From: Pelotomaculum schinkii | Lineage (GTDB): Bacteria > Bacillota > Desulfotomaculia > Desulfotomaculales > Pelotomaculaceae | NCBI RefSeq assembly: GCF_004369205.1 | Contig: NZ_QFGA01000003.1 | Coordinates: 372,001 to 436,000, forward strand | Length of the DNA stretch: 64,000 bases | Direction: 5' to 3' | Part shown: positions 1 to 64,000 of the stretch, one piece after another | Layout: every line of letters begins with the position of its first letter | How positions within the stretch are numbered: position 1 is the stretch's first letter | Made by a program: the position numbers and the translations under genes | The notes under the pieces: model-generated | Told to the model about the DNA's origin: nothing | Database searches by the model: none | What the model saw: the letters and a program-made list of their open reading frames with translations, nothing else

Positions 1-1
1 C

Positions 2-1021
2 CAAATTTTTTTGCCTTACCTGGTTGAGGAAATAGTCAGGGGCGGTATCAGCACAGATGACATAGCCGTGGTGGTTGCCACCGGCGCCCACCGGCCTGCT
101 GCCGGCGCTGAGGTGAGGGAGATAGTGGGGGCGGAAATCTATAACACTCTGGAGTGTTTGAACAGTTCGCAAGAGCCGCAGGATTGTGTGGAAGTGGGAA
201 GGACCTCGCGGGGGACTCCTGTGCAGGTATTTCACCGGGTGGCAAAGGCTGATATGAAGGTTGCCACCGGAAACATAGAACCCCACTGGATGGCTTCTTT
301 CTCTGGAGGAGCGAAGGCGCTCGTGCCCGGAACTGCCTCCCGGGTTACTATTGAAAAAAACCATGCTCTCAGCGTAGTAGGGCATATTTCACGGGACCCC
401 GGCCAAAACACGGTCAGGGCCGACCTTGAAGAGGCCGCGGCTTTAGCCGGGCTGGAATTTGTCTTCAATGTTGTGGTCGACCACCATGGCCGTCTGCTCA
501 AGGCTTTTGCCGGTCACCCGGTGCAGGCGCACCGGGCCGGCTGCCGGCTTGCGGGCCGGGTTTATTATGCCGATCCGGGCCCGCCTGCCGATATAGTAGT
601 CGCCTCAGCGGGAGGCGTGCCCAAGGACCAGAACCTTTACCAGGCTATCAAGGCTCTGCAAAATGCCGCCGCAGTGGTTAAGCCAGGCGGCACGGTGGCT
701 CTGGCTGCCCGTTGCCGGGAAGGCTACGGCAACCATGTCTTCCGTGGCTGGGTGGAGGCGGGGCGGAGCGAGGCTGAGACCCTGGAGCGTTTTTCCCGCG
801 GCTTTGTCCTGGGCGGGCATAAGGCGGCAGCGGCTGCCAGAGTAACTCAGAAGTGCCGCGTTCACCTGGTGTCCGGTCTGCCGGGCCAGGTGGCGGAGAT
901 GCTGCATTGCCGGCCTTACAGGTCCTTGCAGCAGGCCGTGGAGGGGGCCTTGGGGCGGGTGAAAACAGATAACCCGGACGTGGTGATAATGCCCTACGCC
1001 GGGTTGACTTTTTGTTGGTAG
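2..1021 (+). CDS. LarA-like nickel-dependent racemase family protein, 5' end outside window
   Basis: The reading frame is open from the first bases, so the N-terminal part lies upstream of the window. About 340 C-terminal residues are visible. The segment GNIEPHWMASFSGG followed by AKALVPG (about 269-330) matches the LarA (DUF2088) core, in which a His and a Lys contact the nickel-pincer nucleotide cofactor. Characterised LarA racemises lactate, and relatives act on other 2-hydroxy acids. The substrate here cannot be read from the sequence. It converges on acsA. Confidence is high for the family and low for the substrate. Confidence 0.75.
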   Translation, partial: QIFLPYLVEEIVRGGISTDDIAVVVATGAHRPAAGAEVREIVGAEIYNTLECLNSSQEPQDCVEVGRTSRGTPVQVFHRVAKADMKVATGNIEPHWMASFSGGAKALVPGTASRVTIEKNHALSVVGHISRDPGQNTVRADLEEAAALAGLEFVFNVVVDHHGRLLKAFAGHPVQAHRAGCRLAGRVYYADPGPPADIVVASAGGVPKDQNLYQAIKALQNAAAVVKPGGTVALAARCREGYGNHVFRGWVEAGRSEAETLERFSRGFVLGGHKAAAAARVTQKCRVHLVSGLPGQVAEMLHCRPYRSLQQAVEGALGRVKTDNPDVVIMPYAGLTFCW

Positions 1022-1117
1022 ATTTTCAGGTTGGCAACTCACGCACGATGCGCTATTTAAGTGGTCAGGGCGCTTGTGTGTATTTTCATGTTATTAACAG
1101 GCTCGCCTGATTCACGA

Positions 1118-3094
1118 TCAGTTTACCGTATTCAAAAGGTCATTGATTACGGCGCGATCTGCCAGGGTAGTGGTGTCACCAAGTTGGTCAATGTCGCCGG
1201 AGGCGATTTTCCTCAGAATTCTCCTTAAGATCTTGCCGCTCCTGGTCTTGGGCATGGCGCTGGTAAAATGAATTACGTCAGGTGACGCGATGGGACCGAT
1301 TTCTTGACGAACATGCATGGTAAGTTCGTACCTGAGCTCTTCTGTTAGTTCTACAGAGTCTTTAAGAGTTATATAGGCGTAGATGCCCTCACCCTTGATG
1401 TCATGAGGATAACCTACTACCGCCGCTTCCGCTACCTTGGGGTGCGCTGCCAGTGCGCTTTCTACCTCAGCGGTACTCAACCGGTGCCCTGAAACGTTGA
1501 TTACGTCGTCCACACGGCCCATCAGCCAGATGTAGCCGTCCTCGTCCCGCCGGGCCCCGTCGCCTGTGAAATAAACGCCGGGATACTGGACAAAGTAAGT
1601 ATTTTTAAACCTCTCCGGATCGCCGTAGACCCCGCGCATAATTCCCGGCCAGGGCTTGGTGATGACCAGGTAGCCGCCCTCGTTTACCCCAGCCTCGCTG
1701 CCGTCCTGGCGGATAACTTTCGGGTTGACTCCAAAAAACGGCAGGGTTGCGGAACCTGGTTTGGTGGAGATGCATCCGGGCAGGGGTGTGATTAATATTC
1801 CTCCGGTTTCAGTCTGCCACCAGGTGTCGACAATAGGCGCTTTTTCACGGCCTATGACATAATGGTACCACATCCAGGCCTCGGGATTTATGGGCTCACC
1901 CACTGAGCCTAGAAGGCGCAGGCTGCTCAGGTCACGTCCCAGCGGCCAGTGGTCTCCGGATTTAATCATGGAGCGCAGAGCGGTGGGAGCTGTATATAAT
2001 ATACTGACCCGGTATTTCTCTACGACTTCCCAGTACCTGTCCGGTTCAGGATAGTGCGGCACCCCTTCAAACATCAGGGAAGTTGCTCCTGCCGCCAGCG
2101 GGCCGTAGACTATGTAGCTGTGCCCGGTAACCCACCCGATATCGGCCGTGCACCAGTAAACGTCCTCATCACGGTAGTCAAAGACGTATTTGAACGTTGT
2201 TGCGGCATAGACCATATAACCACCTGTAGTGTGCAGCACCCCTTTGGGTTTTCCCGTGCTGCCGCTGGTATAAAGGATAAAGAGGGGATCTTCGGCATCC
2301 ATAACCTCTGCTTCACAGAAAGGGGAAGCCGAGCTCATCAAATCATCCCAGTATTGGTCCCGCCCTTCGACCATGTTGCAATCTTTTTCAACTCTTTTTA
2401 CCACGATACAGTTCTTTACGTCAGGACAGCCTGCAAGGGCCAGGTCCACGTTAGTTTTACTGGGGATCAACTTACCGGCGCGCATACCGTAGTTGGCGGT
2501 AACCAGTACATTGGCCTTGGAATCAAGGAGCCGGTCCCGCAGCGCTTCGGCGCTGAATCCTCCGAATACCACGCTGTGGATGGCCCCGATCCTGGCACAG
2601 GAAAGTATTGCGATGGCCAGTTCAGGGATCATCGGCATATAGACAGACACGCGGTCGCCTTTTTTTACGCCAAGACCTTTTAGCACGTTGGCAAATTTGC
2701 AGACCTCACGGTAGAGCTGCAGGTAAGTAAAAGTCCTGCTCTCCTCCAGTGGCTCGCCCTGCCAGATCAGGGCCGCCTTGTTTCTCCGCCATGACCTCAG
2801 GTGGCGGTCCAGGCAATTATAAGAGGCATTCAGTTTGGCCCCACGATAGTAGCGTACAAATACGTCATCCTGGAAGCTGTACTCTTCAACAGCCTCCCAC
2901 TTTTTGAACCAATCAATATGCTCCTCAGCCATTTCGCCCCAAAATTCATCCGGGTTTTCTATAGACTTTCGCCACATTTCTTCATACTGCTTGCGGCTGT
3001 TAATGCGGGCATTCTCTCTAAAGCTCTGTGGCGGGGAGATAATCCTTTTTTCAATGAGCAGGGTATCCACACTTCCGCTTTTCTTTCCGACCAC
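1118..3094 (-). CDS. acsA: acetyl-CoA synthetase (AMP-forming)
   Basis: Activates acetate with ATP and CoA through acetyl-AMP. Visible signatures are the phosphate-binding loop [12 protein letters not shown] near residue 274, the WWQTETGG segment, YFTGDGA, and the C-terminal [11 protein letters not shown] motif near residue 621, whose Lys is the usual acetylation-controlled catalytic residue. The length (about 658 residues) fits Acs. I prefer the GTG at 3094, which has AGGAG 10 nt upstream. An upstream ATG at 3142 is in frame but has no Shine-Dalgarno sequence. A promoter and an inverted repeat lie upstream. The gene is monocistronic and fits acetate handling in a syntrophic or acetogenic anaerobe. 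Confidence 0.93.
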
Positions 3095-3166
3095 GCTTTT
3101 TTCACTCCTCTTCATGGCTGGCCATGCAAGCCGCTGCTCCATTGTTTTTCTAAGGTTGGTTGTAAG

Positions 3167-3190
3167 CCTGTAAGGAAAATGGCTTACAGG
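3167..3190. promoter_or_regulatory. inverted repeat in acsA leader, possible operator
   Basis: CCTGTAAG and CTTACAGG form a perfect 8-bp dyad around an 8-nt centre. It lies just downstream of the predicted acsA transcription start and could bind a repressor. No known regulator consensus is recognised. Confidence 0.4.
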
Positions 3191-3198
3191 TTCTCTTT

Positions 3199-3227
3199 AT
3201 AGTACACGATTATGATTCTGTATGTAA
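3199..3227 (-). promoter_or_regulatory. sigma-A type promoter for acsA
   Basis: On the minus strand TTACAT (3227-3222), a 17-bp spacer, then TACTAT (3204-3199). The start site would fall near 3192, about 100 nt before the acsA start codon. Confidence 0.5.
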
Positions 3228-3313
3228 TAATTTTGCTTTCAGTAATCATAATAGGAAGTTCAAATGCATTATCGGCAGTTAAATGGTTGAACTATTTGGA
3301 AAAAGAAAGGTAA

Positions 3314-3331
3314 CCCCCTGTGAAAAGGGGG
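3314..3331 (-). terminator. stem-loop terminator after the coat-protein gene
   Basis: CCCCCT / AGGGGG with a 6-nt loop, followed on the minus strand by a pyrimidine-rich TTACCTTTCTTTTT stretch. It is placed between the end of the coat gene and the acsA promoter. Confidence 0.45.
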
Positions 3332-3404
3332 CGGAGAAAATGGCGCTTTAGTGAGCGATGGTATATTGCGTTTGGGAATATCAAGCAAAAAAAGACAGCT
3401 GTCA

Positions 3405-3821
3405 TCAGGTTAGCGGACCCTGGGGAGGACGGTAAAAGACCTGCTGTTGGGATGTTCCAGCCGTCTGCGGCAGCCCCAATCCGGTTTGGTACGTATAAAG
3501 CGGGATATTTGACTGGGTATGCTGCTGTATGCCAGCCGGCTTTGCGCCGGTTCGCTGTATCTTCCGGAGTTCCTGGTTCCAGCTGTTCATATGCTGGCTG
3601 ACCTGGTTTATACCGGCCTGGGCAGGCTGGTACCAGCCCCTGTTTTTCATTTCATTGAATATTTCAAAGTGGATTTGGTGCTCATCTTTGAGTATGCCCA
3701 TAAAGTTTTCTCTAAGCCGGTTATCGGCTGATTCCATTATGGCCAGGTTATAGCCTCCGGTGATGTATTTCTGGGTTATCAGGGCATCTGAAAGACGTTC
3801 TTTCTCGTCCAATATCGACAC
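3405..3821 (-). CDS. CotF-like spore coat protein
   Basis: 138 residues. The N-terminal 70 resemble the Coat_F / ferritin-like helical fold: SDALITQKYITGGYNLAI, then an acidic helix ending DEHQIHFEIFNEM, then RGWYQP. The C-terminal part is rich in Gln, Thr and Pro (TSQQQVFYRPPQGP), as in many coat proteins. The start is GTG at 3821, very close to AAGGAGG, or TTG at 3812 with better spacing. It lies 8 nt downstream of a second helical gene and is probably co-transcribed with it. Sporulation-linked expression is inferred from the family; no sigma-E or sigma-K promoter was confirmed. Confidence 0.7.
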   Translation of the reverse strand: MSILDEKERLSDALITQKYITGGYNLAIMESADNRLRENFMGILKDEHQIHFEIFNEMKNRGWYQPAQAGINQVSQHMNSWNQELRKIQRTGAKPAGIQQHTQSNIPLYTYQTGLGLPQTAGTSQQQVFYRPPQGPLT

Positions 3822-3829
3822 TTCCTCCT

Positions 3830-4036
3830 TTATAATTGGGACTGAGCAATCAGATTTTGTACGCTTTGAAGTATCTTCTCGTAGTGAGTACGGTGCCTGT
3901 TGGCGATATCTTTATATAATTGCCGCAGCCCCGGGTCGCCGGACTGCTGTGCCCAGGCGTCGCTTTTGGCGATAGCAACGGCCTCAGCCCTCAGCTGTTC
4001 ACCAATGTGGAGGAGTTCGCCTTCTGTCAACTGCAT
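3830..4036 (-). CDS. small helical spore-coat-associated protein
   Basis: 68 residues, all predicted helical: LTEGELLHIGEQLRAEAV, then AIAKSDAWAQQSGDPGLRQ, then a His-containing helix RHRTHYEKILQSV. The layout resembles the short ferritin-like proteins that precede CotF-type genes in clostridial spore formers. AAAGGGGG lies 9 nt before the ATG. It is directly upstream of the coat gene. The assignment rests on context and fold, and the function is unknown. Confidence 0.6.
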   Translation of the reverse strand: MQLTEGELLHIGEQLRAEAVAIAKSDAWAQQSGDPGLRQLYKDIANRHRTHYEKILQSVQNLIAQSQL

Positions 4037-4205
4037 CGATAATTAACCCCCTTTGTTGTCAGGGCTAGTTTGGCTAAAATTGGGGGAATTAATTCAAATA
4101 GTTAAAATTTCAAAAAAATTTAATAAAAATTAATTCAATAGGAGGATTTTTTGTAAATATTCAGAATATAATGGATAAAAGGGCTGACTTCTTAGGAGGG
4201 ATAGC

Positions 4206-4517
4206 ATGAATGAGAATGACTGCGCTTGTGGGGTTAACTATACTTACCGTGAACTGGAGGATTTTTTGCTCAACAGCCCTGAAGTGCTGGAGGTCGCGGT
4301 GGTCCCTGGACCTGACGTGTGTGGTGAGGTGTACGCCTTCATAGTACCCCGGTCGGGTGTTTTCAATCCGGTAAGGCTGGAACTCGCTTTCCAGTGCAAG
4401 CTGAAGAATTACGGTCTTAAAGGCTTCATCGAGTACCGGGAAAGCCTGCCGAAGAGCGGCACAGGCAAGCTTTACAGAAGGGAATTAATGAATAAAGCCG
4501 CCTGCTGGCAGCGCTGA
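4206..4517 (+). CDS. free-standing AMP-binding enzyme C-terminal domain protein
   Basis: 103 residues matching only the mobile C-terminal subdomain of acyl-CoA synthetases. SPEVLEVAVVPGPDVCGE is the usual start of that domain. The end, ESLPKSGTGKLYRREL, carries the PKSGTGK motif whose Lys catalyses adenylation in full enzymes. The large N-terminal ATP- and substrate-binding domain is absent and not encoded nearby. AGGAGG stands 8 nt before the ATG. It could be a remnant or a partner or regulator protein, but the reading frame is intact and has its own Shine-Dalgarno sequence. Confidence 0.7.
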   Translation: MNENDCACGVNYTYRELEDFLLNSPEVLEVAVVPGPDVCGEVYAFIVPRSGVFNPVRLELAFQCKLKNYGLKGFIEYRESLPKSGTGKLYRRELMNKAACWQR

Positions 4518-4561
4518 GCAAGGGTTCTCTTGGAGCTGCAAAATTAATTTGCATGAAAAGC

Positions 4562-4598
4562 AGAATTGCAGGCAATTGATAATTTAACCTGCAATTCT
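4562..4598. terminator. bidirectional terminator
   Basis: AGAATTGCAGG / CCTGCAATTCT is a perfect 11-bp stem with T-rich sequence on both outer sides, between convergent genes ending at 4517 and 4613. Confidence 0.75.
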
Positions 4599-4612
4599 TT
4601 GCGTTTTGTTGT

Positions 4613-5245
4613 TTAACCTTCAAAGGTTACCTTATAGCCTTTTTCCTGCAGTGCGGCCACCAGCGGCCCCGGGTCAATTGTCCCCAGGCGCAGCATTATT
4701 TCAACGTTCTCGTTGTCTTTATATACGACGATTGACGCCTTTATAAGCAATCCAAAATCCTTAACCACCTGGGTAATATCGGCCAGCAAGCCAACCCGGT
4801 CCTGCGCTTCCAGCAACAGGCGGGTGCCAGCCTTGCCGTAACCGAAAAATCTGATCAGAGCGTCAAAGATATCGGTTACGGTAATAATCCCCACCAGTTT
4901 GTCTTTTTCCAAGACGGGAACGCTGCCGATCTTGTGCTCCCGCATCAAGAGCGCGGCCTCTTCAAGGGTAGTGTTTGGTTGAACGGTGATAGGAGACTTC
5001 ACCATAATCTCGGCCACGGTCATTTTAGCCAGGAGTTCGTTCAGCTCAAAGATACTAAGGGAGGTGGCGGGTGACGGGGACACTGTCAGAAGGTCTTTTT
5101 CGGTAACCAGACCTTCCAGTTTTTCTCCTGAGACTACCGGCAGTTGTCTGATTTTATGCTTCTTCATAATAGCCAGAGCGTCAAAGACAGTCATTTTCTT
5201 GCTGATTGTGACAGGCATCCTGGTCATGTAATTTTTAACAAACAA
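4613..5245 (-). CDS. CBS-pair and ACT domain protein (AcuB-like)
   Basis: 210 residues. Two CBS motifs form a Bateman module: about 1-60, MFVKNYMTRMPVTISKK to GLVTEKDLL; and about 75-135, VAEIMVKSPITVQP to VGIITVTDIFDAL. A C-terminal ACT-like domain (about 140-208) begins RLLLEAQDRVGLLADITQVV. Bateman modules bind adenosine nucleotides and ACT domains bind small ligands such as amino acids. The CBS-ACT order matches AcuB-type proteins, named for an acetoin locus, and the proximity to acsA fits acyl-CoA or energy sensing. TTG start behind AAAGGGGG. The ligand is unknown. Confidence 0.8.
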   Translation of the reverse strand: MFVKNYMTRMPVTISKKMTVFDALAIMKKHKIRQLPVVSGEKLEGLVTEKDLLTVSPSPATSLSIFELNELLAKMTVAEIMVKSPITVQPNTTLEEAALLMREHKIGSVPVLEKDKLVGIITVTDIFDALIRFFGYGKAGTRLLLEAQDRVGLLADITQVVKDFGLLIKASIVVYKDNENVEIMLRLGTIDPGPLVAALQEKGYKVTFEG

Positions 5246-5372
5246 CGTGCATACCCCCTTTATATCTCTTTATACCATTGTAATGCATATTTGGTCTATG
5301 GGGCAATATGGAAAATGGTTTGGCGCTGCCTCCCGGCATGGTTGTGCAAAAAACCCGGCCTTGATTAGAGCA

Positions 5373-5789
5373 TTAGCGCCTTCTCCTGGCAGGTTTCAGA
5401 GAAAAATAGGCGGTGGCAAGCAGTACAAAACCAATTGCCAGGCCGGCGTAACTTGCCAGTACGCTGACCACGCCCCCGCCGATTAACGAGCCAACGGCCT
5501 GTCCGGCCGATTGGGCCCCCTGCTTTGCGGTTTGAACCGCCTGGGGACCGTAAAAAACCGGCAGGATCCAGGATGCCGCGGGTATGGCCAGACATTCCAC
5601 AGCCAATAACAGGCAGGCTCTGGACCAGATTTTTTGCACCGACGCAGCATTGTTGTAAAAGAGAAAAGCGCATATCGCCCAGCCGGCCAGGAATACCGGC
5701 CAAGTGGCCTTGATAGCTGCCAGGGAGACCAACAGGTAAAGAAGAAGACCGGCTATTAACCCCGCAACGATAGCATTAAAGATTTTCAT
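5373..5789 (-). CDS. hypothetical four-helix membrane protein
   Basis: 138 residues with hydrophobic stretches near 5-25, 30-48, 58-78 and 105-130. A small-residue segment rich in Gly, Ala and Gln (QTAKQGAQSAGQAVGSLIGG) precedes the last helix. The C-terminus is the basic tail RRRR. A strong AGGAGG precedes the ATG at 5789. I do not recognise the family. It stands alone on the minus strand. Confidence 0.65.
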   Translation of the reverse strand: MKIFNAIVAGLIAGLLLYLLVSLAAIKATWPVFLAGWAICAFLFYNNAASVQKIWSRACLLLAVECLAIPAASWILPVFYGPQAVQTAKQGAQSAGQAVGSLIGGGVVSVLASYAGLAIGFVLLATAYFSLKPARRRR

Positions 5790-5870
5790 AACTTTCCCTC
5801 CTTTCCTTTTTGCTGTAAGTCTATGCTTGTCTCAACACGAATATTTCCATTTTTATGGTGGCCCGGGGTA

Positions 5871-5894
5871 TAAAAAAAGACCTCGTTTAAGGTC
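5871..5894 (-). terminator. short intrinsic terminator, minus strand
   Basis: GACCT / AGGTC stem with a 6-nt loop, followed on the minus strand by seven T residues. It lies downstream of the small ORF at 5940-6041. Confidence 0.5.
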
Positions 5895-5939
5895 CCAAGG
5901 GCAAATATACACCGGCCTGATAGAGGCCGGTATTATAGT

Positions 5940-6041
5940 TTATGGTTTTCTGCGACGGGGAGGCCTGTTCTGGAAATAAAGGACAGTGACCACGCCGATA
6001 AAAAAACCCAGCAGAAGGATCGATCCTATAATTACAGGCAA
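5940..6041 (-). CDS. possible single-pass membrane microprotein (33 aa)
   Basis: TTG-initiated frame: one hydrophobic helix (PVIIGSILLLGFFIGVVTVL), then YFQNRPPRRRKP, a positive-inside tail. The layout resembles a minimal LapA-like peptide. GGAAGG lies 12 nt upstream, farther than ideal, and a TATAAT hexamer lies near 6074-6079 on the minus strand. A terminator follows. It is clearly hydrophobic and ends in a basic tail, but it is very short and the start is uncertain. Confidence 0.35.
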   Translation of the reverse strand: MPVIIGSILLLGFFIGVVTVLYFQNRPPRRRKP

Positions 6042-6186
6042 CTTCCGATCACGCCTTCCTTTTTTGCTTGCATTATACCACACCTTTTTCCGATTCGGTA
6101 GTGCAGGCAAACCGGGCGGGAGTAAGGCAACTGCATATATTTTTTTTTATCCGGGTAAATTTTCATAAGATTACCCAATGCAAATA

Positions 6187-6215
6187 TTGACACCGGAAAT
6201 AACGTGACTTATAAT
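6187..6215 (+). promoter_or_regulatory. consensus sigma-A promoter for hsp20
   Basis: TTGACA (6187-6192), 17-bp spacer, TATAAT (6210-6215): a perfect match to the vegetative consensus. It implies strong transcription held down by the adjacent repressor site. Confidence 0.85.
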
Positions 6216-6217
6216 AA

Positions 6218-6234
6218 GGTCAAAGAAAGTCAAA
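6218..6234 (+). promoter_or_regulatory. CtsR operator
   Basis: GGTCAAA-GAA-AGTCAAA is the tandem heptad recognised by CtsR, the repressor of class III heat-shock genes in Firmicutes. It begins 2 nt after the -10 box and would cover the transcription start. Confidence 0.85.
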
Positions 6235-6371
6235 ATCAACTTTTCGGGATAATCCCCCGGAGGATTATCGGACACATTTAAATATACTGCCGGGAGCCTA
6301 TTGAGTGTGTCCGGTAAGGTTTGACTTGCGGGATCGCAAACCCCGCCAGAATATCACAGGAGGTGCTCTTT

Positions 6372-6824
6372 ATGGCTATTGTAAGATGGGATCCTTTCCG
6401 TGAACTGAACACTCTGCAGCATTCCATTAACAGGCTTTTTGACGATAACTTACGCTTCCTGAGGGCGCCTGAGACGGCTTTGGCCCAGGGAGGAGGGGCC
6501 TTCCCCGTTGATATCAAGGATACCCCTGAGGCTCTATTGGTTACCGCGGAGCTGCCCGGCTTCAACAGAGAAGATATTAAAGTAAACTTCACCGACAACA
6601 TGCTCTCCATTAAAGGAGAGCGTAGCAGGGAAGAAAAAGAAGAGGGCGAAAACTATCTCAGGGTTGAACGCAGCTATGGTTCTTTCAGCCGCTCCTTCTC
6701 TGTGGATGTACCGGTAAAACAAGGTGAGATTAAAGCTCGCTACCAGGATGGTGTGCTGGAAATTACCCTGCCCAAGCAGGATGAGGCCGCCAAGAAAGAA
6801 ATTAACGTGGAAATTGAAGGTTAA
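6372..6824 (+). CDS. hsp20: small heat-shock protein, Hsp20 / alpha-crystallin family
   Basis: 150 residues, an ATP-independent holdase. It begins MAIVRWDPFRELNTLQ, the usual Hsp20 opening. The alpha-crystallin domain spans about 40-140, with VTAELPGFNREDIKV and the conserved DGVLEITLPK strand near the C-terminus. The ATG at 6372 has AGGAGG 8 nt upstream; an in-frame extension to 6321 has no ribosome binding site. It is controlled by the CtsR-site promoter and followed by a terminator before clpB, so clpB may be expressed partly by read-through. Confidence 0.95.
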   Translation: MAIVRWDPFRELNTLQHSINRLFDDNLRFLRAPETALAQGGGAFPVDIKDTPEALLVTAELPGFNREDIKVNFTDNMLSIKGERSREEKEEGENYLRVERSYGSFSRSFSVDVPVKQGEIKARYQDGVLEITLPKQDEAAKKEINVEIEG

Positions 6825-6864
6825 CTATACAGGCTCCCGGCAGGTTGATATTTTACGGCTGAAA

Positions 6865-6887
6865 CGAGGGAAAACCCTCGCTTTTTT
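6865..6887 (+). terminator. intrinsic terminator between hsp20 and clpB
   Basis: CGAGGG-AAAA-CCCTCG followed by C and six T. It sits inside what looks like a two-gene heat-shock operon and may attenuate clpB. Confidence 0.7.
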
Positions 6888-6924
6888 ATAAATCAAAAGT
6901 TTTTACAACAGGGGGGAAACAGTC

Positions 6925-9513
6925 ATGAGAACGGATAAATTTACCCTAAAGACCCAGGAGGCCTTTGAAGCTGCTCAGGGCATTATGTCTCAGCACGGCC
7001 ACCAGCAGATGGAGGGTGTCCACCTCCTCCTGGGCTTATTGCAGCAGGAAGAGGGGATCGTTAAACAGATCCTGCAAAAGCTTGAGATTGATTTGAACAA
7101 GTTAAAGGTCGAAGCGCAGGCTGCCGCCGGCCGGTTGCCCAGAGTACAGGGCGCCGGAGGTATATACCTTTCTAAAGAGCTATCCGAAATTATCGATTTG
7201 GCCTGGAAAGAAGCCGAAAGGCTCAAGGATGAATACCTGAGCACCGAGCACCTTTTGCTGGGGATGGTTGCCCGGCGGGAAGGGGAAGCCGGAAGAATCT
7301 TACGCTTACATGGAGTTTCACAGGACCGGGTTTACAAGATCCTGGTGGAAATTCGCGGTACCCAGCGGGTTACCGACCAGAACCCTGAGGATAAGTACCA
7401 GTCCCTGGCTCGTTTCACCAGGGACCTTACCGACCTGGCCCGCAAAGGCAAGATGGACCCGGTGATCGGGCGCGACGAAGAAATCCGCCGGGTGGTGCAG
7501 GTGCTATCCAGGCGCACCAAGAACAACCCTGTTTTAATCGGCGAGCCCGGCGTTGGTAAAACCGCTATTGTGGAGGGTCTGGCCCAGCGTATTTTAGGCG
7601 GGGATGTGCCGGAGGGACTAAAGAACAAGCGTCTCTTAAGCCTGGATATGGGAGCGCTCATTGCGGGCGCGAAGTACCGGGGTGAATTTGAAGACCGGCT
7701 GAAGGCGGTATTAAAGGAAATAGCCGAGGCGCAGGGTGAAATCATCCTCTTTATCGATGAATTGCACACCCTGGTGGGCGCCGGAGCGGCGGAAGGCGCG
7801 GTTGACGCGGCCAACATGTTGAAACCTGCCCTGGCCCGGGGGGAACTGCACTGCGTGGGCGCCACTACCCTGGACGAGTACCGCAAATATATCGAAAAAG
7901 ACGCGGCCCTGGAGCGCAGGTTCCAGCAGGTCTACGTGGGTGAGCCCTCTGTCGAGGACAGCATTGCTATTCTACGGGGGCTGAAAGAAAAATACGAGGT
8001 GCACCACGGGGTGCGTATCAAAGACGCCGCCCTGGTGGCCGCAGCGACGCTATCTCACCGCTATATTACGGAGCGGTTCCTGCCCGATAAGGCCATCGAC
8101 TTAATGGACGAGGCGGCTTCCCGCTTGCGCATCGAAATCGACAGCATGCCTACGGAAATAGACGAAATCGACCGGCGGGTAAGGCAGTTGGAAATAGAGA
8201 AGCAGGCGCTCTCCAAAGAACAGGATCGGGCCAGCGCGGAGAGGCTGCAGAAAATGGAAGATGAACTCAAAGAACTTAAGGCCAGGATGGAGGACATGAA
8301 GGAGCACTGGCGCAAAGAGAAGGAGCACATCCAGGGCATCCGTGAAATCAAGGAAAAGATTGAGGAGACCAGGTTGGCGGAACAGGCAGCCGAACGGGAA
8401 GCGGATCTCGGCAAGGTAGCCGAACTGCGCTACGGGGTCATACCTGAACTGAACAAGCGCCTGCAGCAGTATAACGAGAAGTTGGAAGGGCTGCAGAAGT
8501 CCCACAAGATGCTGAAAGAAGAAGTGGATGAAGAAGATATCGCCGAGGTCGTGTCCAAGTGGACGGGAATTCCGGTGTCACGCATGCTTGAGGGGGAAAT
8601 TCAAAAACTTTTGCAAATGGAAGGGCTGCTTAAAGAGCGGGTGGTCGGGCAGGACCGCGCGGTGGAGGCTGTTTCAAACGCTATTCGTCGGGCTCGCGCG
8701 GGAGTGTCAGACCCGAACCGGCCTATGGGTTCCTTCATCTTTCTCGGCCCCACCGGAGTTGGTAAAACCGAGCTGGCCAGGGCGCTGGCCCATTTTCTGT
8801 TCAATGACGAGCGGGCCATGCTGCGCTATGACATGAGTGAATATATGGAGAAGCACACCGTTTCCCGCCTTGTAGGCGCTCCTCCAGGCTACGTCGGCTA
8901 TGATGAGGGAGGCCAGCTCACTGAGGCTGTGCGGCGACGTCCTTATGCGGTAATACTATTTGACGAGATTGAAAAGGCCCACCCTGATGTGTTCAACATC
9001 CTGCTGCAGCTATTGGACGACGGCCGGTTGACCGACGGCCACGGGCGCACCGTGGACTTCCGTAATACCGTGGTGATTATGACCTCCAACCTCGGCAGCC
9101 ACTGGTTCCGCGAAATTAACCCTGATAGACGCTCGGAGCTGGAAAACCGTGTGATGGGTGAGCTGAAGGATAATTTCCGGCCGGAATTTTTGAACCGTAT
9201 CGACGAGGTGGTCATTTTCAACAACCTCGGCAAGCAAGAAATCATCAGGATTGTAGATATCCAGCTGGCCTTGCTGCAGGAACGGCTGAACAAGCTGGGA
9301 TTTGATCTGGAGGTTACTCCGGAGGCTAGAGCCCTCCTGGCCGAGGAAGGTTATGACCCTGTATTCGGGGCGAGGCCGCTCAAGCGGGCCATCCAGAAAC
9401 GGCTGGAAAACCCGCTTTCGGTGCACATTCTGGAAGGCGGAAATGACCAGCGGGCCGGCATTCTGGTTAAAACCGGTACCACCGGCGACAGCCTGATTTT
9501 CGAAGACCGCTAA
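6925..9513 (+). CDS. clpB: ATP-dependent disaggregase ClpB
   Basis: 862 residues, full length. Two Clp N-terminal repeats occupy about 1-150. The first AAA+ module has Walker A GEPGVGKT near 206 and Walker B FIDELH. A coiled-coil middle domain (about 400-530, rich in Glu, Lys and Arg) is the ClpB signature that distinguishes it from ClpC or ClpA. The second AAA+ module has Walker A GPTGVGKT near 608 and Walker [13 protein letters not shown]. It threads aggregated proteins together with DnaK. GGGGGG precedes the ATG. It follows hsp20 by 100 nt, with an intervening terminator. Confidence 0.97.
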
Positions 9514-9514
9514 A

Positions 9515-9543
9515 GGAAGCAGGGGGACGGTTCTTTTGCTTCC
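9515..9543 (+). repeat. 29-bp palindromic dispersed repeat, copy 1
   Basis: GGAAGCA and TGCTTCC enclose GGGGGACGGTTCTTT. Copies of the same unit occur at 41869-41897 (inverted) and 54092-54120. It starts right after the clpB stop codon. Confidence 0.75.
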
Positions 9544-9700
9544 AAAATTGACGGCGCAAGAAACTTATCCTTCAGAATGCTCTAGACTGAGCGAAGCGCT
9601 GCCGGCAGCACAGGAAAATACTGCAAAAGTCACATTAATGTACTCCTGCCGTTAAACAGCGTGACATAAACCGAAATTAGTGAAAAGGGGCGGGCTTATT

Positions 9701-10963
9701 TTGGAAAATACACCTGGCGCGATGATGGAAAAAGCCATCCTGGTGGGGGTCGAGTCACCTGGCGATGATCCTGAACATGCCGCCTATTCTCTGGAAGAAC
9801 TGGCCAGGCTGGTTGACACTGCCGGAGCGGAGGTTTTAAGTCAATTAACTCAAAAAAGGTCCAGGCCGGATGCCGCTACTTTTTTGGGAAGCGGGAAAAC
9901 TGAGGAAGTTGCGGAGCTCTGCCGTTCCTTGAACGCCGACCTTGTTGTTTTTGACCGCGAATTGTCGCCGAGGCAGGCTCGCAACCTGGAGGCAATTACG
10001 GGAGTCAGGGTAATTGACCGGACCCAGGTGATCCTTGATATTTTTGCCCGCCGGGCCAGGACCAGTGAAGGGAAGCTTCAGGTTGAACTGGCTCAACTCA
10101 ACTATCTTTTGCCCCGTTTAACCGGCAAGGGTGTTGCGCTTTCCCGCCTGGGTGGCGGTATTGGGACCAGAGGACCTGGTGAAACCAAGCTGGAGGTTGA
10201 CCGCCGGCGTATCAGGCAGCGCATAAATGATTTAAAAGCAGAGCTTGAAAATGTTCATAAACACCGTGACCTGCTGCGCCGGAGCCGCAAGGAGGCGCCT
10301 ATACCGCTGGTGTCCCTGGTAGGTTACACCAACGCCGGAAAATCAACTATACTAAGGATGCTGACCGGGGCTGACGTGCTGGTGGAGGACAAGCTTTTCG
10401 CCACCCTCGACCCAACTACCCGCAGGGTGGTTTTACCCAATAACGAAGCCGTCCTGTTAACGGACACCGTGGGGTTTATTCAGCGCCTCCCCCACCACCT
10501 GGTGGCAGCTTTCCGGGCCACTCTGGAAGAGGTGGTGGAAGCAGATCTCCTGTTGCATGTTGTAGATGCCTCCCATCCTGATATTAAAGGCCAAATCGAG
10601 GCAGTCGACCAGGTCCTGGAATCCCTTGGGGCGGCTGCTAAACCAACGCTTATGGTTTATAATAAAATTGATCTGGTGGAACGAGCGGCACTGCCGCGTA
10701 CGGGCAACGGACCGCCGGCAGTGCTTATTTCCGCTATAAGCGGCCAGGACGCTGCTGATTTGTTGGCGGCTGTGGACAGGCTCCTTGCAGCCAGGCGGGT
10801 GAGGACAACCTTTTCCATTCCATACAAAAAGAGCGGTTTGCTGGTCATATTGCACGAAAAGGGCAGGGTTTTACATCAGGAACACGGTCAGGAAGGTATA
10901 ACCGTAGAGGCGGAGATTGAGGTGGTCTGGGCCAAAAGGGTAGAGTCGAAGTTGTGTGAATAA
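9701..10963 (+). CDS. hflX: HflX-family ribosome-associated GTPase
   Basis: About 420 residues. The HflX N-terminal domain contains the conserved LSPRQARNLE and the GGIGTRGPGETKLE segment. A coiled linker follows, and the G domain has P-loop GYTNAGKST near residue 207, DTVGFI and NKID. HflX splits or rescues stalled 70S ribosomes, often under heat stress, which suits the clpB neighbourhood. The start is uncertain: GTG 9680, TTG 9701 (GGGGCGG upstream) or ATG 9722-9725. An intrinsic terminator follows the gene. Confidence 0.93.
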   Translation: MENTPGAMMEKAILVGVESPGDDPEHAAYSLEELARLVDTAGAEVLSQLTQKRSRPDAATFLGSGKTEEVAELCRSLNADLVVFDRELSPRQARNLEAITGVRVIDRTQVILDIFARRARTSEGKLQVELAQLNYLLPRLTGKGVALSRLGGGIGTRGPGETKLEVDRRRIRQRINDLKAELENVHKHRDLLRRSRKEAPIPLVSLVGYTNAGKSTILRMLTGADVLVEDKLFATLDPTTRRVVLPNNEAVLLTDTVGFIQRLPHHLVAAFRATLEEVVEADLLLHVVDASHPDIKGQIEAVDQVLESLGAAAKPTLMVYNKIDLVERAALPRTGNGPPAVLISAISGQDAADLLAAVDRLLAARRVRTTFSIPYKKSGLLVILHEKGRVLHQEHGQEGITVEAEIEVVWAKRVESKLCE

Positions 10964-10975
10964 AAAGGACTTATG

Positions 10976-11003
10976 AATGCAGGCCAATCAGCCTGCATTT
11001 TTA
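10976..11003 (+). terminator. intrinsic terminator of hflX
   Basis: AATGCAGGC / GCCTGCATT, a perfect 9-bp stem with a 6-nt loop, followed by TTTATTG. Confidence 0.85.
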
Positions 11004-11018
11004 TTGTTTATCGAATAT

Positions 11019-11035
11019 CACCTGCATAGCAGGTG
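11019..11035. repeat. CACCTGC-ATA-GCAGGTG hairpin, possible IS200/IS605-like end
   Basis: Perfect 7-bp stem with a 3-nt loop followed by GTTTTCG. It resembles the stronger hairpin at 15886-15908 in layout (CCACCYGC stem then GGTT). Such hairpins are typical of IS200/IS605 element ends, but no transposase is present. Confidence 0.35.
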
Positions 11036-11046
11036 GTTTTCGCTAT

Positions 11047-11097
11047 ACAAAGAAAAAAGGCGCTGATTTCTCAACGCCTTAGCCAAGTTCCCATTAT
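11047..11097 (-). repeat. terminator-bearing repeat, copy A
   Basis: On the minus strand a 10-bp stem (with one G-T pair) and GAAA loop is followed by TTTTTTCTTT: an intrinsic terminator for the BlaR1-like gene. About 50 bp around it are nearly identical to 13867-13919, so it is also a repeat. Confidence 0.65.
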
Positions 11098-11245
11098 GCT
11101 CATTTGTTTACAGCCAATGTGCAGCAAACTAAGGAATATCTCTTCCGGGCTTGGCTCCTCGATCCATAGATTATGCAGATGTAATACGGATAATGGCCTT
11201 TTACTTACCAGTACCAATATCCGCCTCCCTATATTGCACTTTTCT

Positions 11246-11410
11246 ATGCTCGGCTCCGGCCGGCTGATGGTTGCCGGACTTTACTTCCACTCCGACTACG
11301 AGATCCTCAACGACGTGAGCGAAACCGCCTTCACTTTAAGGCTCATCGACTGGCTGGCCCGTAAAATGAATATAAAGGTCATTAAGCTTGGTTGTAGGTT
11401 GGTCTTATAG
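11246..11410 (+). pseudogene. coding-like remnant, unrecognised
   Basis: The plus frame from the ATG at 11246 reads LGSGRLMVAGLYFHSDYEI and continues through LRLIDWLARKMNIKVI. Codon use here resembles the neighbouring genes (G/C third positions). The upstream part of the same open frame (11033-11245) does not look like protein. It overlaps the 3' end of the BlaR1-like gene. It is probably the tail of a decayed gene. The family is not recognised. Confidence 0.3.
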
Positions 11411-13268
11411 TTTGTCCGTCTGATGCGGCTTCGCCGTCTCCCGTCCGGTAAGTGAAAATTTCAATAGAAGCAGTGTCGCTTTCCTTACATCCGCTCATTA
11501 ACACCTTGAAAGTATGGTTTGCGTAAGCTTCTCGCGGCGTATAGATAAACCTGTAACCGCCTATCGCGCCGGGTATCCAATCCATCAGCTCGCCTGTCGT
11601 CACATTGATGATGGCCAAGTTGACCTGGGGCATTTTGTCGGTGGTCTCCTTGATGTCTATAGCCAGGCTTTCGCCGCTCCCAATCAAAAAGCTGTTTCCA
11701 AGCTGTGCGCCTTGATTGCCGTCGATGTTTTTCGGTATGACCGTTTTTTGATTGAAGACATCAGTAATTTTATCCTTTTTATCAAATTTGGTCAGTATTT
11801 TCATGCCTAAAAAATCTCCGTTTTGTCCGCTAAAATCAACGGGCTTGAAATTTTCCAGCGTGACGACCTCATCTATGACATACGCGCCACGGCTGATTAG
11901 CTCGTTGATAAATGCTTGATGGTCGTAATGATCGTCATGATAGCTCAGTTCAAAAGTAATCTGGTTTCTGATCATTTTTTCGATCACTTTATCGTCCTGG
12001 TAGGCAGCTGCCTTGTCGGAAAATGCCACGGTAACATCTTTTCCTTCTATGGACAGGGTTTTGGTGGTCATGGTTTCAATAGCGAATTTTTTCTCTTTCC
12101 ACTCTTTTTCCACACCGTAATAGGGCTCGGTCCGGTTATAAGTATCTATTTTACGTCCGTTGACGTCAATATAGGTTGTACCAGGTATAGAAGATACCTT
12201 CCATCTAATACCACCTTTTATATCGGAAAGCATATCCAGTGTACTAAGCACATTGTCCTCAAGAGTCCTAGACCAATTATAATGGGTTGTAAATGCGCCG
12301 CCGAATTCGGACAGCGGTTTTAACTCCTCCGCGAACACCAATGACGTCGCCGTTACGGAACCGGCTATCATCACCGCGGCCAGCAGAGTGCCCAAAAGTT
12401 TTCTGCTTTTTGTACTGGTTTTCATAATAAGTTCAAACCTCCTGAACAGTTGTTTTTTATTCCTGGCCAAGCTGCTGCTTAAAGCGGGGGAGGCCTGTGC
12501 GGCGAAATTCAAAATCATATCGCTGTAACGTTTCTTTTCCTCCCATTCCATGCCTTGCGTCACTTTTTCGTCACATGCGTATTCACAGGCCTCGCTTATA
12601 TTTCGCACCACGAGATATGTAAGCGGATTAAACCAGTGCAGGGAGTTTACCAACACGGCCAAAAGCTTGAACCAGGCGTCTTTTTGGGTGTGATGAGTCA
12701 GTTCGTGCCTCAATGCCAACTGATAATCATAGACGCTGATTTCCGCCTTCGGGATCACGATTTTAGGCTTGAAAAAACCTATCAGCATGGGAGAGTGGAC
12801 ATAATCGCTTGCCACAACAGCCAAATTTTCCACCTTGTCGACGGGACTGTTCTGGGTTACCTGCTTTTTAAATCTGGAATAGCCGAATAGGTATCTGCAG
12901 ACCATAAAGACAACACCCGCCGCCCAAATTCCCAATATCCATTGTTCGGCGTCCGGAACTGTCAACGGCAAATGATGATTGACAGCTGTTTGCGCCGCGG
13001 CTGCCGGGACAGTTTCCGCTACAGATGAAGCGGTTTCGCCGGTCAGGACGGCTTGCTGCACGGGCGCTCTTTCCTCGATGACTACCTGCTGGGGCATAAG
13101 TCCCGATACATTGACTTGTACCGGCACAACAAACAGCGCCAAAGAAAGCAGACATATATAATAATACCAAGTGCCGCCGAATTTTTTCACCAGCCTTGCT
13201 TTAAGCAGTATAAGCAAAAGGCTGATGACGCTGCCGGTGAGAGAAGTCATGAGCAGCATTTTAATCAT
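11382..13268 (-). CDS. BlaR1/MecR1-type M56 membrane metalloprotease sensor
   Basis: 628 residues. Membrane helices lie near 5-25, 35-52, 110-130 and 295-315. The zinc-protease motif HELTHH near residue 188, followed by WFNPL and EACEYACDE, identifies the M56 peptidase domain, which faces the cytoplasm in BlaR1 and relays the signal to its repressor. The extracellular C-terminal half (about 315-628) does not show penicillin-binding motifs; the usual SxxK and KTG signature is not seen. The inducer may therefore not be a beta-lactam. It overlaps the BlaI-like gene by 8 bp. It is more AT-rich than its surroundings. Confidence 0.8.
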   Translation of the reverse strand: MIKMLLMTSLTGSVISLLLILLKARLVKKFGGTWYYYICLLSLALFVVPVQVNVSGLMPQQVVIEERAPVQQAVLTGETASSVAETVPAAAAQTAVNHHLPLTVPDAEQWILGIWAAGVVFMVCRYLFGYSRFKKQVTQNSPVDKVENLAVVASDYVHSPMLIGFFKPKIVIPKAEISVYDYQLALRHELTHHTQKDAWFKLLAVLVNSLHWFNPLTYLVVRNISEACEYACDEKVTQGMEWEEKKRYSDMILNFAAQASPALSSSLARNKKQLFRRFELIMKTSTKSRKLLGTLLAAVMIAGSVTATSLVFAEELKPLSEFGGAFTTHYNWSRTLEDNVLSTLDMLSDIKGGIRWKVSSIPGTTYIDVNGRKIDTYNRTEPYYGVEKEWKEKKFAIETMTTKTLSIEGKDVTVAFSDKAAAYQDDKVIEKMIRNQITFELSYHDDHYDHQAFINELISRGAYVIDEVVTLENFKPVDFSGQNGDFLGMKILTKFDKKDKITDVFNQKTVIPKNIDGNQGAQLGNSFLIGSGESLAIDIKETTDKMPQVNLAIINVTTGELMDWIPGAIGGYRFIYTPREAYANHTFKVLMSGCKESDTASIEIFTYRTGDGEAASDGQTIRPTYNQA

Positions 13269-13632
13269 CGCGCTTCACCTGCTTTTCGATAAAAGCTCTA
13301 AGCTCTTCAATGTTCTCTTGCGTTAAGTTTTCATCCTGAAACAGAGCGCTGATCAGATTTTTGGCCGAACCGTTGTAAATCGACCGGATAAAACTCCGGG
13401 TCTGCATTTTCTGATATTCCTCTTCGCTGATTCCCGCCCAATACTCATGGGCATGAGAGCGGCCGGTTTTAACCGCATTCAATGCGCCTTTATGAATCAG
13501 CCGGCCGGCAAGGGTCAGGATGGTTGTTACTTTTTTGCCGGGCAGCTTTTCCATGATGTCCTTAGTGGTCACTCTTTCGCCACTGTCCCATACGATGCGC
13601 ATAATCTCCATTTCTGCATCTGTAATATTCAC
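13261..13632 (-). CDS. BlaI/MecI-family transcriptional repressor
   Basis: 123 residues, winged helix: ITDAEMEIMRIVWDSGERVT, then TTKDIMEKLPGKKVTTILTLAGRLIHKG and the C-terminal dimerisation helices. This family binds TACA/TGTA dyads as a dimer and is cleaved when the partner BlaR1 protease fires. GTG start. It is co-transcribed with the protease gene and probably represses its own promoter through the dyad at 13655-13687. Confidence 0.88.
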   Translation of the reverse strand: MNITDAEMEIMRIVWDSGERVTTKDIMEKLPGKKVTTILTLAGRLIHKGALNAVKTGRSHAHEYWAGISEEEYQKMQTRSFIRSIYNGSAKNLISALFQDENLTQENIEELRAFIEKQVKRDD

Positions 13633-13654
13633 CAGCGTAACATCTCCCTCCGCT

Positions 13655-13687
13655 TCTACAACTTGTTTTTATTTTACATCTTGTAGA
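13655..13687. promoter_or_regulatory. BlaI-type operator dyad
   Basis: TCTACAA (13655-13661) and TTGTAGA (13681-13687) form a perfect inverted repeat, with inner TTGT/ACA extensions. This is the TACA-TGTA style of BlaI/MecI operators and overlaps the promoter. Confidence 0.7.
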
Positions 13688-13699
13688 AACGAATGGCAA
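13671..13699 (-). promoter_or_regulatory. sigma-A promoter of the BlaI-BlaR1 pair
   Basis: Minus strand TTGCCA (13699-13694), 17-bp spacer, TAAAAT (13676-13671). The spacer and -10 box are covered by the operator dyad. Confidence 0.6.
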
Positions 13700-13866
13700 T
13701 AGGGAAATAATGAATATCAAATCGCCAGCATCGGCACGGGTGGAGGCGGCCAGGGATTGATACCGGTTAATCCGGCTGACCAAAAAACATTAATGTTATT
13801 TGGACAATCGGCAACTCACAAAGGTACCCACCCTGTCCAACCTCCGGTTCGGGTGCTTGTCTTTGG

Positions 13867-13919
13867 GCAAAAGAAAAAGGCGCTGATTTCTCAACGCCTT
13901 AACCAAGTTCTCCCATTAT
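13867..13919 (-). repeat. terminator-bearing repeat, copy B
   Basis: Same 10-bp GAAA-loop stem and T-run (minus strand) as 11047-11097, with flanking identity on both sides. Here it would terminate the CPCC gene. Confidence 0.65.
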
Positions 13920-13960
13920 ACTTAATAATCCGAAGTCTAAGCTGTATCACAAATTGGGAT

Positions 13961-14227
13961 TTAGAAATCAGTCAATTCCACTCCACTCATTTCCTCATCT
14001 AATGGCTGTCGAATGTATTTCAGCATTTCCCGTTCGCACGCTCCAAATGCTCGAAAATTAGCACGTGCTTCCTTTAACGTCATACCATGATTTTCATCGC
14101 TCGGTTCATCAGTGCCACTAATGAACACATCGTTTTCCCAATAGCAAACAGGACATCCATATGCAACCGCATCTTTTGCCGACACTGGAAAAGTATAATA
14201 TCCGCAACATGGGCATTTATAGTTCAT
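13961..14227 (-). CDS. CPCC-family cysteine-rich protein
   Basis: 88 residues starting MNYKCPCCGYYTF, with a second pair GCPVCYWEND. The two CxxC knuckles fit the CPCC family (PF14206), predicted to bind zinc. The function is unknown. The C-terminal helix REMLKYIRQPLDEEM follows. The gene belongs to the AT-richer patch and shares the minus orientation of its neighbours. The start has GGAGGTATACTC before the ATG. Confidence 0.75.
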   Translation of the reverse strand: MNYKCPCCGYYTFPVSAKDAVAYGCPVCYWENDVFISGTDEPSDENHGMTLKEARANFRAFGACEREMLKYIRQPLDEEMSGVELTDF

Positions 14228-14255
14228 GAGTATACCTCCGACAAATTAGAATTTA

Positions 14256-14579
14256 TCAGTCTTTTAACTTTTTCCCATAATATACGACCAATGTAATTGC
14301 ATTAAGTATAATGGTAACTACAAGAAGTAATGTGGCGACCAATGCCACCGCATGGGAAGTATCCATAAGTGCTGACCAATCCTCTATCTTTACCAAATGA
14401 TCCGTATAGAAAATTTGCATACACAGTGAGATGGCACAGGCACTGACGCTTGCTACGGAAAAGACAATCCAGTTCCTGCGGTCAGCCTTATTGTGCTGCA
14501 CGAGATTAACAATAGGAAGTATCCATGCAATCAGCCCAAGTACAAGACTTCCTAAATTCAGCCAACCAGCTCCAAACAT
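14256..14579 (-). CDS. small four-helix membrane protein, possibly 5'-truncated
   Basis: 107 residues from ATG 14579 with AAGGAG 6 nt upstream. Hydrophobic helices lie near 5-27, 35-55, 68-88 and 80-102. The frame stays open and protein-like for about 45 codons upstream (EPFSIIGSSDKTLEEIYKER and on to YIYKEKV) but has no ATG, GTG or TTG before the TAA near 14717. It is either an internal start or a gene that lost its 5' end. The family is not recognised. Confidence 0.5.
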   Translation of the reverse strand: MFGAGWLNLGSLVLGLIAWILPIVNLVQHNKADRRNWIVFSVASVSACAISLCMQIFYTDHLVKIEDWSALMDTSHAVALVATLLLVVTIILNAITLVVYYGKKLKD

Positions 14580-14722
14580 AACTTTCTCCTTATAAATATA
14601 TCTTTGCTCTGGCGTTATTCCGTTAAGCTCCGGACGCTCCTTATAGATTTCTTCTAACGTTTTATCCGAGCTTCCGATAATACTAAAGGGTTCTCCAGCT
14701 TCAATCGGATAATCAGATTAAC

Positions 14723-15598
14723 CTAGTTATTCAGTTTTGTAATCGCAGGATACTCTGATAATAATTTTTCATTAGCAATTTCAAGTTGTTGACAATAGTT
14801 GGCATAAGAATCACTTAACTTTTTCATTTCAGGGATAAAAACATCATAGTATCCACTTGTATTATTAAACTCTTTAAGTATCTCTTGAATTTTGAAAGCA
14901 GGAGAATTTTTATATTCATCAGACTTTTTATATTCAAGATACCATGTCAGCATTTCCTTGTTTTCTGATAAAAACTGTTCAGGATCTTCAATAGACCTCT
15001 TTGTTTGTTCATTCATCTCCCGAATATTCTCTGTACTGATGTGCCGAGTGCTTTCAACCAGAAAATCCTGCAACTCTTTGGGAAAGGTCAGGGCAGGGGC
15101 CTCATCCAGAAACTCTGTGATTTCTTTATAAGCAGCCTGTTGTTGGGGTGTTGAAATCGGCTCATTCAAAAATCGTGCAAAATGCAAACAAATAAAGCGA
15201 CCGTAATATCCGGGAAACGTCTCTAACAGCTTATCCGTAACCGTTTGATTCTGTTCAATGGCGTTCAACACTGCTTCTATTTCTGCAAAACTCTTACCGA
15301 TACTAAGTTGGTCAAGTATTGCTTGTTTTGTTTTTTCCCTTTGCACACGCAATTCTTTTTGTACTGATATTTTTTGTAAAACATTTCCTTTTTCATCTGC
15401 AAGTATCGCTTTAATATCGTCTGTACCAAGTCCGATTTTACGAAAGACAGAAATTTTCTTTAAAAGCTCCACATCATTGTCACCGAAATATTTGTATCCG
15501 TTTTCCAAAATTTCAGGGAAAACCAATCCTTGATTTGTATAGTATTCAATTGCTTTTTTGGTTAAATTGGTTGCTTTGCTTACTTCGTTAATTAACAT
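14723..15598 (-). CDS. MerR-family transcriptional regulator
   Basis: About 291 residues. The N-terminal winged helix has MLINEVSKATNLTKKAIEYY, then YFGDNDVELLKKISVFRKIGL, the standard MerR DNA-binding region. It is followed by a long helical effector domain of about 200 residues without the cysteines of metal sensors, so a small organic ligand is more likely. Start at ATG 15598 behind GAGGTGAT; an in-frame extension to 15646 would run into the promoter. It probably autoregulates through the dyad at 15622-15640. Confidence 0.85.
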   Translation of the reverse strand: MLINEVSKATNLTKKAIEYYTNQGLVFPEILENGYKYFGDNDVELLKKISVFRKIGLGTDDIKAILADEKGNVLQKISVQKELRVQREKTKQAILDQLSIGKSFAEIEAVLNAIEQNQTVTDKLLETFPGYYGRFICLHFARFLNEPISTPQQQAAYKEITEFLDEAPALTFPKELQDFLVESTRHISTENIREMNEQTKRSIEDPEQFLSENKEMLTWYLEYKKSDEYKNSPAFKIQEILKEFNNTSGYYDVFIPEMKKLSDSYANYCQQLEIANEKLLSEYPAITKLNN

Positions 15599-15615
15599 TT
15601 TATCACCTCGAACCA

Positions 15616-15646
15616 ATCGTAAGCTAACACCCAAGGTGATAGTCAA
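15616..15646 (-). promoter_or_regulatory. MerR-type promoter and operator
   Basis: Minus strand TTGACT (15646-15641), a 19-bp spacer, TACGAT (15621-15616). The over-long spacer carries the near-perfect dyad TATCACC-TTG-GGTGTTA, the classic arrangement that MerR proteins untwist to activate or repress. Confidence 0.7.
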
Positions 15647-15792
15647 TAGGTTTTCATCGTAAAATGTACAATTCTAACCATATTATATTTTCCCCAGGTT
15701 ATGGAATCAATCGGCAATTCCGTTAGAACCTTTCAATTTCCTGCGGCCGCCCTATCCCTAACGTTATTTTCAAATAGTCGTTATAATCCTTT

Positions 15793-15908
15793 AGGGGTGG
15801 TTTGTGATAATTATGCGGTTGGCGAAGCTTTCAATGAGTCTTAAGACTCGGCCAGCAACGGCCCTTCCATATCAGGGCTAGAGCAAACCACCCGCTGAGC
15901 GGGTGGTT
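15793..15908. repeat. structured element, possible IS200/IS605-type remnant
   Basis: It starts with AGGGGTGGTTTG and ends with CAAACCACCCGC-TGA-GCGGGTGGTT. The final 10-bp hairpin (15886-15908) is followed by ATGATTTTTC. The left edge can pair with the hairpin's left arm. The internal sequence includes further small hairpins. It looks like the 3' end of a TnpB-type element or a structured RNA, but no transposase reading frame remains. Confidence 0.35.
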
Positions 15909-15940
15909 ATGATTTTTCTGAGATAATTTCATAACGGGTA

Positions 15941-15967
15941 TCAATAAACAATCAAAAAAGCCGAATA
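15941..15967 (+). promoter_or_regulatory. sigma-D-like promoter for motAB
   Basis: TCAA (15941-15944), exactly 15 nt, then GCCGAATA (15960-15967), against the consensus TAAA-N15-GCCGATAT. It lies 113 nt before the motA start. Confidence 0.5.
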
Positions 15968-16080
15968 ACATACTGGGTGTAGTTTTCTGATTGTACCAGG
16001 GCGCTTAGCGGGCAGCCTTTTTTATTAAAAGTTCTTGCCCAGTATTTTGTTTAGTCAAGCCAAGGGAAGGGGTTTGTTGC

Positions 16081-16848
16081 GTGGGCGTAACCACTATTGT
16101 CGGCTTTATAATTGCCGCCGGTTGTCTGGTATTAGCTTATATCCTGGATGGTGGGAACATCTCAACTCTGTTCAGAGGCACCGCGGCGTTGATTGTTTTT
16201 GGAGGCACCATCGGGGCAACCACAATGTGTTTTTCTTTCCAGGAGCTAAAGACTGTTCCCAAGCTCATCAAAATCATTTTATTTCATAAGCACCCGGACG
16301 AGGTCGCGTTAATTGAACAGATCGTGGATTTGTCGGATAAGGTTCGCCGGGAGGGCGTCTTGTATCTGGAAAAACAGCTTCCTCAAATTGATGACGATTT
16401 CATGCGCAAAGGGATTCAGCTTGTAGTGGACGGCACCGACCCGGAGCTGGTTCGCATGATCATGGAAACGGAGTTGTATGCCATGCAGGAGCGCCACAGC
16501 GCCGGGGCCGGTGTCTTTGAGGCAGCCGGCGGATTCGCCCCCACCATGGGGATTATTGGAACGGTGCTGGGTCTGGTGCATGTGCTTGGGAACCTTGACA
16601 GTCCGGAAACTCTGGGCCCGGCGATTGCACTGGCTTTTATCGCCACCTTGTATGGAATTGGCTCAGCCAATATTTTGTGGCTTCCCATCGCTGAAAAGTT
16701 GAAAAATATCGGCAAAAAAGAGGACATATTGCGAGAATTGATGCTGGAGGGGATTCTATCCATCCAGTCCGGTTACAACCCCTTGCTGGTGCGCGAGAGA
16801 CTGACAGCCTTTTTGAGGCCCAGGACACAATTCGCAGAGGAAGAGTAG
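16081..16848 (+). CDS. motA: flagellar motor stator protein MotA
   Basis: 255 residues with four membrane helices (about 2-20, 30-50, 145-170 and 180-200). The stretch GGFAPTMGIIGTVLGLVHVL and the following SANILWLPIAEKLK are hallmark MotA regions that line the ion channel with MotB. A cytoplasmic loop of about 90 residues carries the charged residues that contact FliG. GTG start behind AAGGGAAGGGG. It is followed 24 nt later by motB and preceded by a sigma-D-like promoter, fitting late-class expression. Confidence 0.95.
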   Translation: MGVTTIVGFIIAAGCLVLAYILDGGNISTLFRGTAALIVFGGTIGATTMCFSFQELKTVPKLIKIILFHKHPDEVALIEQIVDLSDKVRREGVLYLEKQLPQIDDDFMRKGIQLVVDGTDPELVRMIMETELYAMQERHSAGAGVFEAAGGFAPTMGIIGTVLGLVHVLGNLDSPETLGPAIALAFIATLYGIGSANILWLPIAEKLKNIGKKEDILRELMLEGILSIQSGYNPLLVRERLTAFLRPRTQFAEEE

Positions 16849-16871
16849 GCACGGAAGGAAGGTAGGTTTGG

Positions 16872-17651
16872 ATGGAGCGGCGCGGGCTCACAAAAAGAAA
16901 GGACAACAAAGAAAGGTGGCTGCTGACCTATTCCGACTTGATTACCCTGCTCATGGCCTTTTTTGTGATGCTTTACGCGCTCAGCAGCATCAACGCGCGA
17001 AAATTTCAGGCAGTAGCCCTTTCTTTAGCAATGGCGATGGGGGGCGGCGGGCAGTCGGTGCTTAGTGAACCAGGAGCAGCCCTGGCGCCGGGTATCTCCA
17101 GCAGTACTTTTGAGATAGACAAAGAGATCCAAGAGCTCAGTGAAATGGAGCGGATTAAAAATGAGCTGCAGGCCTATATAGATCAAAACGGTTTGAATGG
17201 AAAAGTAACTGTTACTTTGGAAGAGAGAGGGGTTGTTGTAAGTTTTCAGGATGTAGCCCTATTTCCCTTGGGCTCGGCTGGGCTTTTGCCGGATGCCAAA
17301 GAGAAGATAAACAAAATTGGGCTGATTCTAATGAAGACTACTCATTACATAAGAGTTGAGGGACATACGGACAACCTTCCTATTAACACCAGATTATTCC
17401 CTTCCAACTGGGAACTTTCCGTAGCGAGGGCAACCAGTGTGGTCCAGGAATTAATTTATTCATTGAATTTCGCGCCTTACCGTCTGTCTGCCACCGGTTA
17501 CGGCGAGTTTCGCCCGCGGGAGCCCAACGACTCGGAAGCCCAACGCCAACGAAACCGCCGGGTGGATATCGTGATTTTAAAGAGTAAGTATGAGACGGCT
17601 GAACCGGGGTCGCAAATACTATCTTCTGATAACATAAATATATTACCCTAA
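16872..17651 (+). CDS. motB: flagellar motor stator protein MotB
   Basis: 259 residues. A basic N-terminus (RRGLTKRKDNKERW) precedes the single membrane helix, which contains the ion-carrying Asp in TYSDLITLLMAFFVMLYALS. A plug/linker region and a C-terminal OmpA-like peptidoglycan-binding domain follow (about 130-250, with VEGHTDNLPIN and RNRRVDI). It anchors MotA to the cell wall. Whether protons or sodium drive it cannot be decided safely from these residues. Confidence 0.95.
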   Translation: MERRGLTKRKDNKERWLLTYSDLITLLMAFFVMLYALSSINARKFQAVALSLAMAMGGGGQSVLSEPGAALAPGISSSTFEIDKEIQELSEMERIKNELQAYIDQNGLNGKVTVTLEERGVVVSFQDVALFPLGSAGLLPDAKEKINKIGLILMKTTHYIRVEGHTDNLPINTRLFPSNWELSVARATSVVQELIYSLNFAPYRLSATGYGEFRPREPNDSEAQRQRNRRVDIVILKSKYETAEPGSQILSSDNINILP

Positions 17652-17656
17652 AAATA

Positions 17657-17702
17657 CATTTTCATCATACGTGGCGCCGCGATAGCGGCGTGTGGAACTA
17701 CC
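17657..17702 (+). repeat. short GC-hairpin repeat, copy 1
   Basis: ATTTTCATCATACG, then a GGCGCCGC / GCGGCGTG hairpin, then GAACTAC. A similar arrangement is found at 54172-54217. It probably acts as a hairpin after motB. Confidence 0.4.
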
Positions 17703-17884
17703 ATGAAAATAAGAATCCGGCATACGAAGCGATATCCCAAAAATGCAGGCGCCAATTCATTCGCATATGTTACATTAGATCCAACAAGTTTGGCGCTAAA
17801 GCGCGGGCGCGTTGAAATCGCACCCGGATTGCTGATTTCGTCTTGTAATGAGCCGCCAAATTTATTCTGGGCTTCAGATCATGC

Positions 17885-17911
17885 TAAAGTTTTTTTGAAT
17901 TCTGACGAGAT
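17885..17911 (+). promoter_or_regulatory. sigma-D-like promoter for flgM
   Basis: TAAA (17885-17888), 15 nt, GACGAGAT (17904-17911), six of eight matches to GCCGATAT. It is 33 nt before the flgM start. Confidence 0.45.
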
Positions 17912-17943
17912 TTATTACAGAAACCGAAAAAGAGGTGAGCCCG

Positions 17944-18243
17944 GTGAAAATCAACGGAACGGGCGGAATTGACCATATCAAAGCCTATACAAAACAGCAA
18001 CAAAAGGAAACCGATGAGGTGAAGAATAAACCAGGTGGTCAAATCCGTGGTGATACCTTGGAAATCTCAACAGAGGCCAGAAGAATGCAAAAATATAAGG
18101 GGATGCTTGCTGAAATCCCCGCAGTGCGGGAAGAGCTTGTGGACTCGCTGAAGCAAAGGATCAAGGACGGCTCCTACCGTCCCGACAGCGAAAAAATCGC
18201 CGCCGGGCTGATTGAAGAAAATCTTTCAGATAAGATTAAATAA
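17944..18243 (+). CDS. flgM: anti-sigma-28 factor FlgM
   Basis: 99 residues. It starts MKINGTGGIDHIKAY and has the family's disordered N-terminus, then GDTLEISTEARRMQKYK and the C-terminal helices REELVDSLKQRIKDGSYRPD that bind sigma-28. FlgM holds FliA (61497) inactive until it is exported through the completed hook. GTG at 17944 with AGAGGTGA upstream; an in-frame GTG at 17935 would overlap that Shine-Dalgarno sequence. It is first in the flgM-N-K-L string. Confidence 0.9.
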   Translation: MKINGTGGIDHIKAYTKQQQKETDEVKNKPGGQIRGDTLEISTEARRMQKYKGMLAEIPAVREELVDSLKQRIKDGSYRPDSEKIAAGLIEENLSDKIK

Positions 18244-18274
18244 ATGTCATGAAGGTTATATAGGAAGGTGCCGC

Positions 18275-18769
18275 ATGCAGTCTTTAGTTTTTGATTTATT
18301 CCAGGTGCTGGAGCGACAAAGGGAAATCCTGAAAGAAATGCTGACCGCAGCCCGTAACCATAACCATGCTCTGCGGCAAAACGACATAGTTGTCTTGAAA
18401 GAAATCATCATCCGGGAGGAAGAAATTTCAACCCGGTTGAAGGCTGAGGAGCGGCAGCGGGATCGCCTGCAAAAAGCCCTGGGAAAAAGGCTGGGTTTGC
18501 CGGGAGACGCTTCCTTGAGCAAGATGTTGCCGGACTTGCCTCAAAAACAAAGCGCCAGGCTGGCCGAGCTCACTGCAGAGATGAGAAATATTGCCGGGCA
18601 AATTGCCCGGCTGGTGGAGTTAAACCGTGTCCTTACCAGCGAGGCCATGCATTTTAATGAACGATTGCTGAGATTGCTCAAACCTATACATAACAATACC
18701 TATCAGCCCGACGGGAAGTCGACTTCTCCAGTGGGTTGCTCTTCGTCATTAATCAATAAAATCGTCTAA
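18275..18769 (+). CDS. flgN: FlgN-family export chaperone
   Basis: 164 residues, almost wholly alpha-helical coiled coil (LFQVLERQREILKEMLTAA through RQIARLVELNRVLTS). It matches the FlgN family by fold and by its place directly before flgK, its client with FlgL. It keeps hook-filament junction proteins export-ready in the cytoplasm. AGGAAGGTGCCGC precedes the ATG at 18275; a longer in-frame start at 18212 would run back into flgM. Confidence 0.85.
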   Translation: MQSLVFDLFQVLERQREILKEMLTAARNHNHALRQNDIVVLKEIIIREEEISTRLKAEERQRDRLQKALGKRLGLPGDASLSKMLPDLPQKQSARLAELTAEMRNIAGQIARLVELNRVLTSEAMHFNERLLRLLKPIHNNTYQPDGKSTSPVGCSSSLINKIV

Positions 18770-18782
18770 AGGGGTTGTAGCG

Positions 18783-20183
18783 ATGCCCGGAACTTTTTTC
18801 GGCGTGGAAATCGCCCGCAGGGGTATCAACGTACACCGCGTGGCTATGGACGTCACCGGCCATAATATGGCCAATGCCAATACACCTGGTTATTCACGCC
18901 AGGCGGCCGTCATTCAGGCTTCGGATCCATGGACCATACCCAACCTGGCGACAAGTTTGCAGCCGGGGCAATTGGGTACCGGCGCTCAGGTTGAGCAAGT
19001 CAGACGCATCAGAGACTACTATCTTGATGTGCAATATCGCCAGGCCGGCAGCTACGAAGGTTACTGGGAACAAAAACTGGATTTCGCCCAGCGGATAGAA
19101 ACTGTTTTCCCTGAACCGGATGGCCAGGGCATTCAGGCCGGGTTACTCGATTTTTTTAATGACTGGCAGGATTTAAACAATGACCCGCAAAACTCCGGTG
19201 TCAAAGCGGCCGTAAAGGAGTCGGGCGATGAACTGGCGGCTACTATTCGACAAACATACAGTCAGCTTGTTGGTATCGGCGAAAGTATTACGGGTGCAAT
19301 AAGCGATCAGGTCGATCATGCAAACAAGCTGCTGACCGAAATAGCCGATGTTTCCAATGCGATTATTTTCACCATCAAAAATGGCGCGCAGCCCAACGAC
19401 CTGCTGGACCAGCGCGATCAATTGCTGGATCAGCTGGCCGCGCTCGGCCCTATTAACGTAGATGTGCAGGACAGCGGCATGATTACTGTGAATTTCATCA
19501 ATAGTACCACTACAGTTTTACAAGACGACGGCGCCGGTAAAGTGACTGCTTCTCAACTGGCCCTGATCACGGGTGCAGGCGCCGGAGGCGATGAGAACCA
19601 TTTATCTGTTGACGGTGTGGACGTGATCAATCTGACCGGCCTGGCGGATTACTACACCGGCGCCCCGGAAGGAGCAGGTATGGGCGCTATCCTGGGCAAT
19701 GAGTCGGCGCGACTGGAGAATAAAGACTTGCTGGAGCAGTTGGATAACCTCGCAGTGGCTGTCATTGATAACATCAACGATAAGTCGGGCTTGACTTTCT
19801 TCACCGGCACGGGAGCTGCCGATATTGCCCTGGACGGCGGCGTGGAAAACAATTGCGACATTATCATCGGTGAAAACGCGCTGGAGGTAGCGCGACTGCA
19901 GAGCACCCCTGTAACGATTGGCGACTCGACGGCGACGCTGGAAGAGTACTACCAGGGCATGGTGGCCCAGGTGGGGGCGAGCGTGGATAAAGCCGACAGA
20001 ATGCTCGATAACCAGCAGGCCATTTCCCAGCAAATCGACTCACTTAGACAATCGGTTTCAGGTGTGTCCCTGGACGAGGAATTAACCATGGTGATCCAGA
20101 TCAATTACGGCTATCAGGCCAGCGCCCGCATGCTCAGCATGCAGGACGAGATGCTGGATTATCTTATCAACAGGATAATATAG
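18783..20183 (+). CDS. flgK: flagellar hook-associated protein 1 FlgK
   Basis: 466 residues. The N-terminal rod-type motif GINVHRVAMDVTGHNMANAN and the TPGYSRQ signature are followed by a variable middle domain and a C-terminal coiled coil (VSLDEELTMVIQINYGYQAS, then ARMLSMQDEMLDYLIN). It forms the first junction ring between hook and filament. AGGGGTTGTAG lies just before the ATG. It is 11 nt upstream of flgL. Confidence 0.96.
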   Translation: MPGTFFGVEIARRGINVHRVAMDVTGHNMANANTPGYSRQAAVIQASDPWTIPNLATSLQPGQLGTGAQVEQVRRIRDYYLDVQYRQAGSYEGYWEQKLDFAQRIETVFPEPDGQGIQAGLLDFFNDWQDLNNDPQNSGVKAAVKESGDELAATIRQTYSQLVGIGESITGAISDQVDHANKLLTEIADVSNAIIFTIKNGAQPNDLLDQRDQLLDQLAALGPINVDVQDSGMITVNFINSTTTVLQDDGAGKVTASQLALITGAGAGGDENHLSVDGVDVINLTGLADYYTGAPEGAGMGAILGNESARLENKDLLEQLDNLAVAVIDNINDKSGLTFFTGTGAADIALDGGVENNCDIIIGENALEVARLQSTPVTIGDSTATLEEYYQGMVAQVGASVDKADRMLDNQQAISQQIDSLRQSVSGVSLDEELTMVIQINYGYQASARMLSMQDEMLDYLINRII

Positions 20184-20194
20184 GGGGATTTTCA

Positions 20195-21184
20195 ATGCGA
20201 CGCGTGTCTAATATGATGATAACCAATAACTCGATTCGATATATTCAAAATAACCTCCAGCGGTCGGCCCGGCTGCAGGAGCAGATCGCGGCCGAAAAAA
20301 CCATCCTTCGCCCCAGCGACAATCCCGGGCAAGTCAGCCACGTGATGGCCGTAAATTCCACCATTTCAAGAAATGAGCAGTATTCCCGCAATATCGACGA
20401 CGGGCTGGCCTACCTGAACCAGGCCGACGCGGCGCTCGGCACCATCGGAGAGACCCTGAGCGACGCCAAAACGCTGGCGTCGCAGGGCGCCAACAGTCAC
20501 CTGGGCAACGACGACAGGAAGGCGATAGCCGAGCAAATCGACAAGCAGATCGACGCCCTGGTGGACCTCGGCAACAGTTCCCTGGGGGGAAAATATCTGT
20601 TTGCCGGGAAAAAGAACAGCCAGCCCCCGTTTTACCGGGATCCCGCTACCGGCGAGGTGTACTACCGGGGGGACACCCAGCGGGTGAAAAGAGAGATCGT
20701 TTCCGGCTCCAACTATGAGGTGGACGCCGCCGGGGTTACGGATTTTGGTTCAGCCAATGCCGGCGTGTTCGGCACCCTGGCCGACCCGACCGATCCGGCC
20801 AACCAAATCGACGATCCCCTGAATCCGGGCCAGAAGATGACCAAAGTGACCGGCGGCCCGCTGGAGGTTTTGAAAAACCTCAGAGAAAGGCTGCAAAACG
20901 ACGATATGACCGGTATCAACGAGTCTCTGGGGGAACTGGACGAGGCCATTGACGTCGAACTGGTGCAGCGGGTCGCCGTGGGCGCAAGGACCAAACACCT
21001 GCAAGCAGTGCAGAGTCAGTTAGACGATCAGAATGCAAAGCTGCAAGAGGTACTCTCGAATATACAGGATGCGGATTTTACCAAATTAACCGTCGAAGCG
21101 GCCCAGAATGACCTGGTGTACCAGGCATCGCTGCTGGTATCTACGAAGCTCTTGCAGACCAGCCTTTTGAATTATTTAGATTAA
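20195..21184 (+). CDS. flgL: flagellar hook-associated protein 3 FlgL
   Basis: 329 residues. The flagellin-like N-terminal helix MMITNNSIRYIQNNLQRSA and a C-terminal helix ending QASLLVSTKLLQTSLLNYLD flank a middle with GGKYLFAG, typical of FlgL. It forms the second junction ring on which FliC polymerises. GGGGGATTTTCA precedes the ATG. It is in one transcription unit with flgK. Confidence 0.95.
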   Translation: MRRVSNMMITNNSIRYIQNNLQRSARLQEQIAAEKTILRPSDNPGQVSHVMAVNSTISRNEQYSRNIDDGLAYLNQADAALGTIGETLSDAKTLASQGANSHLGNDDRKAIAEQIDKQIDALVDLGNSSLGGKYLFAGKKNSQPPFYRDPATGEVYYRGDTQRVKREIVSGSNYEVDAAGVTDFGSANAGVFGTLADPTDPANQIDDPLNPGQKMTKVTGGPLEVLKNLRERLQNDDMTGINESLGELDEAIDVELVQRVAVGARTKHLQAVQSQLDDQNAKLQEVLSNIQDADFTKLTVEAAQNDLVYQASLLVSTKLLQTSLLNYLD

Positions 21185-21204
21185 ATAAAAAAGAGTGATC
21201 CAGT

Positions 21205-21549
21205 ATGAAAATAGGGGCCGGGGGATTGCAGGCAATGGCTGCCCAGGAGGTGTCCCGGGCGTTGAACGCCGGCGGCCCAAAACCAACTGTTGAAGAAGCC
21301 TTGCTGCAGGGTGAGGACCTGGCCATGCGCCGCATGCGGTATGAATTAAACCAGGCGGTGGAGCGGATGCGCCGGGCGGCGGAATTCTATAACCAGCCCC
21401 TGGACTTTAAGGTGCAAAAGGATAAACCGAAGATCAAAGCGCGCGACCGGCGCAGCGGGGCCGGCAGGGAATTTACCCTGGAAGAGGCCGAAGCCTGGCT
21501 GGCGGAGTTATATGAAAACAAAGGCAGAAATTTAAACGGATATGCATAA
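21205..21549 (+). CDS. hypothetical flagellar-operon protein, FlaG-like segment
   Basis: 114 residues between flgL and fliW. The middle (ELNQAVERMRRAAEFYNQ then PLDFKVQKDKPKIKARDR) follows the FlaG pattern of an amphipathic helix and then a charged strand ending in D-R. The C-terminus is acidic (TLEEAEAWLAELYENKGR). It does not end in the IREIPPE-type segment of true FlaG, which is encoded at 27409. The function is unknown. It may be a filament-length or cap accessory protein. Confidence 0.6.
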   Translation: MKIGAGGLQAMAAQEVSRALNAGGPKPTVEEALLQGEDLAMRRMRYELNQAVERMRRAAEFYNQPLDFKVQKDKPKIKARDRRSGAGREFTLEEAEAWLAELYENKGRNLNGYA

Positions 21550-21592
21550 ATAAGTGACCGCAGGGTCACTTTTTGCTCAAGGAGGGTGGAGC

Positions 21593-22045
21593 GTGGCAGA
21601 CGCTGATCGGGTTAATAACCGGCAATATGAAAATTTACTATTTCCCTGGGGATTACCAGGGCTGGAGGATTATCACGAATTTACCTTGAACTCGTTGGGC
21701 CAGGATTCTCCCTTTGGTTTCTTGCAAGCTGCCGGACAGCAGGAGATTGGATTATTGCTGGTCAATCCTTATGTTTTTTTTGAGCATTATGAGTTTGAGC
21801 TTAGCGAAGAAATAGCCGGCCAACTTAAGATAGATGACGAGAACCAGGTAGCGGTTTTATGTACCGTAAACACCAGCCAGGGTTATGGTGCGGCTACGGT
21901 AAATCTGCTGGCGCCGATAATCATAAACAGAGAAAAATTGCTGGCCAAACAGGTGGTCTTAAATGATCAGAAGTATTCCCTCCGCACCCCTTTAAACTGC
22001 GGGGCTAAAAAGGAGGAGCGCAAAGATGCTGGTGCTGGCGCGTAA
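21593..22045 (+). CDS. fliW: flagellar assembly factor FliW
   Basis: 150 residues. FliW signatures are LLFPWGLPGLEDYHEFTL near the N-terminus, LLLVNPYVFF in the middle, and LAPIIINREKLLAKQVVL near the C-terminus. It binds both flagellin and CsrA; free flagellin releases FliW from flagellin and CsrA represses again. GTG at 21593 has AAGGAGGGTG upstream. Its last 20 nt overlap csrA, indicating coupled translation and fixed stoichiometry of the partner-switch pair. Confidence 0.95.
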   Translation: MADADRVNNRQYENLLFPWGLPGLEDYHEFTLNSLGQDSPFGFLQAAGQQEIGLLLVNPYVFFEHYEFELSEEIAGQLKIDDENQVAVLCTVNTSQGYGAATVNLLAPIIINREKLLAKQVVLNDQKYSLRTPLNCGAKKEERKDAGAGA

Positions 22046-22253
22046 AAAAGGGCAGTCAATCATGATTGGCCGGGATATTAAAATGGTTGTGGTGGAAGTT
22101 ACCGGGGAAACAGTACGGCTGGGCATTGAAGCCCCCCCGGATATGGAGATTTTTCGTGAAGAATTATATAGGGATTTGCAAATAGAAAATAAAAAGGCCA
22201 TTACCAGTACTGAAGAAGTAATACGTTTTCTGAAGAATAACAGTAAAGAATAA
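22026..22253 (+). CDS. csrA: carbon storage / flagellin translation regulator CsrA
   Basis: 75 residues starting MLVLARKKGQSIMIG, the invariant CsrA opening, followed by VRLGIEAPPDMEIFREELY, where VxLGIxAPxxxxxxREE is the RNA-binding edge. It dimerises and binds GGA motifs in hairpin loops to block ribosome access. Two such hairpins lie in the adjacent fliC leader. AAGGAGG precedes the ATG inside the fliW gene. The C-terminal tail is somewhat longer than in enterobacteria. Confidence 0.97.
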   Translation: MLVLARKKGQSIMIGRDIKMVVVEVTGETVRLGIEAPPDMEIFREELYRDLQIENKKAITSTEEVIRFLKNNSKE

Positions 22254-22273
22254 AAGAAATCCACCTAGATTAC

Positions 22274-22300
22274 TAAACCTCCGGCGTTTACCGCCGATAT
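22274..22300 (+). promoter_or_regulatory. consensus sigma-D promoter of flagellin
   Basis: TAAA (22274-22277), exactly 15 nt, GCCGATAT (22293-22300): a perfect match to the sigma-28/sigma-D consensus. The start site would be near 22307, giving a leader of about 83 nt. Confidence 0.92.
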
Positions 22301-22343
22301 ATATACTAGAACAAAACCGGGGCGGCCGACCCGGTTTGCTCAA

Positions 22344-22388
22344 ACCGCATGGATGCGGTGTAAAAAGAAAAATTCATGGAGGAATGAA
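22344..22388 (+). promoter_or_regulatory. two predicted CsrA-binding hairpins in the fliC leader
   Basis: Hairpin 1: ACCGCA-TGGA-TGCGGT (22344-22359) presents GGA in a tetraloop. Hairpin 2: TTCAT-GGAGGA-ATGAA (22373-22388) places the Shine-Dalgarno sequence itself in the loop. The two-site arrangement parallels the Bacillus hag leader. Confidence 0.75.
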
Positions 22389-22389
22389 A

Positions 22390-23622
22390 ATGATTATCAA
22401 TCACAACATTGCGGCGCTGAATACCTATCGTCAGTTGAATGCCGGTAATGCTGCAGCTTCAAAATCAATGGAAAAACTATCATCAGGTATGCGTATCAAC
22501 CGCGCCGGTGATGATGCGGCAGGTCTGGCCATCTCAGAAAAAATGCGCGCCCAGGTGCGTGGTTTAGACCAAGCTACCCGCAACGCCCAAGATGGTATTT
22601 CCTTAATCCAGACTGCAGAAGGCGCGTTGAACGAAACCCACTCCATTCTGCAACGTATGCGTGAACTGGCTGACCAAAGTGCTAACGACACTCTGACCGC
22701 TACTGACCGTGCCGAAATCCAAAAAGAAGTTAACCAGTTAACTGAAGAACTTGGTCGTATCGGTAATACTACCGAATTTAACACCAAAAGCCTGTTAGAT
22801 GGTAGCTTTAGTGGTAAATTCCACATTGGAGCTAATGAAGGCCAGTCAATTTCTTTCGCAATTGGTGATATGAGAGGATTTAGTTTGGGAGTTGCTGGTG
22901 ATGTGGAATTTACTGAAACAGTTACACCGTCAGGTACTACTGATTTTGTAGACGGGGTATACACCATTGTTGGAACTGATTTAATGGATGCTGATGGAAA
23001 TGTGGTTGCTACGACTGCTGATGGCTTAACTTACACTTCTTCGGCTAACAGCGAAACAATCGTGTTTACACAAGAGGTAGATTCAGGAAAAATCGTAATT
23101 AAAGATGGGGAAGCTACTGGTACGTCTAAATTCGTTAATGGTGGATTAGAAGCAGGTTCTTATACCATTAAATTTTCTGCTTTAGCATCTACTCTTGTAG
23201 ACTCCAACGGCAAAACTGTTGCCACTTCCACTGATGACACAACATTCACAAATGTAGATGGAGATACTGTATTAACATTAGATGCAGCCGCCACTGGTGA
23301 CATGAATATCACCGTCGGCGGTATCAACGTATCCGACCAGGCATCGGCCGACGCAGCTATCACCACTATCCAAAGTGCTATCGAAAGCGTATCTGCCGAA
23401 CGTTCTAAACTCGGTGCTTACCAAAACCGTTTAGAACACACCATTAACAACCTGGGTACTGCTTCCGAAAACTTAACTGCTTCTGAATCACGTATCCGTG
23501 ATGTAGACATGGCCAAAGAAATGATGGAGTTCACCAAGAACAACATCCTCTCCCAGGCTGCTCAGGCAATGTTAGCTCAGGCCAACCAGCAACCCGAGGG
23601 TGTACTCCAGCTCCTGCGGTAA
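22390..23622 (+). CDS. fliC: flagellin
   Basis: 410 residues. The N-terminal D0/D1 helices start MIINHNIAALNTYRQLN and include the conserved MRINRAGDDAAGLAISEKM. The C-terminal helix contains SRIRDVDMAKEMMEFTKNNI and ends QPEGVLQLLR. The central domain (about 180-320) holds two related beta-rich stretches, each with a YTI...DxxGxxVAT pattern. Its codons are AT-richer than the conserved ends. The ATG at 22390 is chosen because GGAGG is 7 nt upstream. It is controlled by the sigma-D promoter and CsrA hairpins and closed by a strong terminator. Confidence 0.97.
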   Translation: MIINHNIAALNTYRQLNAGNAAASKSMEKLSSGMRINRAGDDAAGLAISEKMRAQVRGLDQATRNAQDGISLIQTAEGALNETHSILQRMRELADQSANDTLTATDRAEIQKEVNQLTEELGRIGNTTEFNTKSLLDGSFSGKFHIGANEGQSISFAIGDMRGFSLGVAGDVEFTETVTPSGTTDFVDGVYTIVGTDLMDADGNVVATTADGLTYTSSANSETIVFTQEVDSGKIVIKDGEATGTSKFVNGGLEAGSYTIKFSALASTLVDSNGKTVATSTDDTTFTNVDGDTVLTLDAAATGDMNITVGGINVSDQASADAAITTIQSAIESVSAERSKLGAYQNRLEHTINNLGTASENLTASESRIRDVDMAKEMMEFTKNNILSQAAQAMLAQANQQPEGVLQLLR

Positions 23623-23638
23623 TTGCTATCAAACAACC

Positions 23639-23674
23639 AAAAAGGGGTCTCAGGCTCGTCCTGGGGCCTTTTTT
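23639..23674 (+). terminator. strong terminator after flagellin
   Basis: A long stem (AAAGG / CCTTT outer, CTCAGG / CCTGGG inner, with a few G-T pairs) and a 5-nt loop followed by TTTTTT. Confidence 0.8.
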
Positions 23675-23858
23675 ACACTGTTAACCATGCGTCCAACCAG
23701 GGGGATGGTTCTCGTAGTTTGGTGAAAAGGAATTAACAGGCCAACCATCTTTACATGATGAGGAAAATTAAAAGACGCACTTGAAAGAGCACGCTCCGTC
23801 ATGCGGGGCGCTTAGGCCGGGGGCTGCTCTCTAAGCAAAGTTTAGGAGGATTTTCCCG

Positions 23859-24506
23859 TTGGAGATCAGCACGCTCATCAGGGCTTTCCTGCTGGAATAC
23901 CTGGCCGCGGCGCAGGGTAAAACGGCCCGGGTCCATAAAACAGAAGGCGAAAATCAGTTCGTTTCGCTTCTCAGTCTCGCTCTCGCCGGGATCGGCCTGC
24001 GGACGCCGCCGCAATCCGGCGGCGCGACGGGTCTTCAGCACGGGGCCTCCGGGTTCCCGTCCGGCGGACAGGCCGCCGCGGCGCCGCTAACCGGCCGCGC
24101 AGGCGGCGGGGCGCGTGGCGGCGCCGGACTGGAAGCTTTGATTGAGGAAGCGGCCGGAAGGTACGGCGTCGACCCGGCCCTGGTTAAATCGGTTGTCCAG
24201 GCAGAATCCAATTTCAACCCAAATGCCAAGTCACCAGCAGGAGCAATGGGTTTAATGCAACTCATGCCCGAAACGGCATATTCTTTGGGAGTCAGGAACC
24301 CCTATGACCCAGCCCAGAACATAGACGGCGGCGTGCGGTACCTAAGACAGATGCTGGACCGCTACGGCGGCAACGCCGCCCTGGCCCTGGCCGCGTACAA
24401 CGCCGGTCCCGGCGCCGTTGATCAGGCGGGCGGCATACCGGGCTACCGGGAAACCAGAGATTACGTCCAAAAGGTATTGGGCAACAGATTAAACTATACT
24501 GTTTAA
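23859..24506 (+). CDS. SLT-type lytic transglycosylase
   Basis: 215 residues. After a short N-terminal helix and a Gly/Ala-rich linker (about 55-85), the goose-lysozyme-like domain contains the catalytic Glu in [10 protein letters not shown], then [13 protein letters not shown] and [12 protein letters not shown]. It cleaves peptidoglycan glycan strands and probably opens the wall for the growing flagellum, as in other Firmicute clusters. TTG start behind TAGGAGG. No signal peptide is visible, so it may leave through the flagellar export gate or act otherwise. Confidence 0.85.
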
Positions 24507-24968
24507 CGGCAGGGGTGACAGGAGCACGGCAGGCTGTGTGATAAAACACTTTGGTATAGAGAGAAAGGGAAACACTGGTAAATTGTTTCGATAGGATTAT
24601 TGAAGGCTAGTTCGGTTTAGGCCGGGGCTAACCTTCTTACTATTTCTTCAACTCCCAGGATGCTGATTACCCCAACCGGCATGCGTACAACATAAGCCAT
24701 AGGGGCCGGAGCGGCCCCAAACAGGTATTGAAGTTACGGATGTTAGTATAACGCTCACTACCACCGGTGGGAAAAAGATTTTGTTGGAACAGTGGAGATA
24801 AGCAGCCTAAAAGAATACACATTATTTTGACATGATTATTAAAGAATAGATAAATTTAACCGATAAATAAAATAGGAATATTACAATAGGGACCCATGCC
24901 GCTAATGCGATTCCGTATTAAAACTAAGTGATGCGGCTTTGGGTTGGCCTGGAAAGGCGGGAAAGTCG
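24507..24968. other. slt-fliD intergenic region
   Basis: About 460 bases without a credible gene. It contains a GGGGCC / GGCCCC hairpin (24702-24718) and, on either side of it, two short protein-like frames. One is on minus near 24617-24700, with VGVISILGVEEIVRR. The other is on plus near 24720-24801, with GIEVTDVSITLTTTGGKK. Both may be gene debris. The sigma-D promoter for fliD follows. Confidence 0.45.
24840..24866 (+). promoter_or_regulatory. sigma-D-like promoter for fliD
   Basis: TAAA (24840-24843), 15 nt, ACCGATAA (24859-24866), six of eight matches to GCCGATAT. It is about 100 nt before fliD. Confidence 0.6.
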
Positions 24969-26483
24969 ATGAGTTCGATTAATAGAATTTTTGGCTTGTC
25001 CGGGTCCGGCCTGGACGTCGACCAGATTGTTGCGGATTTGATGAAAGTCCAGCGTATGAAGCAGGACAAAATCAAGCAAAACAAACAAATTGCAGAGTGG
25101 CAGAAAAGCGATTACCGCGATCTGAATAATTCCCTGCGCACCCTGCGGGACAGCGTTTTTCAGATGAAGCTGCAGGGTACTTACCTGGCCAAGAAAGCGA
25201 CCTCTTCAAACGAAGGGATTGTCAAGGTCACGGTAGCCAACTCTGCCGTGGCCGGGTCGAATACCATAAGAGTGACCCAGCTGGCTTCCAACGCCAGGTT
25301 GGACAGCGCTTCCACTGTGGCTTTTGATTCTAGCAAGACGACATTGGCGGATCAGTTGGGCCTGGCTGCCGGCACGGTTACTTTTACAGTAAACGGCAGC
25401 GAAAGTATTACCATCGACACCAGTCAAGACAATATCGATACGCTGGTCAGCAAAATAAACGGGGCCAAAACCGCCGACGGGAGCAGCGCCGGAGTCGGCG
25501 CCGTTTTTGACAAGACCCTGCAGCGCATGTTTATTTCTTCCACGGCCACCGGCTCGGCTGCGCAGGTGAAGTTCGAAAATATTACGGATCCTTGCGGATT
25601 GTTTGCCTCATTGAACCTTGGAACCCCCACCGGAACTCCGCCAACACTGGAATCAAACGGCGCCAACGCCATAATTGTTTATAACGGCATGACCCTGGAA
25701 GAAGCCAGCAATCGGTTTACCATTGCCGGGGTGACATATACCCTTACCGGCACGTCGGACACTGAAACGGTAAACATCACCCTCTCCAATGACACCGATG
25801 GGATCTATGAAAACATTAAGTCATTTGTAGACCTTTATAATACCACCATCGATAAACTGAACACCAAACTATTCGAAGAAAGAGACACCGATTACCTGCC
25901 CTTAACCGATGACGAGCGGGAAGAACTCAGTGAGAAGCAGCAGGAAAAATGGGAAGAGATAGCCAAAACCGGTCTGCTGCGTAACGATAGCATTTTAAGC
26001 GGAGTTGTCCGTAGCATGCGGTATAGCTTATCTTCCGTTGTTAGCGGAGTGAATGTGGATTATAACTGCCTGGCGGATATAGGGATCACCACGGAACTTT
26101 ACTATGAAAAAGGCAAGTTGAAAATAAACGATGAGGAACTCAAAAAAGCCATAGATACCAATCCCCAGGCAGTCATGGATCTGTTTACCAGGACTTCCGA
26201 CGTCATCGGCGAGAAAGGCCTGGCGGTAAGGCTATATGATAATCTGACGGGCGGAATCGAACAGATTATCGATAAGGCAGGCGCCGAGGACTCTTACAGC
26301 CTGGTGGACAATAGTGTTTTGGGAAAGAAAATTACCAGTTACAGCAAGCTGATTGCAGAGTGGGACGACAGGCTGGAGAATATAGAGGCCCGCTATTATA
26401 AGCAGTACGCCGCCCTGGAGACTGCTTTGAGCCAGTTGAGCCAGCAGAGCGCCTCGTTGTCGTCGCTGCTTGGCGCCGACTAA
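24969..26483 (+). CDS. fliD: flagellar filament cap protein FliD
   Basis: 504 residues. The N-terminal FliD domain has FGLSGSGLDVDQIVADLM, the central variable region has GxNAIIVYNGMTLEEASNRF, and the C-terminal coiled coil includes DRLENIEARYYKQYAALE and SQQSASLSSLL. It forms the pentameric cap that folds flagellin at the tip. The ATG at 24969 gives the usual N-terminus; the ten extra in-frame codons upstream lack conservation. fliS follows after 23 nt. Confidence 0.95.
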   Translation: MSSINRIFGLSGSGLDVDQIVADLMKVQRMKQDKIKQNKQIAEWQKSDYRDLNNSLRTLRDSVFQMKLQGTYLAKKATSSNEGIVKVTVANSAVAGSNTIRVTQLASNARLDSASTVAFDSSKTTLADQLGLAAGTVTFTVNGSESITIDTSQDNIDTLVSKINGAKTADGSSAGVGAVFDKTLQRMFISSTATGSAAQVKFENITDPCGLFASLNLGTPTGTPPTLESNGANAIIVYNGMTLEEASNRFTIAGVTYTLTGTSDTETVNITLSNDTDGIYENIKSFVDLYNTTIDKLNTKLFEERDTDYLPLTDDEREELSEKQQEKWEEIAKTGLLRNDSILSGVVRSMRYSLSSVVSGVNVDYNCLADIGITTELYYEKGKLKINDEELKKAIDTNPQAVMDLFTRTSDVIGEKGLAVRLYDNLTGGIEQIIDKAGAEDSYSLVDNSVLGKKITSYSKLIAEWDDRLENIEARYYKQYAALETALSQLSQQSASLSSLLGAD

Positions 26484-26506
26484 TATTGCTTGGGAGGTAG
26501 GGCGCA

Positions 26507-26902
26507 ATGGCCGATAGTGCGAATCCATGTCAGCAGTACCAGCAAAATGCAGTGAAGAGCGCGGGCAGGGGAGAGTTGACCCTGATGCTGTATAATGGCG
26601 CTATAAAATTTATCAAGCTGGGAATGAAACTGGCCGGGGAAGAAAACATCCAGGGGGCGCATAACGCAATTGTCCGGGCGCAGGAAATCATTACCCATCT
26701 CAATGACACGTTGAATATGGATTATGAATTATCGGCGGGCCTGGCCTCGCTGTATGATTACATAAACAGGCGCTTAGTGGAAGGCAATATGAAAAAAGAT
26801 CAGGATATTTTAGGCGAGGCGCTGGGCCTGGTGGAAGATTTGCGGAATACGTGGGCAGGGGCGCTGAAACTGTCTAAGCCCAATATGGCCAGCGGGCAAT
26901 GA
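26507..26902 (+). CDS. fliS: flagellin export chaperone FliS
   Basis: 131 residues. It has the FliS four-helix core with AGRGELTLMLYNGAIKFI and VRAQEIITHLNDTLNMDYE, then LYDYINRRLVEGN. It binds the C-terminal helix of flagellin to stop early polymerisation. GGGAGGTAGGGCGCA precedes the ATG. It is in the fliD-fliS-orf-flaG unit. Confidence 0.95.
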   Translation: MADSANPCQQYQQNAVKSAGRGELTLMLYNGAIKFIKLGMKLAGEENIQGAHNAIVRAQEIITHLNDTLNMDYELSAGLASLYDYINRRLVEGNMKKDQDILGEALGLVEDLRNTWAGALKLSKPNMASGQ

Positions 26903-26905
26903 GCG

Positions 26906-27391
26906 ATGGAACAAGGTGTGCGTGACTGGCTGAGGGAGACCGTTGAGCTTACGGCCAGGAAAAAAGACCTGTTAAAAGAAATTTTGCAATTGACCGCCGC
27001 GCAAGCGGGGTTATTGGAGCCAGGTCAAGTTCAGGAGCTTTTGACGCTTGTCAAGCAGAGGCAAAAGTACGTCGACGATATTACTGTAATTGAAGCTGAG
27101 TTATTGCAGACGGAAGCAAAAATCCTGGATGCATGCGGCATAACGTTCTGGCCGGCAGGAAAAACCGTTTACAACTCGGATTGGCAGAAAATCGACGCCC
27201 TGCGGCGGGACATCCAGGCGCTGTTACGGGAAACGCAAATCTTGGATAAAAGCAATAGACAAGCTATTTCCACAAAGTGTGAGGAATTAAAAATAAGTAT
27301 AAAATCCTTACGCGACAGGAAAGTATCCTTAAAAGCTTATCACGTGACGGCCTTACAGCCTGACGGATATTTTATAGATCAAAAAAAATAG
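26906..27391 (+). CDS. FliT-position helical protein, probable export chaperone
   Basis: 161 residues beginning 3 nt after fliS. Almost entirely alpha-helical: WLRETVELTARKKDLLKEIL, VKQRQKYVDDITVIEAELL and IQALLRETQILDKSN. Size, helicity and place right after fliS match FliT or FlgN-type chaperones, but sequence similarity is too weak for a firm name. FliT binds FliD; the same client is proposed here by inference. Confidence 0.6.
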   Translation: MEQGVRDWLRETVELTARKKDLLKEILQLTAAQAGLLEPGQVQELLTLVKQRQKYVDDITVIEAELLQTEAKILDACGITFWPAGKTVYNSDWQKIDALRRDIQALLRETQILDKSNRQAISTKCEELKISIKSLRDRKVSLKAYHVTALQPDGYFIDQKK

Positions 27392-27408
27392 TTCCGGGGT
27401 GAATTACA

Positions 27409-27774
27409 ATGAAAGTTCAGAGTATTGACTCCACTTCCCTTCCCCTGCAGCCGGATCTGAAAACAAAAACTTTTCCGGAAAGGCAGGAAACAAATCCGAC
27501 GAATGTTAAGTCGCAGTTTCAAAGCCAGGACGAGTCTGAAAAAACTTCTTCCCCTGAGGTATTGGAAGAAGCAGTTGATAAAGCAAACCGGACTCTGGAA
27601 ACATACGGTACCGAACTGCGTTTCAGTATCCATGAAGCCAGTGGGGAAATAATGGTAAGAGTCATCAATACCAAGGATGATTCGATTATCAGGGAAATTC
27701 CGCCCGAGCGGGTCCTCGATTTTGTGGCGAACGTGAAGAAGATGCTGGGGATTATTATCGATAAATTGATTTAA
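27409..27774 (+). CDS. flaG: FlaG family protein
   Basis: 121 residues. A variable N-terminus of about 50 residues is followed by the FlaG domain: LEEAVDKANRTLETYGTELR, then FSIHEASGEIMVRVINTKDD and IIREIPPERVLDFVANVKKM. FlaG influences filament length in several bacteria. GGGGTGAATTACA precedes the ATG. It closes the fliD unit. Confidence 0.9.
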   Translation: MKVQSIDSTSLPLQPDLKTKTFPERQETNPTNVKSQFQSQDESEKTSSPEVLEEAVDKANRTLETYGTELRFSIHEASGEIMVRVINTKDDSIIREIPPERVLDFVANVKKMLGIIIDKLI

Positions 27775-27775
27775 C

Positions 27776-27931
27776 GCTGTGCCTGGTGAACTTCACTGGC
27801 ACCGCAGCGCTCATATAAAGCAAGTTTCCTTTGGTCTCCGGAAGTGGTCGTTTATTGACGCTTGCTTGGTACGGCGGGAAATCTCCGGACATGTTGGTTT
27901 CCTTGAGCTTTTCAAGGAAACTTTGTCTTTA
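27776..27931 (+). terminator. two hairpins between flaG and cheA
   Basis: The first, GTGCC-T-GGTG / CAC-T-GGCAC (27779-27803), has no T-run. The second is a perfect 9-bp stem, GTTTCCTTG / CAAGGAAAC (27897-27921), followed by TTTGTCTTT, and is a credible terminator. The 257-base gap shows no convincing gene. Confidence 0.5.
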
Positions 27932-28031
27932 GTGGGATATAAGAATGTGATTGGCAAATGCGGAGGGAAAGGCCGGCAGGCGGTCCATTGATCTTAGGGT
28001 AATCCATCGCTGCTGAAGAGGTGCCATAAAT

Positions 28032-30338
28032 ATGTTTGACGACGATCTGAACGAAAAGTTAGAAATGGTAAATTGTTTTGTAACTGAAAGCCGGGAGCTT
28101 TTGGATGACGTTGAACCACAAATCATAGCTTTGGAGAGGGACGCGGTCTCTTTCGGAAAAATTGACGAGGAAATACTCAACGCGATATTTCGTCTGTTCC
28201 ATTCATTAAAAGGATCGGCTTCTTTTTTAGATCTTCAAACAGTGATCAGGGTAACACATGAAGCAGAAACTTTACTGGATATTTTTCGCAATGGACAAGC
28301 TGTTTTGGAGCCCGGGCATATTGACCTGCTCATCCGTACCAGTGACTTTATCAGAAATATTTTGGATATAGTAGAGCGGCAGCGAAGCGATGAAGGCTTC
28401 GAGGCCGACGCGGAAGTGATTATAGATGATTTTAAAAAAGCGATTCAAGCTATTGACGGAGGACAGCCGACTTTAAACGTCGCCATAGATGCAGATACAT
28501 CTCCTGACCCCGCAGAAGGCGCCGGAGAAGCCGGTGAAAACATCCCCCATGATAGTTTGGAAGGAATGGACCTGTCTATTGTCCCGGAAATGACCGGGCG
28601 TTTTGTTGAAGAAAGTATAGAACTTTTGGATGACGCAGAGAGAGCTTTACTGGTACTTGAGAAGACACCGGATAATTTGGAAAGCGCCGGTCAAGCTTTC
28701 CGCGATCTGCATAGTTTTAAAGGCAATGCAGGCTTTTTGGCGTACGCGGAACTGGAGGAGGTAAGCCATCATGCTGAGACGCTCCTTGACAGGATCAGAG
28801 AAGGCGCCATAGTTTGTGACGCGGTGGCGGTATCTTTCCTGCTGATTGCCATAGATGTTCTGCGGGACGGAGTCCGCCAGATCGAAAACAATATTACCCC
28901 TGAATTATCTGGAAAACAAGAGATATGCATGTATTTAAAAAATATGGCCGGGGACGCCGGCGAAGATGCAAGTGAAGATGGGCAGGAATCCGAACCGGTC
29001 TGTCTCGAAAAACCGGGGGACTTTGAAAACTGGCAAATAGAAGAAAATATAAAGGAGCATTCAGTAGAGGAAAAGCAGCAGCAGGATACTCCTGCACATG
29101 GAGAAGCTGCGAAAGCTGGAGAGAGACAAGAGCCGGGCGTTGCAAAAGAAAAAAGGCTCGCTCAGCAGCAGGTAATCCGTGTAGATCTTGAAAAACTTGA
29201 TAAACTTCTGGACCTTGTTGGCGAACTGGTTATTTCTGAAGCAATGGTGGCCAATAACCAGGACTTGAAAGGGCTTCAACTGGATCGATTTGAAAAGGCC
29301 GTATTACATCTTGATAAAATAACCAGGGATATCCAGGAAGTAGCGATGTCCATGCGGATGATTCCCCTTAGTGGAACCTTCAGCAAGATGGTGCGTCTGG
29401 TACGCGACCTGTCCCAAAAAGTAAACAAGAAAGTCAGTTTGGAAATCATCGGAGAAGAGACCGAGGTAGACAAGACTATTATTGAACAGATCTCCGATCC
29501 CCTGGTGCATCTTATCCGAAATGCGGTGGACCATGGTATCGAAGAGCCGGAAGAACGAATCGCAGCGGGAAAACCGGAGTCGGGCCAATTGACCATTGAA
29601 GCGAAGCACTCAGCCGGAGAGGTGTGGATCACCATAGAAGACGACGGCAGAGGGCTGGACCGGGAAAGAATATTGCAAAAGGCTATAGAACGAGGTCTGG
29701 TCATTGACGAAGATCGTGATATGAAAGACGAGGACGTGTGGCGGCTGATATTTGAACCCGGGTTTTCCACAGCTGATAAAGTCTCGAGCATATCCGGCAG
29801 GGGTGTCGGTATGGATGTTGTAAAACGCAATATCGAAAAACTGCGAGGCAGGGTGGATATCCGCAGTATGAAAGGCGCCGGAACCGTATTTGCCGTCCGC
29901 ATTCCCCTGACCCTGGCCATAATTGAGGGAATGGTGGTAAAAGTTGGCCACAACCGGTACACCATCCCGATCAATTCGATTAAGGAATCACTGCAGCCTA
30001 CCGGCGACCAGATTACCTGTATGCCGGACAATCAGGAAGTGGTAAGTATTCGCGGAGAACTTTTGCCTGTAATCCGCCTGCATGAACTATATGGTGTAGC
30101 GTCGGACTGCCGGAGCCTTGACAGTGGAATTTTGGTCGTTGTGGAAAATAGTGAAAAAAAATGCTGCCTGTTCGTGGACGAAGTGCTGGGTCAGCAGCAA
30201 ATAGTGATTAAGGGGCTGTCCAGTTACCTGGGGCACGTCAAAAGCGTGTCGGGGTGCGCCATCCTTGGTGATGGCGATATAAGTATGATCCTTGACGTAG
30301 ACGATTTGATTAACTCTGCAGAAGGCGCCAATAACTAA
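28032..30338 (+). CDS. cheA: chemotaxis histidine kinase CheA with two HPt domains
   Basis: 768 residues. The first HPt domain has its phospho-acceptor His in FHSLKGSASFL near 57. A second complete HPt has LHSFKGNAGFL near 226. An acidic linker follows (about 300-380), then the dimerisation helix (LDKLLDLVGELVISEAM near 385), the ATPase lobe (LIRNAVDHGIE near 490, GRGVGMDVVKRN near 589) and a C-terminal CheW-like coupling domain. A separate CheY-binding P2 domain is not obvious. The second HPt is unusual for chemotaxis CheA and suggests two output branches. GAGGTG precedes the ATG. Confidence 0.95.
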   Translation: MFDDDLNEKLEMVNCFVTESRELLDDVEPQIIALERDAVSFGKIDEEILNAIFRLFHSLKGSASFLDLQTVIRVTHEAETLLDIFRNGQAVLEPGHIDLLIRTSDFIRNILDIVERQRSDEGFEADAEVIIDDFKKAIQAIDGGQPTLNVAIDADTSPDPAEGAGEAGENIPHDSLEGMDLSIVPEMTGRFVEESIELLDDAERALLVLEKTPDNLESAGQAFRDLHSFKGNAGFLAYAELEEVSHHAETLLDRIREGAIVCDAVAVSFLLIAIDVLRDGVRQIENNITPELSGKQEICMYLKNMAGDAGEDASEDGQESEPVCLEKPGDFENWQIEENIKEHSVEEKQQQDTPAHGEAAKAGERQEPGVAKEKRLAQQQVIRVDLEKLDKLLDLVGELVISEAMVANNQDLKGLQLDRFEKAVLHLDKITRDIQEVAMSMRMIPLSGTFSKMVRLVRDLSQKVNKKVSLEIIGEETEVDKTIIEQISDPLVHLIRNAVDHGIEEPEERIAAGKPESGQLTIEAKHSAGEVWITIEDDGRGLDRERILQKAIERGLVIDEDRDMKDEDVWRLIFEPGFSTADKVSSISGRGVGMDVVKRNIEKLRGRVDIRSMKGAGTVFAVRIPLTLAIIEGMVVKVGHNRYTIPINSIKESLQPTGDQITCMPDNQEVVSIRGELLPVIRLHELYGVASDCRSLDSGILVVVENSEKKCCLFVDEVLGQQQIVIKGLSSYLGHVKSVSGCAILGDGDISMILDVDDLINSAEGANN

Positions 30339-30350
30339 AATGTTATTTTG

Positions 30351-30445
30351 TGGAGGTGAAATCTGAGTTTATAAGAAAGATGGGACGATGAGCCCCAAGT
30401 GACATCCGACGCGCAATTGTTGCGGAAAGTCGAGGTCCTTAACTC
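30351..30445 (+). pseudogene. scar: start of cheW fused to end of cheR-like gene
   Basis: 30351-30396 matches the Shine-Dalgarno sequence and first codons of cheW at 33817-33862 (shared GGAGGTGAAATCTG and AAGATGGGACGATGA), but the GTG start is damaged. Immediately after, about 30400-30436 matches the last codons of the cheR-like gene at 34944-34979 (shared CCGACGCGCA and CGGAAAGT). The roughly 1.1 kb between is missing. It is a relic of a duplicated cheW-cheR-mcp module. Confidence 0.8.
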
Positions 30446-30517
30446 AGTGGCCCTCAGGTGCGCGTAAAAAGTAAAGCCAATTTGCTTTTTCAGCAAGAAA
30501 GAACGGGGGATCGCTTA

Positions 30518-33500
30518 ATGAAACTGGGAATTAAGGTAATGTTGACATTCTGTGCAATTACTGTTCTAAACGTGGTAATCAGCCTGGCAGGTTATTGGTG
30601 GCTATCCGGGATAAATTTAGCGATGGCGCTTATCGCTGGTAGCGCATTAGTACTTGCAATGGGGTATTTCTTACATTGCAGCATTTCCGTCAGCATAAGT
30701 GATCTGGCGGCAGAGTGCAGCCGGGTGACGAAAGCGGCGCAGGAAGGAAAGCTGGATATCAGGGGGGATGCAAAAAAAGTCAAATCAGATTTTCAGGAAG
30801 TTATCCATGGATTTAATAAAACCCTGGACGCAGTGAGCGGCCCGCTGAATTTGGCAACTGATTATTTGGAGCATATCGCCAAGGGTGAAACAGCGCTGCC
30901 GAAGATTACCGAAAGCTATAACGGTGACTACAATAGGATTAAAGACAGCTTGAACGCCTGCATCCAGGAGATAGCTACCCTTGTGGGTGAAGTCGGCGTG
31001 GGTATTAACGCCGCCCGCGAAGGCAAACTGGGTATAAGGGCAAATCCCGACAAGACAACCGGTGTTTATCGCAAGATCCTCCGGGGTATAAACGATACCC
31101 TGGATGCGGTAATCGGCCCGCTGAATGTGGCAGCCGAGTATATAGACCGGATCAGCAAGGGCGACATCCCCCCGAAGATCACCGACATTTACAACGGTGA
31201 CTTCAACGAGATTAAGGACAACCTGAATGCGTGTATTGACGCCGTAAACGGCCTGCTTCATGAGGCAGACAGCCTGATCAATGCCGTCGGAGACGGCAGG
31301 CTGGACGCCCGTGGCAACGCGGCAGCCTATACCGGCGACTGGGGGAAACTGTTGGGTGGTATGAACGGCCTGATTGAAGCGGTAGCCAATCCTGTTAATG
31401 AAATGCTGACAGTTTTCGGCAAAATGGCAGTAAATGATTTCAGCCAGAAAATGGTCAAGGATTATACCGGCGCATGGAACAACCTCAAGGAAGCCGCAAA
31501 CCTGGTCCATGCACTGTTAGCTCGCATTCAGGAAATTTTAGATAATATCAGCAAGGGCGATCTTAGTGACTTGCACGAATTGAAGAAAGTTGGAAAGAGA
31601 AGCGCCAACGACGAATTGATTCCTGCCATTGTCGGGATGATGGAGGCAATCCAAAATCTGGTGGATGACGCCAATATGCTGGCAGTGGCGGCAGTGGAAG
31701 GCAGGCTCGACACCAGGGCCGATGTGACGAAGCACAATGGCGATTTCCGCAAGGTTGTTGAGGGGGTTAACAAGACCCTGGACGCGGTAATCGGGCCTTT
31801 AAACGTGGCGGCTGAATATGTGGATCTGATCAGCAAAGGCAACATTCCGCCGAAGATAACGGATACCTACCAGGGTGACTTCAACGAGGTCAAGAACAAC
31901 CTGAATGGCTGCATAGATGTCGTGAACGGCCTGCTTAAAGAGGTGGAACACCTTATCCAGGCCGTCCAAGACGGCAAACTGGATACCCGCGGCCAGGCAG
32001 CGGCTTTTGCCGGCGATTGGGGTGAACTGGTGGGAGGCATGAACGGCATGATGGAGGCCGTATGCAACCCGGTGAATGAACTTATTGCTGTTCTGAAACG
32101 GATGGCGGTTAACGATTTAACCAAAAGGATGGATCAAGAATATTCCGGCGCCTGGGACGACCTTAAGAAAGCCACCAATGATGTTAATGCGCGGATGACA
32201 AGAATTCGTGAAACTGTAATTAATATCAGCAACGGTAGCCTTATTGACCTGGAAGTTTATAAGAAAATCGGGCGCAGAAGCGAAAACGACGGATTAGTTC
32301 CCGGTTTTATCAAGATGATAGAAGCCATCCAAAAGCTGGCCGGTGACGCCAACATGCTGGCCGGGGCGGCAGTGGAAGGCAAGCTGGACACCCGGGCCGA
32401 CGCGGTCAGGCACGACGGCGAGTACCGCAAGATCATCGACGGAGTCAACAGGATGATGGACGCCGTAATCAACCCGATTCATGAAGCAGCCGGTTGCCTG
32501 AAGGAGATGGCCGACGGCAACCTGGACGTGCGAGTCGCCGGTAATTATAAGGGTGACCATGCCATCATTAAAAATGCTCTCAATACTACACTTGAAGCGC
32601 TTAATAAAATCATCAAAGAAGAGGCGGTCAGATGCTTGCAGGAAATAGCTGAAGGCAATCTGGACGTTGCTATCACCGGTGACTATAAGGGTGACTACGC
32701 TTGTATTAAAGATGCTCTTAACAAAACTGTTAACGACCTTAATGAGAGTTTGGGACAGATTTCCATAGCTATCGAACAGGTAAACACTGGCGCCTGGCAG
32801 GTGTCTGAATCCAGCCAAGCCCTGTCGCAGGGAGCGGCAGAGTCGGCCGGCGCCCTGGAAGAGCTCACTTCCTCCATGCAGGAAATGAACTCCCAGACCA
32901 AACAAAATGCTGAAAACGCCATGCAGGCCAACCAGCTTGCCACCCAGGCCAGAGGCACCGCGGAGAAAGGCAATGAGCAGATGGCGCAGATGGTCAAGGC
33001 CATGAGCGACATTAATGAATCCGCCGCTAATATATCTAAAATAATCAAGGCAATCGACGAGATCGCTTTTCAAACCAACATACTGGCCTTAAATGCTGCG
33101 GTTGAGGCAGCCCGTGCCGGCAAGCACGGTAAGGGCTTTACCGTCGTAGCGGAGGAAGTGAGAAATCTTGCCCAGCGTAGCGCCAAGGCGGCCAAGGAAA
33201 CTGCCGAGATGATCGAGGGCTCGATCAAGAAGACCGAAGTAGGCGCCAGGATCGCCGAGGAGACCTCCAGGGCACTGGAGGAAATCGTACTGGGCACCAC
33301 CAAGGTAACTGACCTGATCAGCGAAATAGCCTCTGCCTCGAAAGAGCAGGCTTTGGGTATCGGGCAAATAAACGAGGGTTTAAATCAGGTTGACCAGGTC
33401 ACGCAGCAGAACTCGGCCGGCTCGGAAGAACTGGCCGCCGCTAGCGAAGAGATGTCCAGCCAGGCCGCGATAGTAAAACAAATGCTGGATAAGTTTAAGC

Positions 33501-33709
33501 TTAAAAAACAAGCTTCTCCGGGTGTGCCGGCAGGTAGGGCCCCTCAAATGCCGTACGCGGCACACTCGCGTCCTTCTCAGAAACAAACCTGGAGCAGCAA
33601 GAATAAACCGGTTAGGACAGGCGCCCTGGAGGTTGCCGCCACAAAAGATGACGGGGTAAAGCCGCAACACATTATTCCTTTGGACGATGCGGAATTCGGC
33701 AATTTTTAG
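30518..33709 (+). CDS. methyl-accepting chemotaxis protein with about 15 tandem HAMP-like units
   Basis: 1063 residues. Two membrane helices (about 6-25 and 31-50) are separated by only a few residues (WLSGIN), so there is no extracellular sensor. The long middle (about 55-740) is a chain of HAMP-like units of about 45 residues. Recurrent forms are [16 protein letters not shown], PKITDxYxGDFNEIK and [18 protein letters not shown]. The signalling hairpin tip, [18 protein letters not shown], is near 846. The tail ends DDAEFGNF. The ATG at 30518 has GGGGGA upstream; an in-frame start at 30458 lies in the scar. The ligand or input is unknown, possibly cytoplasmic or membrane state. Confidence 0.9.
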
Positions 33710-33734
33710 ACAACCATTTAAACGTTGCCATACC

Positions 33735-33773
33735 GGTTGGGGCAAGCTGGCCGTGCGCCATCTTGCCCCAACC
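33735..33773 (+). promoter_or_regulatory. 12-bp stem-loop between mcp1 and cheW
   Basis: GGTTGGGGCAAG / CTTGCCCCAACC is a perfect inverted repeat with a 15-nt loop but no T-run after it. It may stabilise the upstream mRNA end or partly terminate transcription. Confidence 0.5.
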
Positions 33774-33829
33774 AATGATAGGAATCACTAAAAAATATTT
33801 CTATCGAGTTTATTAAGGAGGTGAAATCT

Positions 33830-34327
33830 GTGAGTTTAAATGAAAGATGGGACGATGATCCCCTGGAAGAAGATGATGAGGACACTCAGGAGGACAAGTT
33901 TCTGACTTTTTTTCTAAACAGGGAAGAATTCGGCATCGAAATCCGCTACGTAATGGAAATAATCGGAATACAGAATATTACTGAAGTTCCGGATGTGCCC
34001 CGCTATATCAAGGGAGTAATCAACTTGCGCGGCAAGGTCATCCCGGTCATGGACGTACGGTTGCGTTTCGAGATGGAGGAACGCGCCTATGACGATCGTA
34101 CCTGTATTGTGGTCATCTGTATCGACGAGCAATCGGTGGGGCTGATTGTCGACCGTGTGTCCGAAGTCCTGGATATCCCCAAGGGTGATATTGAGCCTCC
34201 GCCAAAGGGGAAAAGAGGCGAAAACAGCCGTTTTATCCAGGGGATGGGCAAAGCCGGCGAACATGTAATAATTTTATTAAACGCCAACCAATTGCTTTTT
34301 GATTTTACTCAGGGAGATGATCACTAG
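33830..34327 (+). CDS. cheW: chemotaxis coupling protein CheW
   Basis: 165 residues. An acidic N-terminal extension (DDDPLEEDDEDTQEDK) precedes the CheW fold: FFLNREEFGIEIRYVMEI, VPDVPRYIKGVINLRGKV and VMDVRLRF. It bridges receptors and CheA. GTG at 33830 sits 8 nt after AGGAGG; an in-frame GTG at 33821 overlaps that signal. It heads the intact cheW-cheR-mcp module and is the parent of the scar at 30351. Confidence 0.95.
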   Translation: MSLNERWDDDPLEEDDEDTQEDKFLTFFLNREEFGIEIRYVMEIIGIQNITEVPDVPRYIKGVINLRGKVIPVMDVRLRFEMEERAYDDRTCIVVICIDEQSVGLIVDRVSEVLDIPKGDIEPPPKGKRGENSRFIQGMGKAGEHVIILLNANQLLFDFTQGDDH

Positions 34328-34372
34328 TGTCACTTGCTTTGAAGAAAAATTGAGGTCAGGTGACACAGAAAA

Positions 34373-34984
34373 ATGGCTTTTACGTATTTTTTTCGGGATA
34401 TGCACACGCTTGAACTGATTATTAAGCATGTGGTCCCATATATTGCCGGACGCAGCAAGGTCCGCGTGTGGGACGCCGGCTGCGCCATGGGTCCCGAACC
34501 CTATTCCCTGGCGATGATGTTTGCCGAAAATTTAGGACACTTTGCCTTCCGCAATTTTCATATTGACGCCACAGATTTGGATGCCAGCAACCAGTTTGGC
34601 AAGAGCATATTCGAAGGAGTATATAAGGAAGACGCTCTCAGGCGGATCCCGCGGGATTATTTTAAAAAGTATTTCCAGCCGGACGGGATGAGCGGCTGTT
34701 TCAAGATCAACGAGCTGATTAGAAGCAAGGTTTTTTACCAAAGGCACGATTTGCTCTCCTTGCAGCCGGTTGGGTACGGTTTCAGTCTGGTTTTGTGCAA
34801 GAATGTACTGTTGCATTTCCAGTCCTCCGAGCGGATTGAAGTGATCAAGATGTTCCATGGCGCCCTGGCGCCGGGCGGCTACTTTGCCATGGAGCAGACG
34901 CAGAAAATGCCGCAGGAAATTGAACACTTGTTTGAGCAGGTGGCGCCCGACGCGCAGTTGTTCCGGAAAGTTGAGACCGTTTAA
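34373..34984 (+). CDS. CheR-like methyltransferase lacking the N-terminal domain
   Basis: 203 residues covering only the SAM-binding CheR domain. VRVWDAGCAMGPEPYSLAM is the variant of the usual GCSSGEEPYTLAM, ATDLDASN binds SAM, and FSLVLCKNVLLHFQSSERI is the NV-hydrophobic motif. The N-terminal helical domain that recognises receptor methylation sites is missing. A stop codon lies just upstream in frame, so the shortness is real. It sits between cheW and mcp2, while a full CheR is encoded at 39887. It may be specialised for the HAMP-rich receptors. The Shine-Dalgarno sequence is weak. Confidence 0.8.
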   Translation: MAFTYFFRDMHTLELIIKHVVPYIAGRSKVRVWDAGCAMGPEPYSLAMMFAENLGHFAFRNFHIDATDLDASNQFGKSIFEGVYKEDALRRIPRDYFKKYFQPDGMSGCFKINELIRSKVFYQRHDLLSLQPVGYGFSLVLCKNVLLHFQSSERIEVIKMFHGALAPGGYFAMEQTQKMPQEIEHLFEQVAPDAQLFRKVETV

Positions 34985-35057
34985 TGAGGTAGGCTCTTGA
35001 TGGGGCATTAATAGTGAGGCAATTAGTTTAATCAAGAAAGAAAAGGGGGTCTGCTTT

Positions 35058-38000
35058 ATGAAAATGGAAAACAAAGTAATGTTGACGTTCTTTACAACTG
35101 CTGTTTTAGCAGTCTTAATCAGCCTGGCAGGTTACTTCGGCCTATCCGGTATACATTTAGCGGCGGCGCTAATCCTTGGCAGTGTGTTGGTGCTTGCAAT
35201 GGGGTTTTTCTTGCACCGCAATATTTCTGCCAACGTAAGTGGCCTGGTGGCAGAGCACAGCCTTTTGACGCAAGCAGTGCAGGAAGGAAGACTTAGTGTG
35301 CGGGGGGATGCAAGTAAAGTCAATCCGGAGTTTCAGGAAATAATCCAGGGATTTAATAAATCCCTGGACGCGATGAACGGGCCGCTAAATGTGGCAGCCG
35401 AGTATATGGATAAGATTGGTAAGGGTGAAACAAGGCTGCCGATAATCACTGAAACCTTCAATGGTGACTTCAATAAGATTAAGGACAGCCTGAATGCCTG
35501 CATCCATGAGATAGGCATCCTGGTCGATGAAGTAGGCGTGGCTATAAACGCCGCCCGTGAGGGGAAATTAGACCAGAGATCAAATGCTGAAAGGACCGTA
35601 GGCGTCTATCGCAAGATCTTACGCGGTGTTAATGATACCGTGGACGCTTTGGTCGGGCCCTTGAACATGGCGGCTGAGTATGTGGACCGGATCAGCAAGG
35701 GCGACATGCCGCCGGTAATTACCGATGACTACAAGGGCGACTATAATGAGATTAAAAACAATTTGAATGGCTGCATTGGTTCCGTTAACGGCCTGCTCGA
35801 AGAAGTAAACAGTCTAATCCGGGCTGTCCGGGACGGCGAGCTGGATACCCGCGGCAACGCGGCAGTCTTTGCCGGGGCCTGGGGTGAGCTGGTGGTCGGG
35901 ATGAACGGTTTACTGGAAGCCGTGGCTGAACCGGTTGATGAACTCAAGTCGGTTCTCGGCCGGGTGGCGGTAAATGACCTGACTCAAAAGATGGACAAAG
36001 AATACAACGGGGTTTGGTATGACCTCAAGAACGCCACCAACGAGGTTATTAAATGCATAGAGCACATCCAGGCTACGTTGCTTAATGTCAGCGTCGGTGA
36101 CTTAAGTGAGCTGGAAGAAGCAAAGAAGGCCGGGAGAAGAAGCGAAAACGACCGTTTGGTGCCGTCCATTATTAAGATGATGGATGCGATAAAAAATCTG
36201 GCGGATGACGCCGCAATGCTGACCGGGGCGGCAATGGCAGGCAAGCTGGATATCCGGGCTGATGCTGCCAGGCATGACGGCGAGTACCGCAAAATCATTG
36301 AAGAATTCAATAATACCCTGGACGCGGTGATCGGGCCTCTGAACGTGGCGGCAGAGTATGTGGACCGGATCAGCAAGGGCGACATGCCGCCGAAGATCAC
36401 TGACAGCTACAATGGTGACTTTAATGAGATCAAGAATAACCTGAACACCTGTATAGATAGTATCAACAGTATTATTGAAGAAATGGGCAATTTATACACG
36501 GCTCATAATGCAGGCAATATTGACTTTTATATTCCGGAAGAGAGCTTTGCAGGCGCCTACCGTGAAATGGCTGCAGGTGTTAACAAGACAGTTAAAATAC
36601 ATGTGAGAAATATTCTTCATATTATCAAAATCATCAAGGCTTATGCCGAAGGGGATTTCTCCCCGGTCCTGCAAAAATTAGCGGGCAAGATGGCGGGAAC
36701 CAACGAAATAGTGGACCTCGTGAAGAACAACCTGCAAAGCCTGATTACAGAAGTCAAAAACCTGGTCCAGGCCGTTAGAGACGGCAGACTGGAGACCCGC
36801 AGCAACGCGGCCGCCTTTGCCGGTGATTGGGGCCAGCTGGTGGGCGATATGAACAGCTTGATGGAAGCTGTTGCTGAACCGGTTGACGAACTGATGGCGG
36901 TGCTTGGTCGGATGGCGGTAAATGATTTCACCCTGAACATGGAAAAAGAGTACAGCGGGGTTTGGAATGAACTGAAAGCTTATGCCAACAGAGTTACCGT
37001 AGCGATTAGGGATCTCCAGAATACAACGAAAAAAATCAGCAACGGTGACTTAAGCGACCTGGATATGCTTAAAGGAATTGGGCAAAGAAGTGACAATGAT
37101 GAGTTGGTGCCCGCCTATATTCAGATGATAGAAGCCATCAAAGAACTGGTGGTTGACGCTAACATGGTGGCTGAGGCGGTGGCGGCCGGCAATTTGGCCG
37201 TACGCGCCGATGATGCCAAGCATGGCGGTGACTTCCGCATGGTTGTCGAGGGCCTCAATCGTACCATGGATGCGGTCTCCGAACCGGTAAATGAGATGTT
37301 GGCGGTGGTTGACCGGGTAGCCTTGAATGACGTGACCCTTAAGATGGAAAAAGAGTATCGCGGCGCCTGGAACGACCTGAAGAACGGTGTTAACAGCTTC
37401 ATAAGAATTATAACACACATCCAAAATACGGTGATTAAAATCAGCCGCGGTGACTTAAGCGAGCTGGAAAACGATAAAAAGGTTGGGCGGAGATGCGAAA
37501 ATGACGAGCTGATGCCGGCCATGATTAAAATGATGGAGTCTATCCGGGGGCTGGCCGACGATGCTGTGATGCTGACCGGGGCGGCAATGGCCGGCAAGTT
37601 GGATGTCCGGGCCGACGTTACCAAACACAACGGTGAGTACCGCAGGATCATTGAAGAGTTCAACGGCACTCTCGACGCGTTGATCGGGCCGTTGAACGTG
37701 GCAGCCGAGTATATAGACCGGATCAGCAAGGGTGAGATGCCGCCGCAGATCACCGACAATTACAGCGGTGACTTTAATGAGATCAAGAACAACCTGAACA
37801 CCTGTATCGACAGCATCAGCAGTGTTGTGACCGAGATGAACAACTTATACGAGGCGCAGAGCGCAGGCGACGCCGACTATTATATCCAGGAGGAGCACTT
37901 TAGCGGCTTTTACCAGCAAATGGTCACCGGCGTCAACCAGTCGGTTAAAATTCACGTCAGGAATACCCTTAAAATCCTTAAAGTAGTTTCAGCTTATGCT

Positions 38001-39734
38001 GAGGGCGACTTTTCAAAAATACTGGAAAAGCTGCCGGGCAAGCAAGTGATTGCCAACGAAAAGATGGATCTGATCAGGAACAACCTCCTGAGCCTGATCA
38101 ATGAGATCAACACCCTGGTCCACGACGCCAGGCTGGGTAAGCTTGACACCCGCGGCAACGAGGCGGCCTTTGCCGGCCACTGGGGCAAGCTGGTCGCTGA
38201 GATGAACGGCCTGATGGAGGCTGTCGCCGGACCGGTCGGCGAATTGCAGGCGGTGTTGGACCGGCTGGCGGTTAACGACCTGACCCGGAAGATGGTGAAC
38301 GAGTACAGCGGCGTATGGGATGAACTGAAAGGCGATATCAACAGCGCGATTGACCAGGTAGCGAATATAGAGCGTGTATTGGTAAATATCGGAAATGGAA
38401 ATCTGGATGACCTGGATGGGCTCAAGAAAATCGGGCAAAGAAGCGACAATGATAAATTAGTGCCCGCCGGTATTCATATGATCGAGGCCATCCGGCACTT
38501 GCTCAACGATGCGGAGGAACTGGCCCAGGCGGCCATAGACGGCAAGCTTGACACCAGGGCAGACGCCTCCAGGCACGAAGGTGAGTACCGCAAGATCATC
38601 GACGGTTTCAACAAGACCCTTGACGCTGTGCTCAACCCGATTAACGAAGCGGTGGAATGCTTGAAAGAAATGGCCGGGGGCAATCTGGACGTCGCAGTCA
38701 CCGGTAATTATAAAGGTGATCATGCTATCATTAAAGACGCTCTAAACAAGACCCTTGAAGCTATAAACGAAACCATGGGGCAGGTTACCATCGCGATGGA
38801 ACAGGTAAATACCGGCGCCTGGCAGGTTTCCGACTCCAGTCAGTCCCTGTCGCAGGGCGCGGCAGAGTCGGCCAGCACCATGGAACAGCTCACTTCCTCC
38901 ATGAATGAAATGAACTCCCAGACCAAACAAAACGCCGATAACGCCATGCAGGCCAACCAGCTTGCCACCCAGGCCAGAAGTATCGCAGAGAAAGGCAATA
39001 ATCAGATGATTCAGATGGTCAGGGCCATGAGCGATATTAATGAATCCGCCGCTAATATATCTAAAATAATCAAGGCAATTGATGAGATTGCCTTCCAGAC
39101 CAATATCCTGGCCTTAAACGCGGCGGTAGAGGCGGCCCGCGCCGGTAAGCACGGCAAAGGCTTTACCGTTGTGGCCGAGGAAGTGAGGAACCTGGCCCAG
39201 CGTAGCGCCAAGGCGGCCAAGGAGACCGCGGAGATGATCGAAGGCTCGATCCAAAAGACCGAAATAGGCGCCAAAATTGCCGAGGAAACCTCCAAGGCAC
39301 TGGAAGAGATCGTGCTGGGCACGGCCAAGGTAACCGACCTGATCGGTGAAATAGCCTCAGCCTCCAAAGAACAGGCTGTAGGTATCGGGCAAATCAACGA
39401 GGGCTTGAACCAGGTAGATCAGGTTACGCAGCAAAACTCGGCTGGCTCGGAAGAACTGGCTGCCGCTAGCGAAGAGATGTCCAGTCAGGCTGCGATGGTT
39501 AAGCAGATGCTCGATAAGTTTACACTTAGAAAGCAAGGTTTTACGGTCGCTCCGGCAGTTGCAGCCACCACCAAATCGCTTGTTGCGCATCAGCCTCCTG
39601 TTCAGGAGCGAAATTGGGGCATTAAGAATAAACCCGTTAAAAAGGGTGTCCTGGAAGTAGCCGCGGCGAAGGATGCCGGGGTAAAGCCGCAAGACATTAT
39701 TTCTCTGAATGATGCGGAATTTGGCAATTTCTGA
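35058..39734 (+). CDS. methyl-accepting chemotaxis protein with about 26 tandem HAMP-like units
   Basis: 1558 residues. Two membrane helices (about 8-26 and 32-51) are joined by a minimal loop (FGLSGIH), so again there is no external sensor domain. From about 55 to 1250 I count roughly 26 HAMP-like units of 40-48 residues, alternating between recognisable types: [16 protein letters not shown], [19 protein letters not shown], AVNDLTxKMxxEYxGVW, GRRSENDxLVPxxIKMM and VKIHVRNxLxIxK. The signalling tip [18 protein letters not shown] is near 1341. The C-terminal tail DDAEFGNF is shared with mcp1. GGGGG precedes the ATG. It is far longer than typical receptors. Confidence 0.9.
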
Positions 39735-39820
39735 TAAGAAAAGGGGCCAATAAGATGATACCTGTCTTCGGAGGAGTATCCCAATTAATATAACTTATTT
39801 AATTGATTAAACAGTATAAT

Positions 39821-39868
39821 ACCGGCGGGAGATTTAGGTGGCTGTTTCAAACTAATTCTCCCGTCGGT
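39821..39868 (+). promoter_or_regulatory. stem-loop in cheR leader
   Basis: ACCGGCGGGAGA / TCTCCCGTCGGT, a 12-bp stem with one G-T pair and a 24-nt loop, ending 18 nt before the cheR start codon. A TATAAT-like TATAAT hexamer (39816-39821) touches its left edge. Confidence 0.45.
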
Positions 39869-39886
39869 GGTATTGGTGGTGAACTC

Positions 39887-40708
39887 ATGCAGCTTACCGA
39901 CCGGGAGTTTCAACTGATTAGCAGTCTGGTCAATAAAATTTGCGGGATTACGCTTGGAGAAAAAAAACGCAGCCTGGTTGCCGCGCGCCTGCAAAAAGTG
40001 TTGCTTTCAGGCGGGTTCGGCAGCTTCCAGGAGTATTATGAATATATTATCCAGGATACCAGCGGAGAGGCGCTGCTCAATCTGGTGGATCAGATTTCTA
40101 CTAATCATACCTATTTTTTTCGCGAAAAAGAGCATTTTGATTTTTTAATAAATGTTGCGCTGCCTGGAATTAGTGAAGAGCAGCGGAATACTGGCAGGCG
40201 GAAGGTTAGAATCTGGTCTGCCGGGTGCTCTTCAGGGGAGGAACCTTACACCCTGGCGATGATTCTTAAGGAATATCTAGGCGGTAATTCATTACATATG
40301 GACGCAGGTATTCTGGCAACTGATATTTCGTTCAGTGTCTTAGAAACAGCTATGGCAGGTATATACCCGGCGGATAAGATGTTACAGGTGCCCATATCAT
40401 ACCGGCAGCGTTATTTTAGCCCTTTAAAAGACGGTAACTGGGCGGTTAAGCAATGTTTGAAGGATATGGTTCTTTTCCGCCGTTTAAACCTGATGAGCCG
40501 CGAATTCCGGTTCAAAGGACTTTTTCAGGTGATTTTTTGCCGTAATGTAATGATCTACTTTGACAAAGCCACCCGTCGGGAACTCATCGAAAAGTTACAC
40601 CGGTATACCGAACCGGGCGGGTATTTGTTAATCGGCCATTCCGAGACGCTAGACCGGGAGGCCGGCTTATATAAATATATCAAGCCTTCGGTATATAAAA
40701 AAATATAA
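39887..40708 (+). CDS. cheR: chemotaxis receptor methyltransferase CheR
   Basis: 273 residues. The N-terminal helical domain (MQLTDREFQLISSLVNKICG) is followed by the SAM domain with IWSAGCSSGEEPYTLAM, ATDISFSVLETA and IFCRNVMIYFDKATRR, ending GGYLLIGHSETL. It methylates receptor glutamates. ATG at 39887 behind GGTGGTGAACTC; an upstream in-frame extension to 39803 would translate the leader stem-loop. It pairs with cheB. Confidence 0.95.
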   Translation: MQLTDREFQLISSLVNKICGITLGEKKRSLVAARLQKVLLSGGFGSFQEYYEYIIQDTSGEALLNLVDQISTNHTYFFREKEHFDFLINVALPGISEEQRNTGRRKVRIWSAGCSSGEEPYTLAMILKEYLGGNSLHMDAGILATDISFSVLETAMAGIYPADKMLQVPISYRQRYFSPLKDGNWAVKQCLKDMVLFRRLNLMSREFRFKGLFQVIFCRNVMIYFDKATRRELIEKLHRYTEPGGYLLIGHSETLDREAGLYKYIKPSVYKKI

Positions 40709-40761
40709 CTTTTCCTTCAAACAAAATTTTAAACAGGTCGATCTTTTTAAAGGTGAACATA

Positions 40762-41817
40762 ATGAAAAAGATTAAAGTGCTTGTTGTCGATGATTCTGCC
40801 CTGGTAAGGGAAATTCTGGCCCGGGGATTGGCCATGGACCGGGACATCGAGGTGGTCGGGGTGGCCTCCGACCCATTTATAGCCCGCGATAAGATAGTCC
40901 GGTTGAAACCGGATGTGCTTACACTTGACGTAGAAATGCCCAGGATGGACGGAGTGGAATTTTTGCGCCATTTGATGCCCCAGTACCCGTTGCCGGTAAT
41001 TGTGGTTAGCGCCCTCACCAGAAAAGGCGCCGCCATCACTCTTGCCGCCCTTGAGGCCGGAGCTGTTGATGTGGTTGTCAAGCCGAGCACTGACATAGCC
41101 CGCGGTTTAGATGTTATGTTGGGGGAATTGCGTAACAAGGTGAAAATTGCGGCCTTAGCGAATGTAAGCGCCTGGAAGGGCAGCCGTGAATCTATCAAAA
41201 CAATTAGGGCGGACAGCCGGGCTTTAGCCGAATCTACAGATAAGGTGATAGCCATCGGGGCTTCTACCGGAGGGACGGAAGCAATCCGCAAAATATTGCA
41301 AAGTTTTACCGCCGCAATACCCGGCGTGGTGGTGGTACAGCACATGCCTGTTGGATTTACCAAACATTTTGCTGACAGCTTAAATGATCTATGCGCTATG
41401 GAAGTGAAAGAAGCTAAAACAGGGGACAGAGTATTGCCCGGGCGGGTACTGATTGCGCCGGGTGACCGTCACATGACCGTGCGCCGTTCCGGCGGTTCCT
41501 ATCTGGTTGACTGCCGGTCAGGTGATAAGGTTTGCGGGCATTGCCCTTCAGTTGAGGTGCTGTTCCAGTCGGTTGCAGAATTTGTCGGGGCTAACGCCAT
41601 CGGGATCATGCTTACCGGAATGGGCAGTGACGGCGCCAACGGTATGGTGGCTATGCGCCGGGCCGGGGCCAGGACAATAGCGCAGGATGAAACTACATCT
41701 GTGGTATTCGGCATGCCGAAGGTCGCTTATGAACTTGGCGGGGCGGAATGCCTGGCTCCGCTGGATGTAATCCCATTTACGGTCATGAATTTACTGGCGC
41801 AATATAAAACGGTTTAA
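40762..41817 (+). CDS. cheB: chemotaxis receptor methylesterase CheB
   Basis: 351 residues. A receiver domain (VLVVDDSALVREIL, with phospho-Asp in LTLDVEMPRMDG) is followed by a linker and the esterase domain, which contains AIGASTGGTEAI (nucleophile Ser), VVQHMPVGFTK (His) and GIMLTGMGSDGANGM (Asp). It removes receptor methyl groups when phosphorylated by CheA. ATG at 40762 behind AGGTGAACATA. It is the only receiver domain seen in the window. Confidence 0.96.
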   Translation: MKKIKVLVVDDSALVREILARGLAMDRDIEVVGVASDPFIARDKIVRLKPDVLTLDVEMPRMDGVEFLRHLMPQYPLPVIVVSALTRKGAAITLAALEAGAVDVVVKPSTDIARGLDVMLGELRNKVKIAALANVSAWKGSRESIKTIRADSRALAESTDKVIAIGASTGGTEAIRKILQSFTAAIPGVVVVQHMPVGFTKHFADSLNDLCAMEVKEAKTGDRVLPGRVLIAPGDRHMTVRRSGGSYLVDCRSGDKVCGHCPSVEVLFQSVAEFVGANAIGIMLTGMGSDGANGMVAMRRAGARTIAQDETTSVVFGMPKVAYELGGAECLAPLDVIPFTVMNLLAQYKTV

Positions 41818-41830
41818 TGCGCCTTGGGAG

Positions 41831-41897
41831 TGACAGGGGGACGGTAGTTGTACAGTTTTTCAAGGAAAGGAAGCAAAAGAACCGTCCCTCTGCTTCC
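41831..41897 (-). repeat. 29-bp palindromic dispersed repeat, copy 2 (inverted)
   Basis: GGAAGCA-AAAGAACCGTCCC-TCTGCTTCC (41869-41897) is the reverse complement of the unit at 9515 with one change. A partial forward copy (AGGGGGACGGT, 41834-41844) lies just upstream, so the pair can form a longer hairpin. Confidence 0.7.
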
Positions 41898-41945
41898 TAA
41901 AATATTAGCATGAATCACCTTTTTTTTTGGATAATAATTTTGCCC

Positions 41946-41974
41946 TTGCAGGGAAAAGTGCTTTGCTGTAGAAT
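41946..41974 (+). promoter_or_regulatory. sigma-A promoter of the flgB operon
   Basis: TTGCAG (41946-41951), 17-bp spacer, TAGAAT (41969-41974). The start near 41981 places the riboswitch at the 5' end of the transcript. Confidence 0.65.
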
Positions 41975-42004
41975 ATTGTTAAAGTTAGTCAAAATATAAT
42001 ATTT

Positions 42005-42095
42005 TCCATGATAAAGGCAAACCTCCTGAAAGGGAGGGACGCAAAGCTACGGGCCTAAAACTAAGAATTCACGGGCTACAACGGGCTACAAGCGC
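42005..42095 (+). ncRNA. c-di-GMP-I (GEMM) riboswitch aptamer
   Basis: The core GGCAAACC (42016-42023), a hairpin capped by the GAAA tetraloop (42028-42031, stem TCC/GGA), GGGACGCAAAGC (42036-42047) and GGGCCTAA (42051-42058) reproduce the conserved GEMM-I elements that bind c-di-GMP. The 3' half is less canonical and contains a perfect tandem 10-mer ACGGGCTACA (42071-42090). Position upstream of a flagellar operon is typical of this class. Confidence 0.85.
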
Positions 42096-42181
42096 AGGAT
42101 TTTTTGGCAGTTCGTATGCTGCCATACCTGCGAGCTCCGAATGATTGGTCACGGCGGCTGGGTTGCCAGGGTAAGATTGAT

Positions 42182-42212
42182 CCAAGCTCTTTACTTTGGC
42201 TTGGTTTTTTTT
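42182..42212 (+). terminator. intrinsic terminator after the riboswitch
   Basis: CCAAGC / GCTTGG (42182-42187 and 42199-42204) with an 11-nt loop and eight T residues. It lies 50 nt before flgB, so read-through is required for operon expression. This is the expected expression platform of the riboswitch; the antiterminator pairing was not identified. Confidence 0.8.
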
Positions 42213-42261
42213 GTTCAGAATGATCTAGTTATTCAACATTTTACCAGAAAGGGTGACGCCG

Positions 42262-42669
42262 TTGGAGTTGTTTTCAAATCCTATACTCCTATCACTTCAA
42301 AAAGGTCTGGATGCGGGCGCCTTGAGACAGCGGGTAATTGCCAATAATATTGCCAACGTGAATACGCCCAACTACAAAAAATCTACCGTCGCCTTTGAGA
42401 GCTTGCTTAAGAAAGCATTGGGACACGGGTCCATTGCCTTGAACAAAACCGATCCCAGGCACTTCGGCGTAACTGCGCTGTTGGATGAACTGCAGCCCGA
42501 AGTGAACCTGAATGAAACAACTTCCATGCGAACCGATGGCAACAATGTCGATATCGATGAGGAGATGACCAACCTTGCGGCCAACGGGATTCAATACCAG
42601 GCGATAGGTAGAGAATTAAGTGAGCATTTTTCTATTTTAAGTTACGTCATAACCGGCGGGAAGGGGTAG
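42262..42669 (+). CDS. flgB: flagellar proximal rod protein FlgB
   Basis: 135 residues. The rod motif LRQRVIANNIANVNTPNYK is near residue 20. The C-terminus has NNVDIDEEMTNLAANGIQYQ, then LSEHFSILSYVITGG. TTG at 42262 with AAAGGGTG upstream; a GTG at 42253 overlaps that signal. It is the first gene of the long fla/che-type operon. Confidence 0.95.
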   Translation: MELFSNPILLSLQKGLDAGALRQRVIANNIANVNTPNYKKSTVAFESLLKKALGHGSIALNKTDPRHFGVTALLDELQPEVNLNETTSMRTDGNNVDIDEEMTNLAANGIQYQAIGRELSEHFSILSYVITGGKG

Positions 42670-42673
42670 ACAA

Positions 42674-43117
42674 GTGGGTATTTTCAACTCTCTGGCCGTC
42701 AGCGCATCAGGGCTTACGGCGGAAAGACTGCGGTTGGACCTGATTGCCAATAATATCGCCAATATGAACACCAAGGGCCGGCCCGACGACCCGGCCAATC
42801 CTCCCTACCGCCGTAGAATTCCTGTCTTTGCGCAAATACTGGAGCAGGTTTCTGCCAGCGGTTCATCGCTGTCAAGTGTTAGAGGCACGGGGGTACGGGT
42901 AGTCCAGGTTCTGGAAGACGCCCGGCCGCCCAGGCTGGTGTATGAACCGGCCGACCCCATGGCCGATGCGCTTGGTTATGTAGCCTACCCGAATATTAAT
43001 ATCGTCAACGAAATGGTTAATATGATTTCCGCTACCAGGTCTTATGAAGCAAACGTGACAGCTTTAAATGCCGCCAAGGATATAGCCTTGAAAGCCCTGG
43101 AGATAGGGCGCGGTTAA
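42674..43117 (+). CDS. flgC: flagellar proximal rod protein FlgC
   Basis: 147 residues. It begins MGIFNSLAVSASGLTAERLR, then LIANNIANMNTKGRP, and ends with YPNINIVNEMVNMISATRSY, the paired rod helices. The gap to flgB is only 4 nt. GTG start behind GAAGGGG. Confidence 0.96.
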   Translation: MGIFNSLAVSASGLTAERLRLDLIANNIANMNTKGRPDDPANPPYRRRIPVFAQILEQVSASGSSLSSVRGTGVRVVQVLEDARPPRLVYEPADPMADALGYVAYPNINIVNEMVNMISATRSYEANVTALNAAKDIALKALEIGRG

Positions 43118-43126
43118 AGGGGGGCC

Positions 43127-43429
43127 ATGAGAATGCAGGTATTGCCTGTCGGACAACCATTCTTACCGCCGCAACCGGCGGGAACCGGGGCTAAACAGGA
43201 GGCCGGGGGCGCTTCTTTCGCCGGTGTTTTGGACAACGCCCTGAAAAAACTGAATGATACCCAGGTCAAAGCTGATCAGCTGACGAGTGAGTTGCTTACC
43301 GGCGAAATTCAAGACATTCACCAGGTAACAATAGCTATGACAGAAGCCAAGTTGGCCATGCAGCTTGCAGTCGAAGTGAGGAATAAGATTATTGAGGCTT
43401 ATCAGGAAGTGTCCCGCATGCAGGTTTAA
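43127..43429 (+). CDS. fliE: hook-basal body protein FliE
   Basis: 100 residues. The C-terminal FliE domain reads ASFAGVLDNALKKLNDTQ, IHQVTIAMTEAKLAMQLAV and RNKIIEAYQEVSRMQV. It joins the MS ring to the rod. GGGGGG precedes the ATG. It is in standard flgB-flgC-fliE order. Confidence 0.95.
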   Translation: MRMQVLPVGQPFLPPQPAGTGAKQEAGGASFAGVLDNALKKLNDTQVKADQLTSELLTGEIQDIHQVTIAMTEAKLAMQLAVEVRNKIIEAYQEVSRMQV

Positions 43430-43458
43430 TATGTCCTTTCACAGTTGAGGTGGTTTAG

Positions 43459-44988
43459 TTGAGTCCGGGTGACCTCATCGTCAGGTTAAGGGAGAAATGG
43501 CAGGCTTTTAACCAAACCCAAAAAGTTATCTCAGTTTTAATTGTCGCAGGAGTTGTAGGATGTCTGTTCTATTTCGGACGGGTAATGATGCAGCCTGCTT
43601 TTGCCCCGTTGTTTACCGGGCTTGAACCCAAGGAAGCGGGACTTATCGTGGAAGAGCTCAAAACCATGAAGATTCCCTACCAGATTGCGGATCAGGGTAA
43701 AACCATCAATGTCCCGGAGCGTCAGGTATACGAGACGAGGAATCAGTTGGCCAGCAGCGGGGCTTTAAGCGACAGCGGTTTAGGCTTTGAACTTTTTGAC
43801 CAGAGTAAGTTCGGTCAAACCGACTTTGAACAGCAGGTGGGGTACCAGCGAGCCTTACAGGAAGAGTTGAGGCGAACGGTGGTCCAGCTTGACGGAGTGG
43901 AGCAGGCCAGGGTTCACCTGGTGCTTCCTCCAAAAAGCGTTTTTATCAGCGACCAGGGCACACCTTCCGCTTCTGTTGCTTTAAAGCTCAAACCCGGGGC
44001 GAGTCTTAGCCCGGAGCAGATCCAGGGTGTTTGTGACCTTTTCGTGGGCAGCGTGGAAGGCCTTAAGCCGGAGAATGTCCATGTCATAGATACCGAGGGA
44101 AATGTGTTAAGCGATAATTTTAAATCAAGCGACTCCAAGGCTGTCGCTGCCAGGACTACCCTTGATCAGAAGACGGCTCAACGGGAATATGAAAAAGAGC
44201 TCGAAAAAAGGGTTCAGCAGATGCTGTCGCAGATTATTGGCCAGAGTAACGCTGTTGTCATGGTTACAGCCGATCTTGACTTCAGCCAGAGACAGACCAC
44301 CAGCACCATCGCTTCCAATCCGGATAACGTAAAAATTAGCGAGCAGAACATTAATGAAAGCGGAACAGGCGGCGGAGGCGGGGGCGCTGTGGGAACCGAT
44401 TCGAATATAACTACAACTCCTTTTGCCCAGGGTACCGGCTCTTCGAGTTATACCAAGGAAGAGAATACGATCAACTACCAGGTAAGCACCTTACAGGAGA
44501 CTGTGGAAAATGCCCCCGGCAGCGTCCGCCGTTTATCTGCTTCGGTGGTGGTAAATGAAGCCGACGACCCGGTGGATGTTCAAAAGATCAGGGATGTTGT
44601 TGGGTCGGCTATCGGTTACGACCAAAACCGTGGGGATCAGATCAATGTTACAAGTATGGCCTTTGACGATTCGTATCAGAAAAAAATTGAGGCTGAAATG
44701 GCTCAGTATGATGCCGCAGCGCAAGCAAAGGAAAAAGAACGCCTTTACATATACGGTCTGTCCGGCCTGGCCGTATTGGTCGTGTTAGCCGCAATAATAC
44801 TGTGGCGGCGCCGCAGCGCTCAGCGGGATCAAGATGAAGAACTTGTGGAAGAGCTTATCCCGGTGAAAGCAATTGAGCTTGATCAGGAAGAAAAGGCCAA
44901 AGACGATAAAAAAGAACAGATTAGAGCCTTATCAAAGGAAAAGCCTGATGAAATAGCCGAGATTTTAAAAGTCTGGATCAGGCATTAG
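43459..44988 (+). CDS. fliF: flagellar MS-ring protein FliF
   Basis: 509 residues. Membrane helix 1 is at about 22-44. The ring-building region contains FAPLFTGLEPKEAGLIVEEL and QVGYQRALQEELRRTV, and a Gly-rich insertion occurs near 300. Membrane helix 2 is at about 432-450. The cytoplasmic FliG-binding tail is IRALSKEKPDEIAEILKVWI. TTG start behind GAGGTGG. Full length. Confidence 0.96.
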   Translation: MSPGDLIVRLREKWQAFNQTQKVISVLIVAGVVGCLFYFGRVMMQPAFAPLFTGLEPKEAGLIVEELKTMKIPYQIADQGKTINVPERQVYETRNQLASSGALSDSGLGFELFDQSKFGQTDFEQQVGYQRALQEELRRTVVQLDGVEQARVHLVLPPKSVFISDQGTPSASVALKLKPGASLSPEQIQGVCDLFVGSVEGLKPENVHVIDTEGNVLSDNFKSSDSKAVAARTTLDQKTAQREYEKELEKRVQQMLSQIIGQSNAVVMVTADLDFSQRQTTSTIASNPDNVKISEQNINESGTGGGGGGAVGTDSNITTTPFAQGTGSSSYTKEENTINYQVSTLQETVENAPGSVRRLSASVVVNEADDPVDVQKIRDVVGSAIGYDQNRGDQINVTSMAFDDSYQKKIEAEMAQYDAAAQAKEKERLYIYGLSGLAVLVVLAAIILWRRRSAQRDQDEELVEELIPVKAIELDQEEKAKDDKKEQIRALSKEKPDEIAEILKVWIRH

Positions 44989-44998
44989 GGGGGTAGCT

Positions 44999-46006
44999 GT
45001 GCAGCCTGCAAAACTTAACGGTATGGAGAAAGCGGCCATTCTATTAATAGCGCTAGGTTCCGACCTGTCGTCCCGGGTGCTGAAGAAAGAATTTCTTGAG
45101 ACTGAAATCGAACAGCTTACCAAAGAGATATCCAATATGACGCATGTTCCGGCAGAAACAACGAGCGCAGTGCTGGATGAATTCATGAAACTGCAACAGG
45201 CACGGGAATACCTTTTGCACGGCGGTTTGAACTACGCTAGAGAAATGCTTGAAAAAGCCCTGGGGAACCAGAAGGCTTCGGATATTTTGAATAAGCTGAC
45301 AAGTAATATGAAGGCCATTCCCTTCAGTTCGCTTCGTAAAACCGATCCCAAACAGCTCTTAAACTTTATTAGGGATGAACATCCCCAGACTATCGCGTTG
45401 ATTCTGGTCCATCTCACCCCGGAGCAAGCGGCCGTTATTCTGGCATCCTTGCCCCCCGAGTTGCAGAGCGAAATATCCAAGCGGATTGCCAGCATCGATC
45501 GCTTAACACCCGACGTTGTCAAGAGCGTAGAGGCGGTGTTGGAAAACAAACTGTCATCCGTGCTCCAGCAGGATCACACGGCGGTGGGCGGCGTGCAGTC
45601 TCTGGTGAATATTTTGAACAGGGTGGGAAGGAGCGCGGAAAAAGTGATTCTGGAGGGGTTGGAAAGGGAAGATCCTGATCTGGCGGATGAAGTCAAGATG
45701 CATATGTTTGTCTTCGAAGACATTAAAATTCTTTCGGATCAATTTATTCAGCGGGTGCTGAAAGAGGTCGATTTCAAAGACCTGGCGCTGGCCATGCGGG
45801 GCGCCAATGAAGAGGTGCATGCCAGGATTTATAAAAACATGTCCAAACGTGCCGCCGATATGCTCAGGGAAGAAATCGAATTTATGGGACCGGTACGTCT
45901 GAAAGAAGTGGAACAAGCACAGCAAAAAATTGTTACTACTATCCGCAAACTGGACGAAAGTGGAGAAATAATTATTTCCTGGGGTGGTGACGATGTCATT
46001 CTATAA
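44999..46006 (+). CDS. fliG: flagellar motor switch protein FliG
   Basis: 335 residues. The N-terminal FliF-binding part has GMEKAAILLIALG. The middle has DEHPQTIALILVHL and the EHPQ-type motif for FliM/FliN contact. The torque helix carries charged residues in the C-terminal DIKILSDQFIQRVLKEVD, followed by MSKRAADMLREEIEFMGPVR. GTG start behind GGGGGG. It overlaps fliH by 14 nt. Confidence 0.97.
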   Translation: MQPAKLNGMEKAAILLIALGSDLSSRVLKKEFLETEIEQLTKEISNMTHVPAETTSAVLDEFMKLQQAREYLLHGGLNYAREMLEKALGNQKASDILNKLTSNMKAIPFSSLRKTDPKQLLNFIRDEHPQTIALILVHLTPEQAAVILASLPPELQSEISKRIASIDRLTPDVVKSVEAVLENKLSSVLQQDHTAVGGVQSLVNILNRVGRSAEKVILEGLEREDPDLADEVKMHMFVFEDIKILSDQFIQRVLKEVDFKDLALAMRGANEEVHARIYKNMSKRAADMLREEIEFMGPVRLKEVEQAQQKIVTTIRKLDESGEIIISWGGDDVIL

Positions 46007-46745
46007 GATCATCAAGGCTGCCGAAGTGCCGGAAAACCTTCTGCACGTCTTACCGCTAAGAAGTTATACGACTCTGGTAGAACGGGAGAGCATACAATAC
46101 GGGGATAATAATGCTGACGTTGCGGCAAGCATTATGAACCAGGCTACGTCGCAGGCTGAGGAAATTGTTAGCCAGGCCCGCGTTAGCGCAGACGAAATAA
46201 TCAACCAGGCTAAGTCGGCAGCCGGGCAAATCGAGCAGGAAGCCTACCGGAGCGCCTGTGAAAAGGGACGCCAGGCAGGCTATGAGGCCGGTTACCGGGA
46301 TGGAATGGCCCAAGCAGATCAAGAGGCGGCGACCATTCGGGCGCAGGCTGCGGAGGTATTGGCGCAAGCTGAAACAATTCGACGCCAAACCCTGGCGGCA
46401 ATGGATCAGGAGATCGTGGACCTGGCCAGGGAAATAGCGGAGAAGCTGTTGTCGGCCCAGTTGACGCTGGAGCCCGAGATGGTGCTGCAGGTGTCCATGG
46501 AAACATTACGCCTGGTTGCAGATCGGCTCAATGTGGTTTTATACATTAACCCGGTAGAATTGGAACTGGTGGAAAGAAGGAAGGATGAACTGCTGGGTGT
46601 TCTTCCGGTGAGAGCACAGCTTCAGGTGGTTGCGGATCCTTCGGTACAGGCAGGGGGATGCAGGGTTGAAACCGAACAGGGGCAAGTGGATGCAACCATG
46701 GAAACACGACGGGAAGAGTTAATGAAAGCCCTTTACAGTGAGTGA
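45993..46745 (+). CDS. fliH: flagellar export ATPase regulator FliH
   Basis: 250 residues. A short N-terminal domain is followed by an Ala/Gln-rich coiled coil (ASIMNQATSQAEEIVSQA, GYEAGYRDGMAQADQEA) and the C-terminal FliI-binding domain (DLAREIAEKLLSAQLTLEPE). It holds the FliI ATPase near the export gate. ATG at 45993 behind GGGGTGGTG inside the end of fliG, so translation is coupled. Confidence 0.92.
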   Translation: MSFYKIIKAAEVPENLLHVLPLRSYTTLVERESIQYGDNNADVAASIMNQATSQAEEIVSQARVSADEIINQAKSAAGQIEQEAYRSACEKGRQAGYEAGYRDGMAQADQEAATIRAQAAEVLAQAETIRRQTLAAMDQEIVDLAREIAEKLLSAQLTLEPEMVLQVSMETLRLVADRLNVVLYINPVELELVERRKDELLGVLPVRAQLQVVADPSVQAGGCRVETEQGQVDATMETRREELMKALYSE

Positions 46746-46941
46746 GCGATAGTTGCTTTTCACGATTACTCCAAGATGATTGCAGTACTGACAACCCCTT
46801 ATATGTATGCGGCAGATAAGCCGGCTTCATTCAGAAGCCCTGTGGTAATTTACAATAAGAAGACTGACCCGTACCGAAGCGGCAAAGCTGATTAAGGAAA
46901 AGAAAAAGCTTTAGCTTTCTTACAAAAGAAGGATGATTACT

Positions 46942-48285
46942 TTGCAGTGTGCTCCCATCGACCTTGCCCCATGGCGCTCCCGCTTAAGAGAAGCAAAGTT
47001 AATTAAGCTAAATGGCCGGGTGACCCAGGTGATTGGGCTTACCGTTGCAGTACAGGGCATCAACGCGCCCATTGGTGAGGTCTGCGAGATCTCGATCCCT
47101 GGTGGTCCGGAGCCGGTCCTGGCCGAAGTGGTGGGCTTTCGTGACGGCAGCGCGGTCCTGATGCCTCTGGGCGAACTCCGCGGGGTTTACCAGGGGTGTA
47201 GCGTTACGCCCAGCGGTAAATCGTTTAATGTCAAAGTTGGGGAGCAGCTTCTCGGCAGGGTCCTGGATGGTCTGGGGGAACCTATTGACGGGCTTGGTCC
47301 GATAGGCGGGCGCCTCAAGGACTACCCGGTGGACAACCGTCCCCCCAATCCCATGAAGAGAAGACGGATCACAGAGGCGCTCTCAACCGGAGTGAGAGTT
47401 GTGGACGCGCTGCTTACCTGCGGCCGGGGCCAGCGTATGGGTATTTTTGCGGGCAGCGGAGTTGGTAAAAGCACCTTGCTTGGCATGATTTCCAGGTACA
47501 GCAATGCTGATGTCAATGTTATCGCCCTGGTTGGGGAGCGGGGCCGTGAGGTGCTGGATTTTATTGAGACCGACCTGGGGCCCGGGGGGCTGGCCCGCTC
47601 GGTGGTTGTGGTGGCTACGTCCGAACAACCTGCGCTGGTGCGCTTGAAAGGAGCCTTTGTCGCCTGTGCGATCGCGGAGTATTTTCGTGATCAGGGCCGG
47701 GATGTGATGTTGATGATGGATTCCGTGACCCGTTTTGCTATGGCCCAGCGGGAGGTCGGATTGGCTACCGGTGAACCGCCGGCAACCAAGGGCTATACCC
47801 CCTCAGTGTTTGCCCTGCTGCCCCGGCTGCTTGAACGGCCGGGAATGTCTGCCGCCGGTTCGATTACCGCTTTCTTTACGGTGCTGGTGGACGGGGATGA
47901 TTTAAACGAACCGGTTTCCGATGCGGTGCGGGGCATCCTGGACGGGCACATTGTCCTGTCCCGTTCTCTGGCGGCGACCAACCTTTTCCCGGCGATTGAT
48001 GTTTTAAACAGCGTCAGCCGCCTGATGCCTGACATAACTTCCGAGGAGCACCGGGCCTATGCCGGTAAGCTGCGAGACCTGCTGGCAACTTACCGGCAGG
48101 CGGAGGACTTGATCAATATCGGGGCCTACGTAGCTGGTTCAAACCCACATGTTGATGAAGCCATCGCTGCTTACCAAAGCATCATTAATTTTCTTAAACA
48201 GGATTTGTATGAGCATGCCCAGTACGATCATTCACTGGAAATGTTGAAGACAATTGTACATAAAGGGGCGGGAGAACATGGCTAA
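46942..48285 (+). CDS. fliI: flagellum-specific export ATPase FliI
   Basis: 447 residues. F1-beta-like: P-loop GIFAGSGVGKSTLL near 169, GERGREVLDFIE, MMDSVTRFAMAQREVGLA and GEPPATKGYTPSVFALLPRL. It energises protein loading at the type III gate. TTG at 46942 is preferred, with AAGAAGG 5-12 nt upstream; the ATG at 46933 abuts that signal. A 190-nt gap with no recognisable feature other than a short AAAGCTTTAGCTTT hairpin separates it from fliH. Confidence 0.96.
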   Translation: MQCAPIDLAPWRSRLREAKLIKLNGRVTQVIGLTVAVQGINAPIGEVCEISIPGGPEPVLAEVVGFRDGSAVLMPLGELRGVYQGCSVTPSGKSFNVKVGEQLLGRVLDGLGEPIDGLGPIGGRLKDYPVDNRPPNPMKRRRITEALSTGVRVVDALLTCGRGQRMGIFAGSGVGKSTLLGMISRYSNADVNVIALVGERGREVLDFIETDLGPGGLARSVVVVATSEQPALVRLKGAFVACAIAEYFRDQGRDVMLMMDSVTRFAMAQREVGLATGEPPATKGYTPSVFALLPRLLERPGMSAAGSITAFFTVLVDGDDLNEPVSDAVRGILDGHIVLSRSLAATNLFPAIDVLNSVSRLMPDITSEEHRAYAGKLRDLLATYRQAEDLINIGAYVAGSNPHVDEAIAAYQSIINFLKQDLYEHAQYDHSLEMLKTIVHKGAGEHG

Positions 48286-48712
48286 GTTTCAATTTCACCT
48301 TGAACCTGTACTCAAGCAGCGTGCCGCCAAGGAGGTCTCTGCCGAACAGGCGCTGGCTTTGGCTCGTAAAGAATACAACCGGCGTTTAACCTTGCTGGAA
48401 AATACCAGGCAGAGCCTGCAAGCATTGGAGGAAACCGGAAGGGACGGGCTGGATTATTTTGAAATCAGGCAGCATTTCTTTTACCGGGCATCCATAAATG
48501 AGAAAATCAAAGTCCAGGAAAAAGGTGTCAGCGCGGCTGACCGCGTTGTTGCGCATAAGCGGGATGAGGCTGTTCAGGCCAGGCGGGAGCGGCAGGTTTT
48601 AGATAAGCTTAAAGAACAATGCCTGCAAAACTACAGGCGTGAGATGGCTGACAGGGAGCAAAAGGAAGTTGATGAACTGTCCCTCAGCATCTACCACCGC
48701 CGGGTCAATTAA
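48278..48712 (+). CDS. fliJ: flagellar export protein FliJ
   Basis: 144 residues, a single long coiled coil (FQFHLEPVLKQRAAKEVSAE through DKLKEQCLQNYRREMADREQ). It resembles the gamma-like stalk that sits in the FliI ring. GGGGCGGGAGAAC precedes the ATG, and it overlaps the fliI end by 8 nt. Confidence 0.9.
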   Translation: MAKFQFHLEPVLKQRAAKEVSAEQALALARKEYNRRLTLLENTRQSLQALEETGRDGLDYFEIRQHFFYRASINEKIKVQEKGVSAADRVVAHKRDEAVQARRERQVLDKLKEQCLQNYRREMADREQKEVDELSLSIYHRRVN

Positions 48713-48741
48713 TGCGACGTCATAGAAAGGAGGTGATAACA

Positions 48742-50115
48742 GTGCTGACAGCAGCGATTAACGATACCGTTTTGTCTCAGAGCAACGGTGGGAAGTTTGT
48801 TAATACAAAATTGAATACCGGGGAATTCGATCTGGTCATGGCACTTATGCAATTGTTGCTCATGCCGGGACCTTCTGTAAGGCTGCAAACCCAGAACGAA
48901 TCCGGGGAGAGGAGAGTTTCTGCAACCGGGCCGGCAGGTCTGGATCTTGTTGCCCCCCTTGTGCCTGAGGAGCCCCAAAAAGATGGGGCTGAGCTGACGC
49001 AGGTGGTTTGCCTGCCAGGGTGGCATCCGCCGGCCGGCGCAACAGTGGATAATGCCGGAGTAGCTGTCCAACAGCTGCCGCAAGGGGCAGCGCTTTCGTA
49101 CGGTATGCAAGCAACTCCAACGGCGATGACCGGCCAAAACCAGGAAACAGTTCCCAACGAGGCTGTCGCTATAACCGGGAAGCCACTGCAGCAGCTGTCC
49201 ATAACGGTACCGGAGCAAGGGCCAATTATTTTGCAAAAGACCGGATTGCCCCAGGCTGTTGAAAATGGTGTCAAGCAGGGGAGTAACCCTGCCTGCGAGC
49301 AAAACGAAACAGCGGTTAAACCGGCCGGCGGAGAGATAAAGGAGGCTGTTTTGGACCCGCAGGCCGTATCAAGAGTAAGCTTGGTGGGCAATATGTTTCA
49401 AGCGAAACAAACTGAAAATAATCACGCTTCCGAAAACAGAGTTCAGAAAGCTCTTGTGGTGGATGAAACGGTCCAGCTTGTGGGAAAGGAGTCCGGGGCA
49501 AATCAAAAAAATGCCGCATTATTAAAAACATACGGTTCCGAGCAAATTGAACCGTTTAAATCCGGTTCGGGACCGGAATTTGTCGGTGCTATTGAAAATT
49601 CCCTACAACCCAATACAGCTCCGGCCGGCACTATTTTATCCACAGCCAATTTGGCAGAAAGCACCGAGAGAATACCATTGCCCGATCTGCAGGAGCGGTT
49701 GGCGCAAGAAATTAAAAATGCCCTGTCCACCGCCAAGGGCGAGGTGCAAAGGCAGGTTCAGCTTAAATTGGAGCCGGAACACCTTGGCCAGCTAACCATT
49801 AAATTGTTTTTCAACAAAGACGCATTGAGCGCTCATTTCTACACGGAGAATAACTATGTGAGAGAGATTTTGGAAGGTTCCCTGCATCATTTGAGGGACT
49901 CCCTCAGCCAGCATGACCTGAGATTGAATGAAGCCATTGTTTTTGCAGGTGATGACGGCCGGGGCGGCGGTATGGGCCGTTCTTTCGAAGGACGCAACGG
50001 ACCGGCCTGGTCTTACCGTGGCTCTAATGACCGCACGTATGCAGACACGCAGGTGGAACCGGCAAATACCCTGACAGCAACAACAGGTTCATTACTGGTT
50101 AATTATTTAATTTAG
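48742..50115 (+). CDS. fliK: flagellar hook-length control protein FliK
   Basis: 457 residues. A long, low-complexity N-terminal ruler region is followed by the C-terminal switch domain (about 330-405): LKLEPEHLGQLTIKLFF, then HFYTENNYVREILEGSLHHL and LRDSLSQHDLRLNEAIV. It ends hook growth by switching FlhB specificity. GTG at 48742 with AGGAGGTGATAACA upstream; the frame to 48712 has no better signal. Confidence 0.9.
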   Translation: MLTAAINDTVLSQSNGGKFVNTKLNTGEFDLVMALMQLLLMPGPSVRLQTQNESGERRVSATGPAGLDLVAPLVPEEPQKDGAELTQVVCLPGWHPPAGATVDNAGVAVQQLPQGAALSYGMQATPTAMTGQNQETVPNEAVAITGKPLQQLSITVPEQGPIILQKTGLPQAVENGVKQGSNPACEQNETAVKPAGGEIKEAVLDPQAVSRVSLVGNMFQAKQTENNHASENRVQKALVVDETVQLVGKESGANQKNAALLKTYGSEQIEPFKSGSGPEFVGAIENSLQPNTAPAGTILSTANLAESTERIPLPDLQERLAQEIKNALSTAKGEVQRQVQLKLEPEHLGQLTIKLFFNKDALSAHFYTENNYVREILEGSLHHLRDSLSQHDLRLNEAIVFAGDDGRGGGMGRSFEGRNGPAWSYRGSNDRTYADTQVEPANTLTATTGSLLVNYLI

Positions 50116-50130
50116 AAAGAGGTGGCTTTT

Positions 50131-50529
50131 TTGCAGGTAGGTTCTGCCAGTGACATTTACGGTTATGCATCGAGTACAACGAATCAGCAATCTACTTCAC
50201 TTGATAAGGACGCCTTTTTGCTGTTGTTTGTTGAGCAGCTTAAAAACCAGGATCCCACCAGCCCTCAGGATGCAAACACCATGATCAATCAGATGACACA
50301 ATTCGGCATCCTGGAGCAGCTTTACAATATCTGTGCGGATATTGCGCAAATCGGTCTTTCCCTGCAAGTGGGGGAGGCATCGGCGCTTGTGGGCAAGCAA
50401 GTGACAGTCCAGACGAGTGAGGGTGAGATCTCGGGGCAAGTAGAAAAGGTATCTCTCTATAATGAAGAGGCGCGGATTTTTATTGACGGAATTGGTTATG
50501 AAATGGCTCAAGTTACTGAAATCAAGTAG
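50131..50529 (+). CDS. flgD: hook-capping protein FlgD, short form
   Basis: 132 residues. It contains the N-terminal FlgD domain, LDKDAFLLLFVEQLKNQDP, then TMINQMTQFGILEQL, and a short C-terminus with GKQVTVQTSEGEISG. The larger fold seen in proteobacterial FlgD is reduced, as in Bacillus. TTG behind GAGGTGGCTTTT. It scaffolds hook assembly. Confidence 0.93.
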   Translation: MQVGSASDIYGYASSTTNQQSTSLDKDAFLLLFVEQLKNQDPTSPQDANTMINQMTQFGILEQLYNICADIAQIGLSLQVGEASALVGKQVTVQTSEGEISGQVEKVSLYNEEARIFIDGIGYEMAQVTEIK

Positions 50530-50538
50530 GAGTGAGGA

Positions 50539-50928
50539 ATGAACCGGGATATAAATTCAATAATGCCGGTGAGGCCGCTGCCTGCAGCTTCCATTGAAAG
50601 CAGAATGCCGGCCGCCAGGGAAAGCAAGCGCGACTTTCAAAACGTGCTGCACCATGAGCTTGCCAGTTGCCAGGAATTGAAGTTCTCTGCCCATGCTGAA
50701 AAGAGATTAAAAGAACGCAAGATTACTTTGGACCGGGAGGATCTGTCCAGGATTGATCAGGCCGTTAAGCAGGCAGAGGCCAAGGGGGCGCGGGAATCCT
50801 TAATTATTTACAATGACCTGGCGTTCATCACCAGCGTAAAAAACAAAACGGTTGTTACCGCCCTGGACGGAAGTTCTTTAACCAACAACGTCTTTACCAA
50901 TATCGACAGCGCGGTTATAGTCAGGTAG
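50539..50928 (+). CDS. flagellar operon protein of the TIGR02530 type
   Basis: 129 residues. The conserved part starts LKFSAHAEKRLKERKITL and continues LSRIDQAVKQAEAKGARESL and VKNKTVVTALDGSS. This family is found between flgD and flgE in Firmicute flagellar operons, and its role is not established. GGAGTGAGGA precedes the ATG. Confidence 0.85.
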   Translation: MNRDINSIMPVRPLPAASIESRMPAARESKRDFQNVLHHELASCQELKFSAHAEKRLKERKITLDREDLSRIDQAVKQAEAKGARESLIIYNDLAFITSVKNKTVVTALDGSSLTNNVFTNIDSAVIVR

Positions 50929-51001
50929 CGGTGACATGAAGACGTGAAAATATCAACTTTACAAACGAATCTAACGCAACCGGTCTGCAAGGAGGTTGTA
51001 C

Positions 51002-51025
51002 GGCCGCCGAACGACTGAGGCGGCC
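51002..51025 (+). promoter_or_regulatory. GGCCGCC / GGCGGCC hairpin upstream of flgE
   Basis: Perfect 7-bp GC-only stem with a 10-nt loop, ending about 10 nt before the AGGAGG of flgE. It has no T-run. It could slow read-through or protect the flgE message. The 118-base gap holds no gene. Confidence 0.4.
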
Positions 51026-51046
51026 TGCCAAAAAAGGAGGATTATC

Positions 51047-51883
51047 ATGATCAGATCGCTGTATTCCGGTTCTTCAGGGATGAAAAATCACCAGGTCCGG
51101 ATGGACGTTATCGGCAATAACATTGCCAATGTCAATACCACCGGCTTCAAAAGCAGCAGAGCCAATTTCCAGGACGCCGTATACCAGTTATTGCGTTCCC
51201 CCAGCGCTCCCAGCGATGATACCTCGGGCGCCGGCTCCATAAACCCGTCCCAGGTCGGGACCGGTATGTCTATAGCGAGCATCGGGATCAATATGGGCCA
51301 GGGCCCTATTCAGAATACCGGCCGGCCCCTGGACCTGGCGATCCAGGGCAACGGCTTCTTCTGCGTTACTGATGGGACCAACTGTTATTACACCAGGAAC
51401 GGAGTTTTCTATATTGATAAAAACGGTTTTCTGGTTGACTCCAACGGGAACCAGCTCGTGGACGGCAGCGGCGGTTCCGGAACCCCTGGCGCTCCCATAC
51501 AGCTTGGCAGTGGAACGGACGTCGTCAGTACTATCAGTATTGGTAAGGACGGCGCGATTACCGCAACGAATACAGCGGGGGATGATATATCACCTTCTAT
51601 AAACATAGGTCTTTATTCCTTTGCCAACCAGGAAGGCCTAAAACAAATCGGCCAGAGCTATTACCAGGAAGTAACCGGGACCAGCGGAGAAGCAACGCCC
51701 ATTGACCCAGACGACGTGGGAGTTTACAGCGAAATAGCATCCTGTTATTTGGAGATGTCCAACGTTAACTTATCCGATGAATTTGTAGATATGATTACCA
51801 CCCAGCGTGGCTATCAGGCCAACGGCCGGGTCATTACCATTTCCGACCAGATGCTGCAGGAATTATTGGATTTAAAGCGGTAA
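51047..51883 (+). CDS. flgE: flagellar hook protein FlgE (FlgG-like short form)
   Basis: 278 residues. It begins MIRSLYSGSSGMKNHQVRMD, then VIGNNIANVNTTGFKSSRAN. The middle has GRPLDLAIQGNGFF. It ends ANVNLSDEFVDMITTQRGYQ-like (VNLSDEFVDMITTQRGYQAN). It is shorter than proteobacterial FlgE and close in layout to FlgG; its position after flgD supports the hook role, as in Bacillus. AAGGAGG precedes the ATG at 51047. Two rod proteins of similar fold are encoded at the end of the window. Confidence 0.88.
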   Translation: MIRSLYSGSSGMKNHQVRMDVIGNNIANVNTTGFKSSRANFQDAVYQLLRSPSAPSDDTSGAGSINPSQVGTGMSIASIGINMGQGPIQNTGRPLDLAIQGNGFFCVTDGTNCYYTRNGVFYIDKNGFLVDSNGNQLVDGSGGSGTPGAPIQLGSGTDVVSTISIGKDGAITATNTAGDDISPSINIGLYSFANQEGLKQIGQSYYQEVTGTSGEATPIDPDDVGVYSEIASCYLEMSNVNLSDEFVDMITTQRGYQANGRVITISDQMLQELLDLKR

Positions 51884-51919
51884 TTTAAAAAATTTTAGCC
51901 CTGAAAAGTGGGTGCACCT

Positions 51920-52420
51920 ATGCCAATAAGTAATACGTCTGAAAATCAGGTAAGAGCGGGCAAGAAAGCCAAACCAAAAAAGAAAAAAATAATACTCATA
52001 CTGTTAATAGGCTTGATGTTTCTGGCCGGCTCATCTGCAGGCGCATACTTCTATTTTAACAAACCTGCCGGGGCTGCCTCCGAAGTACAAAAAGCTGCCG
52101 TACCCAAAACAACGGAAACCGAAAGCCTGGATATGGGCGAGATGGTGGTAAACCTGGCCGGTGACGGAGGAGGACATTATCTCAGGGTTAAGATTACGCT
52201 GGAGTACCCCAAGGAAAAGAAGTTGAGGGAGGAGCTGAAGAAGAAGAAGGTCCAGGTGTTGGATGCGATGATTATGGCTTTGCGCAGCAAAACCCTGGAG
52301 GAGGTCGCTCCTGTCGGCGCCAGTGACGCTCTTAAAAAAAGCCTGCTCAATGTCGTAAACAACAATTTGGATTGTGGCGAGGTTGTCGGTATCTATTTTA
52401 CAGACTATCTGGTCCAGTAA
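51920..52420 (+). CDS. fliL: flagellar basal body-associated protein FliL
   Basis: 166 residues. A basic N-terminus (KKAKPKKKK) is followed by one membrane helix (about 22-43) and an exported domain with YLRVKITLEY and LNVVNNNLDCGEVVGIYF. It supports stator function. ATG at 51920. The next gene starts 15 nt later and is fliN, not fliM. Confidence 0.9.
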   Translation: MPISNTSENQVRAGKKAKPKKKKIILILLIGLMFLAGSSAGAYFYFNKPAGAASEVQKAAVPKTTETESLDMGEMVVNLAGDGGGHYLRVKITLEYPKEKKLREELKKKKVQVLDAMIMALRSKTLEEVAPVGASDALKKSLLNVVNNNLDCGEVVGIYFTDYLVQ

Positions 52421-52435
52421 GGGGAGGTCGCTTTT

Positions 52436-52813
52436 TTGACGGAAGAAGAAATCAAATCTTTTCTGGCTGACGGCAACAACGGCGAGGCCGATATTAAAAA
52501 AGTGCAGTTTCCCTCCCTTCAGCCGGTTAAAGGAATGGACAATGTCAAAACCGGCATGTCTCACCTGGCGGACGTCTATGTTGAGATCAGTGTCGAACTT
52601 GGCCAGGCGGAGCAAAAAGTCAGAGAAGTGCTCGCCCTGAGCGAGGGTTCTGTGATTAAGCTGGACAAGCCTGTAGGAGCCGCCGTTGAGGTAATCATGA
52701 ACCAGCAGCGCTTTGCCAAGGGAGAGGTGGTTATCGTCAACGATAACTTTGGCGTGCGTATCAGCGCCATCAACCGGACGCATAATTTAAAGCTGACAGA
52801 GGGTCTGTTATGA
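52436..52813 (+). CDS. fliN: flagellar motor switch protein FliN
   Basis: 125 residues. The C-terminal SpoA/FliN domain reads VYVEISVELGQAEQKVREVL, then LDKPVGAAVEVIMNQQRFAK and VVIVNDNFGVRISAI. The first residues, TEEEIKSFLADG, resemble the short CheY-P-binding peptide found at the start of FliM and FliY (LSQxEIDALL type). TTG start behind GGGGAGG. It overlaps fliO by 4 nt. A fliM gene is not present next to it. Confidence 0.9.
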   Translation: MTEEEIKSFLADGNNGEADIKKVQFPSLQPVKGMDNVKTGMSHLADVYVEISVELGQAEQKVREVLALSEGSVIKLDKPVGAAVEVIMNQQRFAKGEVVIVNDNFGVRISAINRTHNLKLTEGLL

Positions 52814-53274
52814 ACGGCGACTTGATCGGGGCGGTTGTGCGCTTGCTGGTGGCCTTACCCCTTATCCTCGGCATAGCCTATCTGGTTTTGAAATACGGCC
52901 TTGCCCGGCGTTATGTAGTGACAACAGGAAACCGGCGGATGAAACTGGTAGAACAGCTTCCGCTGGGGCCAAAGACATCCTTGAGCCTGGTTTCGCTGGG
53001 AGGTAAATATTACCTCCTGGCGCACCAGGACAATTCTGTCAGCCTGGTTAAAGAACTGGATGAACTCAAGGAGCCGGAAGAAACAATAGTTGGTGATATT
53101 GTGGAGTTGACCCCACGGACCATTGAAGAGTTTGACCGGCTTCAGAAGCCCGTAGGCGCAGGTGTAACAGGAGATCTTTTTGACGTCTTCAAAGAGAAGT
53201 GCCGGCCCCGGTTAAATAAGTTTAAAAATTTTTTATTGGCAAAACTGGCTGCCAGGAAAAGCTCAGGGGAATAG
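52810..53274 (+). CDS. fliO: flagellar export accessory protein FliO/FliZ
   Basis: 154 residues. One membrane helix (about 8-27) is followed by a cytoplasmic domain with RRMKLVEQLPLGPKTSLSLV and VSLVKELDEL, typical of FliO. It helps FliP ring assembly. ATG overlaps the fliN stop. Confidence 0.88.
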   Translation: MNGDLIGAVVRLLVALPLILGIAYLVLKYGLARRYVVTTGNRRMKLVEQLPLGPKTSLSLVSLGGKYYLLAHQDNSVSLVKELDELKEPEETIVGDIVELTPRTIEEFDRLQKPVGAGVTGDLFDVFKEKCRPRLNKFKNFLLAKLAARKSSGE

Positions 53275-53282
53275 GGAGAAGA

Positions 53283-54035
53283 ATGTTGAAAGTTAAATTC
53301 CCGGTGATTTTGTTATCATTAAGTCTAATATTTATATGTAGCCGGGAAGCTGCGGCGGCGCCCCTGCCTGCTGTCGATCTGAATATTTACCCTTCCGACA
53401 GTCCCGAGCAGGTGGTTGACGGCGTTAAACTCCTGGTATTGTTGACCCTGTTGTCCCTTGCCCCTGCTATTTTGGTCATGATGACTTCTTTTACCAGGAT
53501 TATCATTGTGTTGTCACTGCTGCGCAGCGCCCTGGGGGTACAAATGGCTCCAGCCAACCAGATTATTGTGGGGCTGGCCCTCTTCCTTACCGTTTTTTGT
53601 ATGGCGCCTACATTTAAGCAGATCAACGAGCAGGCTATTGAGCCCTATTTACATAACCAGATCAGCCAGCAGGAAGCTGAGGAACTGGGAGCAGGGCCGT
53701 TGCGTGACTTCATGCTGCGGCAAACCAGGGAAAAAGACCTGGGGCTGTTTATCAATCTGTCCGGGATGGAAAAGCCCGAGAGACCTGAAGATGTTCCTCT
53801 GCATGTGGTAATACCTTCGTTTGTTATTAGTGAACTCAAGACTGCTTTTGAAATAGGGTTCTTGATTTTTATACCCTTTCTGGTTATTGACATGGTAGTA
53901 GCCAGTATCTTGATGTCCATGGGTATGTTTATGCTCCCGCCGGTGATGATCGCCCTGCCCTTTAAACTGCTGCTCTTTGTGATGGTGGATGGCTGGTATC
54001 TGGTGGTTAAATCCCTGATGGAAAGCTTTAGATAA
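53283..54035 (+). CDS. fliP: flagellar export gate protein FliP
   Basis: 250 residues. A signal peptide (about 1-26, ending REAAAAPLP) precedes four membrane helices. Conserved stretches are MMTSFTRIIIVLSLLRSALG, PANQIIVGLALFLTVF, PAFVISELKTAFEIGF-type (PSFVISELKTAFEIGF) and MLPPVMIALPFKLLLFV. It forms the core of the export channel with FliQ and FliR. Confidence 0.97.
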   Translation: MLKVKFPVILLSLSLIFICSREAAAAPLPAVDLNIYPSDSPEQVVDGVKLLVLLTLLSLAPAILVMMTSFTRIIIVLSLLRSALGVQMAPANQIIVGLALFLTVFCMAPTFKQINEQAIEPYLHNQISQQEAEELGAGPLRDFMLRQTREKDLGLFINLSGMEKPERPEDVPLHVVIPSFVISELKTAFEIGFLIFIPFLVIDMVVASILMSMGMFMLPPVMIALPFKLLLFVMVDGWYLVVKSLMESFR

Positions 54036-54077
54036 CAGCCGGCCGACGCCGGCCGGCATCGGTCGGCACTCAAAAAA

Positions 54078-54120
54078 GGAAGCAGGGGGACGGAAGCAGG
54101 GGGACGGTTCTTTTGCTTCC
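54078..54120 (+). repeat. 29-bp palindromic dispersed repeat, copy 3 with partial tandem copy
   Basis: The full unit at 54092-54120 is identical to 9515-9543. A partial copy (GGAAGCAGGGGGAC) lies immediately upstream at 54078-54091. It is inserted between fliP and fliQ, which are adjacent in most genomes. Confidence 0.75.
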
Positions 54121-54171
54121 TGCTCTGGAAACAGCTGTACGGCTGTTCCACGGAGCGAATCCAAAAAATGA

Positions 54172-54217
54172 TATTTTCATGATACGCTGCGCCGCCGGCG
54201 GCGTGGGCAACTACTAC
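54172..54217 (+). repeat. short GC-hairpin repeat, copy 2
   Basis: ATTTTCATGATACG, then a GCGCCGC / GCGGCG hairpin, then CAACTAC, similar to 17657-17702. It lies in the 218-base fliP-fliQ gap with the palindromic repeat. No gene is seen in this gap. Confidence 0.4.
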
Positions 54218-54268
54218 GGAGCGAAAAGCTTAATGCAGGCTATAGGCTGCTGAATGGGGGGTAGATGG

Positions 54269-54538
54269 TTGACCCAGACTTTCGTGATCCACCTGGCCCG
54301 TGAAGCCCTTTTGCTGACTTTGAGCCTGGCCGGCCCGGTGATGGCTACGGCGCTGTTAATCGGCCTGGTGATTAGCGTCCTGCAGGCAACTACTCAGATC
54401 CAGGACCAGATGTTGAACATGGCGCCGAAAATCGTAGGTGTATTTATTGTTCTGCTGGTGCTGGGAGCCTGGATGCTTAACATTGCGATAAACTTTACGA
54501 ACAACATCTTCGCCCAAATCCCGAATATTGTTCGTTAA
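54269..54538 (+). CDS. fliQ: flagellar export gate protein FliQ
   Basis: 89 residues, two membrane helices. The start MTQTFVIHLAREALLL and then LQATTQIQDQMLNMAPKIV are the family signature. TTG at 54269 behind GGGGGG; the ATG at 54254 has no signal and would add residues not typical of FliQ. Confidence 0.95.
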   Translation: MTQTFVIHLAREALLLTLSLAGPVMATALLIGLVISVLQATTQIQDQMLNMAPKIVGVFIVLLVLGAWMLNIAINFTNNIFAQIPNIVR

Positions 54539-54553
54539 CGGGGGATTTAAACG

Positions 54554-55318
54554 GTGCCCGATTTAGGCCAGTTTACCGCTTTCTTATTAGTTTTTTTAAG
54601 AGCGGCCGCCTTCATGATGTCCGGCCCGCTGTACGCGATTAAAGGTATACCGCCGCTTGCAAAAGTGGGATTTTCTCTGGCCCTGGCTACAGTGGTTTTC
54701 CCAATGGTGGAATTAAACACACCCCTGCCCGAAGACAGTTGGGGTTTTGGGTTAGCGGTAATCAGTGAAACCGGAGTCGGTCTGCTTCTTGGTACGGCCG
54801 TTACCATGGTTCTAAACAGCATCAGGATGGCCGGGCAGTTCATAGATTTGCAGATTGGCTATGCCATGGCAACTTTAGTTGACCCTACGAACGGAGCGAC
54901 AAGTACGCTGCTCGCCCAATATCTCCACCTGCTGTCGCTGGTATTTTTTCTAATGCTGGACGGGCATTATACCCTGATTATAGCCCTGGTCAAAAGCTAC
55001 GAACTGGTACCCTTAAGCGCCGCGGGATTTAGCGGTGGCGCAGCCTACATCCTCCTGCAAATATTTTCCGGGGCTTTTACCACCGCCTTGCAGGTCAGCG
55101 CGCCGGTTTTGGCCGTATTGCTGATTGCCGATCTGGGCCTGGGCTTTTTGACCCGTACTACTCCGCAGATAAATGTCTTTTTAACCGGATTCCCCATCAA
55201 AATAGCCGTTGGCCTGTTAACTTTGAGTTTTTTAATTCCGCTATTGGGGACCGTGATCCATGCCATATTGAACGCCATTGAAAGAGATCTGTATTTGCTG
55301 ATGAGAGAGCTGGTATAA
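54554..55318 (+). CDS. fliR: flagellar export gate protein FliR
   Basis: 254 residues, about six membrane helices. Conserved parts are FTAFLLVFLRAAAFMMSGP, GLLLGTAVTMVLNSIRMAGQ and IDLQIGYAMATLVDPTNG. It joins FliP and FliQ in the gate. GTG start behind GGGGGA. It abuts flhB with no spacer. Confidence 0.95.
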   Translation: MPDLGQFTAFLLVFLRAAAFMMSGPLYAIKGIPPLAKVGFSLALATVVFPMVELNTPLPEDSWGFGLAVISETGVGLLLGTAVTMVLNSIRMAGQFIDLQIGYAMATLVDPTNGATSTLLAQYLHLLSLVFFLMLDGHYTLIIALVKSYELVPLSAAGFSGGAAYILLQIFSGAFTTALQVSAPVLAVLLIADLGLGFLTRTTPQINVFLTGFPIKIAVGLLTLSFLIPLLGTVIHAILNAIERDLYLLMRELV

Positions 55319-56395
55319 GTGGCCGATAGCGCACAGGAAAGAACGGAACAGGCAACACCGCGGCGTATCAAAGAAGCGCGCCAAAAAGGGCAGGTATCGA
55401 GGAGCCCCGACTTGACCGGCGCCTTGTGCCTGATGGCTATGGTGGCGCTGGTGTACGCGATTAAGGGTCAGTTTATTTTAGACCTGCAGCGCTACCTGGC
55501 CGGGTATTTCAGCGATGTGGCACATATTCATTTTTATGAAAAAAGCCCGGTATCGCTTCTAAATGACGCGGCAACGTTTTCCTTGAAGCTTCTGGCGCCT
55601 TTTTTCGGGGTGTCCTTACTGGCGGTTATTGCCTCCAGCCTGGTCCAGGTGGGATTCTTATTTTCTCCCGAGGTGCTCAAGCCGAAGGCGGCGCACTTAA
55701 ACCCCATGCCAGGCCTGCAGCGTATGTTTTCCACCCGGAGTTTGGTGGAGCTGGTCAAGTCTGTTCTAAAGTTCGGGATTATCGGCTGCATCACTTACTC
55801 CCTGATCAAGGCCAACCTGGGGGAGCTTTTGCTGGTGCTGAACCGCCCTCCCGGAGGGATTTATCAGACCATCATCGGTTTTATTCTGACGGTGGCCTGG
55901 TGGGGGGCGCTGGCCTATCTGGCCCTGTCTTTGTTTGATTATATGTACCAGCGTTACGATTATAGGAAGAGTTTGAAGATGAGCAAACAAGAGGTAAAGG
56001 AAGAATTCAGGCAAACCGAAGGCGACCAGCAGATCAAGTTCAGACAGCGTGAGATGCGCCGCAGCATGTCCTTGAACAGGATTATCAGTGAAGTGCCCCA
56101 GTCAACCGTGGTGGTAACCAATCCGACTCACCTGGCCGTTGCCCTGCTCTACCGGCAGGGTGAGATGTCCGCGCCCAGGGTGGTGGCCAAAGGCGCCGGC
56201 CGGTTGGCCGAGCAGATCAGGAAAATCGCCCGGGAAAATAAGGTTCCGGTGATGGAAAACAAAGAGCTGGCGCGTTTTCTATACAAAAACGTTGATGTCG
56301 ACCAGGAAATTCCCCTGGAGATTTACCAGGCGGTGGCGCAAATCCTGGCGATGGTCTACCGGCTGAAGGCAAAAGAACACTACCGTGCAATTTAG
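55319..56395 (+). CDS. flhB: flagellar export switch protein FlhB
   Basis: 358 residues. It starts ADSAQERTEQATPRRIKEAR. Four membrane helices (about 30-210) are followed by a cytoplasmic domain with the self-cleaving NPTH motif near 268 (TNPTHLAVAL). Cleavage switches export from hook to filament proteins with FliK. GTG immediately after the fliR stop. Confidence 0.97.
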   Translation: MADSAQERTEQATPRRIKEARQKGQVSRSPDLTGALCLMAMVALVYAIKGQFILDLQRYLAGYFSDVAHIHFYEKSPVSLLNDAATFSLKLLAPFFGVSLLAVIASSLVQVGFLFSPEVLKPKAAHLNPMPGLQRMFSTRSLVELVKSVLKFGIIGCITYSLIKANLGELLLVLNRPPGGIYQTIIGFILTVAWWGALAYLALSLFDYMYQRYDYRKSLKMSKQEVKEEFRQTEGDQQIKFRQREMRRSMSLNRIISEVPQSTVVVTNPTHLAVALLYRQGEMSAPRVVAKGAGRLAEQIRKIARENKVPVMENKELARFLYKNVDVDQEIPLEIYQAVAQILAMVYRLKAKEHYRAI

Positions 56396-56510
56396 TGGTT
56401 GGTGGTTGGTAGTTAGTGGTTGGTGGTTGGAAAAGGGAAGAGTTTGGGATTGAAAAACTCTAAAGAAATGCCCGGATACCTACGGCCAACGACTAACGAC
56501 TTACGACCAA
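56392..56510 (+). repeat. GT-rich imperfect inverted repeat upstream of flhA
   Basis: The left arm (56392-56430) is a run of TGGTTGG / TAGTTAG heptads starting in the flhB stop codon. The right arm (56486-56510) is the A/C-rich partner CCAACGACTAACGACTTACG. The arms could pair over about 25 bp with several mismatches. It looks like a non-coding insertion between genes that are usually adjacent. Confidence 0.55.
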
Positions 56511-56526
56511 TATCGGAGGTTTTGTT

Positions 56527-58611
56527 ATGGCTCCTTCCGCTTCCCTGTCCGAAACGGCCAGGATCTATTTAAAAAAAAGCAGCGACCTGATTGTTGTAGG
56601 TCTGATCATCGGTATCGTCCTTTTGATCATCATCCCGCTTTCGCCCGGATTTCTGGACTTGCTGCTTGTTTCCAGCATGACCCTTGGGTTGATGATCCTT
56701 TTGATCACCATGTTCACCGTTGAGCCCCTGCAATTTTCGGCGTTCCCGACGCTTTTACTGATAACCACCCTGTTCCGCCTGGCGCTGAACATCTCCTCCA
56801 CCCGGCTGATCCTGGGCAACGCAGCAGCCGGCAAGGTGATCGAGGCTTTCGGCCAGTTCGTAGTCGGCGGCAGCTATGTGGTCGGTATGGTGGTATTCGT
56901 CATTATCACCATCATCCAGTTCGTGGTTATCACCAACGGCGCCGGGAGAGTGGCGGAGGTGGCCGCCAGGTTTACCCTGGACGCTATGCCCGGCAAACAG
57001 ATGAGCATTGACGCGGAGTTTAACGCCGGTTTGATTAATGAGTCCCAGGCCCGCGACCGGCGGAAACAGATACAGCGGGAAGCTGATTTTTACGGGGCCA
57101 TGGACGGCGCCAGTAAGTTTGTCCGGGGCGACGCCATAGCCGGGATCGTTATTATCATGATCAATATTCTCGGGGGATTTGTCATCGGTGTAGCCCAGCA
57201 TAACATGTCGATGCTGCAGGCCGTGCAGACCTATACGCTGCTGACCATCGGAGACGGCCTGGTTACCCAGATCCCGGCGCTTCTGATTTCAACCGCGACA
57301 GGCATTTTGGTTACCAGGTCCACTTCCGATTACAGTTTTGGCAAGGAGCTCTCCGGCCAGTTGTTCAGGTTTCCCAATGTGTTTATACTGGCCGCGGCCA
57401 TCCTTTTTATCCTCGGGCTGATCCCGGCCATGCCGAATTTACTGTTTCTTTCCCTGTCCGGGATCATCGGATATACCGCTTACAGCATGATTCAGGAGGA
57501 GAAGAAAAAGACAGCCAGAGAGCAGGAACGAATCGCCGCCCGGCAGGTCCAGGCGCAGAACAAGGAACCGGAAAATGTCTTCACCTATTTTCAGGTGGAT
57601 ACCCTTGAAATCGAGATTGGCTATAACTTGATTCCCCTAACCGATGAGGGCCGGGGCGGCGACCTGCTGCAGCGCCTGGCCGCCGTCAGGCGGCAGTGTG
57701 CCGGGGAAATGGGTATTTACGTCCGGCCGATCCACATCCGGGATAACCTCCAACTAAACCCCGGCACTTATTCGATTAAGCTTCGTGGAATTGAGATAGC
57801 TTCCGGTGAATTGCTGCCGGGCCATTTCCTGGCCATGGATCCGTTGGGCCAGGAAATGGATATCAATGGTATGCCGACCACCGAACCGACATTTGGCCTT
57901 CCCGCCTGGTGGGTGAGCGCAGGTGAGCGGGATCGAGCAGAGTCGGCAGGGTGTACCGTGGTGGATTGTTCCACAGTGTTGGTAACTCATTTGACTGAAA
58001 TCATAAAAACAAACGCTCATGAACTGTTGGGCAGGCAGGAAGTTAAAGAGCTGCTGGATATGGTTAAAGAAAATAACCCGGTGGTGGTGGAAGAGCTGGT
58101 TCCGGACCTGCTAAGCATGGGTGAAGTGCAAAGGGTCCTACAGAACCTGCTCAGGGAAAGAGTCTCCATCAGGGATCTTGCCGGTATCCTGGAAGCCCTG
58201 GCTGACGGGGCAAGGACAAGTAAAGATACCGATTACCTTACGGAATGTGCGCGGCAGGCTCTGGGCAGGACCATTTGCCGTCAATACGCCGGAGTTGATG
58301 CAAAAATCTCGGTGATCACCCTGCACCCAAAACTGGAGCAGACCCTGGCTGATTCCATTGAGCAGACCCAGCTTGGTTCCTATCCTGTCCTGGAACCACA
58401 GGTAGCCAGGCAGGTTTTAAATAAGTTGAAGGAATCATTAGAAAGCCTCACTCTGCGGAGTCTCCCCCCGTTGGTCCTTTGTTCATCGAGGGTGAGACTG
58501 CCTTTCAGAAGGTTTACGGAAAAATATTTACCAAACCTGGCGGTGCTCTCTCTAAATGAGATTACTCCAAATATTGAAGTTGAGGTTGTTGGGACGGTGA
58601 TAATCAATTGA
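56527..58611 (+). CDS. flhA: flagellar export gate protein FlhA
   Basis: 694 residues. About eight membrane helices (20-330) include the FHIPEP-type loop TLFRLALNISSTRLIL and the cytoplasmic loop VVITNGAGRVAEVAARFTLD, then DAMPGKQMSIDAEF. The C-terminal cytoplasmic ring (about 350-690) has IGYNLIPLTDEGRGGDLLQR. It receives chaperone-client complexes. TATCGGAGG precedes the ATG. It overlaps flhF by 4 nt. Confidence 0.97.
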   Translation: MAPSASLSETARIYLKKSSDLIVVGLIIGIVLLIIIPLSPGFLDLLLVSSMTLGLMILLITMFTVEPLQFSAFPTLLLITTLFRLALNISSTRLILGNAAAGKVIEAFGQFVVGGSYVVGMVVFVIITIIQFVVITNGAGRVAEVAARFTLDAMPGKQMSIDAEFNAGLINESQARDRRKQIQREADFYGAMDGASKFVRGDAIAGIVIIMINILGGFVIGVAQHNMSMLQAVQTYTLLTIGDGLVTQIPALLISTATGILVTRSTSDYSFGKELSGQLFRFPNVFILAAAILFILGLIPAMPNLLFLSLSGIIGYTAYSMIQEEKKKTAREQERIAARQVQAQNKEPENVFTYFQVDTLEIEIGYNLIPLTDEGRGGDLLQRLAAVRRQCAGEMGIYVRPIHIRDNLQLNPGTYSIKLRGIEIASGELLPGHFLAMDPLGQEMDINGMPTTEPTFGLPAWWVSAGERDRAESAGCTVVDCSTVLVTHLTEIIKTNAHELLGRQEVKELLDMVKENNPVVVEELVPDLLSMGEVQRVLQNLLRERVSIRDLAGILEALADGARTSKDTDYLTECARQALGRTICRQYAGVDAKISVITLHPKLEQTLADSIEQTQLGSYPVLEPQVARQVLNKLKESLESLTLRSLPPLVLCSSRVRLPFRRFTEKYLPNLAVLSLNEITPNIEVEVVGTVIIN

Positions 58612-59912
58612 AAATTAAACGTTATGTAGTCAGGGAAATGCAGGAGGCCATCAAGTTGATTAAGGAGGATCTGGGTCCCGATGCCTTAATTGTGAGTAGT
58701 TATAAGGTTTTGGCTAAAGGGTTTCTGGGATTTTTTTCACCACGGCTGTTGGAAGTGACTGCGGCGCTGGACGAAAAACCAGAAATTAAATTAAACATGG
58801 ATGTCCCCCCAGTTCCACAAGACGGTGAGACCAGGAATATCGTTCATGAACAAATCGGTCCGTCAAAAGCTCAGGCCGGGACACTCCTTGCCGGTGAACC
58901 TGCGAATAACTCCTCCCGGGTCAGGACTTTGTACCTGGCCACTAGTGAACAAAGAGCAGGTTTAGCGGGTAAAGGTCTTTTGCATGCACAACAAGGAGGA
59001 GTAACCACCGGCCCGTCAGCTGAAAGCTTATTCATTGAAGAGGCCGGTAACCGGCGGGAAAGAGAAACAGGGGGTCTTTTTGACACGATGGTCAGCAATC
59101 ATTTAGGAGCAGATTTTTTTGTCGATTCTGTCCACAGGTGGCGTAAAACGCTTCTGGACATGGATGTGCAGGAAAACATTGTTGAGCGCCTTTTAGAGAA
59201 TGAGCGTCATTTACCAGATACTGATTACCATGATTTGCACATGAATCTATATAAACAAATTGCCAATCTTCTTGCGCCTGCCTATCGTACCAGGGAATCT
59301 GCCAGGGTGATGACTTTCATAGGTCCAGCCGGGGTGGGGAAGACGACAACCCTGGCCAAACTGGCAACCAGGTTCAGCTTAAATGACCATAAAAAAATTG
59401 CCCTGGTGACGGTCAACGCGTACCGGATTGGCGCTGTGGAGCAGCTCAATGCTTATGGGGATTTCCTGGGCATTCCGGTGGACGTGGTAATGACCCCGGC
59501 CGAATTGGCCAAAGTTTTGGCAAGCCATAGCGACAAAGATTACATATTCATTGATACTGTCGGGCGTTCAGCCCGCAATGCAGGGAAGTTACTGGAACTA
59601 AAAGCTTATCTGGACGCTGTTGAAGAGAACCAGGATATTTTCCTGGTGTTGAGTTCAGCTACTAAAAACAGGGATCTTAATAAAATAGCCTGTGAATTTC
59701 AGGTAACCGGTTACTCCAAGTTGATTTTTACAAAAATCGATGAAACTGAAACGTACGGGGCGATTATTAATCTTATTTGCGATTTGGGATTGCCTGTAGC
59801 CTACCTGGCCAACGGGCAGGTCGTACCTGATGATATCATTGAAGCCGGACCGAAAAAAATAGCCAAATTATTGTTGAGGGGAGTCGACCCCGATGAGATT
59901 ATGGACGTCTAG
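58608..59912 (+). CDS. flhF: flagellar biosynthesis GTPase FlhF
   Basis: 434 residues. The N-terminus KIKRYVVREMQEAIKLIKED, then LGPDALIVSSYKV, is the FlhF mark. A variable middle is followed by the SRP-type NG domain with P-loop GPAGVGKTTTLAKLA near 239, VNAYRIGAVEQLNAY and DTVGRSARN. It sets flagellum position and number with FlhG. TTG start overlaps the flhA stop. It overlaps flhG by 20 nt. Confidence 0.95.
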   Translation: MKIKRYVVREMQEAIKLIKEDLGPDALIVSSYKVLAKGFLGFFSPRLLEVTAALDEKPEIKLNMDVPPVPQDGETRNIVHEQIGPSKAQAGTLLAGEPANNSSRVRTLYLATSEQRAGLAGKGLLHAQQGGVTTGPSAESLFIEEAGNRRERETGGLFDTMVSNHLGADFFVDSVHRWRKTLLDMDVQENIVERLLENERHLPDTDYHDLHMNLYKQIANLLAPAYRTRESARVMTFIGPAGVGKTTTLAKLATRFSLNDHKKIALVTVNAYRIGAVEQLNAYGDFLGIPVDVVMTPAELAKVLASHSDKDYIFIDTVGRSARNAGKLLELKAYLDAVEENQDIFLVLSSATKNRDLNKIACEFQVTGYSKLIFTKIDETETYGAIINLICDLGLPVAYLANGQVVPDDIIEAGPKKIAKLLLRGVDPDEIMDV

Positions 59913-60759
59913 AACAGAGCGAAAGGTTTACCCGGAGACGTTTAAAATAAAGGAACAGTTCTCAGCGGCGCCCAGGGCTATTGCTGTGTCAAGCGGTAAA
60001 GGCGGGGTGGGCAAAACCAGCCTCTCGGTTAATTTAGCCCTTTGCCTGGCTAAAATGGGCTGCAGTGTAACCCTTTTTGACGCGGATCTTGGTATGGCCA
60101 ATGTTGAAGTCATGCTGGGGTTGGCGCCCCCCTACAGCCTTTATGACGTGCTTTACGGTGATAAGACCCTTGAAGAAATAATTATGCAGGGTCCCTGGGG
60201 CCTTAACATTATATCCGGCGGGTCCGGTTTTTTGGAATTGGCCAACCTGGACCAGAACCGCCGCCAGCGGCTGATAAGAATGTTGAATCAGTTCAGCAGC
60301 CGGGATGATTTCGTCCTTATTGATACCGGCGCCGGTATCAATAAAAATGTCCTTGGTTTCGTAGCAGCGGCCGGGGAAGTAATCATCGTGGTTACCCCCG
60401 AGCCCACATCGTTAACTGACGCTTATGCCCTGATTAAAGTACTGGCCAATTTTAAGGTGCATTCAAAAGTCCACATGGTGGTAAATCGTTCGTCCGACAG
60501 GCGGGAGGCCGAGCGTACCATGGACAGGCTTCTTATTACCGCCGAACGGTTTCTGAATATAAGGATAAACAGTCTGGGTTGGATCCCGGAAGACAAACTG
60601 GTTTGCCGGGCGATCAAAAACCAGCAGCCCTTTTTCTTAACCGATCCCAACTCACTGGCTTCCCGGAGTGTGACTGGAATTGCGGAACTTCTTACTAATA
60701 CGGCCCGGCCATCGCAAATGGAAGGGTTCTGGGGCAAATTAATGGCTTTATTTGGCTAG
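59893..60759 (+). CDS. flhG: flagellar number regulator FlhG (MinD-like ATPase)
   Basis: 288 residues. Deviant Walker A in AVSSGKGGVGKTSLSVNLA near 34-41, then LFDADLGMANVEVMLGL and FVLIDTGAGI. It stimulates the FlhF GTPase and limits flagellar number. ATG at 59893 behind GAGGGGAGTCGACCCC inside flhF. Confidence 0.95.
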   Translation: MRLWTSRTERKVYPETFKIKEQFSAAPRAIAVSSGKGGVGKTSLSVNLALCLAKMGCSVTLFDADLGMANVEVMLGLAPPYSLYDVLYGDKTLEEIIMQGPWGLNIISGGSGFLELANLDQNRRQRLIRMLNQFSSRDDFVLIDTGAGINKNVLGFVAAAGEVIIVVTPEPTSLTDAYALIKVLANFKVHSKVHMVVNRSSDRREAERTMDRLLITAERFLNIRINSLGWIPEDKLVCRAIKNQQPFFLTDPNSLASRSVTGIAELLTNTARPSQMEGFWGKLMALFG

Positions 60760-60769
60760 GAGGGTGACA

Positions 60770-61453
60770 TTGGCAGTAGAGTTTGAGATTCAGGTAAACC
60801 AGGTCATCTGGGTTACCCGAGCAGAAAGTGGGACGAGGAACCTGTCCCTCTGTCCCGGTGGTCAAGATAATTGGTATGTTTCCAGTGTGCAAGATCGGGA
60901 TAACAAGAATTTCTGTATCTCGATCCCTACCCAGGGACCAAACCCTCTGATTTTGCATGAAGGAGACGCGGCCAAAGTATTATTGATTTCAGAAGCGTCA
61001 AGATTCGAGTTTAAGACATTGGTGATGGGGCGGCGCTACGACAACATCCCACTGTATGTGCTGGCTTTGCCAACAGAGTATAAAAGAATTCAATTAAGGG
61101 ATTTTGTCCGGATACCAATTGTTCTGGAAATGTATTATGCCGAGCTCCCGGAGGACGGGCAGGCGCCGGTTTTTATACCATGCAGCTGTCTTGATTTAAG
61201 TGGCGGCGGGGTCAGGTTGTTGTTTAAAAAGGGGTATAAGACCGGTACCGGGTTGCTCTTAAAATTTACCCTTCCGTTTGGTAATCATGTAGAGGAGGTG
61301 GAAGCTATGGGCAAGGTAGTGCGGTCGTCGCTAATTAAAAGCGTTAACTTATATCACGTTGGTGTCGAGTTTGTGAAAATTAGCCGCAGGCAGCAGGATT
61401 TGGTTGTACGCTTCATACTAACGAAATTGTATGGACAAAATCGTCTCAGATAG
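60770..61453 (+). CDS. PilZ-domain c-di-GMP receptor (YcgR/YpfA-like)
   Basis: 227 residues. The N-terminal YcgR-type beta domain (about 1-100) is followed by a PilZ domain with both ligand motifs: RxxxR as RDFVR near 109 and DxSxxG as DLSGGG near 141. c-di-GMP-bound YcgR proteins slow the motor or stator. TTG at 60770 with TAGGAGGGTGACA upstream. It lies between flhG and fliA, the same operon that starts with a c-di-GMP riboswitch. Confidence 0.93.
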   Translation: MAVEFEIQVNQVIWVTRAESGTRNLSLCPGGQDNWYVSSVQDRDNKNFCISIPTQGPNPLILHEGDAAKVLLISEASRFEFKTLVMGRRYDNIPLYVLALPTEYKRIQLRDFVRIPIVLEMYYAELPEDGQAPVFIPCSCLDLSGGGVRLLFKKGYKTGTGLLLKFTLPFGNHVEEVEAMGKVVRSSLIKSVNLYHVGVEFVKISRRQQDLVVRFILTKLYGQNRLR

Positions 61454-61496
61454 TGTTAATACATATAACCTCCTTAGGGGGAAGAGGGGCTCCAAT

Positions 61497-62285
61497 ATGA
61501 TTGCAGCGGAAAGTCTTTGGCGGGAATACCGCCGCTCCAGGGATGAGAAGCTCAAGCATGAGCTGGTCCTGGCCCATCTCTCTCTGGTCAAATATCTTGC
61601 CGGCCGGCTGGCCATAAAACTACCTCCTTACATCAGCCAGGAGGATTTGGAGAGTTACGGCGTCTTCGGCCTTTTGGAAGCGGTGGAAAAGTACAATCCT
61701 GATTTGGGCGCCAGCTTTAAGGCTTACGCGTACAGCAGAGTCCGCGGCGCCATGATCGATGAAATAAGAAGGTTAAACTGGATTCCCCGCACAATGTGGC
61801 AGAAGATACAGCAGTTAAACATCACCAGGGAGAAGCTGCAAAAGGAACTTGGCGATCAGGTCACCGACGATACTCTGGCTGCGGCAATGGGGATCAAGGT
61901 ATCCGAATTGCATAAACTGGCAGGACAGGCAAACCTGCTTGCCGTTTCCTCCCTTGATGAAACTGTGCCGGTTGCCTGCGGAGAAAAGGTGCACCTGGGG
62001 GACATCATCGCTGATCCGTTGAGTCCCGATCCCCTTGATATTATTGAGGGGGACGAGGGTAGGCGAATGCTGGCGCAAGCTATCGAAGAACTTCCGCAAA
62101 AAGATCTTACGGTGCTGTCACTTTATTATCAGGAAGGATTAACCTTAAAGGAAATCGGCAAAGTACTGGAGGTATCGGAGTCACGGGTTTGCCAGATCCA
62201 TACCAGGGCTTTGAAGAGGCTCAGAGATAAGTTGGAGCAGGTTGAAACAACTGTTAAATGTAAACCGGTAAAACAAAGAAATTAA
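61497..62285 (+). CDS. fliA: flagellar sigma factor sigma-28 (FliA / SigD)
   Basis: 262 residues. Region 2 has LVKYLAGRLAIKLPPYISQE and FKAYAYSRVRGAMIDEIRR. Region 3 and region 4 have YQEGLTLKEIGKVLEVSESR, then VCQIHTRALKRL. It directs RNA polymerase to TAAA-N15-GCCGATAT promoters such as the one at 22274. ATG at 61497 has GAGGGG 7 nt upstream and gives the usual start (LWREYRRS). An in-frame ATG at 61431 overlaps the PilZ gene and lacks a signal. It is held by FlgM (17944). Confidence 0.95.
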   Translation: MIAAESLWREYRRSRDEKLKHELVLAHLSLVKYLAGRLAIKLPPYISQEDLESYGVFGLLEAVEKYNPDLGASFKAYAYSRVRGAMIDEIRRLNWIPRTMWQKIQQLNITREKLQKELGDQVTDDTLAAAMGIKVSELHKLAGQANLLAVSSLDETVPVACGEKVHLGDIIADPLSPDPLDIIEGDEGRRMLAQAIEELPQKDLTVLSLYYQEGLTLKEIGKVLEVSESRVCQIHTRALKRLRDKLEQVETTVKCKPVKQRN

Positions 62286-62335
62286 GGACGTTTGCAGTAT
62301 AACAGCTCTTAATGATGTTGAAAGGGGATTGTAAA

Positions 62336-63127
62336 GTGATCAGAGGTTTGTATTGCGCCGCGTCCGGGATGGATGTACAGCAGGCGAAAGCTGAAAGTAT
62401 CTCCAATAATCTGGCCAATAGCGCCACACCGGGTTTTAAAGCGGAAAATATACAGGTGCAGAGCTTCCCGGAGGTCCTTCTGGTACAACAGGGCGGACCA
62501 AAACGTCAGGTTGGGGCAATGGCGCTCGATGCGCCTCAAGAAATTGGCTCCGCTGGAATGGGCGCCCTGGTGACCGGGGTCCCCATCGACCATGCGCCGG
62601 GGGTGGTTCAAGAAACCGGCAAGGCAACCGACATGGTACTCAAGGGGCCTGGGTTTTTTGCGGTTAACGCGCCTGCCGCAGGAGATCCCGGGAGGGTTTG
62701 TTATACCCGCAACGGGGCATTCAAGGTAGACCAGGAGGGCTATCTGGCCGTTGGAAGCGGATACCGCGTGCTGGGCCAGGGTGGCGCCATAAGGGTGGAA
62801 GACACCGGGTTTAACGTCGCCCCCGACGGAACAATTGAGGCCGGCGGCGCGGCAGTGGACAAGTTAAGGCTGGTTGAATTTGACGATGTGAACGTACTGC
62901 GTAAAGAAGCCGGCGGTATATTTGTTGACGTCGAGGGAACGGGCGGCAGACAGGCTTCCTTGACTACGGTTGGCCAGGGTTTCCTGGAGAGGTCTAATGT
63001 TAACGTTGTTGACGAGATGGTGGGCCTGGTTTCGGTAATGCGTTCCTACGAGGCTAACCAACGGTTAATTCAGGCCTATGACGAACAGCTGGCCAAGACG
63101 GTAAACCAGGTGGGAAGTCTCAGGTAA
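62336..63127 (+). CDS. flgF: flagellar rod protein FlgF / FlhO-like
   Basis: 263 residues. It begins MIRGLYCAASGMDVQQAKAE and continues SISNNLANSATPGFKAENI. The middle has DMVLKGPGFFAV. It ends VNVVDEMVGLVSVMRSYEAN. It is the first of two tandem rod genes after fliA, as in Bacillus flhO-flhP. GTG at 62336 with AAAGGGGA upstream. Confidence 0.9.
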   Translation: MIRGLYCAASGMDVQQAKAESISNNLANSATPGFKAENIQVQSFPEVLLVQQGGPKRQVGAMALDAPQEIGSAGMGALVTGVPIDHAPGVVQETGKATDMVLKGPGFFAVNAPAAGDPGRVCYTRNGAFKVDQEGYLAVGSGYRVLGQGGAIRVEDTGFNVAPDGTIEAGGAAVDKLRLVEFDDVNVLRKEAGGIFVDVEGTGGRQASLTTVGQGFLERSNVNVVDEMVGLVSVMRSYEANQRLIQAYDEQLAKTVNQVGSLR

Positions 63128-63229
63128 CAGTAATTTCATCTTTCCCAAATGCATCTGTGGGCTAAGCTGGTACAAACGGAATGCCCTCGTTTATGATGAA
63201 AAATTTGCAAACCAACAGAGGTGATGAAT

Positions 63230-64000
63230 GTGTTAAGAGCCCTCGGAAGCGGCGCTTCCGGACTTAACGCCCAGCAAATAAAGGTTGATATTTCGGCCAA
63301 TAATCTTGCTAACATCAATACCCCGGGCTTTAAAAAAAGCAGCCCCGATTTTTTCGAACTGGTCAGTCAGGATTTATTGAACTCCGGCATCCCGGCAGCT
63401 GCCGGCGATAACCGGCTTGCGCTGGGAAGCGGTGTACACGTAGCGGAGGTGACGAGGGTTTATGAACAGGGAAATATGATTGAAACCGGAGCTCCAGCAG
63501 ATTTGGCAATTCAGGGTGAAGGGTTTTTTAAAGTGCTTCTGCCTGACGGGGAAGAGCGATATACCCGGGGTGGTAGTTTTACCCTTGACCCGGCAGGGAA
63601 TATCGTTACATCCGCCGGTTATATCCTGGAGGGAATTCAGTTGACGCCAGGTTCAAGTAAAATAAATGTGGCTCGAGATGGAACGGTGAGTGTTGTCAAC
63701 CACGATGAGACCATCACTGTGGAGGGGCAAATCCAGTTGTACCAGTTTACCAACGCGGCGGGACTTCAGGCGGCGGGTGAGGACCTTTATTCCTTCAACG
63801 GGCCTGCAGCGGAAGTTGTTGCGGGAGATCCCGGCACGGGGGGATTCGGTATAGTCAGGCAAGGTTGCCTGGAAAAGGCCAATGTCGACCTGGTTGAGGA
63901 AATGACTAACCTGATTGAAGCCCAGCGCGCCTATGGGTTCAATACCCGTATTGTGCGCACGGCTGATGAGATGTGGAGTATGGCCAATAGTTTACGGAAG
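63230..64000 (+). CDS. flgG: flagellar distal rod protein FlgG / FlhP-like, 3' end outside window
   Basis: 257 residues are visible with no stop before the window ends. It begins MLRALGSGASGLNAQQIKVD, then ISANNLANINTPGFKKSSPD. The middle has PADLAIQGEGFFKV. It ends near VDLVEEMTNLIEAQRAYGFN, so nearly the whole gene is present. GTG at 63230 has AGAGGTG 6 nt upstream. It follows flgF by 102 nt. Confidence 0.9.
   Translation, partial: MLRALGSGASGLNAQQIKVDISANNLANINTPGFKKSSPDFFELVSQDLLNSGIPAAAGDNRLALGSGVHVAEVTRVYEQGNMIETGAPADLAIQGEGFFKVLLPDGEERYTRGGSFTLDPAGNIVTSAGYILEGIQLTPGSSKINVARDGTVSVVNHDETITVEGQIQLYQFTNAAGLQAAGEDLYSFNGPAAEVVAGDPGTGGFGIVRQGCLEKANVDLVEEMTNLIEAQRAYGFNTRIVRTADEMWSMANSLRK

Follow-up and report, generated by a model that had tools for sequence, protein, structure and literature searches.

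The window analysed here, a stretch of 64,000 nucleotides from Pelotomaculum schinkii (contig NZ_QFGA01000003.1), contains a flagellar and chemotaxis operon with the gene order cheA, Q, cheW, mini-cheR, P, cheR, cheB (Table 1). A similar order was found in many relatives. The start codon of P is the ATG that follows AAAAGGGGG. The open reading frame of Q is listed from a GTG at 30458, but the ATG at 30518, preceded by CGGGGG, is the likelier start. The CheA dimerisation family had one match in the whole genome, and this was the cheA of the operon.

Table 1. Genes and features of the poly-HAMP receptor locus (positions in the window).
Feature	Position	Strand	Basis or remark
cheA	28032..30338	+	Pfam
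Sister poly-HAMP receptor Q, 15 units, hairpin type as in P	30518..33709	+	
cheW	33821..34327	+	Pfam
mini-CheR, 203 aa, CheR SAM domain without CheR_N	34373..34984	+	Pfam, alignment
DNA tract divergent between two Pelotomaculum genomes (hairpin and units 1-12)	34961..36850, ends approximate	+	probable recombination tract
Poly-HAMP chemoreceptor P, 26 units, 1558 aa	35058..39734	+	ORF, Pfam, unit profile
P membrane hairpin, about aa 7-52 (helices within aa ~5-52), short loop	35076..35213, limits approximate	+	hydropathy
P HAMP units, 26, contiguous: AB AB ACD ABEF ACD ACD ABEF ACD AB	35238..38765	+	
P MCP signalling domain (MCPsignal PF00015, E 7.1e-50), aa 1301-1457	38958..39428	+	
P C-terminal EFGNF, pattern x-aromatic-x-x-F	39717..39731	+	candidate CheR/CheB tether
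cheR, full-length (CheR_N and CheR)	39803..40708	+	Pfam
cheB	40753..41817	+	Pfam

The initial annotation had described P as two membrane helices with a short loop, followed by about 26 HAMP-like units over roughly 1200 residues, with no sensor domain. This outline was borne out. Both helices were seen by hydropathy, and 26 units of 42-48 aa each were counted, arranged head to tail without gaps over 1176 residues (aa 61-1236), with a profile trained on P's own units. Pfam and NCBIfam detected no sensor domain in P, the segment between the two membrane helices included. Pfam also gave no PAS domain in P or Q, and no histidine kinase or receiver domain in P.

The scan with HAMP profiles, suggested in the same annotation, gave a match of 649 bits to HAMP_2 (PF18947; E 2.7e-200) in 11 stretches of P. 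When the units were cut out with their flanks, 20 of the 26 matched HAMP_2 and 12 matched HAMP (E<=0.1); these pieces of about 79 aa reach into the neighboring units, and a match may fall partly in the next unit, as for unit 1. With leave-one-out profiles, 25 of the 26 units scored above all 200 shuffles. Unit 11 failed this comparison (7.5 vs 12.6 bits), and unit 21 was weak (7.6 vs 4.1 bits). A profile built from 11 receptors outside the family recovered 24 units, and the two missed were units 11 and 21, both of type F.

The same F units were lost with an iterated unit profile (24/26). Typed profiles regained both, the F-type profile having been seeded from these very units. PF18575 (HAMP_N3) matched two stretches of P, of which the best (aa 972-1010) lay inside unit 21, and the Aer2 HAMP chains aligned to aa 469-561, corresponding to units 10-11. 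In sequence, units 11 and 21 resemble Aer2 HAMP3. By these matches, the units of P are HAMP units. AlphaFold produced a poor model of eight units (one chain, three sequences; mean pLDDT 41.7). The alignments to the solved Aer2 and 9trk chains point to the HAMP fold, i.e. parallel dimeric four-helix bundles.

Beyond the array, the signalling domain of P has the 36H-type length, and its alignment with 6s1k, a receptor chain of the E. coli type, had no gaps. The C-terminal EFGNF shares its pattern with GWEEF and NWETF, and is a possible tether for CheR and CheB.

Six types of unit were distinguished, and their order (AB, ACD, ABEF) was nearly fixed, outside the family as well. In 22 family arrays, C was followed by D in 52/52 cases and E by F in 5/5; in 19 arrays outside the family, the counts were 16/16 and 3/3. 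The E-F units aligned with the crystal chains of Aer2 HAMP2/3. The A-B units, on the other hand, aligned with 9trk, a solved poly-HAMP histidine-kinase chain, which we take to be of the group III hybrid kind. Alternating divergent HAMP types in long arrays may, reportedly, be described already by Dunin-Horkawicz and Lupas in 2010 or in two Airola papers of that year, and no novelty is therefore claimed for the alternation of A and B.

The number of units had been considered exceptional, unless arrays of this length proved routine in related genera. They largely did, and long HAMP arrays are common in the family of P. Complete receptors in sister genera had 8-23 units, and the complete family arrays, P included, numbered 8, 13, 15, 16, 17, 19, 20, 21, 22, 23 and 26. 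One reading frame interrupted by a contig end (L069) contained at least 35. A repeat-assembly artefact was unlikely there: its six ABACD modules were only 59-69% alike in DNA, with no Ns. A genus mate whose genome is 94% complete (G001) had no such array.

Elsewhere, the plasmid-borne WP_077989117.1 of Rhizobium sp. Kim5 has about 24-25 HAMP units, an estimate, as the P-unit profile finds 11 (one per pair) and 24 appear after iteration of the profile on it and a Vibrio protein (two per 92 aa). Near P in unit number, this protein of 2099 aa carries a histidine-kinase-like motif and adjoins a response regulator, and unlike P is no chemoreceptor. In the titles and abstract openings of open-licence literature on poly-HAMP or tandem HAMP, Pelotomaculum chemotaxis and Desulfotomaculum HAMP, these receptors were not described.

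Array length also differed between close relatives. P has 26 units and its counterpart in a Pelotomaculum relative 22, which amounts to two 2-unit differences. Parity as a conserved trait would fit this pair and the Q pair (15/15), but was rejected on the odd and even counts in the family. The odd-numbered ACD and the non-conserved parity are hard to reconcile with a chain in which every unit simply flips the sign; the difficulty would ease if C-D worked as a single di-HAMP.

Such lability, in the family and between genus mates, would be expected of an over-expanded repeat of little function whose length drifts. On the other hand, the later array of P was under purifying selection between the two Pelotomaculum genomes (silent difference 0.087 vs replacement 0.022, a ratio of about 0.25). 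The strict order of the unit types, the intact reading frame in both genomes and the recurrence of the operon also spoke against drift. We disfavor this explanation as highly improbable.

Comparison of the two Pelotomaculum genomes revealed a divergent tract covering the hairpin and units 1-12, in flanks that were mostly 90-99% identical. The silent difference reached 0.64 in units 5-9 and was uneven within the tract (0.38 in the hairpin and unit 1, 0.20 in unit 12). In the remainder of P and in Q it was 0.09-0.15, and in the upstream neighbor, mini-CheR, it was also raised (0.29). Rapid amino-acid evolution was ruled out as the cause by the equally strong difference at silent sites. We interpreted this stretch as a probable recombination tract. 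The compared relative is a metagenome-assembled genome represented here by a single contig, present twice in the sample (G002 and L037), and a chimeric contig is a possible, if less likely, source of the divergence.

The tree of the family was consistent with exchange of the input end. A single clade of hairpin receptors was rejected (AU p 0.0013), a result that repeated sensor loss could likewise produce. A hairpin with no room for a sensor was found in 8/22 typed family receptors; the domain scan of this region covered P and Q, and the others were typed by hydropathy and position of the first unit. Other long-array relatives carried ordinary sensors, 4HB (L030) and Cache (L027) above the Pfam cut-off, and the N-termini of six more gave sub-threshold 4HB matches. 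Some had PAS inserts. The long array is therefore no substitute for a sensor, and the input end of these receptors looks exchangeable.

These relatives bear on the possibility that the HAMP array is its own sensor, responding to a small molecule or to osmolarity or crowding in the cytoplasm, a role proposed for fungal group III histidine kinases and their poly-HAMP region. P and Q have no other sensor domain, and the A-B units align with a kinase chain of the poly-HAMP type. A title cited in PMC3418262 presents interactions of HAMP repeats in group III kinases as a switch for osmosensing, and the poly-HAMP kinases AskA/AskB of M. xanthus are involved in ambruticin sensing according to excerpts of PMC7643160. 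The same excerpts state that purified AskA or AskB alone did not bind ambruticin, and the 4HB, Cache and PAS domains show that the array is not restricted to sensorless receptors. We regard an array that senses by itself as distinctly unlikely. The rod as a mechanical or membrane-state sensor, as first proposed, is a possible role for which we found nothing in support.

The recurrence of the sensorless hairpin would also suit a rod that serves mainly as a spacer and fixes how high the CheA/CheW base plate stands. The hairpin would then read the input, be it the state of the lipids, the proton motive force or a partner protein. F7/Aer2 arrays are tall, with layers corresponding to receptor domains (passages of PMC7184735), and the 11 units between P and Q would amount to about 27 nm by our estimate. 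However, 26 and 22 units in close relatives argue against a constant height, and the two lengths of P and Q must share one CheA, which is awkward for a single flat array. A spacer role was judged somewhat unlikely.

The CheR-like gene next to P had been noted as dedicated to it, and the pairing held up. Mini-CheR matched PF01739 and not PF03705. It retains the SAM domain of canonical CheR with its motifs TxFFR, GxEP and CxN, whereas the N-terminal domain is missing. All nine aligned members, that of the window included, lacked CheR_N and began at or just before TxFFR. Mini-CheR was found in 8/25 family genomes and in 4/398 genomes of the phylum sample, and each of these also had HAMP_2 receptors (8/8 and 4/4), some of these receptors being short. 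Mini-CheR probably adapts P, and is a candidate adaptation enzyme specific to such arrays. Titles and abstract openings in the open-licence literature on truncated CheR contained nothing describing it.

Among known systems, Aer2/McpB of Pseudomonas aeruginosa (Che2/F7) shares with P the divergent HAMP units and the 36H-type signalling domain and, in the portions of PMC7698151 consulted, an aromatic C-terminal tail and its own CheR/CheB in the cluster. Aer2, however, is soluble, with five HAMPs and a heme PAS, whereas P is anchored by its hairpin, has 26 HAMPs but no PAS, and is encoded in the flagellar operon. Group III hybrid kinases (Nik1/Bos1, AskA/AskB) also have HAMP arrays without a classical sensor, but their output is a histidine kinase and they lack a transmembrane region. 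Fungal class III kinases have five to six HAMP repeats (excerpts of PMC3418262), and AskA/AskB have more.

Also close to P were receptors of other family genera (G005, G008, G009, G015, G018, G107 and others), with the same unit types and order, a C-terminal [DE][FY]GxF in the complete receptors seen and, in many, the same che neighborhood. Their unit numbers ran from 8 to at least 35; many had a sensor-sized loop and some had PAS inserts. Unlike P, some of them, such as two on G005:C176, had no adjoining che genes.

We consider it probable that P is a membrane-anchored poly-HAMP (HAMP_2) receptor, a modular conformational relay with an exchangeable input end acting on the single CheA. The 26 units would form a long rod, presumably of two chains, along which a conformational state would pass from the hairpin to the signalling tip. 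By analogy with Aer2, whose HAMP conformers send opposite signals (excerpts of PMC3570549), the relay may operate through HAMP conformers. The tip, with CheW, would set the activity of CheA and thereby the flagellar motor, and CheR and CheB would adapt P, perhaps tethered by EFGNF. The literature covered, in partial texts, gave no precedent for transmission through 26 units.

In this relay, the rod would lengthen or shorten by whole modules (AB, ACD, and EF after AB). The input end (hairpin, 4HB, Cache or PAS) would be swapped by recombination within homologous HAMP units, leaving the signalling end undisturbed. A further extension, which we hold to be rather unlikely, is that the rods are module-coded and recombination-ready: fixed di- and tri-HAMP modules would keep the signal readable at any length, inputs and length would be freely swapped, the truncated CheR would be dedicated to these rods, and 15- and 26-unit receptors on one CheA would place base plates at two heights per cell.

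The way in which HAMP domains pass on signals has long been under study, for the most part in proteins with one to three units. With 8 to at least 35 units, a near-strict type order and varied input ends, this family provides natural variants on which relay models can be tested, for example for signal inversion at every unit or for the action of a di-HAMP as a single element. If the 15- and 26-unit receptors truly share one CheA, length sorting in chemoreceptor arrays becomes directly testable.

In the poly-HAMP chemoreceptor P, hydropathy placed two adjacent membrane helices with a short loop between them within the first ~52 residues, and AAAAGGGGG preceded the ATG. A Pfam scan gave a match to HAMP_2 (PF18947) of 649 bits (E 2.7e-200), a match to HAMP_N3, and an MCP signalling domain at aa 1301-1457. 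No sensor domain was recognised by Pfam, in agreement with the initial annotation. The best NCBIfam matches were Aer2 and other chemoreceptor models, every one below cut-off.

The array (aa 61-1236) was divided into 26 gapless units of 42-48 aa each, with borders set by eye and then tested with a profile of those units. With leave-one-out profiles, 25 of the 26 units scored above all 200 shuffles of each; unit 11 failed and unit 21 was weak. A profile trained only on receptors outside the family (Pelotomaculaceae) recovered 24 of the 26, and also the expected 15 units of the sister receptor Q. The two that it missed, again units 11 and 21, are of a type related to HAMP_N3 and to HAMP3 of Aer2. 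Scanning the units with their flanks (E<=0.1), so that a match may partly fall in the neighbouring unit, matched 20 to HAMP_2 and 12 to HAMP. The array of about 26 HAMP-like units described in the initial annotation was confirmed.

Chemotaxis genes discussed in the text
Feature	Coordinates	Strand	Description	Basis
cheA	28032-30338		two Hpt stretches	Pfam
Q	30458-33709		15-unit sister receptor; GTG 30458, likelier start ATG 30518	
mini-CheR	34373-34984		CheR SAM domain without CheR_N	Pfam
P	35058-39734	+	poly-HAMP chemoreceptor, 1558 aa	ORF

Six type profiles (A-F) were seeded from P and refined on family arrays, and the assignment was blind to order. The units of P read AB AB ACD ABEF ACD ACD ABEF ACD AB. 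In 22 family arrays, 335 neighbour pairs, which are non-independent because the arrays are related and two Pelotomaculum genomes give near-copies, fell into no more than 9 kinds, compared with 23 or more in shuffles. A preceded B 90 times and C 51 times, and B preceded A 60 times, another B 15 times and E 5 times. C was always followed by D and D by A (52/52 each), as was E by F and F by A (5/5 each). The outside test set, none of it in training, comprised 19 arrays from 14 regions; of the 16 phylum genomes other than the own, 11 were represented. There, C was followed by D in 16/16 cases and E by F in 3/3, and 11 pair kinds were seen in total, against at least 19 in shuffles. The pairs new with respect to the family were B-C (4), D-D (1, with a weak unit) and F-E (1).

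The counterpart of E-F in Aer2 is its HAMP2/3 pair. A-B aligned with the solved poly-HAMP histidine kinase chain 9trk, named 'histidine kinase,Gcn4p' by its depositors, which we take to be like the fungal group III kinases. The best match of the C-D profile was also the 9trk chain (E 2.8e-8 overall, weak per unit).

The initial annotation had called the number of units exceptional. This was not supported, as arrays of this length are not very unusual. Of more interest than the number 26 are the rule of unit order, the input end that was apparently exchanged, and mini-CheR. A search of 113 genomes of the class with the first half of the P array (E<=1e-60) matched 10, every one in the same family; 15 of the 25 family genomes, including the genus mate G001, gave no match at this threshold. 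Unit number in complete family ORFs ranged from 8 to 26. The L069 ORF, cut at a contig end, had 35, and a repeat-assembly artefact is unlikely there, the modules being too diverged (59-69% alike).

In a phylum sample of 398 genomes (HAMP_2 at E<=1e-20, no more than 14 candidates scored per genome), 17, own counted, had matches, and the open frames listed reached 1126 aa, own genome aside. The L072 frame (G147:C50), also cut at a contig end, had a hairpin followed by 21 units or more. It belongs to another family of the phylum, follows the same order rule and adjoins cheW. In a plasmid collection, 191 of 72,556 records matched at E<=1e-5, and units were counted in two of the matching regions. 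A Rhizobium protein (2099 aa) had 24 units by iterated profile, some two per 92 aa, and only 11 by the profile from P; we put it at about 24-25. A Vibrio sp. receptor had 6.

The 22 typed family receptors came from 18 loci and the window. Their input ends were a hairpin only in 8 (one with a PAS insert) and a sensor-sized loop in 11; the N-terminus was missing or disrupted in 3. Among eight loop N-termini scanned, a 4HB (L030) and a Cache (L027) passed the Pfam cut-off, and the other six had sub-threshold 4HB matches only. Four relatives (L022, L025, L027 and L031) had a PAS, inserted between units, that passed the cut-off. At L022:12968-16978 (G005:C176), a phage-type integrase (PF00589) lay in frame with the receptor, joined to the last 14 units, of which the first is D, and the signalling domain. 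This is either a mobile element inside a poly-HAMP gene or a MAG join.

P was compared with its orthologue in a close relative, the MAG Pelotomaculum sp. UBA10960 (L037, taken as the same as G002:C147 of this genus), where the orthologues of P and Q have 22 and 15 units. The signalling domain and units 13-26 matched at 89-100% per segment, against 48-89% for the hairpin and units 1-12, even when the best match was taken from any part of the relative. Unit pairs 2-3 and 10-11 had no counterpart there. In the DNA, the divergent tract extended from 34961 to ~36850 (51-89% where alignable). Its flanks, upstream (mini-CheR and cheW) and downstream (the remainder of P, then cheR and cheB), were mostly 90-99% identical (range 83-100, lowest at gene ends).

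The uncorrected silent difference was 0.64 in units 5-9, against 0.087 in the later array, 0.149 when the signalling domain is added to the later array, and 0.128 in Q. For this reason the tract looks like DNA of other ancestry, not fast protein evolution. However, the tract was uneven, with values of 0.38 for the hairpin plus unit 1 and 0.20 for unit 12, and the adjoining upstream gene, mini-CheR, had a raised value too (0.29). In a signalling-domain tree of 22 sequences (18 family, 4 outside; 6 of 19 inner branches firmly supported), the eight hairpin receptors needed three changes, and their grouping as one clade was rejected (AU p 0.0013). Because the tree would look the same if sensors had been lost repeatedly, we only infer that the input end was exchanged.

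Nine members of mini-CheR, the CheR-like companion, were aligned, the window's included. All started at or just before a TxFFR motif and kept the SAM-domain motifs; the solved relatives found were ordinary CheRs. Within the family, 8 of 25 genomes carried it, each among the 10 with arrays, counting G107, where it is in two fragments. In the phylum sample it occurred in 4 of 398 genomes, own included; all four belong to the 17 that have HAMP_2 receptors, and these receptors are short in some cases. Two weaker phylum matches, in G129 and G208 (frames 309 and 265 aa long, 37-39% identical), were taken as ordinary CheRs and left out. Co-occurrence gave Fisher values of 4e-5 (family) and 2e-6 (phylum), relatedness ignored. 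Arrays were found without it in genomes G008 and G108 and at loci outside the family.

We propose that P may act as a rod along which state is passed on, starting at the membrane hairpin and ending at the tip; the stimulus might enter at the hairpin, the array itself or a partner protein. A methylation-site-like pattern, by an assumed consensus, occurred twice in the P and Q signalling domains and once more in the P array. A study of Aer2-Tar chimeras describes two HAMP conformers giving opposite signals, and tandem HAMPs as thought to alternate in switching (PMC3570549). F7/Aer2 arrays are tall: measured from the base plate, the HAMP boundary lies at a height of 17.5 nm and the PAS layer at 24.5 nm (PMC7184735). 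As these layers span two HAMPs and half a PAS, they suggest about 2.5 nm per HAMP, which would give a predicted reach of roughly 80 nm for P and 55 nm for Q. The C-terminal pentapeptide of McpB/Aer2 is described as the binding site for its own CheR2 (PMC7698151), and the C-terminal EFGNF of P may likewise tether CheR.

P sits in a flagellar/chemotaxis cluster with flagellin, fliD, fliS and flaG, in the order cheA, Q, cheW, mini-CheR, P, full cheR, cheB. In the own genome (4.44 Mb in 8 contigs), the MCP signalling family was matched five times, P and Q included, and the CheA dimerisation family once. The other three MCP genes (G000:C1 811401, 531990 and 1787814) must share this CheA. The signalling match at 811401 was longer (543 vs 471 bases), and this receptor is perhaps of another length class.
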